From contig JAKISF010000028.1 in the NCBI GenBank assembly GCA_021648725.1, positions 1 to 44,528 on the forward strand: a stretch of 44,528 nt of DNA, given 5' to 3'. The notes beneath the pieces are model-generated. The model did no database searches. It was not told the DNA's origin and was given only the letters and a program-made list of their open reading frames with translations. Position 1 is the stretch's first letter. Each line of letters starts with the position of its first letter. This document shows, piece after piece, positions 1 to 44,528 of this stretch. A program made the position numbers and the translations under genes. Origin of the DNA: Bacteroidales bacterium. Lineage in GTDB: Bacteria > Bacteroidota > Bacteroidia > Bacteroidales > JAADGE01.

Positions 1-121
1 TATTTTTCGATTTTAAATTTTACAAAAACACAAATCCAAATTTTTGACTTGTATTTTTGTGATGATAAAATAAAAAAATCAGAAATAAGCTGTTTTTAAG
101 GCCGAGAAAATCAGCAAGCCC
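1..121. mobile_element. End of an insertion element (partial, runs off left edge)
   Basis: Positions 111-124 (TCAGCAAGCCCTAA) match the right inverted end of the 171-bp element at 22294-22460 (CAGCAAGCCC followed by TAA). The same ten-base terminus is seen here at 112-121. Directly to its right, a sulfotransferase reading frame stops, so the element seems to have inserted into that gene. The remaining 110 bases are AT-rich with no recognisable transposase. They could be the end of a full IS or of another short non-autonomous element; the other end lies outside the window. Confidence 0.5.
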
Positions 122-450
122 TAATTAATAAAGTTTTGATAAACTGAAATTGATTTTCCGAAAGGAAAAAAAGGAGCTTGCCCTGTAGGGTTAATCATGC
201 GTGCTGTCCAATGTTTTGCTTCGTTTTCAAAATTCAGTTTTTTGTTTTCACCGTATTTGCGGATAAAATGTGTATCGCCGGGCAGAGCAAAGATGTTTGA
301 TTTTCCGTCGAGCAATTGAGTGAGCAGGGTTGTTCCTGACTTTTCATTTCCGCAAATAAAAATGGGTCGGGTTATAATTTTATCTAATCTTTTTTGTGTG
401 TCAGGGGCAACAGCGGGTTTTTTGAAATTCGGGTTATTTGTAAAACACAT
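121..450 (-). pseudogene. Sulfotransferase, N-terminal fragment interrupted by an insertion
   Basis: Only 109 residues remain of a family that is normally about 280-330 residues long. Residues 30-60 carry the PAPS 5'-phosphosulfate-binding loop, seen as ICGNEKSGTTLLTQLLD, followed by a typical GDTHF stretch. The protein would transfer sulfate from PAPS to a sugar hydroxyl, which fits its place at the end of a glycosyltransferase operon. The frame ends in a TAG formed at the junction with the inverted end at 112-121, and the last dozen residues lead straight into it. The catalytic core and the 3'-phosphate-binding part are missing. The start ATG (450) has AGAAGGA a few bases upstream and overlaps, in another frame, a 41-codon ORF. 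Probably non-functional. Confidence 0.7.
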
Positions 451-559
451 CTATTCCTTCTTTAAAATCATACCACGATTGCCCCCTTTTCGGCCATTCT
501 TTACCTCTTATTTTAAGAATATTCTCTAATTTGCCAAATGTGTAAACCGAATTTATCAT
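434..559 (-). CDS. Possible small protein, translationally coupled (41 aa)
   Basis: The ATG at 559 shares the sequence ATGA with the TGA stop of the upstream glycosyltransferase, a typical coupling arrangement and the same one used elsewhere in this operon (for example at 3387-3390 and 4502-4505). The ORF ends with TAA at 434-436 and overlaps the first codons of the sulfotransferase in a different frame. The product is basic and aromatic, including the stretch KEWPKRGQSWYDFKEG. I do not recognise it. It could be a real small protein, the old N-terminus of the sulfotransferase separated by a frameshift, or a leader that couples translation to the next gene. Confidence 0.35.
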   Translation of the reverse strand: MINSVYTFGKLENILKIRGKEWPKRGQSWYDFKEGIDVFYK

Positions 560-1554
560 CTGTTTATTTTGCTTAATACTTTATAGTTTAAGATTTGTAA
601 ATAAATGCTAAACATATCCGAAATATTGAGTTTTTTAAACCCTTCTTTTTGCTCAACGACAGATTTTATAAAATCAAAATATTTTTTTCCGGTTTCTGTC
701 ATATTCGGTAAATTGATAATTGAGGAGTAAAAATCGTAGTCGGCTATAATTATTTCAATGAGTTGCGGAATTTCTTCTTTGTTGTTAAAAACTACTCCGC
801 CTTTTTTTATAATTTCGGGATGTCCGCCGTCGTTCAAGACTATTGCCGGTAATCCGCAATGTAATGCTTCGATTAACGAGTTAGAACAAGGGTCTTTTTG
901 TGATGCAGTAATAAAAATATCGTGTTTTTTTAGTTCCTTGGCAAGTTTTGTGCTTGGTAAAGGCTTAATATGTCTGATATTTCTAAATTTGAAAGGCGAA
1001 TTACCGCAAAAGGTCATTTCGTATTTTGAGAAATCAAGACTTTCGTCAAGCCATTTGTAAACCTCAAAACCTTTAATAAGATTGTGTGACCAACTTGTTG
1101 CAATCAATCTTACTTTGCTGTTTTTATTGAAAGATGTTTTTTTTTGATTGTTGAATATAAGCGGGTTGGGAGCATTTATGATAATACTTTCAAATTTCTT
1201 TTTCTTTATACCGAGTTCGTAATTTTTTTGTTTTGACCAATCAGATTGAAAAATACTTGCATCGGCAATGATGTTGTTTATTTTATAAATTAAACGGTCG
1301 GTTTGTGTATCGTTTTTACGGATAAATGTTACGGGTCCGTCAATACGGTGGACAAAGATTTTTTCGGGATGTTTTTGTTTAAATTTAATAAGTTCAGAGA
1401 AGTTATGATGACTGTTAAACAATATAATGTCGGCATTTGCAGAATTTTCTTCATAAACATTTATGCTTATAAAGTAATCACGTAAAGCTTTTAAAAATTG
1501 ATTCCCGCCTCCGTAAGGACCTTTATTTATTTTATAAAAAATGTTTATTTTCAT
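556..1554 (-). CDS. Glycosyltransferase, GT4-like
   Basis: A 332-residue protein with the two-Rossmann (GT-B) layout: an N-terminal acceptor half with a glycine-rich loop (PYGGGNQF, residues 13-20) and a C-terminal nucleotide-sugar half. The donor-site region is at residues 224-247, with SNSLIEALHCGLPAIV followed by NDGGHPE, as in GT4 enzymes. It would add a sugar from an activated donor to a growing lipid-linked or surface glycan on the cytoplasmic face. It lies six bases downstream of the next glycosyltransferase and its stop overlaps a small ORF. Donor and acceptor cannot be told from sequence. Confidence 0.8.
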   Translation of the reverse strand: MKINIFYKINKGPYGGGNQFLKALRDYFISINVYEENSANADIILFNSHHNFSELIKFKQKHPEKIFVHRIDGPVTFIRKNDTQTDRLIYKINNIIADASIFQSDWSKQKNYELGIKKKKFESIIINAPNPLIFNNQKKTSFNKNSKVRLIATSWSHNLIKGFEVYKWLDESLDFSKYEMTFCGNSPFKFRNIRHIKPLPSTKLAKELKKHDIFITASQKDPCSNSLIEALHCGLPAIVLNDGGHPEIIKKGGVVFNNKEEIPQLIEIIIADYDFYSSIINLPNMTETGKKYFDFIKSVVEQKEGFKKLNISDMFSIYLQILNYKVLSKINR

Positions 1555-1560
1555 TAAGGC

Positions 1561-2595
1561 TTAATTTTTCATCAAATAATCGTAAACGGTTTTAATTTTT
1601 TTGTCAATAACTTCATAAGAACAGAACTCTATGCACTTATTATATTGCTGATTAACAGTGGATTGTCGGGCGTTTTGGTTTTGCAAGTAATTATTTACAA
1701 AATTGAGAACTGCTGTTTTGTATTTTTCGGTATCGGTAAAAATATTTTCTTTGTTAATAAAATCTGATGCTAATCCTACATCGGTGCTGAATATCGGAAC
1801 TTTCAGGCTTGTTGCTTCCTGAACGGCTTTCGGTCCGCCTTCTGATTTTGATGTAATTAAATATAAATCAGAAATTCTGTATAGGTCGGGCATATCCGAG
1901 AAAGGTAAACCGTTGATATTAATGTCGTCGCCCGGCATTTCTTTTCCGATATAATAATAAGGAATATTATGTTTTTTGCATTGTTTTATAACAAAATGCC
2001 TTCTCGGACCGGAGAGCAGTAAAATAAACTTGTTTTCAGGTAAATCTTTTAAAAGTTCGATTAATAATTCAGGGCCTTTTTGCCACTTCGGTTTTGATAA
2101 ATCACTTCCTAAACTGTCGCGCTGAAAAGATGAAATAACAACTTTATTTTTCAATAAATTTTCGGGGATATTGTATTTTTTATAGATTGTTTGTTTGTTA
2201 ATATTTTCTGAAAAATTGAACAAGTTAAAATCTAAATAGTATGGTATTGTAACAACTTTTTTGCAATATTTTTCAAGTATTTTTGTTTGTTTTTCAGAAG
2301 GAGAAATCCAAGCTGTTGCAAATTTGTTTGCTTTGTGAAACTCTTTTGTCAGAAAATAGTTTTTATTTTCCAAATCAATAAAATTAACTGCAGTAAGAAT
2401 TATATTCCTTTTAAATCTTAATGGTAAATATCTCACTTTAAGGAAGTTATTCCACCAAATGTTGTGAATAATATCTGCTTTCAACGGGTTGCTTGTTTCC
2501 TGAATATTCAAACGAGATAAGGCATTTTTAATATCTTTTCTTATCATATCAATAGCCCAGCCGTGACCGTCTTTTTCGTTAATGTATATTTTCAT
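1561..2595 (-). CDS. Glycosyltransferase, GT4 family
   Basis: This 344-residue protein has a C-terminal GT4 domain. The EX7E signature is visible as EGGPKAVQE, preceded by DLYLITSKS and followed by the usual hydrophobic strand (VPIFSTDVG). The N-terminal half begins with a short beta strand (MKIYINEKDGHGWA) and is less conserved. The gene is packed between the methyltransferase (3-base gap) and the next glycosyltransferase (6-base gap), so it is surely co-transcribed. The inferred role is one sugar-transfer step in the polysaccharide encoded by this operon. Confidence 0.85.
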   Translation of the reverse strand: MKIYINEKDGHGWAIDMIRKDIKNALSRLNIQETSNPLKADIIHNIWWNNFLKVRYLPLRFKRNIILTAVNFIDLENKNYFLTKEFHKANKFATAWISPSEKQTKILEKYCKKVVTIPYYLDFNLFNFSENINKQTIYKKYNIPENLLKNKVVISSFQRDSLGSDLSKPKWQKGPELLIELLKDLPENKFILLLSGPRRHFVIKQCKKHNIPYYYIGKEMPGDDININGLPFSDMPDLYRISDLYLITSKSEGGPKAVQEATSLKVPIFSTDVGLASDFINKENIFTDTEKYKTAVLNFVNNYLQNQNARQSTVNQQYNKCIEFCSYEVIDKKIKTVYDYLMKN

Positions 2596-2598
2596 TTG

Positions 2599-3390
2599 TT
2601 ATGTTTTTCTTAAAATAAGCAATATTGAGTGAGATGAAAATTTTCCGAAAGTTATAGAAATAATTTTTGCGATAATAAGACTGAGTAGTTTTCTGTTATC
2701 ATATATTTTTTGCAAAGTTTTTTTCATGAAAACGGTTTCATCTTTTAAGCCTTTCAGACCGTCAAGGTGTTTTTTTGAAACAAGATTGAAATTATGTTTT
2801 TTTAAATCTGAAATTACCTTTTTCTCGTCAAGAGCAAATTGATAGAAATTATCCGGTTTTTTTTCACACAGAGGATATTTATTTTTTTTTGCTTTTCTTT
2901 TTCGGAATTTACTCATATGCGGGAAAGTTATAAACAAAAGACCGTTCGGCTTCAAGATTCGTTGCATTTCTTCTATAATATCGAAGTAGCCGTCATAAAA
3001 ATGCTCAATTACGCCGAATGACCAATAAGCATCAAAATAATTGTCCGGAAAATCAAGTTTGCGAACATCTCCGAGGCTAATATTTAATTCGGGTTTTGCA
3101 TTTTTTACTGTTTTAACGGTTTTTTCGGCATAATCAATTCCTATAACTTTGTAACCTGCATTTTGCAGTTTAAAAACCTGCTGCCCGGTTCCGCACCCGC
3201 CTTCTAAAATTAAACTCCCTTTCGGCAAATATTTTTTGCTTGTATTAATGACATAGTCAAAGAATGATACTTTTTTCGGGTACAGTTTTTCTATTGTATT
3301 TTTGTTCCAGTGCTTGTCCCAAAAATCTTTGTTTGAGGATTCTCCGAAATATACCAATCGGTTATTTTTTTTATCGTAACAACGTTTCAT
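2599..3390 (-). CDS. Class I SAM-dependent methyltransferase
   Basis: A 263-residue Rossmann methyltransferase. Motif I is seen as LEGGCGTGQQVF with the acidic end of strand 2 at VIGIDYAE. The motif around GDVRKLDFPDNYFDAYWSFG and VIEHF matches the Methyltransf_11 pattern (UbiE/small-molecule type). The C-terminus ends with a hydrophobic helix (KLLSLIIAKIISITFG) that may attach it to the membrane. It probably methylates a sugar or lipid carrier in the glycan pathway. It overlaps the upstream glycosyltransferase by four bases (ATGA), a sign of coupled translation. Confidence 0.8.
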   Translation of the reverse strand: MKRCYDKKNNRLVYFGESSNKDFWDKHWNKNTIEKLYPKKVSFFDYVINTSKKYLPKGSLILEGGCGTGQQVFKLQNAGYKVIGIDYAEKTVKTVKNAKPELNISLGDVRKLDFPDNYFDAYWSFGVIEHFYDGYFDIIEEMQRILKPNGLLFITFPHMSKFRKRKAKKNKYPLCEKKPDNFYQFALDEKKVISDLKKHNFNLVSKKHLDGLKGLKDETVFMKKTLQKIYDNRKLLSLIIAKIISITFGKFSSHSILLILRKT

Positions 3391-4505
3391 TTAATAATTT
3401 CAATGATTTTTTCGGTAAATTTTTCAGGATTATGATTTTCCTTTGCCGAAAGTAAGGCATTTTCTTTCATCTTTTCTAATTCATACCTGTTTGATATTAG
3501 CTGTTTAAGTTTTTCTGTTAGGTCATTAAGGTTTCGAGCTTTAAAAATATAGCCGTTTTTCCCGTTTTCGATATAACATTTTGTGCCGTTTTCATCGGAA
3601 CAAATTACGGGTAACCTGTTTGCCATAGCTTCAACAGGCGAATATGCCGCAGGTTCGGCATAAGCAGGTAAAACAAATAAATCGTGTTTTCGATATTCGT
3701 CAATGATTTTTTTATACGGAAAATTAGTTTCGAAACGAACATCTTCGGAAAGTTTATTTTCGTTAACAAAATTAAGCATTGTTTTCAGATATTTTTTATT
3801 GACAAGCTCTCCTATAAAACAAAGCTTTACCTTATAACCTTTATTTTTTAAATCTACAAAAGACTGTAAGAGAAGGTGTTGGTCTTTCCTTTTCAAGAAT
3901 TTGCCTACTGACAGGATTCTTATTTCTTCGAATTTGCCGTTCTTAATTATTTTCTCTTTAACAGGGAAAATAAACGGTAAATAAAAAGTGTTTTTAATGC
4001 CGAAGTTTTGAAAAGCATCATAATTTTCTTTAATCGGAGTAATGTAAGCATAAACTTTCAGAAATTTAAAAAGCTTTATGTTCAAGCGAAACAGAAATTT
4101 AGATTTTTTTATATGCGTAAAAGTTGTTTGTGTAAGCATCAGCACTTTTGCTTTATGTTTTTTTGCAACCGCTAATGTTTTTACAGCCAGTGCATTTTGG
4201 TAGGCTTTAAGAATTATTGTGTCAGGTTTGTATGTTTTGAATATTTGCCTCAGTTCTTTTCCCGGAGATTGTATTCTTAACTCGAAGCCTGATTTTAAAC
4301 TTTGTTTTTTAAATAATGAAACAATTTTCAGTATTGTTTTCGAAAAAAAAGACAGAGAAATTTGCTTTAAGTCAATGCCTTCATAAAATTCTGATTTCCC
4401 TTTATAAAGCACAATAACTTTTACGGAATGCCCGGCATCTTGCAATGCTTTTGCACGATAATATAAATTTGTATGAAAACGTTGTGCGACTATCAGAAAT
4501 TTCAT
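3387..4505 (-). CDS. Glycosyltransferase, GT4 family
   Basis: A 372-residue GT-B protein. The N-terminus has the beta strand and RFHTNLYYRAKALQDAGH segment common in GT4 enzymes (a start resembling glycan 4-glycosyltransferases). The central nucleotide-binding strand is EIRILSVGKFLKRKDQ, and the EX7E motif is EPAAYSPVE followed by AMANRLPVICSDENG. Both motif glutamates are present. Overlaps both neighbours by four bases. The sugar specificity is unknown. Confidence 0.88.
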   Translation of the reverse strand: MKFLIVAQRFHTNLYYRAKALQDAGHSVKVIVLYKGKSEFYEGIDLKQISLSFFSKTILKIVSLFKKQSLKSGFELRIQSPGKELRQIFKTYKPDTIILKAYQNALAVKTLAVAKKHKAKVLMLTQTTFTHIKKSKFLFRLNIKLFKFLKVYAYITPIKENYDAFQNFGIKNTFYLPFIFPVKEKIIKNGKFEEIRILSVGKFLKRKDQHLLLQSFVDLKNKGYKVKLCFIGELVNKKYLKTMLNFVNENKLSEDVRFETNFPYKKIIDEYRKHDLFVLPAYAEPAAYSPVEAMANRLPVICSDENGTKCYIENGKNGYIFKARNLNDLTEKLKQLISNRYELEKMKENALLSAKENHNPEKFTEKIIEIIK

Positions 4506-5362
4506 AGTTTGTCAATAAGGCTTTTAATTTCACTTCCGTTATTAATATCTTTTATTTTAACAAGTTTACCGTTTTCTTTACGGAAAAAACTTGCATTGTT
4601 TATACCGTCAGCATTTGTTCTGCCCACAAGTAAAATTCCTTTTTCTTTGATTGATTTTTTTATATTTAATATTCCGGATATTATTTTTTTTTCGGAAAAA
4701 TAACCGAAGTTCAGGATGTTCATAACTCGAACAAAGGTGAAATTTTTGATAATTTCAGTTTTAAATATGTCGTATTCTATAAATTTAATTGTATTATCTG
4801 CTATTTTTTGCAGAACTTTCGGGTGAAAAAGCAATAAGCGATAATCGTAATTGTTTCTTAATTTGTTCTTTTGTAATATTCTGAATAACAGCACTGTAAT
4901 CGGGAAGAATGTGTTTTTATCTCCGGCAAAGAAACAGCCGATATAAGCAAAAAGCAGTTGTTTGTTTTTTCCGAAAACTTTTGTTATAAAACCTTTTTTA
5001 ACCAAAACCTCAGAATACTTATCGGAAATATAAAAATCACATTTTTGATTTTGGCTTTTTAGAAGGTCGCAAAAGTCTGATGAACTTATTCCGTTTGATA
5101 CGGCAACATCGTGAATTATCGGATTTTCTGTTTTTTTAATTAATTCAAAACTTATTTTGTCTAAATCAGAGAAGCGGTTTTTTGATGTTTTTTTTGATGT
5201 TTTGTTACTGACGTAAATATCCTTATAAAATTTATTCAGAATTGAATCAGATTCTATTTCAGAGAAATTTTCGGATATTTTAAGAATGAAAAAATGTTTC
5301 AAAATTGGTATTTTTGACATTTTCTTAAGAAAACTGATATTTTTTAAAGCAATTTTTACCAT
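4502..5362 (-). CDS. Putative CheR-like/Rossmann methyltransferase
   Basis: I do not recognise this 286-residue protein with certainty. Its plan resembles a SAM methyltransferase of the CheR type: a strand and loop at IHDVAVSNGISSSDF in the place of motif I, an acidic strand end at CDFYISDKYSE, then VRVMNILNFGYFSE and a late strand GILLVGRTN. The classic GxGxG is altered to VSNGISS. The N-terminus is basic and amphipathic. It overlaps the downstream-transcribed neighbour by four bases and its upstream neighbour by seven, so it belongs to the glycan operon. It may modify a glycan or carrier, or be a non-catalytic relative. Confidence 0.5.
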   Translation of the reverse strand: MVKIALKNISFLKKMSKIPILKHFFILKISENFSEIESDSILNKFYKDIYVSNKTSKKTSKNRFSDLDKISFELIKKTENPIIHDVAVSNGISSSDFCDLLKSQNQKCDFYISDKYSEVLVKKGFITKVFGKNKQLLFAYIGCFFAGDKNTFFPITVLLFRILQKNKLRNNYDYRLLLFHPKVLQKIADNTIKFIEYDIFKTEIIKNFTFVRVMNILNFGYFSEKKIISGILNIKKSIKEKGILLVGRTNADGINNASFFRKENGKLVKIKDINNGSEIKSLIDKL

Positions 5363-6489
5363 AAAACATTTTCAATTTCAAATTTTAGTTTCTCTCCGGC
5401 TATGTTTATATCATGGTTTTCCTGCAAATATTTAAAACAATTTTTACCTTTTTGTATTATTTCAGATTTATTTTTCAGCAATTCCTTCATTTTCGAATAA
5501 AGTAAATCAAAATTTCCGTTTGCAAAAATACCGCAATTATAATCAGTAATAAAATTATCAGGATTTACGTTTAGTGAAACAATAGGGGTTTTGCTTTGTG
5601 CCGCTTGCAAAAAAGTGTTCGGAAAGCCCTCATAATCAGATGTGTTTAAAAATAATTCAGCTTTATTGAAATATTCTTGTATTTCAGAGAAGGGAACTTT
5701 TCTTATAAATGTTAAATTTTTAAGCTTTTCGGCTTTACTTTTCAATTTTTCCCATTCGGGTTTATTCGAGTCGGTATGCGGGCAAATCATTACAAATTTT
5801 CTTTCGGGGAAAAAACCGGAAAGTTGTAAAAAAAGTTCAGGATTTTTCATTTCGGCAAATCGACTTACCCAAAGAATAAATTGTTTTTTATAAGTACTTT
5901 CTTCTTTAATTTCAATCATATTCTTTAAGAGGGGGGCTTCAATTTTGTGATTTTTTTTCAGTAATATTTTGTGTTCTTTATTTTGAGTTATAACTTTTGC
6001 AGCTTTAACTAATCCGTATTTATATAATTTCCCCGAAAGTCCGTTTAAATTTATATAGTTTTTGTTTACGTCAATTAAACTTGATGTTCTGTATATGAAT
6101 TTTTTGCGAAATAATATTGCATAAAATGCACTGATGCCTACAATTGCATTTGCATTAGTGCAGATTATTATATCCGGATTTATTCTGATAAGTTGAAACA
6201 GGTATTTAATGCTGTTAAGAAGCTTCAAAAAAAATGATTCATTTTGTTTTAGTTGTATTGTGTTGATTAACTTGACGTTGTGATTTTTTTTGATTTCACG
6301 TTTTTTATTAATTCTGACTAAAAATTTGATATTGAAGTTTGAATTTTCCGAAAGATATCTTGCCCAAAGAAACATCTGCAACTCTGCACCGCCGTGTGCA
6401 ACTTCGGAATTTTCGACAAAAAAAGGATATGATGCCGGTGAAAAAAAACAAATTTTCACTTTTCTGTTATGACTTATTTTTTCTTCCAT
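5356..6489 (-). CDS. Glycosyltransferase, GT4 family (EX7E changed to EX7Q)
   Basis: This 377-residue GT-B protein has an N-terminal loop VAHGGAELQMFLWARYL typical of GT4 acceptor domains, the strand FILWVSRFAEMKNPELFL in the middle, and EGFPNTFLQ followed by AAQSKTPIVSLNVNPDNFI in the donor site. The second glutamate of the EX7E motif is replaced by glutamine. The protein resembles the enzyme at 8834-9940 closely in layout (GGA.....Q near the start, SRF/GRLTKIKNPE in the middle, NVNPD at the end), so the two are probably paralogues. Its start overlaps the gene before it by 16 bases. Confidence 0.85.
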   Translation of the reverse strand: MEEKISHNRKVKICFFSPASYPFFVENSEVAHGGAELQMFLWARYLSENSNFNIKFLVRINKKREIKKNHNVKLINTIQLKQNESFFLKLLNSIKYLFQLIRINPDIIICTNANAIVGISAFYAILFRKKFIYRTSSLIDVNKNYINLNGLSGKLYKYGLVKAAKVITQNKEHKILLKKNHKIEAPLLKNMIEIKEESTYKKQFILWVSRFAEMKNPELFLQLSGFFPERKFVMICPHTDSNKPEWEKLKSKAEKLKNLTFIRKVPFSEIQEYFNKAELFLNTSDYEGFPNTFLQAAQSKTPIVSLNVNPDNFITDYNCGIFANGNFDLLYSKMKELLKNKSEIIQKGKNCFKYLQENHDINIAGEKLKFEIENVLW

Positions 6490-8804
6490 AAAAATAAAGT
6501 TCTGAATTTATCACCGTTTGCCGTTAATTCTTCAGAGATTTTTGTATCGTTTTGAATTGTGTTAATTTGTTCAGTGTTAAGATTAAAGTCATAAATTCGA
6601 ATGTTGTTTAAGTATCCGTTAAATTGCGGGTTTATCGAGAATTTAACTAAATCGGGCACTAAATTTATATTTGTAGTAATTTCGTTTTCGTTATTTACTT
6701 TTAGACTTATTTTTTTAGGATTTATTTGTAAATATATTCTGTTTAATACATCAGTTTTTATTTTATATTTAATACTGTCTTTATCGGAGGTTACTGCAAT
6801 AAGTTTTTTATCCTTTATGTAGGATTTTAAAATATTTGTGTCGTTATTATTTAAATAAAAGATATTTTCGGATGTGTTGTTTGTTATTTTTAAATCGAAA
6901 ACAAAGCAATAAGAGTTATTTAAACTTAAATTTGCAGCCGGCATATATTGTTGATACTGAAACAATTCTAACGGTTGTATCATTTGCTTATTGTAATAAT
7001 AAACTTCTTCTCCGTAATTATCTATTCCGTAACCGGCATACTTTTTAAAATATAAATTTGCAAAATTTACTAATTCAGGGTCTAAACGTGCTTCATTGTA
7101 TTTATGCCAAATTAACCAGCCGTGCGGATTTTCTTGTATTTCTTTATAAAGGTCAGAAAAGCTCCTGCCTTGATAGCTGCCTAAACTTAAAAATTTTGTA
7201 TTCTCAGGTATTCCCGAAAGGTACATTTTCGGACCCCAGTGGTTAAAAATAACATCGTCTTTTTGAATGTTTTTAACTACTTTTTTATGAGCAACCGAAG
7301 GTTTTGCCGGAGAATAGGTGTTTGTAACATACAGACTTTCGTAATGATTTGAAAAGCTTAAAAGGACGGAAGCAATAAGCATTAATGAAAGTATTGTTTG
7401 AATTATTTTATTATATAAAATTTTATTAATCAGCATAAAACTTCCTACAATAAGCAATACGGTAAAAGGCGTAAGAAATGAAATATAACGATAAGAAGGG
7501 GCGTAGTCAATTATATATGAAAATAATAGCCAAATTATAAATAAAACAGAAAAAAGAATTAGATATCTTTTGCGGAAATTATTGTTTTTTGAAATAAAGA
7601 GAATTGCTCCTGATAAGAAGATGAAAATCAGATTAATTGTTTCTGAAAAAGGGTAGCCGAAAAGGGCTTTGTTATAAATTTCGGAATTATTTATTTCGAA
7701 AAAAGTAAATTGACTGAAATTGACTTTGTAGGGAAAAAGTATTTGTAAAATAAGAAGTGTTACTGCAATTGAAAATGCCGTTAAATATTTTTTTTCTATG
7801 CGAAAAATAAAAACACTTACTAATAAGAACATTAAAAAAACCGGAAAAATTGCCGTTATATTCGGATGTGTATATAACCCTATATACAATAAAATTAACA
7901 AAAATGGGAAATAAATATAATTGAAATTAAAATATCTTTGTAAAAACGGATATTTGTCCGAATTAAAAATTTGAAAAGAGTTATTTTCGGTCAGGAATTT
8001 AAAAACCCAATAAAAAGCAAGCAAAAAAACAGGATAAATCATTGCATACATTCTAGCCCATCTTCCGAGAAACAAAAACTCGAAATACAGAGCAAAGGTG
8101 AAAATTGCAATTAATGATGTATATTTGTCTTTCACAAAGTGTTTTCCGATGAAGTAAAAAAGTAAAATAAATAAAACACCGAAAAATGCCGAGGGAAAAC
8201 GCGAAGACCAAGTATTTATTCCGAATAATTTATAAGACTGTGCCGTAACCCATTGATGAGGTTTTGCTCTGTTGTAAGCTTTTCCGACAAGCTCTTTTTT
8301 TATAAAATCCCATTGCCTGTATTCGTCTGTGTGGTAATAACCGGCAGCTCCTTGTGTTAGCTGAACTTCATCAGAAAAAATATCAAACCGGTCTAATTTG
8401 TAGAAAAGAGAGAATGCAGAAATGCCGAGTATTATAATTAAAAGTGCTGTTGCAGGAAGCTCTTTCTTTGTAAAAAGATTTTTAAATTTTTGTAAAAAAG
8501 ATTGTTTTTTGTTTTCGGCAAATAACTTGTTTATAACATTGTTAAGTTTTGTTTTGTCAAAATAAAGAGAAATTACACCAATTATTATTGTAGGTATTTG
8601 CAAAATTGATTTTAAGTTTTCAAAAATTGCATTTCCGGTAGTTTGTTCGTAAAAATTTGAAGCAATGTAGAATAAAATTAAAACAAGAAATAAATATTTC
8701 AGATTTTGTTGCAAAAAAGAAGTTTTTTTGGATTTATTTTCCTGTTTTTGCTTCTTGTTTGAAATTTCCGGTTTTTGAATGTTTTTTTTGCTTGTCCTTT
8801 TCAT
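6474..8804 (-). CDS. GT39-like membrane glycosyltransferase with C-terminal LamG-like domain
   Basis: A 776-residue protein. After a lysine-rich cytoplasmic start (residues 1-28) there are about ten membrane segments. The first periplasmic loop has KLDRFDIFSDEVQLTQGAAG, with the acidic SDEV seen in ArnT/PMT-type (GT39) enzymes that use polyprenyl-phosphate sugars. After the last membrane segment a soluble part (about residue 515 on) leads into a LamG/concanavalin-like region, with SLNNSYCFVFDLKI and NGYLNNIRIYDFNLNTEQI as the typical beginning and end. The likely role is sugar transfer at the outer face of the inner membrane, with a beta-sandwich that may bind glycan. It may use the lipid sugar made by the GT2 protein at 12174-13112. 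Confidence 0.7.
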   Translation of the reverse strand: MKRTSKKNIQKPEISNKKQKQENKSKKTSFLQQNLKYLFLVLILFYIASNFYEQTTGNAIFENLKSILQIPTIIIGVISLYFDKTKLNNVINKLFAENKKQSFLQKFKNLFTKKELPATALLIIILGISAFSLFYKLDRFDIFSDEVQLTQGAAGYYHTDEYRQWDFIKKELVGKAYNRAKPHQWVTAQSYKLFGINTWSSRFPSAFFGVLFILLFYFIGKHFVKDKYTSLIAIFTFALYFEFLFLGRWARMYAMIYPVFLLAFYWVFKFLTENNSFQIFNSDKYPFLQRYFNFNYIYFPFLLILLYIGLYTHPNITAIFPVFLMFLLVSVFIFRIEKKYLTAFSIAVTLLILQILFPYKVNFSQFTFFEINNSEIYNKALFGYPFSETINLIFIFLSGAILFISKNNNFRKRYLILFSVLFIIWLLFSYIIDYAPSYRYISFLTPFTVLLIVGSFMLINKILYNKIIQTILSLMLIASVLLSFSNHYESLYVTNTYSPAKPSVAHKKVVKNIQKDDVIFNHWGPKMYLSGIPENTKFLSLGSYQGRSFSDLYKEIQENPHGWLIWHKYNEARLDPELVNFANLYFKKYAGYGIDNYGEEVYYYNKQMIQPLELFQYQQYMPAANLSLNNSYCFVFDLKITNNTSENIFYLNNNDTNILKSYIKDKKLIAVTSDKDSIKYKIKTDVLNRIYLQINPKKISLKVNNENEITTNINLVPDLVKFSINPQFNGYLNNIRIYDFNLNTEQINTIQNDTKISEELTANGDKFRTLFLWKKK

Positions 8805-8833
8805 TAGTTCTTTGATGCTAAAAAATAATAAAG

Positions 8834-9940
8834 TTACAATAACATTTTAAATTCCTCAATAATAATGTTCTTTTGGTGATTTATTTTTATGTATTCTGCT
8901 CCGTTTTTTCCGTATTGTTTTCTTAAATCTGAATTTGCATTAAGTTTTTCAAAATAAGAATAAAACATTTCTAAATTTTTACCGGCACAAAAACCACTTT
9001 TATATTTATTCAGAATTTCGTCAGGATTTACATTGTAAGATAAAATCGGACATTCGTTTATCATTGCTTCTGCCATTGTATTTGAAAAACCTTCTAAGTC
9101 GGATGTTAATACATATATTTTTGCTTTTTGATAATATTTTGAAATTTCTGTCGGACTGACAAAATTAATATGTTCTAAATTCTTAATTTGTTTTGCTTCT
9201 TTTTGAATTTTATTTCCGTAATCAATATGGTCTATTACACCGGGAGCAACCATTACAAATTGTTCGTTCGGGAATTTCTTTGCCAAGTCTAAAAATATTT
9301 CAGGATTTTTAATCTTTGTTAATCTTCCTACCCATAAAATTGTTTTCTTTTCTGTTTGCTTAATTTGGGTATTATTTTCAACAGAATAGATATTTTTAAT
9401 CACAGCATTCGGTTTTCGCTTTCTGTCTTTTTCAAAAGTGTTTGATTGTTGCTGAGTTTGTGCCGTAATAATATCAGCTTTTTTATAAACTTTTTTCATT
9501 GCAAAAGCCGTTAATAATCCGTTATGGTATTTTTGTCGTTCTTTTGTTGTTTCGGCATCTGCGGCAATCATATACAATGTTTTCTTTTTGAGAAAGATTT
9601 TAACATAAAAAACGGCAAATGCAACACCGATATCAGCTGAACGAAAAATATAAATTTCGGCATTAATTTTTTTCAACTTTTTCAGAAGGTTTTTTGTTCT
9701 TTTAAATATATTATTTGAGAAATTGAATGACTTATGAAGTTTAACATTTTTAATTTCTTCGTATTCCGGCTGACCGAAATCGGCAACAAGAAAATGTACG
9801 TCAAAGTTCTTATCTTCGGTTAATTTGGTGCTTAAAATATATGTTTGCTTTTGAGCACCTCCGATTTTATCTTTAATGCCGGCTGCTTCCGGATTAAAAA
9901 GATAATAAGCACGTGGTATGACAAAGCATATTTTTTTCAT
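8834..9940 (-). CDS. Glycosyltransferase, GT4 family
   Basis: A 368-residue GT-B enzyme. Residues about 22-40 have KIGGAQKQTYILSTKL, the middle has TILWVGRLTKIKNPEIFL, and the donor site has EGFSNTMAE (complete EX7E) followed by CPILSYNVNPDEIL. It is the closest relative in the window of the gene at 5356-6489, and here both glutamates are kept. It overlaps the upstream epimerase by four bases, and a 29-base gap separates it from the GT39-like gene. Confidence 0.88.
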   Translation of the reverse strand: MKKICFVIPRAYYLFNPEAAGIKDKIGGAQKQTYILSTKLTEDKNFDVHFLVADFGQPEYEEIKNVKLHKSFNFSNNIFKRTKNLLKKLKKINAEIYIFRSADIGVAFAVFYVKIFLKKKTLYMIAADAETTKERQKYHNGLLTAFAMKKVYKKADIITAQTQQQSNTFEKDRKRKPNAVIKNIYSVENNTQIKQTEKKTILWVGRLTKIKNPEIFLDLAKKFPNEQFVMVAPGVIDHIDYGNKIQKEAKQIKNLEHINFVSPTEISKYYQKAKIYVLTSDLEGFSNTMAEAMINECPILSYNVNPDEILNKYKSGFCAGKNLEMFYSYFEKLNANSDLRKQYGKNGAEYIKINHQKNIIIEEFKMLL

Positions 9941-10989
9941 TTTTTATAATACTTTCTATACCATTTAATGAATTCATTTACACCTGTTTCAATGCTTGTG
10001 TCGGGTTTATAATTGAAGTCTTTTTTTAAACTTTCAACATCGGCAAATGTTTTTTGAACATCGCCGGGTTGCATCGGCATAAAGTTTTTTTCTGCTTTTT
10101 TTCCGAGTGCTTTTTCGGCAGCCTTAATATAGTCCATAAGTTGCACAGGGCTGCCGTTTCCGATGTTGTAAATTTTATACGGAGCGGAAGAACTTGCAGG
10201 GTCGGGATTTTTATTTGACCAATTCGGATTAGCTTTTGCCGGTTTTTTAACAACTCTGAAAATACCTTCGACAATATCATCAATATATGTGAAATCTCGC
10301 ATCATGTTTCCGTTATTATAAACGTTTATCGGTTTGTTTTCTAAAATTGCTTTTGTAAAAAGGAATAATGCCATGTCGGGTCTTCCCCAAGGTCCGTAAA
10401 CTGTAAAAAACCGAAGCCCTGTGGTCGGAATTTTAAAAAGATGACTGTAAGCATGGGCAATTAATTCATCAGATTTTTTTGTTGCTGCGTATAAACTTAT
10501 AGGATGGTCAACATTATGAGAGGTTGAAAAAGGCATATCTTTATTTAGACCGTAAACACTTGAACTACTTGCATATGCAAGATGCTTGACTTTGTTTCTT
10601 TTGCTTGCTTCAATGATGTTAAGAAAACCGTTAATATTAGAATGAAAATAAACATAAGGATTTTCAATACTGTATCGAACACCTGCTTGTGCTGCAAGAT
10701 GACAGACATAGTCAAATTTCTCAGTTTTGAATAAATTCAGAATTTCGTTTTTATCCTCAATTTGCAATTTTATGAAACTATAATTCTCAAATTTACTGCT
10801 TTTTATAAGTTTCCCGTATTCAATTTTTTCTTTTACAATGCCCGTTTTGCTTAAGCGAGAATATTTCAGGTTTTTATCATAATAATCGTTAATGCTGTCA
10901 AGCCCGATGACTTCAAAACCGTTTTTAATAAATTTATTTGCTGTATGAAATCCGATAAAACCGGCTGTTCCGGTAATTAATATTTTCAT
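9937..10989 (-). CDS. NAD-dependent epimerase, UDP-glucuronate 4-epimerase type
   Basis: A 350-residue extended short-chain dehydrogenase. The NAD-binding GTAGFIGFH lies at residues 7-15, and the catalytic YAATK (Tyr-x3-Lys) follows SSSSVYG. The early segment LDSINDYYDKNLKYSRL is characteristic of UDP-glucuronate 4-epimerases, which convert UDP-GlcA to UDP-GalA, and RFFTVYGPWGRPDMALFLF also fits that group. It would supply an acidic sugar to the polysaccharide. Family assignment is firm, substrate less so. Confidence 0.85.
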   Translation of the reverse strand: MKILITGTAGFIGFHTANKFIKNGFEVIGLDSINDYYDKNLKYSRLSKTGIVKEKIEYGKLIKSSKFENYSFIKLQIEDKNEILNLFKTEKFDYVCHLAAQAGVRYSIENPYVYFHSNINGFLNIIEASKRNKVKHLAYASSSSVYGLNKDMPFSTSHNVDHPISLYAATKKSDELIAHAYSHLFKIPTTGLRFFTVYGPWGRPDMALFLFTKAILENKPINVYNNGNMMRDFTYIDDIVEGIFRVVKKPAKANPNWSNKNPDPASSSAPYKIYNIGNGSPVQLMDYIKAAEKALGKKAEKNFMPMQPGDVQKTFADVESLKKDFNYKPDTSIETGVNEFIKWYRKYYKK

Positions 10990-11046
10990 TTTATTTTATT
11001 TTTATTATCGTGTAAACACAAATGGCTTTCTCTTGTGAATTTACGG

Positions 11047-12177
11047 TTATATAGTTTTAAAAAGTTCCGGATATTTGTTTGCAATATTTTCCCAGTTAAA
11101 TTGTTCTGCTTTTAATCTTGAATTTTGCCCTAATTTATCAATTTGTTTAATATTTCCCGAAAGTTGTTTTAGTATCTTCGTTAAAGCAATTACATCACCG
11201 GGATTAAAAATAAAACCGTTACTTTCATCAACCAACTCTTTAGTTCCGCCTACATTTGTAACAACAACCGGTAAGCCGCAAGCCATTGCCTCCAGCAAGG
11301 CATTGCTCATTCCTTCGTTGTAAGAAGGTAAAACAAAAACATTTGCATTTTGGTATTTATTCGGCATATTCTTTCTCGGAATGTAGCCTGAAAAAACTAT
11401 TTGGTCAGAAACACCCTTTTCTTTTGCAAATTTAATATATGCTTCTTTTTCATCGCCTTCACCTATTAACTCAACTTTAATTTTGATACCTTCTTTTTTT
11501 AAATTTGAAATTGCTTCGATTAATGTGTATTGCCCTTTACGTTTTATGAGTCGTGCCGGACAAATTATTCTCAGAGTATCTGTCGGCTGTTTTTCTGCAG
11601 GAATAAATTTTTCGGTATCCACGCCGTTGTAAATTATTTTAATCTTTAATTTAGGATTTATTGCTTTAATCATATCTTTTTCGGTTTTACACTTGGCAAT
11701 AATAATTTCTGATTTTCTCCAAACTGATTTTATAAAAGGCGAAATAATTTTGTAGATAAAAGAATATCGTTCCTCAAAACCCGGGATGTCAGGACCGCCG
11801 ACCCTTACAATAAACGGGATTTTTTTAAATATTTTCAGGAAAAAAGCCGGTAATCCGGCAGGAACGGTTGTCCAAACAAAAACCAAATCATATTTTTCTT
11901 TTTTGTGAAGTTTGAAGCCGGCAAAAGAAGCCTTTAAAGCATATCTTATTAATTCAAAATTTGAAGCATGATGTATCTCTTTTTTTTTGACGGGAAGTTT
12001 AAAAATTCTGATATTTTCGGAAAATTGTTGGAGTTCTTTGTTTTTGTTTCCTGACGAACTTATTAAATCAATATGTAAATCGGGGGTATTTCTGAAAATA
12101 TTGAACAATTCAAGATTAACCGTTCCTGTTCCGCCGCCGAGAGGAGGGAATTCATTATTGAACATCAATATTTTCAT
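11047..12177 (-). CDS. Glycosyltransferase, GT4 family
   Basis: The most canonical GT4 enzyme of the set, 376 residues. It starts MKILMFNNEFPPLGGGTGTV, with the glycine loop of the acceptor domain. The middle has IICPARLIKRKGQYTLI, and the donor site has NEGMSNALLEAMACGLPVVV and NVGGTKELV, with both EX7E glutamates. It overlaps the GT2 gene by four bases and is separated from the epimerase by 57 bases. Probably an early sugar-adding step. Confidence 0.92.
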   Translation of the reverse strand: MKILMFNNEFPPLGGGTGTVNLELFNIFRNTPDLHIDLISSSGNKNKELQQFSENIRIFKLPVKKKEIHHASNFELIRYALKASFAGFKLHKKEKYDLVFVWTTVPAGLPAFFLKIFKKIPFIVRVGGPDIPGFEERYSFIYKIISPFIKSVWRKSEIIIAKCKTEKDMIKAINPKLKIKIIYNGVDTEKFIPAEKQPTDTLRIICPARLIKRKGQYTLIEAISNLKKEGIKIKVELIGEGDEKEAYIKFAKEKGVSDQIVFSGYIPRKNMPNKYQNANVFVLPSYNEGMSNALLEAMACGLPVVVTNVGGTKELVDESNGFIFNPGDVIALTKILKQLSGNIKQIDKLGQNSRLKAEQFNWENIANKYPELFKTI

Positions 12178-13112
12178 TCAAAATTTTTAGTTTCACTTAT
12201 TACAAAAAGAGGTCTTTTTCTTACATCATCATATATTTTACCGATATATTCGCCGATAATCCAAAACAGCATAAACATGAAGCCCATAAAAATAAAAAGA
12301 ACAACAACCAGCCACTTATATAAATGGTAATAAGCCCCCGTAATAATCACATCAATAATTTGATACAATAAAAGTCCGGAACCTGTTATTATGCTAATCA
12401 ATCCCAATAAAAACCCTAAGCGTAAAGGCAACATTGAGAAATTGAAAACTCCGTCCATACCAAGTTTTGCAAGTTTGCCGAGGGTATAATTTGATTCACC
12501 TTTTTGCCTGTCAGGTCTGTGATAATCTACAAAAGCATGTTTAAAGCCTGTCCATGCAACCATTCCTCTGAGGTATCTTGAGTGTTCAGGCATTTGGTTT
12601 ATTTCTGCAAGAACTTTTTTATCAACTAAGCGAAAATCGCCTACGTTTTTAGGAATATCTATTCTTGTAAAATTTCCCATTAAGCGATAATATATTTTTG
12701 AGCCTAATTTTTTAAGAAAGTTATCTTTTCTGAAATTTTTTCTGCGAGCATAAACAATATGGTTACCTTCTTTCCATTTTTCAATCATTTGTTGAATAAC
12801 TTCCGGAGGGTCTTGCAAGTCGCAATCCATAGAAATAACTGCTTCACCGGTTGCAAACTTCAGTCCTGCCGAAAGTGCAGCTTGGTGTCCGAAATTTCTG
12901 CTTAAGTCAAGATATTTTACGCTTGAGTCTTTATATGTTAATTCTTTTAAAATTGAAAGTGTTTTATCAATACTTCCGTCGTTAACAAATATCAATTCCC
13001 AATTGTCGGAAGTATCTTTCATTAAAACTTTTATTCTTTCATATAAGGAAATAATATTTGCTTCTTCATTATAGGCAGGAACAACAAAAGAATACTGCGG
13101 CTTTGAGTTCAT
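12174..13112 (-). CDS. GT2 polyprenyl-phosphate glycosyltransferase (DPM1/GtrB-like)
   Basis: From the ATG at 13112 the protein is 312 residues. A longer frame from a TTG at 13133 would start inside a probable -7 promoter element, so the ATG is preferred. The GT-A fold is clear: YSFVVPAYNEEANI, IFVNDGSIDKT, SMDCDLQDPPE (DXD region), then RGMVAWTGF. Two C-terminal hydrophobic segments (LGFLLGLISIITGSGLLLY and WLVVVLFIFMGFMFML) anchor it in the membrane. These enzymes load glucose, mannose or a similar sugar onto undecaprenyl phosphate. That lipid sugar could feed the GT39-like protein in the same operon. This is the first gene of the operon. Confidence 0.88.
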   Translation of the reverse strand: MNSKPQYSFVVPAYNEEANIISLYERIKVLMKDTSDNWELIFVNDGSIDKTLSILKELTYKDSSVKYLDLSRNFGHQAALSAGLKFATGEAVISMDCDLQDPPEVIQQMIEKWKEGNHIVYARRKNFRKDNFLKKLGSKIYYRLMGNFTRIDIPKNVGDFRLVDKKVLAEINQMPEHSRYLRGMVAWTGFKHAFVDYHRPDRQKGESNYTLGKLAKLGMDGVFNFSMLPLRLGFLLGLISIITGSGLLLYQIIDVIITGAYYHLYKWLVVVLFIFMGFMFMLFWIIGEYIGKIYDDVRKRPLFVISETKNFE

Positions 13113-13130
13113 ATAGTTTTTATTTTGATA

Positions 13131-13138
13131 CAAATTTA
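13131..13138 (-). promoter_or_regulatory. Possible -7 element for the polysaccharide operon
   Basis: On the minus strand this reads TAAATTTG, a match to the Bacteroidota -7 consensus TAnnTTTG. It is about 20 bases before the preferred ATG at 13112. No good TTTG is found at the usual upstream distance, so this is half a promoter only. Confidence 0.35.
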
Positions 13139-13187
13139 AAAAACTATGACAACATTAAGGAATAATCTGTTGCATTTTAGATAATAT

Positions 13188-13219
13188 TTTCAATAATCTC
13201 CATTGTTTTATTACTTTTG
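13188..13219 (+). promoter_or_regulatory. Promoter for the exonuclease-FAH-nadD operon
   Basis: TACTTTTG at 13212-13219 fits the -7 consensus TAnnTTTG. TTTC at 13188-13191, twenty bases earlier, is one mismatch from the -33 TTTG. The ATG at 13266 follows after a leader of about 40 bases. Confidence 0.5.
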
Positions 13220-13265
13220 TTAATTCAAATAATATAAAAGATTCTTCGTAAAACATAAAAAACAA

Positions 13266-14039
13266 ATGGAATTAAACTTAAAAAAACCGATTGCATTTTT
13301 TGACCTTGAAACAACGGGTGTTGATGTAAGTAAAGACAGGATTGTTGAAATTGCAATTTTAAAAATAAACCCGAATCAAAGTTCGGAAAGCAAAACAATG
13401 AGGATAAATCCGACGATTCCTATTCCGAAAGATGCGTCTAAAATTCACGGTATCTTTGATGAAGATGTAAAAGATGCCCCTACTTTTAAGCAAGTCGCAA
13501 AAGATATAGTCAAGTTTATAGAAGGTTGTGATTTAGCCGGTTATAATTCAAACAGATTTGACATTCCGCTTCTGGCGGAAGAATTTTTAAGAGCAGATGT
13601 TGATTTTTCCGTTAAAAACAGAAAGTTTGTTGATGTTCAGGTTATTTATCATAAAAAAGAGCAAAGGACATTATCTGCCGCATATAAGTTTTATTGTAAA
13701 AAAGAGCTGGAAGGTGCTCACGGGGCAGAGGCAGATACAAATGCAACTTATGAGATTTTAAAATCGCAAATTGAAATGTATGATGATTTAGAAAATGATA
13801 TTGAAGAATTATCAAAGATTTCATATCACCGAAAAAGTGCCGATCTTGCAGGAAGAATCGTTTATAATAAAAAAGGAGAAGAGGTGTTCAGTTTCGGGAA
13901 ACATGCAAATAAAACAGTAGAAGAAGTTTTGGAAAAAGAGCCGGGTTATTTTGCCTGGATGATGAATGCTGATTTTCCTCTTTATACAAAAAAAGTGTTG
14001 ACTGAAATTAAATTGAGAAAAAGCGGAATGCAAAAATAA
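13266..14039 (+). CDS. DnaQ-like 3'-5' exonuclease with DUF3820-like tail
   Basis: A 257-residue protein. DEDDh motifs are visible: FFDLETTG (Exo I, residues 12-19), GYNSNRFDIPLL (Exo II) and HGAEADTNAT (Exo III, with catalytic His and Asp). After the nuclease domain, from about residue 205, FSFGKHANKTVEEVL and GYFAWMMNADFP match the DUF3820 pattern often fused to such nucleases in Bacteroidota. It would remove 3' nucleotides from DNA or RNA. Not the replicative epsilon subunit by length and tail. First gene of a short plus-strand operon. Confidence 0.85.
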   Translation: MELNLKKPIAFFDLETTGVDVSKDRIVEIAILKINPNQSSESKTMRINPTIPIPKDASKIHGIFDEDVKDAPTFKQVAKDIVKFIEGCDLAGYNSNRFDIPLLAEEFLRADVDFSVKNRKFVDVQVIYHKKEQRTLSAAYKFYCKKELEGAHGAEADTNATYEILKSQIEMYDDLENDIEELSKISYHRKSADLAGRIVYNKKGEEVFSFGKHANKTVEEVLEKEPGYFAWMMNADFPLYTKKVLTEIKLRKSGMQK

Positions 14040-14063
14040 TTCTCTGTTAAAAATAATGTAATT

Positions 14064-14672
14064 GTGAAAATAATATGTATAGGCAGAAATTATGCCGACC
14101 ATGCAAAAGAAATGAACAGCAAAGTTCCTGAAAAACCGATGTTTTTTTTGAAACCGGAAACTTCGTTGTTGCATAAAAATAAACCGTTTTTTTATCCTGA
14201 TTTTTCGAATGAAATTCATTATGAAACTGAGGTTGTAATAAGAATAAATCGTTTGGGAAAACATATTGAAGAAAAATTTGCACACAGATATTATTCGGAA
14301 ATAGGTCTCGGAATTGACTTTACGGCAAGAGACTTGCAAAGGCAATGCAAAGAAAAAGGGCATCCGTGGGAAATTGCAAAAGGTTTTGAACATTCAGCAC
14401 CTTTGTCTGATAATTTCATTAATAAAGAAGATTTACCAAGTGATATAAATTTTAAATTAAACCTAAACGGAGAAACTGTTCAAAACGGAAATACAAAAGA
14501 CCTTATTTTCTCATTCGATAAGTTGATAAGTTATATTTCAACGTTTTTTCCTTTAAAAATAGGAGATTTAATTTTTACGGGAACACCTGCCGGAGTAGGA
14601 GAGGTTAAAACAGGCGATAATTTAAAAGGTTATTTAGAGGGAAAGCAGATGTTTGATTTTATGATAAAATGA
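14064..14672 (+). CDS. Fumarylacetoacetate hydrolase family protein
   Basis: A 202-residue protein beginning at a GTG. The FAH core is clear: ICIGRNYADHAKEMN at the start, then FLKPETSL, the metal-binding HYETEVVI, GIDFTARDLQ and the late FTGTPAGVG. The short single-domain form fits oxaloacetate tautomerase/acylpyruvate hydrolase relatives (YcgM/FAHD1-like). The activity would be hydrolysis, decarboxylation or tautomerisation of a 2-oxo acid with Mg or Mn. Its stop overlaps the nadD start by four bases (ATGA), so the two are translated together. Confidence 0.85.
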   Translation: MKIICIGRNYADHAKEMNSKVPEKPMFFLKPETSLLHKNKPFFYPDFSNEIHYETEVVIRINRLGKHIEEKFAHRYYSEIGLGIDFTARDLQRQCKEKGHPWEIAKGFEHSAPLSDNFINKEDLPSDINFKLNLNGETVQNGNTKDLIFSFDKLISYISTFFPLKIGDLIFTGTPAGVGEVKTGDNLKGYLEGKQMFDFMIK

Positions 14673-15313
14673 TTTTAGATAAAACTATACAAGATATTTT
14701 TATTCCTGATAATAACAGAGTTGAGAAATACAAAAAAAACAAAACAGGTTTATTTTTCGGCTCGTTTAACCCTGTGCACAACGGGCATTTAATTATTGCA
14801 AATTACATATTGGAGTTTACCGGTTTGGAGCAAATTTTCTTTGTTGTAAGTCCGCAAAATCCGTTTAAAGAAAAAGCAAGTTTGTTGGAAGATTACCATC
14901 GTTTAGCACTTGTTAAAGAAGCGATAGGCGATACAAATAAATATTATGCCTGCGATATTGAATTTAAAATGCCGAAACCTTCCTATACTATAGATACATT
15001 GACATATCTTAAGGAAAAATATCCTGAAAAAGAATTTTCATTAATTATGGGCTGTGATAATTTTAAAAGTTTTCACAAATGGAAAAATTCAAAGCAAATA
15101 ATTGGTAATCATAATCTTTACGTTTATCCTCGTCCTGGTTTTGATACTTCCGAGTTTAATGATGTTGAAAATATTACAATTGTTGAAGCTCCCTTAATGG
15201 AAATTTCTTCAACATTTATACGCAAAGCTGTAAAAGAAAAAAAAGATATTCGATTTTTTATGCCGGAACGTGCTTGGAGATATATGAAAGAGATGCATTT
15301 TTATGAGAAATGA
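14669..15313 (+). CDS. nadD: Nicotinate-nucleotide adenylyltransferase
   Basis: A 214-residue nucleotidyltransferase. The ATP-binding GSFNPVHNGHL (an HxGH variant) is at residues 31-41. SYTIDTLTYL in the middle and ISSTFIR near the end are the NadD fingerprint. It adenylates nicotinate mononucleotide to deamido-NAD in NAD synthesis. About 25 extra residues precede the usual start (the family often begins near GLFFGSF), but the ATG is fixed by its overlap with the FAH gene. Confidence 0.9.
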   Translation: MILDKTIQDIFIPDNNRVEKYKKNKTGLFFGSFNPVHNGHLIIANYILEFTGLEQIFFVVSPQNPFKEKASLLEDYHRLALVKEAIGDTNKYYACDIEFKMPKPSYTIDTLTYLKEKYPEKEFSLIMGCDNFKSFHKWKNSKQIIGNHNLYVYPRPGFDTSEFNDVENITIVEAPLMEISSTFIRKAVKEKKDIRFFMPERAWRYMKEMHFYEK

Positions 15314-15406
15314 TAAACAATAAAATTGATTTTTAGTTCTCTATTTTCCTAGAATCCATAGATGTATTCAGCTTTTTTGATGTTAATGTGGTGTAAATTT
15401 TTGTTT

Positions 15407-16996
15407 TTACAATTTTATTGAAATTTCATTACTGCCGGAGCTTTCGTTTCCGGATTTATCAACAAAAGTTACTACAAACTTATATTCTTTTCTGAAGATT
15501 TTAAATCGCTTTCGTTTTATCACAATAAAATCTTGTTTTGTTGTTTTAAAAATGTCATTTTCATCTGCATATTTGAAATCATATTTTCTGAATTTATATA
15601 CATTATATATATGCTCTTTTTTTTGAGAAGTATCAATATCAGTTTTCCAAGATAACACAATTTTATTTCCTAATTTTTGTGTGAGAATTTCAACAGGAAT
15701 CATTTCAAGGTTGTCAGAAGTATCTTGTTGTGAATTATTATCTGTATTATTTGCAATTATTGTTGTGTCAATTTGTTTTAACCACGGCATTTCAGGTGTT
15801 TGAACATGAATTGCGTAAAAGTTATTTTTCAAAGAATCTAAAAGCCCTAATCTGTTTTCTGTCAATGACTTTGCCTTGTAAAAAATACTTCCGTTTACAT
15901 TTGGGTTTTCTCTGATAATTCTTATTTGATTAGGAATTTCATTCGGGTTTCTCCAAGTTGCCGAACTTGCATCTTTTCCTGTTCTGTAAACTGCATGTCC
16001 TATATACAAATGTTTTCCGTATGTATGTTTACTCCACCAGTCAACAAGAGTTTTATAGTCGGCATATTTATGTCCTATGGGCCAATATAATTGAGGGGCA
16101 ACATAATCTATCCATCCGTTTCTCAACCAAGCTATAACATCAGAATATAAATAATCGTAATGTGCCAATGCTCTTGTGTTTGAGCCGTCAGGATCTTGGC
16201 TTTTATTTCTCCAAACTCCCGAAGGAGCAACCCCGAATACCATATTCGGGTCGGCTTTTTTTATTCCTTTATTTACCTCTTCAATAAATAAATCCATGTT
16301 ATTTCGTCTCCAATCGGCAATATCCTCAAATTCTCCTTTGTATTTTTGAAATGTCTTGTTATCCGGTATTTTCATAATCCTGTTATAAGAATCACGCTTC
16401 GGATAAGGATAAAAATAATCGTCAAAATGCACGCCGTCAATATCATATCGTTTAACTATGTCAACAATAATATCACGAACATAATTTCTTACTTCCGGAA
16501 TTCCCGGATCAAAGTATTTGTTTATATCATAAGTAAAAAACCATTCAGGTTTTGTTTTTGTGATATGATTTTCTGCAATATCTGCAAACTCAATTGTTGC
16601 AACTGCCCTGAAAGGATTAATCCATGCATGAAATTCGATATTCCTTTTATGACACTCTTCAATCATAAATTCCAAAGGGTCGTAATAAGGCTCGGGAGCT
16701 TTTCCTTGTTTGCCTGTTAACCATTCTGACCAAGGTTCAAATTCGGAAGGGAAAAAAGCATCAGCAGCCGGTCTTACTTGAAACATAATTGCATTAATCC
16801 CGACATCAGAAAACTTATCGAGCATATCCGTAAATTCTTTCTTTTGCTCGTCAACTGTAAGTTTTGCATAAGAAGGAAAATCAATATTTTTAACCGTAGC
16901 AATCCAGACAGCACGCATTTCAGGTTTATCTGATACTTGTGCTTTTGAAACAAAGTAAGAACTCAATAAAAACAGTATTAGTAAAGTGTATCTCAT
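15407..16996 (-). CDS. Glycoside hydrolase-like GHL10 (DUF187) secreted protein
   Basis: A 529-residue protein. An N-terminal signal peptide (YTLLILFLLSSYFVSKAQ) is followed by the GHL10 barrel: PEMRAVWIATVKNIDFPS, GINAIMFQVRPAADAFF, FHAWINPFRA and DIDGVHFDDYFYPYP. Further on there is DYVAPQLYWPIG. The last 120 residues look like a fibronectin-type tail. Members of this family are thought to cleave peptidoglycan sugar chains or other glycans in the envelope, but the substrate here is unknown. It follows galE by nine bases on the same strand. Confidence 0.85.
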   Translation of the reverse strand: MRYTLLILFLLSSYFVSKAQVSDKPEMRAVWIATVKNIDFPSYAKLTVDEQKKEFTDMLDKFSDVGINAIMFQVRPAADAFFPSEFEPWSEWLTGKQGKAPEPYYDPLEFMIEECHKRNIEFHAWINPFRAVATIEFADIAENHITKTKPEWFFTYDINKYFDPGIPEVRNYVRDIIVDIVKRYDIDGVHFDDYFYPYPKRDSYNRIMKIPDNKTFQKYKGEFEDIADWRRNNMDLFIEEVNKGIKKADPNMVFGVAPSGVWRNKSQDPDGSNTRALAHYDYLYSDVIAWLRNGWIDYVAPQLYWPIGHKYADYKTLVDWWSKHTYGKHLYIGHAVYRTGKDASSATWRNPNEIPNQIRIIRENPNVNGSIFYKAKSLTENRLGLLDSLKNNFYAIHVQTPEMPWLKQIDTTIIANNTDNNSQQDTSDNLEMIPVEILTQKLGNKIVLSWKTDIDTSQKKEHIYNVYKFRKYDFKYADENDIFKTTKQDFIVIKRKRFKIFRKEYKFVVTFVDKSGNESSGSNEISIKL

Positions 16997-17005
16997 TTAC
17001 AATAA

Positions 17006-18028
17006 TTATAATCCTCTATATTTTTTTTCACGAACCCATGCAGATTTTAAGGCATCCGCTAATGATTTTTCTGTTTTCCAGCTTAATTCTTTATTTGCCA
17101 GGCTTGTATCTGCCCATACTTTTTCAATATCTCCTTTTCGCCTTGCTGTTATTTTATAATTCAATTTAATGCCCGTAACCTTTTCAAAAGTATTGACAAC
17201 TTCCAAAACAGTATTTCCTTTGCCTGTTCCCAGATTAAAAACTTCAAAAGATTTCTTGGTTTTCATTTTTAACAATCTGTTTAGAGCCGTAACATGAGCT
17301 TTTGCCAAATCAACAACGTGGATATAATCTCTTATTGCTGTTCCGTCAGGCGTATCATAGTCGTTTCCGAAAATACTTAATTCTTTTCTTATTCCGGCGG
17401 CAGTCTGTGTAATATACGGAACAAGATTATCCGGTGTGCCGATAGGAAGTTCTCCTATTTCAGCACTTTCATGAGCTCCGATGGGATTAAAATATCGCAA
17501 ACAAATACTGTTAAAAAATGAAACCGAATTTACAAAGTCAAAAATAATTTCTTCTGAAATTTGTTTTGTATTTCCGTAAGGAGAGTCCGCCTTTAAAACA
17601 GGAGAGTCTTCTGTAACAGGAAGTTTTTCCGGTTGTCCGTAAACTGTACAAGATGATGAAAAAACCAAACTCTTAATACTGTGTTTTCGTATGTTTTTTA
17701 GAATGTTAAGTAATGAACTAATATTGTTTTCATAATATTTTAAAGGGTTTGAAACAGATTCGCCTACTGCTTTATATGCGGCAAAATGAATAACAGAGTC
17801 TATTTCTTTAAAAGAGTTAAAAAATGTATTTGTTTTACCGGGGTCTGTTAAATCAATTTTATGAAATTCGGGATTTTTCCCCGTAATTTTCTTTATTCCG
17901 TCTAAAACTTCAATATTTGAGTTTGAAAGGTTATCAATAATTATAACTTCAAATCCGGCATTTAACAGTTCAACTGATGTGTGTGAGCCTATATAACCTG
18001 TTCCGCCGGTTACTAATATTTTTGCCAT
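17006..18028 (-). CDS. galE: UDP-glucose 4-epimerase
   Basis: From the ATG at 18028 the protein is 340 residues and starts MAKILVTGGTGYIGSHT, the canonical GalE start. An upstream TTG at 18052 would add eight residues of poor similarity. Ser-Tyr-Lys catalytic residues lie in VFSSSCTVYG and SPYGNTKQISEE. CLRYFNPIGAHESAEIGE, GTAIRDYIHVVDLAKAH and FNLGTGKGNTVLEV complete the GalE pattern. It interconverts UDP-glucose and UDP-galactose, supplying galactose for surface glycans. Confidence 0.93.
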   Translation of the reverse strand: MAKILVTGGTGYIGSHTSVELLNAGFEVIIIDNLSNSNIEVLDGIKKITGKNPEFHKIDLTDPGKTNTFFNSFKEIDSVIHFAAYKAVGESVSNPLKYYENNISSLLNILKNIRKHSIKSLVFSSSCTVYGQPEKLPVTEDSPVLKADSPYGNTKQISEEIIFDFVNSVSFFNSICLRYFNPIGAHESAEIGELPIGTPDNLVPYITQTAAGIRKELSIFGNDYDTPDGTAIRDYIHVVDLAKAHVTALNRLLKMKTKKSFEVFNLGTGKGNTVLEVVNTFEKVTGIKLNYKITARRKGDIEKVWADTSLANKELSWKTEKSLADALKSAWVREKKYRGL

Positions 18029-18143
18029 TTTTAATATATATAATTTCTTCAAAAATATAAATATTACAGAGAATTAGGATAATATCTTATAAATTAAAAA
18101 GATTTATTGTTTTTAGGTTTTAAAGCCTTATTTTATGGGCTGT

Positions 18144-18175
18144 TTTGTGTATGTTAAAAAAAATGTGTAAGTTTG
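18144..18175 (+). promoter_or_regulatory. Promoter of the HU-SPOR gene
   Basis: TTTG at 18144-18147 and TAAGTTTG at 18168-18175 are separated by 20 bases and match both parts of the Bacteroidota sigma consensus (TTTG / TAnnTTTG). The start ATG at 18194 is 19 bases after the -7 box, so the leader is very short. Confidence 0.65.
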
Positions 18176-18193
18176 TTAAAAATCTGATATCAA

Positions 18194-19420
18194 ATGGAAA
18201 TAAGTCAACACATCAAAAATCTTTTAAAGTCTAATGAAAGAGTAATTTTAGCAGGATTCGGAACTTTTATGTCTAAACATATTTCGGCAAAATATGATGC
18301 CGAAACTAAAACGATGAAACCCCCTGTAAAAATTGCCGTTTTTGACGAAAATATTAAAGAAGATGCCGGTTTACTTGCAAAACACATGGCAGAACAAGAG
18401 GGGATTTCATTAGATAATGCAAAAGAGCAAATTCAAGAGTATGTAAAAATGATAAATGCAAAATTATCGTCAAATCAAACAGTTGAATTTAAAGATTTAG
18501 GGAAGTTCAGCAAAAAACCTGACGGGAAATTAGATTTTTCATTTTTATCAGAAGATAACCTTTTATTGGATTCGTTCGGTTTGCCGACAGTTTCATTGGG
18601 AGAAAAAAGTATAAACACATCGGTAACTTCGCCGCCGGTTAGTAAAAAGACGGTTAAAGAAAAAGTCGTTATAAAAGAAAAGCCGGTTAAACAAAAAACA
18701 GTAAAACAAAAAGTTGTTAAAAAACAGACTAAGGTTAAAAGTACAGACGGGAAACCAAAAAAGAAAAGAAAAGGTTTATTAATATTTTTAATTTTTATCG
18801 GTGCTGTTGCATTAATGCTTACGGCAGTTTATTTCTTCAAGCCGGATTTATGGAAAAAAGGTTATAGTTTCTCTACAGAGAAATTAACCGTTGTAAAATC
18901 AAAAATATCAAATTTATTCGGAGGTAATGATAAAGAGAATTATGATATTATTGAACCTGAAGAAAATAATGATGTGATTGACACTTCTGCCGTTATTACA
19001 GAAAACATTAACAACAACGAAGATGGTATTGTTGATGAGGGTGCTGATAGTGAGGAAAATACATCAGAAAACAATGAGGTTGTTGAAGATAATACAGCAA
19101 CAGAAGAAGTTATAGTTAATAATGAAACACAGGAAGAAGCGGTAGTTGAAGAAGTTGTTACAAATACTAATATCTCACCTGCACAAGGCGGGAAGTATTA
19201 TATTATTGTGGGAAGTGTTAAAACCGAAACATCTGCAAAAAAAGAACAAAAACGATTTTCAAATAAAGGGATAAGTACAAGTATTATTCATGTTCCGAGC
19301 AAAGGAAGGTACAGAATTTCTGCCGGTGAGTACAATTCTGTTAAAGAAGCTCAAAATGCTTATGCTGAAATTCAATCAAAGCACGGAAATATTGAGGCTT
19401 GGGTTTGGGAAAAACGATAA
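18194..19420 (+). CDS. HU-like (CCDC81-type) domain and SPOR domain membrane protein
   Basis: A 408-residue protein in four parts. Residues 1-130 form two short HU/IHF-like units: the first includes LAGFGTFMSKHISAKYD, the second EYVKMINAKLSS and VEFKDLGKFSKKPDGK. A lysine-rich linker (about 150-195) leads to one membrane segment (LLIFLIFIGAVALMLTAVYF). An acidic low-complexity region rich in Glu, Asn and Thr spans about 250-325. A C-terminal SPOR domain starts at GGKYYIIVGSVKTETSA. SPOR domains bind denuded peptidoglycan at division sites, so the protein may link the cell wall to a cytoplasmic ligand. In Bacteroidota such HU units are not proven DNA binders. Confidence 0.85.
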   Translation: MEISQHIKNLLKSNERVILAGFGTFMSKHISAKYDAETKTMKPPVKIAVFDENIKEDAGLLAKHMAEQEGISLDNAKEQIQEYVKMINAKLSSNQTVEFKDLGKFSKKPDGKLDFSFLSEDNLLLDSFGLPTVSLGEKSINTSVTSPPVSKKTVKEKVVIKEKPVKQKTVKQKVVKKQTKVKSTDGKPKKKRKGLLIFLIFIGAVALMLTAVYFFKPDLWKKGYSFSTEKLTVVKSKISNLFGGNDKENYDIIEPEENNDVIDTSAVITENINNNEDGIVDEGADSEENTSENNEVVEDNTATEEVIVNNETQEEAVVEEVVTNTNISPAQGGKYYIIVGSVKTETSAKKEQKRFSNKGISTSIIHVPSKGRYRISAGEYNSVKEAQNAYAEIQSKHGNIEAWVWEKR

Positions 19421-19443
19421 TTTTAAACACATATAGAATCTGT

Positions 19444-19474
19444 AAGGTCGAAAATATATTCGGCCTTATTTTTT
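19444..19474 (+). terminator. Rho-independent terminator of the HU-SPOR gene
   Basis: A perfect nine-pair stem, AAGGTCGAA and TTCGGCCTT (one G-U pair), with a six-base loop, followed by TATTTTTT. It overlaps the end of the convergent prmA gene. Confidence 0.8.
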
Positions 19475-20311
19475 GAATTTTACAACAGCCCAGCCGTCTT
19501 TTTCTATTGCATAAACAAATGTTAAACCTTGTTTTTTTCCGGCATTTTTAACTTCTCTAAATTCTTTATAATAAAAACCGCTTGTAAGCAAAACACCTTC
19601 TAAATTAAGAGCCTTTGCCAGTTTGGGCATATCGGCAATTACGATGTTTTTCCAAATATTTTCATAAATAATGTCAAAGGTTTCGTCTTTAATAATTGAC
19701 ATATCTCCGAGTGCAACTTCAATATCGGGTGTATTATTTATAACGATGTTTTCTCTTGTGTTTATAATTGCTTTAGGGTCATTGTCAACTGCATAGGTAT
19801 ATGCCGAATTTTGCATTTTACTTAAAACTGCTAAAATCCCGGTGCCGGTTCCCATGTCCAAAACTGTTTTGTTTTTTGTGTCGAGTTTCATTATTTCTTC
19901 AATCAGCATATAAGTAGTACCGTGATACCCTGTTCCGAAGGCGGTTTTAGGGTCAATAATAATTTCTTTTTTTGCATCGGGAAAATTAGGGTGAAAAGAT
20001 GCCCTTATAACTAAATCATTGCCGAAAACAATAGGTTCAAAGTAATTTTCTGTCCATGTTTCATTCCAATTTTCGTCTTTAATAACTTTATGCGAAGTTG
20101 CCAGTTTGAATTCTGAAAAGTTATTTTCAAGCCCTTGCAAAACTTGCTCGTTAAAAGCAGACTTTATGATATAAGCATTAATCCCCTTGTCCGTTTCCAT
20201 AAAACTTTCAAAGCCGAGTTCGATAAGATGTGCAGTTAAAACATCTGCGTGTTTTTGCAAATTAGGGTTTATTTCGCAAATTAGTTCTGTATAATCAAGT
20301 TCGTTATTCAT
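19466..20311 (-). CDS. prmA: Ribosomal protein L11 methyltransferase
   Basis: A 281-residue protein of PrmA type. The SAM-binding motif TVLDMGTGTGILAVLSKM is in the middle, followed by VDNDPKAI. The preceding IIDPKTAFGTGYHGTT is the PrmA family hallmark, and YENIWKNIV replaces the more usual N-I-L-A-N motif. It trimethylates L11 of the large ribosomal subunit. The N-terminal 100 residues correspond to the substrate-binding domain. Confidence 0.88.
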   Translation of the reverse strand: MNNELDYTELICEINPNLQKHADVLTAHLIELGFESFMETDKGINAYIIKSAFNEQVLQGLENNFSEFKLATSHKVIKDENWNETWTENYFEPIVFGNDLVIRASFHPNFPDAKKEIIIDPKTAFGTGYHGTTYMLIEEIMKLDTKNKTVLDMGTGTGILAVLSKMQNSAYTYAVDNDPKAIINTRENIVINNTPDIEVALGDMSIIKDETFDIIYENIWKNIVIADMPKLAKALNLEGVLLTSGFYYKEFREVKNAGKKQGLTFVYAIEKDGWAVVKFKK

Positions 20312-20387
20312 TATTCTTCACCTTACTTCTATTGGCAATAATTCGTTTTGATGCTCTCCTTTATGATATAATTATGTGAATGATTGT

Positions 20388-21377
20388 TTAAAACTTCCTA
20401 AACCCGATAATTTCCCTTACTTCTTTAACCGTTTTTGATGCACTTTCAATTGCTTTTTCTGCTCCTTGTTTTGCAACTTTTCTCAAATATTCGGAATCAT
20501 TTTTAATATCAATAATTTTTTCTCTTATGGGCATAACAAATTTAATAATATCTTCTGCAAGTTGTTTTTTCATATCTCCGTACCGAATTTTACAACTTGC
20601 ATATTTTTCTTTGAAGAATTCTGTCGTATCATCTGTTGAAACTAAACTCATTAAAGTAAATAAGTTCTGTATCGGCTCTGTAATCGAAGAGTTCGGTTTT
20701 GTCGGTCCGCTGTCGGTAACGGCTCGCATCACTTTTCTTTGAATAACTTTGTCGTCATCAATTAAATAAATTCCGTTGCCTGCTGTTTTACCCATTTTTC
20801 CGGTTCCGTCCAATCCGGGAACTTTTACCAAATCTTCTCCGAAATTGTAGGGTTGCGGTTCAGGAAAATAATCAACTTTATACATGTGGTTGAAACGTTT
20901 TGCAAACTTTTTTGCCATTTCCAAGTTTTGCTCTTGGTCTTTTCCTACAGGGACTTTATGTGATTTGTGAATTAATATATCGGCAGCCATTAATACGGGA
21001 TAAGTCAACAAACCGGCATTTACGTTGTTGGGCTGTGTTCTTATTTTGTCTTTAAAAGAAGTTGTTCTCTCAAGTTCACCTACATAAGCATTCATGTTTA
21101 ATAAGAGATACAGTTCAGTTATTTCTCGAACATCACTTTGAACATATATTGCAGATTTATCGGGATTTAATCCGGTTGCCAAATATTCTGCTAAAACAGA
21201 TTTTACGCTGTTATGAAGATTTTCCGGTGTAGGATAAGTTGTCAGAGAATGGTAATCGGCAATAAAAAAATAACAATTATTCTCATCCTGCATTTTTATA
21301 AAGTTTTTTACCGCCCCGAAATAATTTCCGAGATGTAAATTCCCTGTTGATCTAATTCCGCTTAATACTGTATCCAT
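20388..21377 (-). CDS. trpS: Tryptophanyl-tRNA synthetase
   Basis: A 329-residue class I aminoacyl-tRNA synthetase. It starts MDTVLSGIRSTGNLHLGNYF with the HIGH motif as HLGN. The second nucleotide motif is KMGKTAGNG (KMSKS variant), preceded by LVKVPGLDGTGKM. VGKDQEQNLEMAKKFAKRFN and MAADILIHKSHKVPVG are typical TrpRS. It charges tRNA-Trp in the cytoplasm. No T-box or leader is evident in the 212 bases upstream. Confidence 0.92.
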   Translation of the reverse strand: MDTVLSGIRSTGNLHLGNYFGAVKNFIKMQDENNCYFFIADYHSLTTYPTPENLHNSVKSVLAEYLATGLNPDKSAIYVQSDVREITELYLLLNMNAYVGELERTTSFKDKIRTQPNNVNAGLLTYPVLMAADILIHKSHKVPVGKDQEQNLEMAKKFAKRFNHMYKVDYFPEPQPYNFGEDLVKVPGLDGTGKMGKTAGNGIYLIDDDKVIQRKVMRAVTDSGPTKPNSSITEPIQNLFTLMSLVSTDDTTEFFKEKYASCKIRYGDMKKQLAEDIIKFVMPIREKIIDIKNDSEYLRKVAKQGAEKAIESASKTVKEVREIIGFRKF

Positions 21378-21589
21378 AAAGTTGTCTGTTATTTAGTTAT
21401 TTAGTCCTTTATTATGATTTGCAAAATTAGTAAAATTAATATAAGACGAAAAGAGAAATGTAAAAGTTAAAAAGTTATTACAGAATATTTATATTCCTAA
21501 ATCAGATTTTTAAACTTTCCCCTTTTAAGTTTTAACACTTTCAAGAAATCTTTATAACTTTACAACCTTTGAACTTTTAATTTAATAAA

Positions 21590-22294
21590 ATGAAATACAA
21601 GCGGATATTATTAAAGCTAAGCGGACAATCGCTTGCCGGAAAAAAAGGAACCGGAATTGATACTGATATTTTAAACTCTTATGTAAAGCAAATAAAAGAC
21701 GTTGCACAACAAGGTGTTGAAATCGGCATTGTTATCGGCGGCGGAAATATTTTCAGAGGTTTGGGCGGTGTTGAATTGGGTTTCGACCGAGTAAAGGGCG
21801 ATTATATGGGAATGTTGGCAACCATTATCAACGGTTTAGCTTTGGAATCAGCATTTGAAGCAATAGGGCAGGATGTAAAACTGTTTACTGCATTCAATAC
21901 AGGTCCTGCCGGCGAACGCTATTCCAAAACCAAAGTTATTGAAGCTTTTAAACAAAGCAAAGTCGCATTGTTGACCGGAGGAACCGGTAATCCGTATTTT
22001 TCGACCGATTCGGGTGCTGCATTGCGAGCATTGGAGATTGAAGCTGATGCATTATTGAAAGGAACACGTGTTGACGGTGTTTATTCCGCTGATCCCGAAA
22101 AAGATTCGGAAGCAATAAAATTCACAACAATAACATTTGATGAGGTTATTGAAAAAGAATTAAAAATAATGGACTTAACTGCATTTACAATGTGCCAACA
22201 AAACAATATGCCTATTTATGTTTTTGATATGGATACTGAAGGTAATTTAAAAAAGGTTATTGACGGAAAAGAAATCGGAACTATAATTAAATAG
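21590..22294 (+). CDS. pyrH: UMP kinase
   Basis: A 234-residue amino-acid-kinase fold protein. It starts KRILLKLSGQSLAGKKGTG, followed by IGIVIGGGNIFRG, GDYMGMLATIINGLALE and LTGGTGNPYFSTDSGAALRA. It phosphorylates UMP to UDP. The last codons read AAA TAG: the final G of the stop comes from a mobile element inserted at that point, and the uninterrupted sequence would have read TAA. In many bacteria frr follows pyrH, but not here. Confidence 0.93.
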   Translation: MKYKRILLKLSGQSLAGKKGTGIDTDILNSYVKQIKDVAQQGVEIGIVIGGGNIFRGLGGVELGFDRVKGDYMGMLATIINGLALESAFEAIGQDVKLFTAFNTGPAGERYSKTKVIEAFKQSKVALLTGGTGNPYFSTDSGAALRALEIEADALLKGTRVDGVYSADPEKDSEAIKFTTITFDEVIEKELKIMDLTAFTMCQQNNMPIYVFDMDTEGNLKKVIDGKEIGTIIK

Positions 22295-22460
22295 GGCTTG
22301 CTGAAAAGCTCAGATGTGCAACTGAGCAGCAAAAAATTGGTAGTTTTATTAAAATAAGTGCAAGGGTTTCAAGATGTTTCATTCAGAAACCGTACACTTT
22401 ACCAAAAAATACAAGTGTAAAGTGTTGAATTGCAGCAGATTTAGCGTTTTCAGCAAGCCC
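22294..22460. mobile_element. MITE-like element with perfect inverted ends and internal hairpins
   Basis: GGGCTTGCTGAAAA (22294-22307) and TTTTCAGCAAGCCC (22447-22460) are perfect inverted ends, extended to 16 bases by flanking TA. TAAATA lies directly on both sides (22288-22293 and 22461-22466), a likely six-base target duplication. Inside are three perfect hairpins: GCTCAG/CTGAGC (22308-22327), GGTTTC/GAAACC (22365-22391) and ACACTTTAC/GTAAAGTGT (22394-22425). No open frame of a transposase fits, so it must be moved in trans. A match to its end is found at 112-121. Confidence 0.75.
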
Positions 22461-22554
22461 TAAATAAAGGTGCCAAGTTGTTAATAACAAGAACTCGATA
22501 TAATGATTTATAAAGAAATTGAAGCCGCAACCGAAAGCAAGATTAATTCTCTTT

Positions 22555-23727
22555 TTAATGCTTAAATTCAGCCCAAAAAGATTTATCAAAATCTAAATCT
22601 TCGTAGTAAACTCGCGAATCTAAAATATGAGGTTTAAGTGTTATAACTTTTATAACATTAAAGGAAGATTCGGTGCTGACTATTTGAGATTCTTCTTTAT
22701 TTTTATAATTATAATTAATCTTATAGTTTATTTTGTCAAGAATATATTTCTCGTTCTCTTTTTTGTAAGTTACTTCATAATTGTAAAAAGCATTTTTTAA
22801 CTTATTCCTTTCCGGCTTAACATATAAATTTCTTGCAAATTTTGATTGTGCACTACATTTTACCGTAGTTTTATTATACAAAATTGCATAATCATCTTTT
22901 TTAACAAATATTTCGCCTGAATAAAAATTTACATTAAAATCACCGCTTAATAAAAAACTCGGTTTATTACAACTGTAAGAAAGCACCCAAACAGAATCTT
23001 CCTTATATAAAATTTCATCTTTAATAACAACCTCAAAATCGTAAAGCCGATTTTTGTTCAAGATATTGTTAGAATGTCTTGCAATATCAAATTCTAAAAG
23101 ATTATCAACATTTGTATTGCCTTCGTTTATATACCTGACATCAAAATTTCTCCTTGACTGTAAAAACCTGTAATTTATATCCTTAAATGTTTTATAAATT
23201 GAAGTTTTAAAATAACCTCTGCTGTCCGACATCAAAACAATTGCCTCTCTCTTCAAAAGTTTTTCATCTCTTCTGATGTCTTTATTCAAATAATAAAATT
23301 CATAATTGTAAGGTTTGTCTATATAGTTGTCTTTTATAAAATCAACAGATTTTTTTAAAATAGTATAAGGATATAAAGATTTTTGCTCAACAACAACCTC
23401 GTCAATTTGAACATTTACAGGTTCTAATTTGATAAACAAATTATTATTTCCGTATATATCTATTATATCTATTTCTTTCTCTTTAAACCCTACACACGAA
23501 ACTACAAGTTTTCCGTTAATGTATTCTTCCGGAATATTAAGCATAAAAACCCCTTCAAAATCAGTTACCATACCAATTGTTGTTCCTTCTATTGCAACAC
23601 TTGCAAATGGAATTGATTTTTCATTATCATTTCTGATTACTTTACCTGCTATATTTTGTGAACTCAGGCTAAAACCGATAAAAATAAAAAATAAAACAGT
23701 AAAAATTTGTATTTTAGTCATTCTCAT
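22555..23727 (-). CDS. Outer-membrane-associated protein with carboxypeptidase-like regulatory domain
   Basis: A 390-residue exported protein. The signal peptide is at residues 1-23 (VLFFIFIGFSLSSQ). Residues 24-105 form a CarbopepD_reg beta-sandwich: NIAGKVIRNDNEKSIPFASV, then GMVTDFEGVFMLNIPEEY and LVVSCVGFKEKEI. The rest is mainly beta and resembles the DUF5686-type proteins of this phylum without a beta-barrel of TonB receptor size. The N-terminal part usually docks to envelope proteins. The function is unknown. It is divergent from the OmpA gene, with a 91-base spacer holding a TACTTTCG (minus strand) that is near a -7 box. Confidence 0.65.
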   Translation of the reverse strand: MRMTKIQIFTVLFFIFIGFSLSSQNIAGKVIRNDNEKSIPFASVAIEGTTIGMVTDFEGVFMLNIPEEYINGKLVVSCVGFKEKEIDIIDIYGNNNLFIKLEPVNVQIDEVVVEQKSLYPYTILKKSVDFIKDNYIDKPYNYEFYYLNKDIRRDEKLLKREAIVLMSDSRGYFKTSIYKTFKDINYRFLQSRRNFDVRYINEGNTNVDNLLEFDIARHSNNILNKNRLYDFEVVIKDEILYKEDSVWVLSYSCNKPSFLLSGDFNVNFYSGEIFVKKDDYAILYNKTTVKCSAQSKFARNLYVKPERNKLKNAFYNYEVTYKKENEKYILDKINYKINYNYKNKEESQIVSTESSFNVIKVITLKPHILDSRVYYEDLDFDKSFWAEFKH

Positions 23728-23818
23728 AATATTTATCTTTTTACATTTGCGAAAGTAATATTTTTTTACGGCTAAATCAGTTAAAAAAACAAAAGTAAAT
23801 CAAAAAAATTATTTAAAC

Positions 23819-24754
23819 ATGCAAAAAATAGTTATTTCAAGCATCGCACTGTTATTATTGCTGTCATCATGCCTTGTAACAAAAAAGAAGTATGATGAAC
23901 TTAATACAATAAAACAAAAATCAATAGATTCAATAGACTTAATTCTTGATAAAACACGACTTGAATATAAACAACAAAGATATGCTTTTGCTGATGATGC
24001 AAAAATGAAAGACTCAATGTTGGATTCGTTAGATGTTATTGTTAAAAGATTGGCAAACGATACTTCAAGTCTAAGTTCGTCATTAAATGAAGCAATAAGA
24101 GAATATGAAATCGAACGAAATAAATTAATGGAAATTGAAAACCGTCTTAATAAAAAAAGTAATTTAATTGAAGGATTAAGCAAAGATCAAGAGCAAAAAG
24201 AACGAGAAATTGACTCTTTGCGAAATTCCTTATTAGAAAAACAAAAGCGTTTAGCCCAATTAGAAAGTATGATTGATAAAAATAAGGAAGAAGTTAATAA
24301 ACTAAAAAAAATAATTAACGATGCTTTGAAAAGTTTTGACAATTCGGAGTTAAACGTTTACCTGAAAGACGGGAAGGTATATGTTGCAATGGAAGAAAAA
24401 CTGCTGTTTAAAACCGGAAGTTCAAAAATAGACAAGAGAGGCGAAGAAGCAATTATTAAGCTCGGAAAAGTTTTAGAGAAAAACACCGATACTGAGATAC
24501 TTATTGAAGGGCATACTGATAATGTAGGACCTGATAAATACAACTGGAAATTAAGTACCGAACGAGCATTATCAGTAGTAAATATTTTATCTGAAAAAAC
24601 AAGCATTAAAGCCGACAGAATAACTGCATCAGGCAGAGGAATGCACAAGCCCGTTGCAGATAATGAAACTGATACCGGAAAACAAAAAAACCGGCGTATT
24701 GAAATAATCCTTGCTCCTAAATTGGACTCTTTGTATGAAATGATGAATGAGTAA
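23819..24754 (+). CDS. OmpA-family peptidoglycan-associated lipoprotein
   Basis: A 311-residue lipoprotein. The lipobox is LLSSC (Cys at residue 19). Residues about 25-175 are a long coiled coil (heptads in EIERNKLMEIENRLNKKSNL and KQKRLAQLESMIDKNKEEV). The C-terminal OmpA domain starts with VYVAMEEKLLFKTGSSKID and contains TEILIEGHTDNVGPDKYNW, then LSTERALSVV and NRRIEIIL. It would tether the outer membrane to peptidoglycan. TACATTTG at 23742-23749 is a possible -7 element about 70 bases upstream of the ATG. Confidence 0.88.
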   Translation: MQKIVISSIALLLLLSSCLVTKKKYDELNTIKQKSIDSIDLILDKTRLEYKQQRYAFADDAKMKDSMLDSLDVIVKRLANDTSSLSSSLNEAIREYEIERNKLMEIENRLNKKSNLIEGLSKDQEQKEREIDSLRNSLLEKQKRLAQLESMIDKNKEEVNKLKKIINDALKSFDNSELNVYLKDGKVYVAMEEKLLFKTGSSKIDKRGEEAIIKLGKVLEKNTDTEILIEGHTDNVGPDKYNWKLSTERALSVVNILSEKTSIKADRITASGRGMHKPVADNETDTGKQKNRRIEIILAPKLDSLYEMMNE

Positions 24755-24760
24755 GAAACA

Positions 24761-24831
24761 AATGAGGCTGCCTAAAAAGACTAAGACCTTTGCCGTCTGT
24801 GCGAGAAATTGAACTTTTAGACAGCCTCATT
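24761..24831. repeat. Short inverted-repeat element after the OmpA gene
   Basis: AATGAGGCTGCCTAAAA at 24761-24777 and its near-complement TTTTAGACAGCCTCATT at 24815-24831 (one mismatch) bracket 37 bases. The ends resemble terminal repeats of insertion elements of the kind GAGGCTGTCTAAAAG. The whole is 71 bases, too small for a gene, and may also end transcription of the OmpA gene seven bases upstream. It does not match the element at 22294-22460. Confidence 0.6.
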
Positions 24832-24870
24832 ACTGAAAGTTTTGTTAAACCTTATTTTACAAAATAACAA

Positions 24871-25311
24871 CTATTGTATCTTTACTCTTAAATCATCATC
24901 AGACATATTATTTAGGTTTGTTTCTACAAGCGTCATTTTGTCAAGTAAAATGTTGGAAATTTCTTTTAACTGAACAACCATAATGTTCATTTCCTTTTGT
25001 TTTCGAGCCTTAGCTTTTGCTGAATTGAAAAATAATCCGACTTTGTCAGGAGACAAATATTTTTGATAAATTTGTATATACAATTTATGTAAATTTTCAT
25101 GTATAGGCTCAATTTCACGAAATTCAGGCATAAAACTTAAAAAATGCCCTGTGCTGTAATACCATTTCCCGAAAGTGCAATCAGTATATAACTGCGGTAA
25201 TTTTTCTGCCCCCGATTCAATACCCATTGCTAATGCTTGTGCATAAGCATGCCACTTAACATGTGCTGTGCGTGCGTCAGTTAACGCATCTAAAAAATCT
25301 TTTTTAGTCAT
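24871..25311 (-). CDS. Stand-alone CZB (chemoreceptor zinc-binding) domain protein
   Basis: A 146-residue cytoplasmic protein with the CZB pattern. The His-x2-Trp at residues 17-20 (HVKW), Cys at 45 in CTFGKWYY, and His at 71 and 75 (HENLH) give the His-Cys-His-His zinc site. CZB domains bind zinc tightly and sense oxidants such as HOCl through the Cys, usually at the end of a chemoreceptor or diguanylate cyclase. Here there is no signalling domain attached, only a helical tail (MNIMVVQLKEISNILLDKM). The gene stands alone with a 503-base non-coding region upstream. Confidence 0.8.
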   Translation of the reverse strand: MTKKDFLDALTDARTAHVKWHAYAQALAMGIESGAEKLPQLYTDCTFGKWYYSTGHFLSFMPEFREIEPIHENLHKLYIQIYQKYLSPDKVGLFFNSAKAKARKQKEMNIMVVQLKEISNILLDKMTLVETNLNNMSDDDLRVKIQ

Positions 25312-25814
25312 TTGTTTAATTAATTTAAGATTAGAGATTAAATATTTTCATTTTTTTGTGTATTTCACAAGTATAACCGTGACACATCTCAACCTATTGG
25401 TTGATTTATATCATGTTTAATGAGTGTTTTACAAATGTAACTAAAGAATTATAATCTTCAGAATGTTCTAAAACACCTGAAAAAAGGAGTGTTCTCTAAA
25501 AAGCATACTATGTTATAATCATTCTTTTAAAAACAATTAAAAAAATGCAGATAAGATATAAAAATATTATTGTTAAGGAAGTTTGTTATGAGGTTTGAAA
25601 ATACAATAAAATATGACATTTTATTATATTAAGCATGGCACCGCTATGGTTAATGTGAAAAATGTAACGAAGTATTTATATTTTGAAGTAGTTTCATACC
25701 GTAATAGAATTTCTAATGCATATTCTGGGTTAAAAGTAAAGCCAAGTTTTATTCCCAATAAAAAAAGCGATTTGAAAATTTACAAACCGCTTTTAAGAAA
25801 AACAATATTATATG
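25312..25814. other. Long intergenic region between CZB and lipoprotein genes
   Basis: No supportable gene. A 75-codon plus-strand frame (25613-25837) overlaps the end of the lipoprotein gene and its terminator, so I reject it. Noted structure: TCAACC-TATT-GGTTGA, a perfect six-pair inverted repeat at 25389-25404, which could be an operator for the CZB gene about 80 bases downstream. The terminator at 25763-25794 belongs to the lipoprotein gene. The rest is AT-rich with no clear consensus promoter. Confidence 0.5.
25763..25794 (-). terminator. Rho-independent terminator of the lipoprotein gene
   Basis: Read on the minus strand: AAAAGCGGTTTG, an eight-base loop, then CAAATCGCTTTT and more T residues. 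The arms pair over 11 of 12 positions. It lies 20 bases past the stop codon of the lipoprotein gene. Confidence 0.75.
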
Positions 25815-26909
25815 TTATGAAGCACTATCATCTTTAAATTGAATTACTAAATTCGAAACTAATACAGGGTTATAAGGTGTTAAGTTTTGCATTGATGCTT
25901 CGGCTGCATCATAAGCTGTTGAAGGCGAGGTTCCTGCCGCAACAAATCCGCTTGCGTTAAAATAACCCGGTGCTTGTGTGTTGAAAATATAGTCTGAAAT
26001 TTCAGCATCGGTATATCCTGCTCCCATTAATTCATTGTAGAACACATTATATATTGAATAGGTTTCAAGTAATACTGTTCTTGAAGTTTCGTCAAGATTG
26101 CTTGGCGGCAATCCAACTTCTGCAACAGCTCTGTCATTACTTTCGTCACCGGCAGCAGCAAAAGCCCAGTTGAAACCTACTGTATTTTCATCAAAGAAGC
26201 TTGCATTAGGGTGGTTTGAGTTTCCGAATACATCAACAATATCACCTTTTTTACCTACAAACATTTTCATTGTTTCCATTGCATACTTATTGTCACCAAT
26301 TGTATCTGCCGGCAATACTAAACCTGTAATATAAACTTTCATTTCAGCATCATAATCAGAAGATGCTTCGCTGTAATCTACTCTGTACATTGTATTTGCA
26401 TCATTCCAAGTGTCAGGCGAGTTTCTGTCTAAATCATAAGGATTTATTATTGAAACACCTTTAACCGGGCTGTTATTCCAAAAAACTTGCATACCTGTAC
26501 CTCCGTCTTCATCTGTCAAGGTTAATTGATATTCCCAAACTTGTCCTTCAAATTCAGAATTTTCAATTATTACAACGCTTTTTGTTCTTCCGTCATCATC
26601 ACTTTGAAAAGAGAAAGACATTGCTTGATCTAAATCATATTCTCTTATTGCAGACATTATTGCCTGAACAATATCAGCAGCACCCTCTCCTACTGCAATA
26701 AACGTTGTTAAATTTCCGTAAATATCACTTCCGTTAAGAATACCGTTTTTATCTGATTTTACAGTACTGTTACTGATGGAACCGGGGACATCTACTTTAA
26801 ATTTTGCAGGAATAATATCTGCTGCGATTTCATTTTTATCTTTACAACTTGTAAATAAAACAGCTGTTGCAAAAATTACCATAAGAATTAAACTAATCTT
26901 TTTCATCAT
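25815..26909 (-). CDS. Lipoprotein of unknown function
   Basis: A 364-residue protein with a lipoprotein signal (LILMVIFATAVLFTSC, Cys at 22), followed by acidic, Asn/Asp-rich sequence with alternating beta patterns. No domain is recognised. The middle has a run of YDAEMKVYITGLVLPADTIGDN, and the C-terminus is Ala-rich. It stands as a single gene with its own terminator, close to the hydrogenase-maturation operon on the same strand but separated from hydE's end by 110 bases; hydE is upstream, so read-through is possible. Probably surface or periplasmic. Confidence 0.7.
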   Translation of the reverse strand: MMKKISLILMVIFATAVLFTSCKDKNEIAADIIPAKFKVDVPGSISNSTVKSDKNGILNGSDIYGNLTTFIAVGEGAADIVQAIMSAIREYDLDQAMSFSFQSDDDGRTKSVVIIENSEFEGQVWEYQLTLTDEDGGTGMQVFWNNSPVKGVSIINPYDLDRNSPDTWNDANTMYRVDYSEASSDYDAEMKVYITGLVLPADTIGDNKYAMETMKMFVGKKGDIVDVFGNSNHPNASFFDENTVGFNWAFAAAGDESNDRAVAEVGLPPSNLDETSRTVLLETYSIYNVFYNELMGAGYTDAEISDYIFNTQAPGYFNASGFVAAGTSPSTAYDAAEASMQNLTPYNPVLVSNLVIQFKDDSAS

Positions 26910-27019
26910 TTTTAATTTAAGTTAATATATAATTTTAATTAGTTGTTGCGATTTTAAATTCGCTTTCGGTAGTAATACACACTAAATAATTTTTACCCTG
27001 AAAAAAAAGATAATTATTT

Positions 27020-28108
27020 TTATTTTTTTTGTGTTCTTAAATTAAAATGCTTTGAATTACCGTGTTCTCCGTAGGCAATTGAACAACCGTGACGGTTTTT
27101 ATATTGCTCAATATGATTTGTAAGTTTGTAGGCAAGCAACGAATTAGGTTTATTATTGTATAAATTATAATTTGCAATATAATTTGTAGGTGTGAGGTTG
27201 GGCATTAATACATTTGCTGCAATATTTAAGGCTTCGATACGTCCGAAATCGGATATTGCATCCAATGCAGTTGTTGATGCAATGTTAATATCTTTCATAA
27301 TTATTCTTAACAGTGCAAACATTATCATAGATAAATTATATCGTCCATTTTTGCTGAGCAGAAGTTCTTTTTTTTGATATAACGGCGTGTCGGTATGTTC
27401 TACATAGGGTCCCATTCCTACCATATCAACATTAATGTTTTTTAGAAATAATAAATCATCGGCTAAATCTTCAATGCTTTGCTCGGGTAAACCGATCATT
27501 ATTCCGGAACCGACTTGATATCCGATTTCTTTCAAATTCTGTAAAGCTTGTATTCGTTTTTCATAATTATGTTTGATATCGTTCGGATGAATATTGTTGT
27601 AAATATTTTTATTTGAACTTTCTATTCTCAACAAATACCGATGAGCACCGGCTTCAAACCATCTTTTATATGTTTCTTTTGTTTGTTCTCCGCAAGATAA
27701 AGTTACTTTTAGGGAATTATCGGTTAATTGATGAATTTCTTTTAATAAATTTGAAATTTTCTGAACAAAGTATTTATTACTTATTTCGCCTGACTGTAAT
27801 ACAATTGAAGCATAATTATTTTTGAAAGCATAATCTGCACATTGCAAAACATCTTCGTCTTTTACAACATAACGCTTCACTTTTTTATTATTATATCTAA
27901 TGCCGCAATACAGGCAATTTTTTTTGCAATTATTTGAATATTCAATTAAACCTCTTAGATATATTTTATTCCCGACATATTTTTTCTTTACCTCTCTTGC
28001 TTTTTCGAAAATTAATTGACGTTCGTCTTTATTGTATTGTGACAATAAAAAAATTAAATCGCCTTTGGATAATTCTTTCTTTTTTAATGTTTTTTTTATG
28101 TCAATCAT
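27020..28108 (-). CDS. hydE: [FeFe]-hydrogenase maturase HydE (radical SAM)
   Basis: A 362-residue radical SAM protein. The cluster-binding CKKNCLYC sits at residues 61-68 after RGLIEYSNN. ASIVLQSGE, LRIESSNKNIYNNIHPN and GSGIMIGLPEQSIEDLADDL are typical HydE. It acts on the HydG product in assembling the two-iron part of the H-cluster. The gene overlaps hydF by eight bases and is the last of hydG-hydF-hydE. Only hydE and hydG, among the radical SAM maturases, need to be told apart: this one lacks the C-terminal Cys motif of HydG. Confidence 0.93.
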   Translation of the reverse strand: MIDIKKTLKKKELSKGDLIFLLSQYNKDERQLIFEKAREVKKKYVGNKIYLRGLIEYSNNCKKNCLYCGIRYNNKKVKRYVVKDEDVLQCADYAFKNNYASIVLQSGEISNKYFVQKISNLLKEIHQLTDNSLKVTLSCGEQTKETYKRWFEAGAHRYLLRIESSNKNIYNNIHPNDIKHNYEKRIQALQNLKEIGYQVGSGIMIGLPEQSIEDLADDLLFLKNINVDMVGMGPYVEHTDTPLYQKKELLLSKNGRYNLSMIMFALLRIIMKDINIASTTALDAISDFGRIEALNIAANVLMPNLTPTNYIANYNLYNNKPNSLLAYKLTNHIEQYKNRHGCSIAYGEHGNSKHFNLRTQKK

Positions 28109-29315
28109 TAAATATTTCTTTAAAAGGTGCAGTTGTTCGTTCGAAGATGCCGTTTAGCCAGGCAATCGTCATTCCGTAATTTGTAACGGGTATTTGTTTG
28201 TCAACAGCAGGTTTTAAACGGTTCGTAAGTTGTTTTTTTGTAACCATGCATCCGCCACATTGAATTATTAAGGAGTAATCTTCAATATCTCGTTCAACTT
28301 TATTCAACCCGGATACGACATCAAAATTAATATTTTTATTGGTATGTTTTTTTATCCAGTTCGGAATTTTATATCTTCCTATATCATCACAGTTTACCTG
28401 ATGTGTGCAAGATTCTAACATCAAAACTCTGTCGTTATCTTTTAAGGTGTCAAGCTTTTGTGTTCCTTTTAAATAAGCTTCAAAATTTCCTTTGAAATAT
28501 GCAAATAACACACTGAACCCGGTTAACATAATATTTTCAGGGACAACTGACTTTACATAACTGAATGCTTGGCTGTCTGTTATAACAATTTTTGGTTTAA
28601 TTGAACAGGTATTCAAATAATGTTCAAGTTGGGTTTCTTTTAAAACAATGTTAACACAATCATTATCCAGCACGTCTCTTATTGCCATAACTTGCGGCAA
28701 AATCATTCGACCCTCGGGAGCCTCATTGTCAATGGGAGTAACTAAAAGTACGTGTTCATTTTTTTTGATAACATGTCCTAAAAGTGATTTTTTTCGGAAA
28801 ATTGTTCTGGGAATGGTCTCTTTCATTCTTTCAATTATCATCTGTGTATTAGCGCTTCCTTTTGAACTAAAAGACAACACATCCTTTTTTGCATATTTTT
28901 TAATTTTTTGACTGCAATTGTCCGAAATAGCTTCAATGTCTGATTTATTATAAATTATAAAATACGGTACATTCCAATTTTCAAGCTCAAGAATTAAATT
29001 TTCCTCAAATTTATCGAAATTATTATTTGAAATCATCAGAACGGCTAAATCTATAATTTTCAGCACTTCTTTGGTTTTTTTTACTCTTTTTTCTCCTATT
29101 TCTCCTATATCATCAATTCCGGCAGTATCAATTACAACAGCAGGGCCTATTCCGAAAATTTCAATTGATTTTTTTACGGGATCGGTGGTTGTTCCCGGAA
29201 TTTCTGAAACAATGGCAACATTTTGTCCTGTCAACAAATTGATAAGTGTGCTTTTTCCGGTATTTCTTCTTCCGAAAATACCGATATGCGGTTTTGAATC
29301 GTTACCTTTTTTCAT
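28101..29315 (-). CDS. hydF: [FeFe]-hydrogenase maturation GTPase HydF
   Basis: A 404-residue protein with three parts. The GTPase domain has GRRNTGKST (P-loop, residues 15-23), IPGTTTDPV and DTAG, plus NKSD. A middle dimerisation part follows. The C-terminal cluster-binding part has ESCTHQVN (CxH) and IIQCGGC (CxxC); in well-studied HydF the latter is preceded by His, here by Gln. HydF is the scaffold that carries the two-iron precursor to the apo-hydrogenase. It begins 15 bases after hydG ends, so the genes form one operon. Confidence 0.93.
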   Translation of the reverse strand: MKKGNDSKPHIGIFGRRNTGKSTLINLLTGQNVAIVSEIPGTTTDPVKKSIEIFGIGPAVVIDTAGIDDIGEIGEKRVKKTKEVLKIIDLAVLMISNNNFDKFEENLILELENWNVPYFIIYNKSDIEAISDNCSQKIKKYAKKDVLSFSSKGSANTQMIIERMKETIPRTIFRKKSLLGHVIKKNEHVLLVTPIDNEAPEGRMILPQVMAIRDVLDNDCVNIVLKETQLEHYLNTCSIKPKIVITDSQAFSYVKSVVPENIMLTGFSVLFAYFKGNFEAYLKGTQKLDTLKDNDRVLMLESCTHQVNCDDIGRYKIPNWIKKHTNKNINFDVVSGLNKVERDIEDYSLIIQCGGCMVTKKQLTNRLKPAVDKQIPVTNYGMTIAWLNGIFERTTAPFKEIFND

Positions 29316-29330
29316 TATCGTTTTCTTTTT

Positions 29331-30758
29331 TTAGAAATATAAATCTCGTTCTCCGGACTTAATTCTTTCAATTCTTTTTTTAAGTTCTTTCTCAAGTTTT
29401 TCTTCCTTTAAACCGGAAATATTTTTCTCAATTAACTTCCAAGCCTTTATTGAGCTGTTTTTATCGGCATAATCTACAATATATTCTGAAAGGGTCAGTA
29501 TTGCATTAGGAGTGCAAAATCGTTTTATAAAACCGGGAACGGAGAATTCCATGAAATGTTCGCCCGTTCTTCCTTTTCGGTAGCAAGCTGTACAAAATGA
29601 CGGCATATAATTGTTTTCAATTAGCTCATCAATAACTTCATTTAACGAACGACTATCATTAATTAAAAACTGTTCTTTAGTTAGATCTTGTCTTTTATTT
29701 TCTTCATTTGAATATGCTCCAAGTTCTATTTTTGTTCCTGCATCAACTTGAGAGCAACCGTATTGTAGCACTTCCCTTCTGATTTCTGCAGGCTCTCTTG
29801 CCGTTAAAATAAGTCCTGTGTACGGTACAGCTAATCTGAGAATTGCAACTAACTTTGTAAAATCTTCATCATTTACTTTGTATTTTTCAGAGATGTCATA
29901 TTTTGAAGCGTCTTGCAACCTCGGAAACGAAATTGTATGCGGACCGACATTGTAACATGCCTCCAAATGATTTGTATGCCTTACCAAACTCAATACTTCA
30001 AAACGCCAATCATAAAGTCCGAATAATGCACCTATTCCTACATCATCTAATCCAGCCTCTTGTGCCTTGTCAAGAGCAATTAGCCTGTTTTCATAATCAG
30101 CTTTTTTTCCTGAGATGTGATATTTTTTATAAGTTTCTCGGTGATAAGTTTCTTGAAAAACTTGAAAAGTTCCTATTCCGACTTTTAATACAGTTTTATA
30201 CCCTTCAATTTCCATAGGTGCAGCATTTATATTAACACGCCTTATGGTGCTGTTTCCGGATTTTACATTATATACTGTCTTTACTGTATCGGCAATATAT
30301 TCGGCACTATATGTTCTGTGTTCACCGTAAACAAGAATTAATCGTTTCTGACCATTATCCAAAAGAAACTTCACATTATCCTCTAACTCTTTCTTATTGA
30401 GGGTTTTTCGAACTGCATTTACATTTGAGCTTTGAAATCCGCAGTATTTACAATTATTGGAACATAAATTCCCGATGTAAAGCGGGGCAAATAGAACTAT
30501 TCGATTGCCGTAAACATTTTCTTTTAGTTCTGCAGCAGCTTTTTTAATCATACTGATCATTTCAGCATTATCAGTATTAACTAAAACTGCTACATCTTCT
30601 AAGTTTAGCCGTTTTTTAGAGAGTGATTTTTTAATAACATTTTCAAGCTTTTTTTTTGAAACAATTGTATTATTTATATAATCCCATATTTCTTCAGAGT
30701 CAATATAGGGTGTCATTGCAACATCCTTAATGTTATATGTTTCGGGTGTAAATTTCAT
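29331..30758 (-). CDS. hydG: [FeFe]-hydrogenase maturase HydG (tyrosine lyase, radical SAM)
   Basis: A 475-residue protein. The SAM cluster motif CSNNCKYC is at residues 99-106. The second cluster site at the C-terminus is CTAC at 389-392 with Cys 415 (RFCTPNA), as in HydG but not in ThiH or HydE. YVGNRIV-like NVYGNRIVLFAPLYIGN and the GHxHY region (EHRTYSAEY) also fit. HydG cleaves tyrosine to make the CO and cyanide ligands of the H-cluster. It heads the operon and is divergent from the sensor hydrogenase gene. Confidence 0.94.
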   Translation of the reverse strand: MKFTPETYNIKDVAMTPYIDSEEIWDYINNTIVSKKKLENVIKKSLSKKRLNLEDVAVLVNTDNAEMISMIKKAAAELKENVYGNRIVLFAPLYIGNLCSNNCKYCGFQSSNVNAVRKTLNKKELEDNVKFLLDNGQKRLILVYGEHRTYSAEYIADTVKTVYNVKSGNSTIRRVNINAAPMEIEGYKTVLKVGIGTFQVFQETYHRETYKKYHISGKKADYENRLIALDKAQEAGLDDVGIGALFGLYDWRFEVLSLVRHTNHLEACYNVGPHTISFPRLQDASKYDISEKYKVNDEDFTKLVAILRLAVPYTGLILTAREPAEIRREVLQYGCSQVDAGTKIELGAYSNEENKRQDLTKEQFLINDSRSLNEVIDELIENNYMPSFCTACYRKGRTGEHFMEFSVPGFIKRFCTPNAILTLSEYIVDYADKNSSIKAWKLIEKNISGLKEEKLEKELKKRIERIKSGERDLYF

Positions 30759-30993
30759 GTCTTACATTTTTTATTATAGACCAATTTAAGCATTTTGCCG
30801 GTCAATATAGTTTAACGACATAAGTTATTGCCTATAAATCCTTAAATAAGTTGTTCAAATTTAATAAAATCTTTCAGATATTTATTATGTCTAACTAAGG
30901 TTTGTATATGTTTTTATGAACATATCAATTTATTTTTTAGTTAGTTATTTTTTTTGCACCTTTATTGTTTTGATATTTAAACCAATATTCAAT
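30759..30993. promoter_or_regulatory. Divergent control region of hydG and the sensor hydrogenase
   Basis: A 235-base spacer between hydG and the preferred ATG at 30994. On the minus strand TAAATTTG (30863-30856) matches a -7 box and would give a leader of about 90 bases for hydG. No matching -33 TTTG is seen. For the plus strand only a loose TAAGGTTTG (30896-30904) is visible. The reading frame from an ATG at 30916 runs through this spacer, but I take it as non-coding. Confidence 0.35.
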
Positions 30994-33900
30994 ATGTCTG
31001 CAACAGCATTAAAAAAAGTTATAGAAGTTAATTCTGACAAATGTGTAAATTGCCATACGTGTATAACCGCCTGTCCTGTAAAATATTGCAACGACGGTAC
31101 CGGAGATTATGTCAATGTAAATGAGAATATGTGTATTGGTTGCGGAAAATGTATAAAGGCATGTACACATGATGCGAGAATTTATCTTGACGATTTTCAG
31201 AAGTTCCTTACAGATGTAATTGCCGGAGAAAAAATTATTGCAATTTCGGCACCTGCTGTAGCTGCAAGTTTTCCGAATCAATATTTAAAGTTGAATACTT
31301 TTTTCAAAGAAATAGGGATTGAAGCTATATTTGATGTCAGTTTCGGTGCAGAGCTGGCTGTCAAATCATATTTAGATGAAATTGAAACCAATAACCCAAA
31401 AACAATAATTACACAACCGTGTGCCGCAATTGTTACTTATATTGAGTTATACAAACCGGAACTTTTAAAATATCTTGCTCCGGTTGACAGCCCGATGTTG
31501 CATACAATAAAAATGATAAAAGAGTATTATCCGCAATACAAAAATCATAAAGTTGTAATTATTTCTCCTTGCAGTGCAAAAAAAAGAGAATTTGAAGAAA
31601 CCGGCTTAGGAGATTATAACATCGGACATCAATCAATACAAAAGTTTATTAAAGAAAGTAAAGTTGATTTAGCCAATTTCGAAGATACCGATTTTGATAA
31701 TCCTTCGGCAGAACGTGCAGTTTTGTTTTCTAACCCGGGAGGTTTATTAAAAACAGCAGAAAGATGGATTCCCGGAATTTCAGATAATGCAAGAAAAATT
31801 GAAGGAGTCCCTTTAATATATGAATACTTAGAAACTTTGCCGGAGGTTATCAAAGCGGGAAAAGCTCCTGTTTTGATAGACTGCCTTAGTTGTGAATTTG
31901 GTTGTAATTCCGGTCCTTTAACTATTACGGAGGGTAAAAGTCAAGATGAAATTGAATTTTATGTTAATAAGAGAAGTGAAGAGTTAAAGCAAAAATATTT
32001 GGAAGAAAATGATAATGATAAAGAACAAAGCAAGGAAAGTTTAGAGGATTTAATTCATGAGTACTGGAAAAAAGATTTGTATAAAAGAACTTATGTAAAC
32101 AGATGGCAAAATGTAAACCTGAAATATCCTAACGATGGGGAATTAGACGAGATTTTCAAATCGATGCACAAATATTTAGATGACGATATAAAGAACTGTT
32201 CTGCTTGCGGATACGGAACATGTAAAGGAATGGCAATTGCTATTCTTAACGGATTAAACAGACCGGAAAATTGTCATTTTTATTTAGCACAACAGGCTAT
32301 AATCTCAAATGAAAACACAAGGTTAAGTAAAGAAAAATTGTCAAATATTTTATCTACTTCGATTGACGGTTTTGTTGAGTTTAATAATAATGAAGTTATT
32401 ACAAAAGCAAATGATGCATTTAAAAACATTCTCAAACAAAATGATATTATAGGCAGAAGTATTTATGAGTTTATGGACGATGAAAACAAAACAATTTACG
32501 AAAAAAGAATAAGCAAGCGAAAAAAAAATAACAACAGTTCATTTGAAGTTGAATTTATACAATCAGATAAAAATAAAATTCCGTGTTTAATAAGTGCCTC
32601 CGAACTTAAAGTAAGTGGGAAAATAATAGGCTCATTTGCAATGGTTTCCGATGTTTCTAACTTAAAAAAAGCAGAAGCAGAGTTAAGACAAATAAACGAA
32701 ACTCTTGAGGAAAAAGTAAAAGAACGAACAATTGAACTTTCTGAAGCATTTGAAGAAGTGTCACAAAGAAATGAGGAAATTTTCCAACAAAGAGAAGAAA
32801 TTATGGCTCAAAGAGATGCTCTTGAAGACTCTGAAGAAAGAATTAAATATATTTTATCTTCTATGCCGGATGCATCTTTTGTTATTGATAAAAATTCAAG
32901 AGTAACCCATTGGAATAATGCCATGGAAAAATTAACAGGTATTGATGCTTCGGACATTATAGGAAAAGGCGATTATGAATATTCACTACCTTTTTACGGA
33001 GAAAGAAAACCTGTTTTAATTGATCTTGTAAAATTAAAAGATGGGGAACTTAAAGATAAATACTCAAACATCAAAAACATAAACGGAATTCTTGAAAGTG
33101 AATTTATTTTAAATAATGAAAACGGCGGTATAAACGGTTGCTTTATCGGAAGAGCCGTAGCAATTTATGATAACGAGGGAAATACATCGGGAGCAATTGA
33201 AATAATTCATGATATTACAGAAAAAGCAGAGTTTCTTAAAAAAATAGAGAAACAAAAGAAAAATATAACAGATAATATTCAATATGCAAGCTATATTCAG
33301 GAAGCATTATTACCTCCTGAAACCCAGGTAACCGAATACCTTTCTGATTCTTTTATTCTATTTAAGCCGAGAGACATTGTAAGCGGTGATTTTTACTGGG
33401 TTGAAAAATACAACAATGACATAATAATAGTTGCCGCAGATTGCACAGGACACGGAGTTTCAGGAGCCTTTATGAGTATGCTCGGTATTTCATTTTTAAA
33501 TGAAATTATTATTAAAAATAAAATTATTGAACCGAATGAAATATTAAACGAACTCCGAAAAAGTGTTAAAAAAGCTTTACGCCAAACAGAAAAAAGCACT
33601 CGCGGCAATGACGGAATGGATATGTCAGTAGCAGTAATTAATCCGGATACAAATATTATTCGTTTTGCGGGAGCAAATAATCCGCTTTTTATTATCAGGA
33701 ATAATGAAATTATAGTTTACAAAGCTGATAAAATGCCGGTCGGGATTTATCCGAAAGACAGCGAATCATTTTCCTCAACCGAAATTGAAGTTCAAAAAGA
33801 TGATGTTTTTTATTTATTTTCTGACGGATATGTTGATCAGATGAATGAAAAAACAGGAAGAAAATACATGAAAAAAAGATTTAAGGAATTGCTGGTAAAA

Positions 33901-34014
33901 ATTCATAAACTTCCTATGAAAGAGCAAAAAAATATACTTGAAAAGGAATATTCAGAATGGAAAGGAAGTTCTGAACAAATTGATGATATGTTGGTTTTAG
34001 GATTTAAATTGTGA
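30994..34014 (+). CDS. Sensory-type [FeFe]-hydrogenase fused to PAS modules and SpoIIE/PP2C phosphatase
   Basis: A 1006-residue cytoplasmic protein from the ATG at 30994; an in-frame ATG at 30916 would add 26 hydrophobic residues that no relative would need. Domains: two [4Fe-4S] sites (Cys 17/20/23/27 and 47/50/53/57); an H-cluster domain (about 80-310) with Cys 143 (TQPCAAI), Cys 193 (SPCSAKKRE) and Cys 300/304 (CLSCEFGC); a four-Cys Fe-S module at 402-427 (CSACGYGTC); PAS-like modules at about 445-560 and 613-745 with a coiled coil between; PP2C at 765-1006. The phosphatase metal ligands are visible: SGDF, ADCTGHG, DGMDMS, SDGY and IDDM. This fits putatively sensory group C (phosphatase-linked) [FeFe]-hydrogenases. 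It probably senses H2 or redox state and dephosphorylates an unknown partner. Matured by the adjacent HydEFG. Confidence 0.85.
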   Translation: MSATALKKVIEVNSDKCVNCHTCITACPVKYCNDGTGDYVNVNENMCIGCGKCIKACTHDARIYLDDFQKFLTDVIAGEKIIAISAPAVAASFPNQYLKLNTFFKEIGIEAIFDVSFGAELAVKSYLDEIETNNPKTIITQPCAAIVTYIELYKPELLKYLAPVDSPMLHTIKMIKEYYPQYKNHKVVIISPCSAKKREFEETGLGDYNIGHQSIQKFIKESKVDLANFEDTDFDNPSAERAVLFSNPGGLLKTAERWIPGISDNARKIEGVPLIYEYLETLPEVIKAGKAPVLIDCLSCEFGCNSGPLTITEGKSQDEIEFYVNKRSEELKQKYLEENDNDKEQSKESLEDLIHEYWKKDLYKRTYVNRWQNVNLKYPNDGELDEIFKSMHKYLDDDIKNCSACGYGTCKGMAIAILNGLNRPENCHFYLAQQAIISNENTRLSKEKLSNILSTSIDGFVEFNNNEVITKANDAFKNILKQNDIIGRSIYEFMDDENKTIYEKRISKRKKNNNSSFEVEFIQSDKNKIPCLISASELKVSGKIIGSFAMVSDVSNLKKAEAELRQINETLEEKVKERTIELSEAFEEVSQRNEEIFQQREEIMAQRDALEDSEERIKYILSSMPDASFVIDKNSRVTHWNNAMEKLTGIDASDIIGKGDYEYSLPFYGERKPVLIDLVKLKDGELKDKYSNIKNINGILESEFILNNENGGINGCFIGRAVAIYDNEGNTSGAIEIIHDITEKAEFLKKIEKQKKNITDNIQYASYIQEALLPPETQVTEYLSDSFILFKPRDIVSGDFYWVEKYNNDIIIVAADCTGHGVSGAFMSMLGISFLNEIIIKNKIIEPNEILNELRKSVKKALRQTEKSTRGNDGMDMSVAVINPDTNIIRFAGANNPLFIIRNNEIIVYKADKMPVGIYPKDSESFSSTEIEVQKDDVFYLFSDGYVDQMNEKTGRKYMKKRFKELLVKIHKLPMKEQKNILEKEYSEWKGSSEQIDDMLVLGFKL

Positions 34015-34017
34015 TTA

Positions 34018-34869
34018 CTATTGAACAATTGTACTGAATGAAATAACCGATGATGCTCCGAAGAAGCCGAGTGCTCCGCTGCTTAGGTTTGTATAAACAT
34101 TGCCCTCTTCAATATCAAAATTGCCGCCGTGCCATTGAGATTCCATCAGAACCGATCGGATAAAGTCTTCATGTTCAGGACTTAATGAGTATTTTCGTTG
34201 TGTCATTAAAGTTCCGTACGGAAATATTACAATTTCATTGTCGGGAGCAAAAATTTGATTAACATCAATTGTTTTCAGGCGGTAATAATACATCTTTGCC
34301 GATGTTTCATTTATCGGTAAATTTTCATATCCGTTAACATCCGACCAATCTAATATTACCTCATACATTGCTGATTCGTACGGGTTAAACTCTGCAATAT
34401 CATAAGCAATATAATACAAATTTGTGTCGGGAATTTGTATATAAGGCAAGGGGTCAGAAACTGAAACAGGGTAAATGTTTGCTTCGGCAAAATAATCTTC
34501 ATTATTATACTTAATATTCAAAGTGTATGTTTTATTAACAACAGCAGAAAATTTTGAATCGGACAAGTAAATTCCCGAAGTTGTATTTTCATGAAAATTG
34601 AATGTTTGTTCGCCGTCTGAAATTGTAATTGTTGCATCTGAAACAGATTTTGCCGTATCATTTAAATTTTGAACTGATAAGGTTAAATTGATTTTTTGGT
34701 TAGCATATTCATTTGTGATAAGTCCGTCAACAATCAAAAATTGTTCAGACGAAGTTTTTAAATCCCAATTTATTTTTCGCTCACATGAAAATAATGCTAA
34801 AAAAATGACAGCCAAAAACAAGAAAGACAGTTTATTTATTCTGAGTATTTTTACAATATATCTTTTCAT
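34018..34869 (-). CDS. DUF4249-family outer-membrane lipoprotein
   Basis: A 283-residue lipoprotein with signal and lipobox FLALFSC (Cys about residue 29), followed by ERKINWDLKTSSEQFLIVDG, the usual DUF4249 start. A beta-rich N-terminal half has ATITISDGEQTFNF, and the C-terminus has SGALGFFGASSV, also typical. Such proteins are encoded next to TonB receptors and are thought to be surface partners of them. Only three bases separate it from the receptor gene, and its stop is convergent with the sensor hydrogenase. Confidence 0.85.
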   Translation of the reverse strand: MKRYIVKILRINKLSFLFLAVIFLALFSCERKINWDLKTSSEQFLIVDGLITNEYANQKINLTLSVQNLNDTAKSVSDATITISDGEQTFNFHENTTSGIYLSDSKFSAVVNKTYTLNIKYNNEDYFAEANIYPVSVSDPLPYIQIPDTNLYYIAYDIAEFNPYESAMYEVILDWSDVNGYENLPINETSAKMYYYRLKTIDVNQIFAPDNEIVIFPYGTLMTQRKYSLSPEHEDFIRSVLMESQWHGGNFDIEEGNVYTNLSSGALGFFGASSVISFSTIVQ

Positions 34870-34872
34870 TTT

Positions 34873-37509
34873 TTATCTGAATTTAAATGAATATGCAATT
34901 GAGGGCATAAATCCGAGCAAATATTTTGATGTGGGTATTATTTCTTTTTCTGAAATTAAGTTAGTCGGAACTTGAAAGTTCCCTTTATCGGTTTGAATTT
35001 TATTAAAATTAACGGCAATAATGTTATTTCTTCCGTAAAAATTGAATATTGAAAAAGTAATATCATGTTTATATCTTGCTGTTTCTTTTTTATTCAGATT
35101 TAAAACAGCTGAAATGTCAAGTCTGTGATAGCCAGGGAGTTTGTCGTTATTTTTTTCAGCATAAACGGGTAAATTATAGCCTCGATAATAATAAAAACCG
35201 GTCGGTGAGCTGAATCTCATCCCGGAAGAAAACACCCAGTTCATGCTAAAAGTCCACCATTTCTCCGTTTTATATGAAATGTTAATATTTAAGTTGTGAG
35301 GCTTATCGTGCCTTGCCGGAAATTTATTGCCGTTATTCACACCGCTTACAGTTGCAAAAATTCGCGAATATGTATATCCTGAATAAAAGTTAAAATTTCC
35401 TTTTTGCTTTTGTATCAAAAATTCAATGCCGTAAGAATAAGCATCTCCGAAACGAAGTTCTCCTTCAATATACGGATTTAAGAGCATATTTGCATGATCA
35501 TCATAATCAATTAAATTTTGAATTGTTTTGTAATATACTTCAGTTGAAATATTTATTTCTGAAAAATATTTATTAATACCTGCAACAAATTGATGTGATT
35601 TTTCGGTTTTAATATTCGGTCCGGAAGGCATCCAAACATCTAATGTCGTAAACGGGCTTATTGAATTTGACAATAATTGCAAATGTTGTATATGCCTGTC
35701 GTAACTTATTTTTGCAATAAATGATTTTGAAAAAGAATATGAGATACTTGCTTGAGGTTCAAGGTTAAAAGAGGTGTTAAAAACTCCGCTCGGATAATTA
35801 ACTGTATCGGAAACTCGAAAATTATCATCAAATGAAAAAATTGTTGCCGGACCTATGTTATTCCAACTTATTAAACGTATGCCGTAATTAATGTTAATTT
35901 TGTTTTTAAATTTTTTATCGTGTCCGAAATACAATATATTTTCTATTGCATCACTTGCATAAACCGACCTTCCGAAAAAGTCATTATTTAAATTTCCCGG
36001 ATTAAAAAAATATGTGTTAATGTTTAACCCGAAGTTGATTTTGTTTTCGGGATTTGAAAAATATGTAAAATCATTTCTTAAACTGAAATTTCCTATAAAC
36101 GAGTTCCAATAATTATTATTCTCAACAGAATAATATAAAAAATAGTCATACTTGCTTGTGTGTAAGGTTATGTTAGAGAATAACTTATCCGAATAAAGAT
36201 GGTTCCATCTTAAAGAAAGTGCATTGTTTTGCCAAGACAAACCGGCTGTTCCGAAAACAGGAATTTGAACAGTAAGAAAATCTTTTCCTTTGTACATTGA
36301 AAAAAACAAACGGTTTTTTCTGTTAAACTTTCTGTTAAATTTTATATGAAAATCATAAAAGTTAATATTTGTGTTTGAATTTTTTATTAACCAATTTATG
36401 TGTGAGCGTCTTAAATTTATAAGAATTGTGCTTTTTTCTTTCTTAATAGGTCCTTCAATTGTGTAACTTCCGGTAAAAGGTGTTGTTTTTCCTGAGAAGC
36501 CCCATTTATAGAGGTTTCCGTCTTTTGTTTTTATATCAATTAAAGAAGAAAGCCTTCCGCCGTATTTAATCGGAAAATTATTTTTGTATATTTTTATATC
36601 TTTTACGGCATCAGGTGCAATTGCAGAAAAGAAGCCGAACAAATGTGAAGGGTTATATACGGGAGCATCATCAATCATTATTAAATTTTGATCTTTATTT
36701 CCGCCTCGCACATAAAATAAAACTGAGCCGTCACCGAAAGAAGTTATTCCGGGAATTGATTGAATGCTTTTTACAACATCAGCCTCTCCTGCAAGTCCTA
36801 CATTTGATGTTATCATTTTATTTGTAAGCTTTATTTGTTTTAAGGGTGTTTTTTCAAAAATATCAATATTATTATCTTCGGTAACAACTACAATTTCAAT
36901 TTCGGAAGCGTCAAGTTTTAACTTTTGAGAAATTTTCTTATCGGAATTCAGGTTTAGTTCAATTTGCTTATTCTCAAAGCCTATGTATGAAAAATTTAAA
37001 ATGTATTTTCCTTCGGGAAGAGATAGTGAGTAAAAACCGTATTCATTTGTCATTGTTCCTTTATAGGAATTTAACAGGCTGATGCCTGCACCGATTAATA
37101 TTTCTCCGTCATATTCGTTATAAATATATCCGCTTACAATAAAAAGCTTCGGAGTTTCTTTTTTTACTATTATTTTCTTTTCGGGAATTGTATGTTTTTT
37201 TTTAAGAACAATTTGTTTTTCAACCGGTGTAAATTCAATGTTTAAACCTGCGAACAGGTTTTTAAGGATGTTTTTAACAGACTTATTTCGAGCAATAAGA
37301 GTAACTTTCTTTTCAGCATTTATTGCCTGTGTGTTGTATGAAAATTTAATTTTTGTTTTGCTTTGAATTTCATCCAAAACGGTTTTAAGCGGTTTGTTTT
37401 TTGCAACAATCGTAATTTTTTTTTTAAGATTTATGTTTTGAGAACTTGCTGAAAATACAAGGAAAAATAAGGGTATTAAAATTAATATATTTTTTATTAT
37501 TTGTTGCAT
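34873..37509 (-). CDS. TonB-dependent receptor with STN and regulatory domains
   Basis: An 878-residue outer-membrane receptor. Signal peptide 1-23. An STN (secretin/TonB short) domain spans about 30-100, with KPLKTVLDEIQSKTKIKFSY, and marks receptors that signal to FecR. A CarbopepD_reg domain follows (about 122-205, SGYIYNEYDGEILIGAG). The plug (about 225-335) includes VKSIQSIPGITSFGDGSVLF and YVRGGNKDQNLIMIDDAPVY. The remaining 540 residues are beta barrel, ending in aromatic-Phe SYKFR-type sequence (SIAYSFKFR). It imports an unknown ligand with TonB-ExbBD energy and reports occupancy through FecR to the sigma factor. Confidence 0.92.
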   Translation of the reverse strand: MQQIIKNILILIPLFFLVFSASSQNINLKKKITIVAKNKPLKTVLDEIQSKTKIKFSYNTQAINAEKKVTLIARNKSVKNILKNLFAGLNIEFTPVEKQIVLKKKHTIPEKKIIVKKETPKLFIVSGYIYNEYDGEILIGAGISLLNSYKGTMTNEYGFYSLSLPEGKYILNFSYIGFENKQIELNLNSDKKISQKLKLDASEIEIVVVTEDNNIDIFEKTPLKQIKLTNKMITSNVGLAGEADVVKSIQSIPGITSFGDGSVLFYVRGGNKDQNLIMIDDAPVYNPSHLFGFFSAIAPDAVKDIKIYKNNFPIKYGGRLSSLIDIKTKDGNLYKWGFSGKTTPFTGSYTIEGPIKKEKSTILINLRRSHINWLIKNSNTNINFYDFHIKFNRKFNRKNRLFFSMYKGKDFLTVQIPVFGTAGLSWQNNALSLRWNHLYSDKLFSNITLHTSKYDYFLYYSVENNNYWNSFIGNFSLRNDFTYFSNPENKINFGLNINTYFFNPGNLNNDFFGRSVYASDAIENILYFGHDKKFKNKININYGIRLISWNNIGPATIFSFDDNFRVSDTVNYPSGVFNTSFNLEPQASISYSFSKSFIAKISYDRHIQHLQLLSNSISPFTTLDVWMPSGPNIKTEKSHQFVAGINKYFSEINISTEVYYKTIQNLIDYDDHANMLLNPYIEGELRFGDAYSYGIEFLIQKQKGNFNFYSGYTYSRIFATVSGVNNGNKFPARHDKPHNLNINISYKTEKWWTFSMNWVFSSGMRFSSPTGFYYYRGYNLPVYAEKNNDKLPGYHRLDISAVLNLNKKETARYKHDITFSIFNFYGRNNIIAVNFNKIQTDKGNFQVPTNLISEKEIIPTSKYLLGFMPSIAYSFKFR

Positions 37510-37536
37510 ATTATTTATGCTGAATTTTTAAGAATA

Positions 37537-38538
37537 TTATTTGCAAGCATTTCCGTTTACATAAATTGTATTTCTTTTTTTATGAAATTTAACATTATCA
37601 AAAGTTGCATTAAGAACATTTAAAATCTCATCAATTGTCTGATTATCAAAGGAAACAGATTGTCTGCAATTTTTTAGTTGCGGATTTTTAAACTCAAAAT
37701 TTACATCATAAACTTTTTCAAGTTGTTTGAATATTTCGTTTAAACTTTGATTATTAAAATTAAAGATTTTTGTTTTCCAAGCAATACAGTTTTTATCGAA
37801 TGTTTCAATTTTTCTTAACTTGTTTGCTTTTTTATCGAAGATAATTTCTTCTCCGGCAGTTAATATAACTTTATCGCTTTTGTCTTTTTGTTGATAAACG
37901 GCAACAGTTCCTTCTGTTACTACAACTTTCCTGTTTTTGAAGTTTGAATTTACATAAAATTCTGTTCCCAGAACCTCAACATAAAAACTTTCGGCTTTAA
38001 TAATAAACGGTTTGGTTTTGTTTTTTTCTACTTTGAAATACGCATCGCCTTTCAGTTCAATTTTTCGTTCTTTTTTATTGAATTTCTTGGAGTAAATTAT
38101 GCTCGAATTTTTATTGATACTTATTTCTGTTCCGTCGGGTAAATTTGTTTCAATAACTTCATTTTGGGCAAAAAGCACTTCTTGTTTCGGATTGAAAACA
38201 TATAAAGATGCAATACCGAGTAATATAATTGTTGATATAACTGCAGCAATTCTCAATAATGAAAACTTCTTTTTCTCAATTTTTTTAGGAATTAAAACTT
38301 TATCATCAAACCCGACTTTGTTTTTAAACATTTTCCATTCAGCATTTACATCAATAGCTTCAATTTCAGGAATAATTGAAGAATCGGACATATCCCAAGC
38401 TTTTTGATATTCATTGAAAGTGCTTTTGTTTTCTTTGCTCTCTTCAATCCAGTCAAAAAGTTGTTTCTTTTCAGAATTGTTTAATTCTCCGGAAAGATGC
38501 TTGAGTATTAATGTGATATGTTTATTTTGTTCTTGCAT
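37537..38538 (-). CDS. FecR-family anti-sigma factor
   Basis: A 333-residue protein. An N-terminal cytoplasmic part (1-85) binds the sigma factor. One membrane segment lies at about 92-112 (LLRIAAVISTIILLGIASLY). The periplasmic FecR domain has NLPDGTEISINKNSSIIYSK and AYFKVEKNKTKPFIIKAE, and a C-terminal DUF4974 part is FNNQSLNEIFKQLEKVYDVN. It holds the ECF sigma in check until the receptor STN domain contacts it. It lies between the sigma and the receptor genes. Confidence 0.9.
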   Translation of the reverse strand: MQEQNKHITLILKHLSGELNNSEKKQLFDWIEESKENKSTFNEYQKAWDMSDSSIIPEIEAIDVNAEWKMFKNKVGFDDKVLIPKKIEKKKFSLLRIAAVISTIILLGIASLYVFNPKQEVLFAQNEVIETNLPDGTEISINKNSSIIYSKKFNKKERKIELKGDAYFKVEKNKTKPFIIKAESFYVEVLGTEFYVNSNFKNRKVVVTEGTVAVYQQKDKSDKVILTAGEEIIFDKKANKLRKIETFDKNCIAWKTKIFNFNNQSLNEIFKQLEKVYDVNFEFKNPQLKNCRQSVSFDNQTIDEILNVLNATFDNVKFHKKRNTIYVNGNACK

Positions 38539-38589
38539 TTAATTTTCTCTAACTCTTATACACTTACTGTAGGTTTTACCCTGATTTTT

Positions 38590-39180
38590 TTATTGATTAT
38601 TGATTAATAAAAATATTATAACTGTTAGATATTGCTTTAAATTTTTCCGCAACTCTTTTAGTGCTGTTGACATGTGCGTTTCAACCGTTTTTATTGAGAT
38701 ACTGAGTTTTTCGGCAATTTCTCGATATTTTAAACCTTCATTTCTGCTCATTAAAAATACTTCTTTTGCTTTCGGGCTTATGTTGTTTAATGTTTCATCA
38801 ACTTTTTTTTGTATTTCATCAGTTTCCATTTCATCGGCAAGTTCCCAATGTTTATCATGTTCGTTTTCCAAAATAAACTCTTCATGTGTGAACTTTTTAT
38901 TATCTCGAATATAGTTCAAACTTCTGTTATTCACAGAAGTAAAAAGATATGATTTTACAGATTTTGACATATCAATATCATCACGCTTTTCCCAAAGTTT
39001 CATAAACACGTCATGCACAATACTTTTAGCATCACCGGTGTCTTTCACAAATTTATATGCAAAAGCGGTAAGAGGCTTGAAATACTCTTTGAAAAGTTTT
39101 TCAAAATCAGGTTTGTTCAGATTTGATATGTTTTTTGTTTTTGTCAAGTTGTATTTGATGCGAACTTTGGTAAGTTTCAT
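38590..39180 (-). CDS. ECF-type RNA polymerase sigma factor
   Basis: A 196-residue sigma-70 family protein. Region 2 covers about 25-95 (FEKLFKEYFKPLTAFAYKFV, then VHDVFMKLWEKRD). Region 4 covers about 125-180 (ISPKAKEVFLMSRNEGLKYR and EIAEKLSISIKTVETHMSTA). It would direct transcription of the downstream FecR-TonB receptor-DUF4249 genes. AGGAG lies eight to twelve bases before the ATG. The last residues are hydrophobic (YLTVIIFLLINNQ). Confidence 0.9.
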   Translation of the reverse strand: MKLTKVRIKYNLTKTKNISNLNKPDFEKLFKEYFKPLTAFAYKFVKDTGDAKSIVHDVFMKLWEKRDDIDMSKSVKSYLFTSVNNRSLNYIRDNKKFTHEEFILENEHDKHWELADEMETDEIQKKVDETLNNISPKAKEVFLMSRNEGLKYREIAEKLSISIKTVETHMSTALKELRKNLKQYLTVIIFLLINNQ

Positions 39181-39193
39181 TTTTCAGACTCCT

Positions 39194-39212
39194 GCGAGTT
39201 TTGAAAACCCGC
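39194..39212. repeat. Palindromic hairpin between dehydrogenase and sigma genes
   Basis: GCGAGTTTT-G-AAAACCCGC: nine-base arms with one mismatch. It lies between the end of the dehydrogenase gene and the start of the sigma gene on the minus strand. No T-run follows, so it is not a standard terminator. It resembles the short TTTTGAAAAC-centred palindromes common between genes in this phylum. Confidence 0.45.
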
Positions 39213-39226
39213 ATAATCTTTAATGT

Positions 39227-40441
39227 TTACTTTCCGTTTGCAAAATCTTTTAAATATTGAAAATGTTTTCCGAGCTTTCCGTTTTCGGTAATAGTTGCCC
39301 GTTCAATAATTCCGGTTGTATCTTCGCCGAAAAGAGCCGGAAAAATATTGTCAATCAACCCTTGTCCGAAATCAAGAGAAGCATCTCTGGGAACTTCACC
39401 CGGTAAATTATCGACAGCCATTACGGTAATATTATTTTTATCAAAAGCATCGCCTTCATTTTCATTAAGTTTATCGTAACCGTAAAAAGGGTCGGCAATT
39501 GTTGAAGGACGTAAAGTTGACGGTATCGGGTCGGCAATATCACAACTTACATCTGCGATTACTTGTATTCTGAAATCACTTTCCTTAATATCTTCTTTTG
39601 TAAAAAATTTCGGAGAATCTTCATCCCAAAAATGACATGCAATATAAACATCGGTAACTTTAGTAAAAGGCTTAAATGTTGATTTATACATTTCGGGGTT
39701 TCGGAAAAAATGTTGTAGGCTGAACTCTTTACCGTCTTTTCTTGCAACATAATATTGAGGATCTAATTGACTGTAAACAGCTTTGTCAAACTCTTTATTT
39801 AAGAAATCTTCGGGAGATACTTTTTTTATTCCTGCTGTTTCCAAAATTTCCATTGCTCCGCGTGCAACTCTGCCTCCTCCGGTAATTAAGAATTTCTTTG
39901 CAGGAACCTCAATATTCTTTAGTTGCTCCTTTACTTCTTTAATATCATGGCAGTCTTTTGCACGTTTTAACTCGTACTTACCGGTTCTTTTTCCTAGTGT
40001 AACTAATCCGTTGTATGCACCGACCAAGCCCGCCCAGTTTCCGAAAGCAACAAGCCGTATGCCTTTTTCATTTGTAAAATACTCATGATCGAGCATTTTT
40101 ATATTTTTCTTTAAAAATTCTTTAAGCAAAGGTCGATTATATTCCTGCTCTTTTGCTGTATGTGAGAAAAAAAGATACGTTTTACCGGCAATTAATTCGG
40201 GAATATGAACTTCTTTTACACCTGCAAGAATATCACAATGACTGATGTCATCAACAACAGTTAATCCAAGTTCGGTATATTCTTCGTCTTTAAAAGCTCT
40301 GATATCGCTTGATTGTATAAAAAGTTCAACATTGGGAAATTTTTCAATTAATTGAACGCCTAATTTTGGCGATATTGCTGTTCTTCTGTCTGGCGGTGTT
40401 TTGGTTTCTTTTAAAATTCCTACTTTAATTTTCTTACTCAT
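39227..40441 (-). CDS. Saccharopine/alanine dehydrogenase-family oxidoreductase
   Basis: A 404-residue protein with the AlaDH/PNT N-terminal domain (KVGILKETKTPPDRRTAISP, then HTAKEQEYN) and a central NAD-binding GGGRVARGAMEIL. FGNWAGLVGAYNGL and the late VMAVDNLPGEVPRDASLDFG match the LYS1-type NAD-dependent saccharopine dehydrogenase family more than alanine dehydrogenase. It would catalyse an NAD(P)-linked amino-acid oxidation or reductive condensation; the exact substrate is not clear. Single gene, divergent from the tmRNA gene. Confidence 0.75.
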   Translation of the reverse strand: MSKKIKVGILKETKTPPDRRTAISPKLGVQLIEKFPNVELFIQSSDIRAFKDEEYTELGLTVVDDISHCDILAGVKEVHIPELIAGKTYLFFSHTAKEQEYNRPLLKEFLKKNIKMLDHEYFTNEKGIRLVAFGNWAGLVGAYNGLVTLGKRTGKYELKRAKDCHDIKEVKEQLKNIEVPAKKFLITGGGRVARGAMEILETAGIKKVSPEDFLNKEFDKAVYSQLDPQYYVARKDGKEFSLQHFFRNPEMYKSTFKPFTKVTDVYIACHFWDEDSPKFFTKEDIKESDFRIQVIADVSCDIADPIPSTLRPSTIADPFYGYDKLNENEGDAFDKNNITVMAVDNLPGEVPRDASLDFGQGLIDNIFPALFGEDTTGIIERATITENGKLGKHFQYLKDFANGK

Positions 40442-40585
40442 TGCGTCTCTTTTATTTATTTTTCAGTCGGAAAAGATATGAATTTTTACTATTCTGTCAA
40501 AAATTATTGTAATTTTGCAGTCCTTTTGGCATAATTGCTTAAAAATACAGGTCTTTTTGTCAAATAAACTGAATTTTGTACAGTT

Positions 40586-40617
40586 ATTGTATTCTAAATA
40601 TCAGAATTTGTTCTTTG
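40586..40617 (+). promoter_or_regulatory. Possible promoter of the tmRNA gene
   Basis: ATTG at 40586-40589 and GTTCTTTG at 40610-40617, 20 bases apart, approximate the TTTG / TAnnTTTG consensus (one and two mismatches). The spacing and the distance of 11 bases to the first tmRNA base are right. Confidence 0.4.
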
Positions 40618-40628
40618 AAAAAATCTTT

Positions 40629-41027
40629 GGGGTCGTTTTTGGTTTTGACAGCAAGGATAATGGATTTGTAAGCATGTCGAGCAATGTTGATTAACTCGTA
40701 AAACTGTACAGCAAACCTATAAGAGGCAATAATAATAATTATGCTCTCGCTGCGTAACCGAAGTTTAGTAAGTTAGCCGCTTAATTCTGCACAAAGTGCA
40801 GAACGAGATGTCTCACAAAAGGGATTGCCCGATTCCTTTTTGATTTGAGGCACCGACAACATCGGGATAGTTTTGGCAGAGCTTTGATGTCAAGGCAAAA
40901 TTAAAAAGATAAGCATAAATTTTGGGTGCTTTTTCCCGAGTTTATGTCGAAAACCAATAAAAAGATAAACATGTAGAAAACACTTTTGTTACTTGTTCGG
41001 ACGCGGGTTCGACTCCCGCCGGCTCCA
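40629..41027 (+). ncRNA. ssrA: tmRNA (one-piece)
   Basis: The 5' GGGGTCG (40629-40635) pairs with CGGCTCC (41020-41026) as the acceptor stem, with two G-U pairs. GGTTTTGACAGCAAGG follows the 5' end as usual. The T arm is GCGGG-TTCGACT-CCCGC (41003-41019). The tag frame at 40725-40757 encodes GNNNNYALAA and ends in TAA, ahead of the pseudoknot region. CCA is not encoded: the acceptor is followed by A then CAA. tmRNA rescues stalled ribosomes with SmpB. Confidence 0.96.
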
Positions 41028-41034
41028 CAAATTA

Positions 41035-41068
41035 ACAGCTGTAAATTATGATTTACGGCTGTTTTTTT
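41035..41068 (+). terminator. Rho-independent terminator of ssrA
   Basis: ACAGCTGTAAAT (41035-41046) and ATTTACGGCTGT (41051-41062) form a 12-pair stem with one G-U and a TATG loop, followed by seven T residues. It begins seven bases after the last tmRNA base. Confidence 0.88.
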
Positions 41069-41085
41069 ATTGCTTTGGTTATAAA

Positions 41086-41685
41086 TTAATCATAGTAAAA
41101 TGTTTTTCTTCTTTCTTTTTCTCTTTTTTCTTCTTCAATACGTTGTCGTTCATCTTCAATTTCTTCTAAAACTTCTTGTTCTCTTATTTCATTAAACGGA
41201 TAAAATGTTATTATTTGTTTTGTGTTTTTTCTGACTATCAGCAAACATTTAACTTTTTCATTATTTAATACAGTAAAGCCGACATAAGCAATATTTCTGT
41301 TAATACTGCGGTTATAAGCATCCACATCAATACAATGTTCATAAAACTCTTTTATGCCTAAAATTATTTCATTACCTGACAGGTCTTCCGAAAACATTGT
41401 ACTGTTGTTTTTATCTTCGTAATTGATAAAAAATTGTTTGGTATGCCTTGCAAGAATGTGCCTCAAACCATAGGTCGGTTCTGTACCGGCATCGAGATAT
41501 ATTGTTCCGTAAACATCGTTATCAAAAGTGTAAATATCTTCCTCCTTCGGCAAGTTGGCATTTAATACTGCTTTTGCAGGATTTTGAATGATTAGTTTTG
41601 AATAATCTAATACGTGCTCATAATGCTCATAACCAACAAAGCCGAGCAATACAATAATTAACAGGGGTGAAATAACTTTTTTCAT
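41086..41685 (-). CDS. Exported protein with possible BECR-type nuclease motif
   Basis: I do not recognise this 199-residue protein with certainty. It has an N-terminal signal or anchor (KVISPLLIIVLLGFVGY, residues 3-19). At 73-81 GLRHILARH resembles the GxxHIxxRH-type motif of barnase/EndoU/colicin E5-D/RelE-like (BECR) nucleases. A strand pair near 140-162 (KVKCLLIVRKNTKQIITFYP) has the beta pattern that follows in that fold. The C-terminus is a charged helix of Glu, Arg and Lys ending FYYD. If a toxin, no immunity gene is visible beside it. Its neighbours are the tmRNA and the restriction-methylase remnant. Confidence 0.5.
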   Translation of the reverse strand: MKKVISPLLIIVLLGFVGYEHYEHVLDYSKLIIQNPAKAVLNANLPKEEDIYTFDNDVYGTIYLDAGTEPTYGLRHILARHTKQFFINYEDKNNSTMFSEDLSGNEIILGIKEFYEHCIDVDAYNRSINRNIAYVGFTVLNNEKVKCLLIVRKNTKQIITFYPFNEIREQEVLEEIEDERQRIEEEKREKERRKTFYYD

Positions 41686-41696
41686 ATTATGTGTTT

Positions 41697-41805
41697 TTAA
41701 TTTACTGAATTTTCAACAATTGCAATCTCATCCTCCGTAAGACCGTATAGTTCATAAACCATTTTGTCAATTTCTTTATCGGTTTGAGGTATTTGGGTTT
41801 TCACG
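41697..41805 (-). pseudogene. C-terminal remnant of a type IIG restriction-methylase gene
   Basis: The minus strand encodes VKTQIPQTDKEIDKMVYELY followed by GLTEDEIAIVENSVN and a stop at 41697-41699. This is closely similar to the last 35 residues of the methylase at 42867-44528 (VQTQIAQTDKEIDKMVYELY and so on). No longer frame precedes it; the similarity breaks off near 41805. The remnant and the intact copy flank the RhuM gene, so it is a partial duplicate or the tail of a lost second enzyme. Confidence 0.8.
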
Positions 41806-41850
41806 TTGTTAAACTTAAAACCATGAAACTACTTGCATTATGCAAGTGAT

Positions 41851-42858
41851 TTATATATTTATTTTTTTTTCTTGTTTTATTTCTTTTTCCAGCTCTTTTA
41901 GTTCGTCAATATCAGTTTTGTCGGCTTGTAATGCTTCGTATTTTTTTCGTTTATTGTCAAAGTTGGTGTAGATTGCCCTTGCTTTCTGTTCCATTTCGTT
42001 TTTACTTATTGAACCTGTATGTTTAAGTGTTTTTTTATCTTGAAATTCAAGTATTTTATCAACATTTTCTCTCCAGAAATTCATTGTAATCTCCATTCTG
42101 TTTTTTGCTCTGAGTTCTGCACTTTCAAGAAATATTACAACAAGACGATTGAGTGTGTCAATTTCATCTTCTGACAGGTAGTTCTTTGCAATAAAAATAT
42201 CTTGTTTACGAACAATTGAGCCTTTCCATGAAGATAAATTCATGTTTGGTTCGTTTGCATTAGCACGTGTAACAATTATTTCGGTTGCGGTTTTGTCAGT
42301 AACAGCAAATAATAATTTATTTTGTGTTTCGGCAAAAAACATTTGAGTGGCTTTGTCTGTTTTATCATAATCACTACTTAATGCAAATAAATCTTTTAGT
42401 TTTTGATAAAAACGTTTCTCCGATGCACGAATATCCCTTATTCGTTCTAAAAGTTCATCGAAATAGTCGGGTCTGCCGTCGGGATTTTTCAGTCGTTCAT
42501 CATCTATTACAAAACCTTTAATCATATATTCTTTCAGGTTTTTGTTTGCCCAAATTCTAAACTGTGTTCCTCGCTTACTTCTAACCCTGAAACCAATTGC
42601 AAGTATCATATCAAGTGAATAAAAAGTAACATTGTATTTCTTGCCGTCATCGGCAGTTGTAAAGTAATTCTTTACAACTGAATTTTGCTGTAATTCTTTT
42701 TCATTCAGTATATTTACTATATGCTGACCTATGTTTTGTTTAGAGGTGGCAAAAAGTTCGGCAAGTTGATTTTGGTTCATCCAAATGTTGCCGTCTTTTG
42801 CATAAAGCGATACTGATGCTTTGCCGTCTGCTGTGTTATATATGATTATATTTTGCAT
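41851..42858 (-). CDS. RhuM-family protein
   Basis: A 335-residue protein with the RhuM pattern: IIIYNTADGKASVSLYAKDG, WMNQNQLAELFATSKQNIGQ (a KilA/Rha-like winged-helix look), VVKNYFTTADDGKKYNVTFY and SLDMILAIGFRVRSKRGTQF. After residue 150 there is a helical domain, including RFYQKLKDLFALSSDY. RhuM proteins are found in pathogenicity islands and near restriction-modification systems, with an unknown molecular role. It starts eight bases after the methylase ends and ends beside the methylase remnant. Confidence 0.85.
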   Translation of the reverse strand: MQNIIIYNTADGKASVSLYAKDGNIWMNQNQLAELFATSKQNIGQHIVNILNEKELQQNSVVKNYFTTADDGKKYNVTFYSLDMILAIGFRVRSKRGTQFRIWANKNLKEYMIKGFVIDDERLKNPDGRPDYFDELLERIRDIRASEKRFYQKLKDLFALSSDYDKTDKATQMFFAETQNKLLFAVTDKTATEIIVTRANANEPNMNLSSWKGSIVRKQDIFIAKNYLSEDEIDTLNRLVVIFLESAELRAKNRMEITMNFWRENVDKILEFQDKKTLKHTGSISKNEMEQKARAIYTNFDNKRKKYEALQADKTDIDELKELEKEIKQEKKINI

Positions 42859-42866
42859 TGATTTTT

Positions 42867-44528
42867 TTATTTAACAGAGCCTTCAATAATCCCAATCTCC
42901 TCCTCCGTAAGCTCATACAACTCATAAACCATTTTATCAATTTCTTTGTCGGTTTGGGCTATTTGGGTTTGGACTTGGTTTATTTCTTGTTTGTATGTGT
43001 CGAAATAATCTTCCCACTCATCTTGTTGGGTGAGGGAGAGTTTTATTTTTTGTTTTTTTAGTTCTGCTATAAATGTTTTAAAATCGTAATTGTAGAAATT
43101 TTGTAGTTTGCCGGTTATTTTTTCTATTTCTAAATTTGATTGTATGCGTTTTATAAATTTATCTGATTTTTCTTGCAGTTCTTTGTTTAGGGAAAGCATT
43201 AAATCTGCTTTTTCTATGAATGGTTGTTGGTTTTCTTGTGAGATTTCTTTTATTGGTATGTGAAAAAGGTTTTGAGTTGAAATAGCATTTGTTAAAGACG
43301 AATTATTTGTGAATTTTTTTTGGTAATAATAATTTATAAGATTGGAATTTAATACACATAAAAGATATTTAAGACTAAGTTTTGATTTATTTGTTATAGC
43401 GTAAGTAGTGCCCAAATTATAATATTGATTGTTGTCATAAGTTATAACAAAATTAATATTAATCATTTGCATAATTAATTTCTCATTAGATTTAAAAATA
43501 TTCTCATTTCTGGCTCTAAGAAGTTTTTCTTTGTCATAAAATATGAATTCGTCATTAACTAAATAATTATATCGTTTAATACCTTTTCCTCTTACTATTT
43601 TTTTATAAGTATTATCAAGTTGAGATTTTGACAAAAAAAGTTTGTCATTTCCTGTAACTATACCATTGTTTATATTTACATAATTTTTAAGATATTTGGA
43701 ATTATGTTCAATTAGTTTTAAATTTTTTCGGTCTTCCAAACTTGAATAAATGCCATATATATATTGTTCAGATTGTAGAAAAACACTTTGAAGTTGTTTA
43801 TTTTCCATAATCTTATCTGCAATTCTGTAAAATTCAACATTAATTTGGTCATTTAATATTTTTCCTTTTTTCAGAATGAATGTTGCAGTTTCTGCAACGA
43901 CATCTTTGAATTGTCCAGCTCCCCAATCTGTTAGTAATTTAATATCAAAATTAGTAAGAATAAATTTTCTAATTGAAGTGTAACTATTAGTTTTAAAAAT
44001 GTTTTTATGGAAAATATAACTTGTAATTCCATCAACTTTTAAAATAGATTTATTTAACTCAATAAAAGGTGCTATCAAATTTAGTTTTGTTGTTTTAAAC
44101 TTATCAGTTCCTGACTTTTCAAATGAGTTCGGAAATGCTTGATATAAAAAAAAGAGTTCAGTCTTATTAAATCCTCTGTTATCTACATACGGCGGATTAC
44201 CAATAACAACATCAAAACCGCCATTATATTCCGAGCGAAAGGCATGCTTTGCCGTGCAACTTATTTCTTTTGCCATATTTTGCAATTCTTTGTTTTCAGG
44301 CAGTTCGTGTTTTATTCGGTTATTTACGATATAATTTAGGGTATTTCGGTATTGTTCTTTATCGGTTATTTTTTTCTTTCCGAATTTTTGCACCCAGAGG
44401 GAGTTATATTTTTTTTTATTCTTCTCGGCTTTCGAGTTCGTTTCTTTCTCCGACAAGGGGACATGTCCCCTTGTTGCTGCTGTTGCAGCAGCAGGTACAG
44501 TTATTCCTTTTTCTATATTATATTTTCT
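42867..44528 (-). CDS. Type IIG / Eco57I-like restriction-modification enzyme (partial, 5' end beyond window)
   Basis: The frame stays open from the stop at 42867 to the window edge (553 residues seen). Any start near 44456 (TTG) is not real: open codons precede it. The adenine-methyltransferase motif IV is FDVVIGNPPYVDN, about 105 residues into the visible part. The following FIELNKSILKVDGITSYIFH and the C-terminal TYAITNKSKLSLKYLLCVLN, INYYYQKKF and IPIKEI look like a TaqI/Eco57I specificity domain. The C-terminus has a coiled coil. It would methylate adenine and, if full length, cut DNA. The N-terminal nuclease and SAM motif I are outside the window. Two palindromes lie in its coding sequence. 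Confidence 0.75.
   Translation of the reverse strand, partial: RKYNIEKGITVPAAATAATRGHVPLSEKETNSKAEKNKKKYNSLWVQKFGKKKITDKEQYRNTLNYIVNNRIKHELPENKELQNMAKEISCTAKHAFRSEYNGGFDVVIGNPPYVDNRGFNKTELFFLYQAFPNSFEKSGTDKFKTTKLNLIAPFIELNKSILKVDGITSYIFHKNIFKTNSYTSIRKFILTNFDIKLLTDWGAGQFKDVVAETATFILKKGKILNDQINVEFYRIADKIMENKQLQSVFLQSEQYIYGIYSSLEDRKNLKLIEHNSKYLKNYVNINNGIVTGNDKLFLSKSQLDNTYKKIVRGKGIKRYNYLVNDEFIFYDKEKLLRARNENIFKSNEKLIMQMININFVITYDNNQYYNLGTTYAITNKSKLSLKYLLCVLNSNLINYYYQKKFTNNSSLTNAISTQNLFHIPIKEISQENQQPFIEKADLMLSLNKELQEKSDKFIKRIQSNLEIEKITGKLQNFYNYDFKTFIAELKKQKIKLSLTQQDEWEDYFDTYKQEINQVQTQIAQTDKEIDKMVYELYELTEEEIGIIEGSVK
44453..44492. repeat. Two palindromes inside the methylase coding sequence
   Basis: 44453-44474 is a perfect 22-base palindrome centred on ACATGT, with arms ACAAGGGG and CCCCTTGT. 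44476-44492 is a second hairpin, GCTGCTG-TTG-CAGCAGC. Both are in frame and encode an Ala/Thr-rich stretch (PAAATAATRGHVPL) that looks unlike the Lys/Asn-rich sequence around it. Confidence 0.7.

Follow-up and report, generated by a model that had tools for sequence, protein, structure and literature searches.

The gene at 30994-34014 on the plus strand of the window, the whole 44,528-nucleotide stretch of Bacteroidales DNA analysed here, encodes a 1006-residue protein, HydS-PP2C, in which a hydrogen-binding iron site and a protein phosphatase form one chain, probably so that H2 or the redox state can be signalled to the cell. Our preferred reading, to which we give a probability of roughly 0.6, is that it senses H2 or redox state as a HydDB C3 protein and acts through its PP2C domain on a SiaC-type protein. 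HydS-PP2C is not a new kind of protein, since by its domains and motifs it fits HydDB group C3, "phosphatase-linked (putative)", proposed in 2016 (PMC5037454) for [FeFe]-hydrogenases linked to serine/threonine phosphatases with a suggested part in H2 sensing; an earlier sequence-only reading of this DNA had likewise assigned it to a known class of sensory (group C) enzymes with phosphatase output. That source gives the roles of group C [FeFe]-hydrogenases as undetermined, and its passage on C3 names no substrate, whereas here the phosphatase is of a SiaA-like type with SiaC candidates. A candidate output pathway, SiaB/SiaC, can now be named for HydS-PP2C, and both the partner and the unusual genome setting are testable.

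Architecture of HydS-PP2C

The open frame spans 30916 to 34014; ATG 30994 was taken as the start, in agreement with the N-termini of relatives, and residues are numbered from it. If translation begins there, the protein lacks a membrane part. Two ferredoxin-type [4Fe-4S] motifs are followed by the H-cluster domain, a Cx2Cx4Cx16C module, a PAS domain, a helical linker, a second PAS domain, a helix and the PP2C domain:

30994..34014, plus strand: HydS-PP2C, [FeFe]-hydrogenase-like sensor with PAS domains and SiaA-like PP2C phosphatase, 1006 aa (Pfam/NCBIfam, AlphaFold, Foldseek)
31021..31194, plus strand: two [4Fe-4S] ferredoxin motifs, aa 10-67 (Fer4 match; motif search)
31231..31923, plus strand: H-cluster domain, aa 80-310 (Fe_hyd_lg_C; profile alignment to a solved hydrogenase; Foldseek)
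31417..31422, plus strand: Pro142-Cys143, Pro where catalytic enzymes have their proton-relay cysteine, followed by an H-cluster ligand (same profile alignment)
31882..31905, plus strand: L3 motif C297-L298-S-C300-E-F-G-C304 (81/81 clade members)
32197..32274, plus strand: Fe-S module Cx2Cx4Cx16C, aa 402-427 (FeS PF04060; motif; 81/81 clade members)
32275..32358, plus strand: helix from Fe-S module to PAS1, aa 428-455 (AlphaFold model)
32365..32655, plus strand: PAS1, aa 458-554 (PAS_9 match; AlphaFold model)
32656..32862, plus strand: helical linker between PAS1 and PAS2, aa 555-623 (AlphaFold model, low confidence at 586-604)
32863..33216, plus strand: PAS2, aa 624-741 (PAS match; AlphaFold model)
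33217..33309, plus strand: helix from PAS2 to phosphatase, aa 742-772 (AlphaFold model; mostly within the SiaA match, aa 749-1006)
33349..34008, plus strand: SiaA-like PP2C phosphatase domain, aa 786-1005 (SpoIIE match; 6k4e SiaA-PP2C; ligand residues)

The sequence-only reading had proposed just such a one-polypeptide chain of [FeFe]-hydrogenase, Fe-S, PAS and PP2C parts, and Pfam, the motif positions and the AlphaFold model all bear it out. Pfam matched Fe_hyd_lg_C (2.6e-34, the HMM check that had been suggested for residues 80-310), SpoIIE/PP2C (1.4e-24), Fer4, FeS and two PAS stretches, the latter agreeing with the two PAS-like regions expected. The full-chain model, also suggested earlier (mean pLDDT 85.3, pTM 0.52), shows helices linking the domains; between the PAS domains these are predicted at 555-589 and 601-623, with pLDDT below 50 at 586-604. 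Foldseek with this model returned SiaA-PP2C (6k4e, TM 0.89 by target), with [FeFe]-hydrogenases next.

A sensory type of H-cluster domain

Every cysteine claimed from the letters alone could be placed. The H-cluster ligands C143, C193, C300 and C304, identified by alignment in three motifs, are kept in 81/81 members of the sensor clade, as are K196 and E199. The eight ferredoxin cysteines are C17, C20, C23 and C27, and C47, C50, C53 and C57; the first motif is kept in 79/81 members (two rows are without that part) and the second in 81/81, and two CxxCxxCxxxC motifs arose in 0/20,000 composition shuffles. The additional module, previously described as of CSACGYGTC type, is the Cx2Cx4Cx16C module with C402, C405, C410 and C427, a motif found in 7/20,000 shuffles.

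Group C is defined, in PMC10055695, by a proton-relay cysteine (C299 in CpI) that is not conserved and by changes at M353 and M497, and PMC8163306 defines the sensory type by an N-terminal two-cluster ferredoxin domain and a C-terminal Cx2Cx4Cx16C module. HydS-PP2C has the ligands, both Fe-S modules, Pro142 at the relay position (Pro in 80/81 members, Ala in 1/81), and Ser191 and Leu298 at the aligned methionine positions, and a PAS domain follows its Fe-S module. Such a PAS domain separates group C from group D. Of the 81 clade members, between 79 and 81 carry the sensor signature, and C297, an extra cysteine beside an H-cluster ligand, is invariant (81/81).

Two characterized sensory enzymes offer comparisons. 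Thermotoga maritima HydS (TmHydS; group C, M2f), compared by its description in PMC10055695, shares the H domain, the C-terminal Cx2Cx4Cx16C, a PAS domain and a replaced proton-relay cysteine, but carries Ala131, Gly177 and Ser267 where HydS-PP2C has Pro142, Ser191 and Leu298; the word phosphatase has 0 occurrences in the text of that source. Thermoanaerobacter mathranii HydS (TamHydS; group D, M2e) shares the N-terminal clusters, Cx2Cx4Cx16C and slow H2 chemistry (PMC8163306), but is without a PAS domain, whereas HydS-PP2C has two. Its C-terminal cluster reportedly gave no response to H2 (PMC13104023), a result that speaks against the C-terminal cluster of HydS-PP2C serving as a simple redox relay.

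Could the protein instead sense redox state, O2 or CO, its Fe-S clusters or a ligand bound by a PAS domain carrying the signal and the H-cluster only modulating it? Such a sensor would suit a chain with two PAS domains and, counting that of the H-cluster itself, four predicted [4Fe-4S] sites, and a genome in which there is no second [FeFe] gene whose H2 would call for sensing. We nevertheless consider it unlikely: the four ligands and K196/E199 are kept in every clade member, motif-complete hydEFG genes adjoin, and a [NiFe] hydrogenase in the genome makes H2 relevant to the cell.

The phosphatase and its candidate partners

Six acidic residues of the PP2C domain are present (D799, D816, D876, D944, D948, D997), in keeping with the complete metal-ligand set read from the letters. 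D799, D816, D944 and D997 correspond to the active-site aspartates D457, D474, D600 and D653 of SiaA, which 19 paralogues of the same genome also keep, as do the PP2C domains encoded at loci of this kind. The SiaA model is the best NCBIfam match of aa 749-1006, although NF038263, the SiaA equivalog, scores 201 bits over the C-terminal part only and misses its 700-bit cut-off. SiaA-PP2C (6k4e) is likewise the best PDB match (6e-31), and SiaA is the only PDB sequence match for the PP2C part at 1e-6. Judged by these alignments, the phosphatase part works like the phosphatase half of SiaA, but the whole protein is not SiaA: in Pseudomonas aeruginosa SiaA the PP2C domain and its leading helix align along the domain and keep the acidic residues, whereas its input comprises HAMP and membrane segments (PMC7647112) in place of an H-cluster. 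One feature counts against the preferred reading: a docking study described in the same source has the phosphothreonine contacted by Arg652 of SiaA, a residue that corresponds to Ile here and is variable in the paralogues.

The genome holds 19 SiaC, 27 SpoIIE and 1 STAS matches, and homologues of both SiaB and SiaC from the Pseudomonas pathway are present, with the fusion on C6 and the pairs on C4, C11 and C50 as first candidates. The sequence-only reading had favoured a STAS partner, as in a classical partner switch, where the phosphatase has a STAS anti-anti-sigma factor as its substrate. Membership of the SpoIIE Pfam family fits that arrangement, and the genome search proposed with it did return one STAS match, a 121-aa open frame, but this lies on another contig (C15) and genome context does not link it to the sensor. 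SiaC is the likelier target by these comparisons, because the phosphatase is SiaA-like, SiaC outnumbers STAS by 19 matches to 1, and in a genome of the same family (G014) a SiaB-SiaB-SiaC fusion gene lies directly downstream of the sensor gene on the same strand; we accordingly rank STAS below SiaC and regard a STAS switch as quite improbable.

Adjacency to SiaC was seen at 1/19 order-level loci. A near-full-length SiaB-SiaB-SiaC match occurs in 14/16 clade carriers outside the family versus 2/23 hand-picked non-carriers (Fisher 8e-7, a test that ignores kinship and genome size), and copies without internal stops in 10/16 versus 0/23. Within the genus, however, 12/13 relatives have a match (complete or almost so in 11), and PF02906 ([FeFe]-hydrogenase domain) genes are absent from 10 of these 12, so the fusion is not specific to the sensor and the case for it as a dedicated partner is weakened. 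In Pseudomonas the target of the pathway is a diguanylate cyclase, SiaD (PMC7647112), whereas the present genome has no GGDEF match at E 0.001, which makes a c-di-GMP output unlikely.

How the signal might travel

What was observed directly, namely the domain layout, the conserved residues, the likeness to SiaA, the counts of possible partners and the genome setting, suggests a path with H2 as the signal, control running from the H-cluster to the phosphatase, and SiaC as the substrate. The divergently encoded HydE, HydF and HydG, to judge by adjacency and complete motifs, would build the H-cluster, and the site would bind or slowly turn over H2, Pro142, Ser191 and Leu298 being replacements of the sort described in sensory enzymes. 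The altered state would then pass by protein movement from the Fe-S module through the helix to PAS1, the linker, PAS2, the last helix and PP2C, a relay we infer from the AlphaFold model and known PP2C switches. PP2C would take phosphate off a SiaC-type protein, SiaB-type kinases would restore it, and one of the two SiaC forms would bind an effector other than a GGDEF diguanylate cyclase. More tentatively still, the cell may keep its H-cluster assembly line solely for this sensor, with an [FeFe] sensor beside a [NiFe] enzyme reporting H2 to a SiaB/SiaC network whose final output is something other than c-di-GMP, and with Cys297 replacing the lost proton-relay cysteine; we hold this combination to be doubtful.

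Maturases and genome setting

Three maturase genes lie divergently from the sensor gene:

27020..28108, minus strand: hydE, H-cluster maturase (TIGR03956 328 bits, cut-off 255; CxxxCxxC present)
28101..29315, minus strand: hydF, H-cluster maturation GTPase (TIGR03918 483 bits, cut-off 326; P-loop, CxH, CxxC)
29331..30758, minus strand: hydG, H-cluster maturase (TIGR03955 464 bits, cut-off 312; both Cys motifs present)
30759..30993, no strand: divergent intergenic region between hydG and the HydS-PP2C gene, 235 bp (gene coordinates)

Positions 30600-31100 contain one promoter-like match, fewer than in shuffles. The genome is 98.1% complete and has no PF02906 match besides HydS-PP2C, so that hydEFG may serve the sensor alone and any effect of an H-cluster on this cell must pass through HydS-PP2C; with a named SiaB/SiaC candidate, this makes the route from H-cluster to phosphatase directly testable. 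The [NiFe] hydrogenase is common to the genus.

As the sole PF02906 gene, HydS-PP2C might be a slow catalytic hydrogenase, the H2 enzyme of the cell, with secondary regulatory domains; slow turnover of H2 is known from TmHydS and TamHydS (PMC10055695 and PMC8163306). The proline at the relay position and Ser and Leu at the M353/M497 positions argue otherwise, no hydrogenase partner subunit was found among the neighbouring genes scanned, and 25/27 other genomes carrying the clade have further PF02906 genes, leaving this the least probable of the explanations considered.

Alternatively, sensor and hydEFG could be a decaying relic of a lost catalytic [FeFe] enzyme. A PF02906 gene is absent from 11/13 genus relatives, and in the other two (G008, G013) hydG accompanies a HydA of the bifurcating type, joined in G008 by hydF; each of the two also has a second PF02906 match, with E above 2e-40, the range of the sensor clade, which could be this same sensor, and interrupted or fragment copies occur elsewhere (G190, G049, G086). 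Yet the present sensor gene is open, and it and the three maturases keep their motifs. The hydG here, moreover, resembles hydG genes of other families more closely (774 bits to G118, 72% identity to G096) than it does the G008 gene (707 bits), so that inheritance of hydEFG within the genus is unsupported by these scores. We regard decay as very improbable and retain the sensor reading.

Related sensors and their outputs

Elsewhere, the output domain joined by fusion to this same sensor core may be PP2C, a chemoreceptor or a kinase. In the loci compared, the core is 50-60% identical to that of the HydDB C2 (chemotactic) and C1 (histidine-kinase-linked) types, which differ in carrying an MCP signalling domain or a histidine kinase; this exchange of outputs behind a conserved core suggests a general, re-usable H2-sensing module. 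Phosphatase-linked rows group together in a quick tree without bootstrap (SH-aLRT 97 for 13 rows, 92 for 22 rows), the 22-row group including two kinase-linked rows and one cut by a contig end, while the phosphatase-linked L159 falls outside. Among the matches listed from the open-licence PMC literature, none, judged by title or opening of the abstract, reported experiments on a phosphatase-linked [FeFe] (C3) protein or connected SiaC to a hydrogenase.

All-against-all BLAST of 19 loci and 16 window genes found no neighbour shared by many loci, and a conserved operon partner was rejected. In one relative (G110), a kinase-linked form of the sensor sits with a receiver gene and a receiver-PP2C gene between hydEF and hydG. 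Two loci (L064, L071) share a gene for 218-250 aa immediately upstream of the sensor gene, two (L065, L080) have a response-regulator-like gene upstream, two (L075, L076) have one stretch in common, and a sigma-factor-like family is common to L067, L082 and the window.

Architecture of HydS-PP2C

The open frame of HydS-PP2C spans 30916-34014 on the + strand, and the N-termini of its relatives coincide with the ATG at 30994, so the 26 hydrophobic residues ahead of this ATG are probably not translated; residues are numbered here from 30994. The sequence-only reading had described [FeFe]-hydrogenase, Fe-S, PAS and PP2C modules in a single chain, and this observation is confirmed by Pfam (Fer4; Fe_hyd_lg_C, 2.6e-34; the FeS domain PF04060; two PAS stretches; SpoIIE/PP2C, 1.4e-24), motifs, a structural model and Foldseek. 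The motifs it listed were recovered by motif search and in alignments; by chance, Cx2Cx4Cx16C arose in 7 of 20,000 shuffles of the protein and two CxxCxxCxxxC motifs in none of 20,000. The AlphaFold model, built on an alignment of 30 sequences, has a mean pLDDT of 85.3 and a pTM of 0.52, and its top PDB matches in Foldseek are the SiaA PP2C domain 6k4e (TM 0.89 by target) and [FeFe]-hydrogenases. The modules are joined in the model by helices at these residues:

428-455: helix joining the Fe-S module to PAS1
555-589 and 601-623: helices joining PAS1 to PAS2, weak at 586-604
742-772: helix joining PAS2 to the PP2C domain

When a profile built from 17 relatives is aligned with a hydrogenase of solved structure, Pro142 falls opposite the proton-relay cysteine (C299 of CpI), Ser191 opposite the second-motif methionine (M353) and Leu298 opposite the third-motif methionine (M497; CpI residue names from a section of PMC10055695). 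Among 81 clade proteins, comprising the window's own and those of 80 loci kept out of 498 confirmed relatives, the relay position holds Pro in 80 and Ala in one, Ser191 is kept in 79, and Leu298, the four H-cluster ligands and an extra Cys297 are present in all; an extra Cys32 occurs in 76 of the 79 proteins covering that region. Proline at the relay position is given for about 10% of sensory enzymes (PMC10055695, in part). With the relay and methionine positions substituted, the core resembles an H-cluster site of the slow, sensory sort; a role for Cys297 as an alternative proton relay is speculation.

At the other end of the chain, the last 258 residues give the top NCBIfam match of the whole protein, SiaA, at 201 bits (below the cut-off of 700), and at 1e-6 the PP2C part has no PDB sequence match other than 6k4e. 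SiaA D457, D474, D600 and D653 (named as in an excerpt of PMC7647112) have their counterparts in D799, D816, D944 and D997, and the position of SiaA Arg652 is occupied by Ile. The four aspartates are kept in 19 own-genome paralogues (20 aligned rows, counting HydS-PP2C itself as L113) and likewise in 35 PP2C domains from sensor loci, a set that includes duplicates and a few neighbouring genes and has one row gapped at the last site.

Proposed route from H2 to the phosphatase

We propose that H2 would arrive at the H-cluster, whose state would be altered by binding or slow cleavage, and that the altered state would be relayed via the Fe-S module, and then the helices, to the PP2C domain. SpoIIE-like PP2C phosphatases are switched when regulatory domains dock on switch helices (PMC5468089, in part), and the SiaA-PP2C dimer is held together by its first three helices (PMC7647112, same excerpt). 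Because the C-terminal cluster of the group D enzyme TamHydS showed no response to H2 (PMC13104023, in part), we favour a conformational route rather than a plain electron relay.

A split version occurs in Bacteroidetes GWF2_35_48 (G110; L073/L143), where the sensor and a histidine kinase form one protein, whose gene is followed by a receiver gene and then a receiver-PP2C gene; the set lies between hydG and the pair hydE and hydF. Judged from these genes, a two-component route appears to link the same input to an output of the same kind, an arrangement that favours, but does not prove, PP2C as the intended recipient of the H-cluster signal.

Relatives and output domains

The matches listed from a search of 393 genomes of the order are of two kinds: a close group, with 50-69% identity over residues 1-469, and another type, with 28-36%. 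The close relatives L064-L081 bear PP2C, either fused to the sensor or, in L070 and L073, encoded by a nearby ORF, with the exception of L064, which is truncated by the contig end. Across the clade, local HMMER queries assigned 20 proteins to PP2C (window included), 46 to MCP, seven to kinase and six to none of these; a further two are cut at contig ends. In a quick tree of 85 rows (the 81 clade proteins and four more distant; some long branches, no bootstrap), at least five output changes are required; the phosphatase-linked rows, nearly all from Bacteroidota, form a group of 22 rows that also takes in two kinase-linked ones (SH-aLRT 92), and the phosphatase-linked L159 sits outside this group. 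The kinase, MCP and PP2C outputs agree with HydDB types C1, C2 and C3 (PMC5037454, in part).

The MCP-fused cores, from Spirochaetota, Bacteroidota, Bacillota, Acidobacteriota and others (for example L148, L154, L157, L158, L160, L165, L166 and L169), are candidate H2 chemoreceptors of the C2 type. Fibrobacterota sensors of 565-590 aa (L149, L156, L162, L167, L175) have no PP2C, MCP or kinase match, and in the two scanned with Pfam, L149 and L162, the last domain is PAS. G193 and G090, which belong to one genus, each have a gene of 218-250 aa immediately upstream of the sensor gene (L064:5513-6265 and L071:2736-3392), and the two resemble each other. The sensor gene is interrupted or fragmentary at L070:4782-8768 (G190), L096:7732-9599 (G049) and L082:9012-9611 (G086).

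A putative sensor in a [NiFe] background

The assembly (3.24 Mb, 66 contigs, 98.1% complete; the window is the whole of contig C28) has one PF02906 match, HydS-PP2C itself. Could a catalytic [FeFe] gene be hidden in an assembly gap? It may. The adjoining HydE, HydF and HydG score above NCBIfam cut-offs and keep the tested motifs, and hydG starts 235 bp from HydS-PP2C, divergently; hydEFG lies near the sensor in 1 of 19 order-level loci (L073). A [NiFe] large subunit with N- and C-terminal cysteine motifs (by eye) is encoded on contig C31, within a gene set that we take to be Hox-like. Further window genes are:

24871-25311, - strand: stand-alone CZB (chemoreceptor zinc-binding) domain protein, two genes from hydE
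40629-41028, + strand: tmRNA gene, tag GNNNNYALAA
41851-44456, - strand: RhuM-family gene and Eco57I/TaqI-type restriction-modification methylase, at the contig end

Twelve of the 13 genus relatives carry PF00374 (G003 is the exception), and 11 of the 13 have no PF02906 match. The remaining two, G008 and G013, have two each, one a bifurcating-type HydA; the second scores in the clade's range and may be a HydS-PP2C-type sensor. These second genes lend something to the idea that the window's sensor and hydEFG are leftovers after loss of a catalytic [FeFe] enzyme, an account that we nevertheless consider very improbable. In G008, a single stretch (L221:177-12642) contains Hox-like genes together with those for the bifurcating-type HydA, hydG and hydF.

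Of the 27 other clade-bearing genomes, 25 have further PF02906 genes, the exceptions being G281 (79% complete) and G086 (a fragment). It is therefore rare, among the sampled genomes, for such a sensor to lack a catalytic [FeFe] partner, and in the window's genome the background is [NiFe]. The phosphatase-linked class itself was already recorded, as putative, in 2016; what stands out most in the finding is the sensor-only genome. The window's hydG is nearer to its homologues in genomes G118 (774 bits) and G096 (72% identity) than to that of the genus member G008 (707 bits), which hints at a history separate from the genus.

SiaC as candidate partner

The sequence-only reading had proposed a STAS or similar partner. 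The genome holds one STAS match, 19 SiaC matches and 27 SpoIIE matches (HydS-PP2C included), and a search of it gave no GGDEF match; with one STAS against 19 SiaC and a SiaA-like phosphatase, the suggestion shifts to SiaC. At the Thr site of the SiaC N-T-S-S motif, which we take to be Thr68, the 17 SiaC-type proteins examined of the 19 have Thr in seven and Ser in ten. PP2C, SiaB and SiaC genes share one strand in two own-genome clusters, L214 and L218.

In G014, of the same family, a SiaB-SiaB-SiaC fusion is the next gene downstream of the sensor (276 bp, same strand), the only such case among 19 order-level loci (L064-L082; several on short contigs). The window's genome has a counterpart, and full or nearly full-length matches occur in 11 of 13 genus relatives and a partial one in G006; G010 (70% complete) is the sole relative of the 13 with no match. 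The fusion is not tied to the sensor, because 10 of the 12 genus relatives with a match have no PF02906 gene. Outside the family, nearly full-length matches occur in 14 of 16 clade carriers versus 2 of 23 hand-chosen non-carriers (Fisher p 8e-7, uncorrected for kinship or genome size). Both non-carrier matches and four carrier matches contain a stop and may therefore be adjacent genes; matches without a stop number 10/16 versus 0/23.

Elsewhere in the window's genome, five consecutive SiaC-type genes follow the gene for a SiaB-SiaB protein (L215:4850-8195). Another series, at L213:4459-9561, consists of a pair of SiaC-type genes, genes for four small proteins in tandem and a PP2C gene, the small proteins presumably resembling bacteriohemerythrins, as judged by eye.
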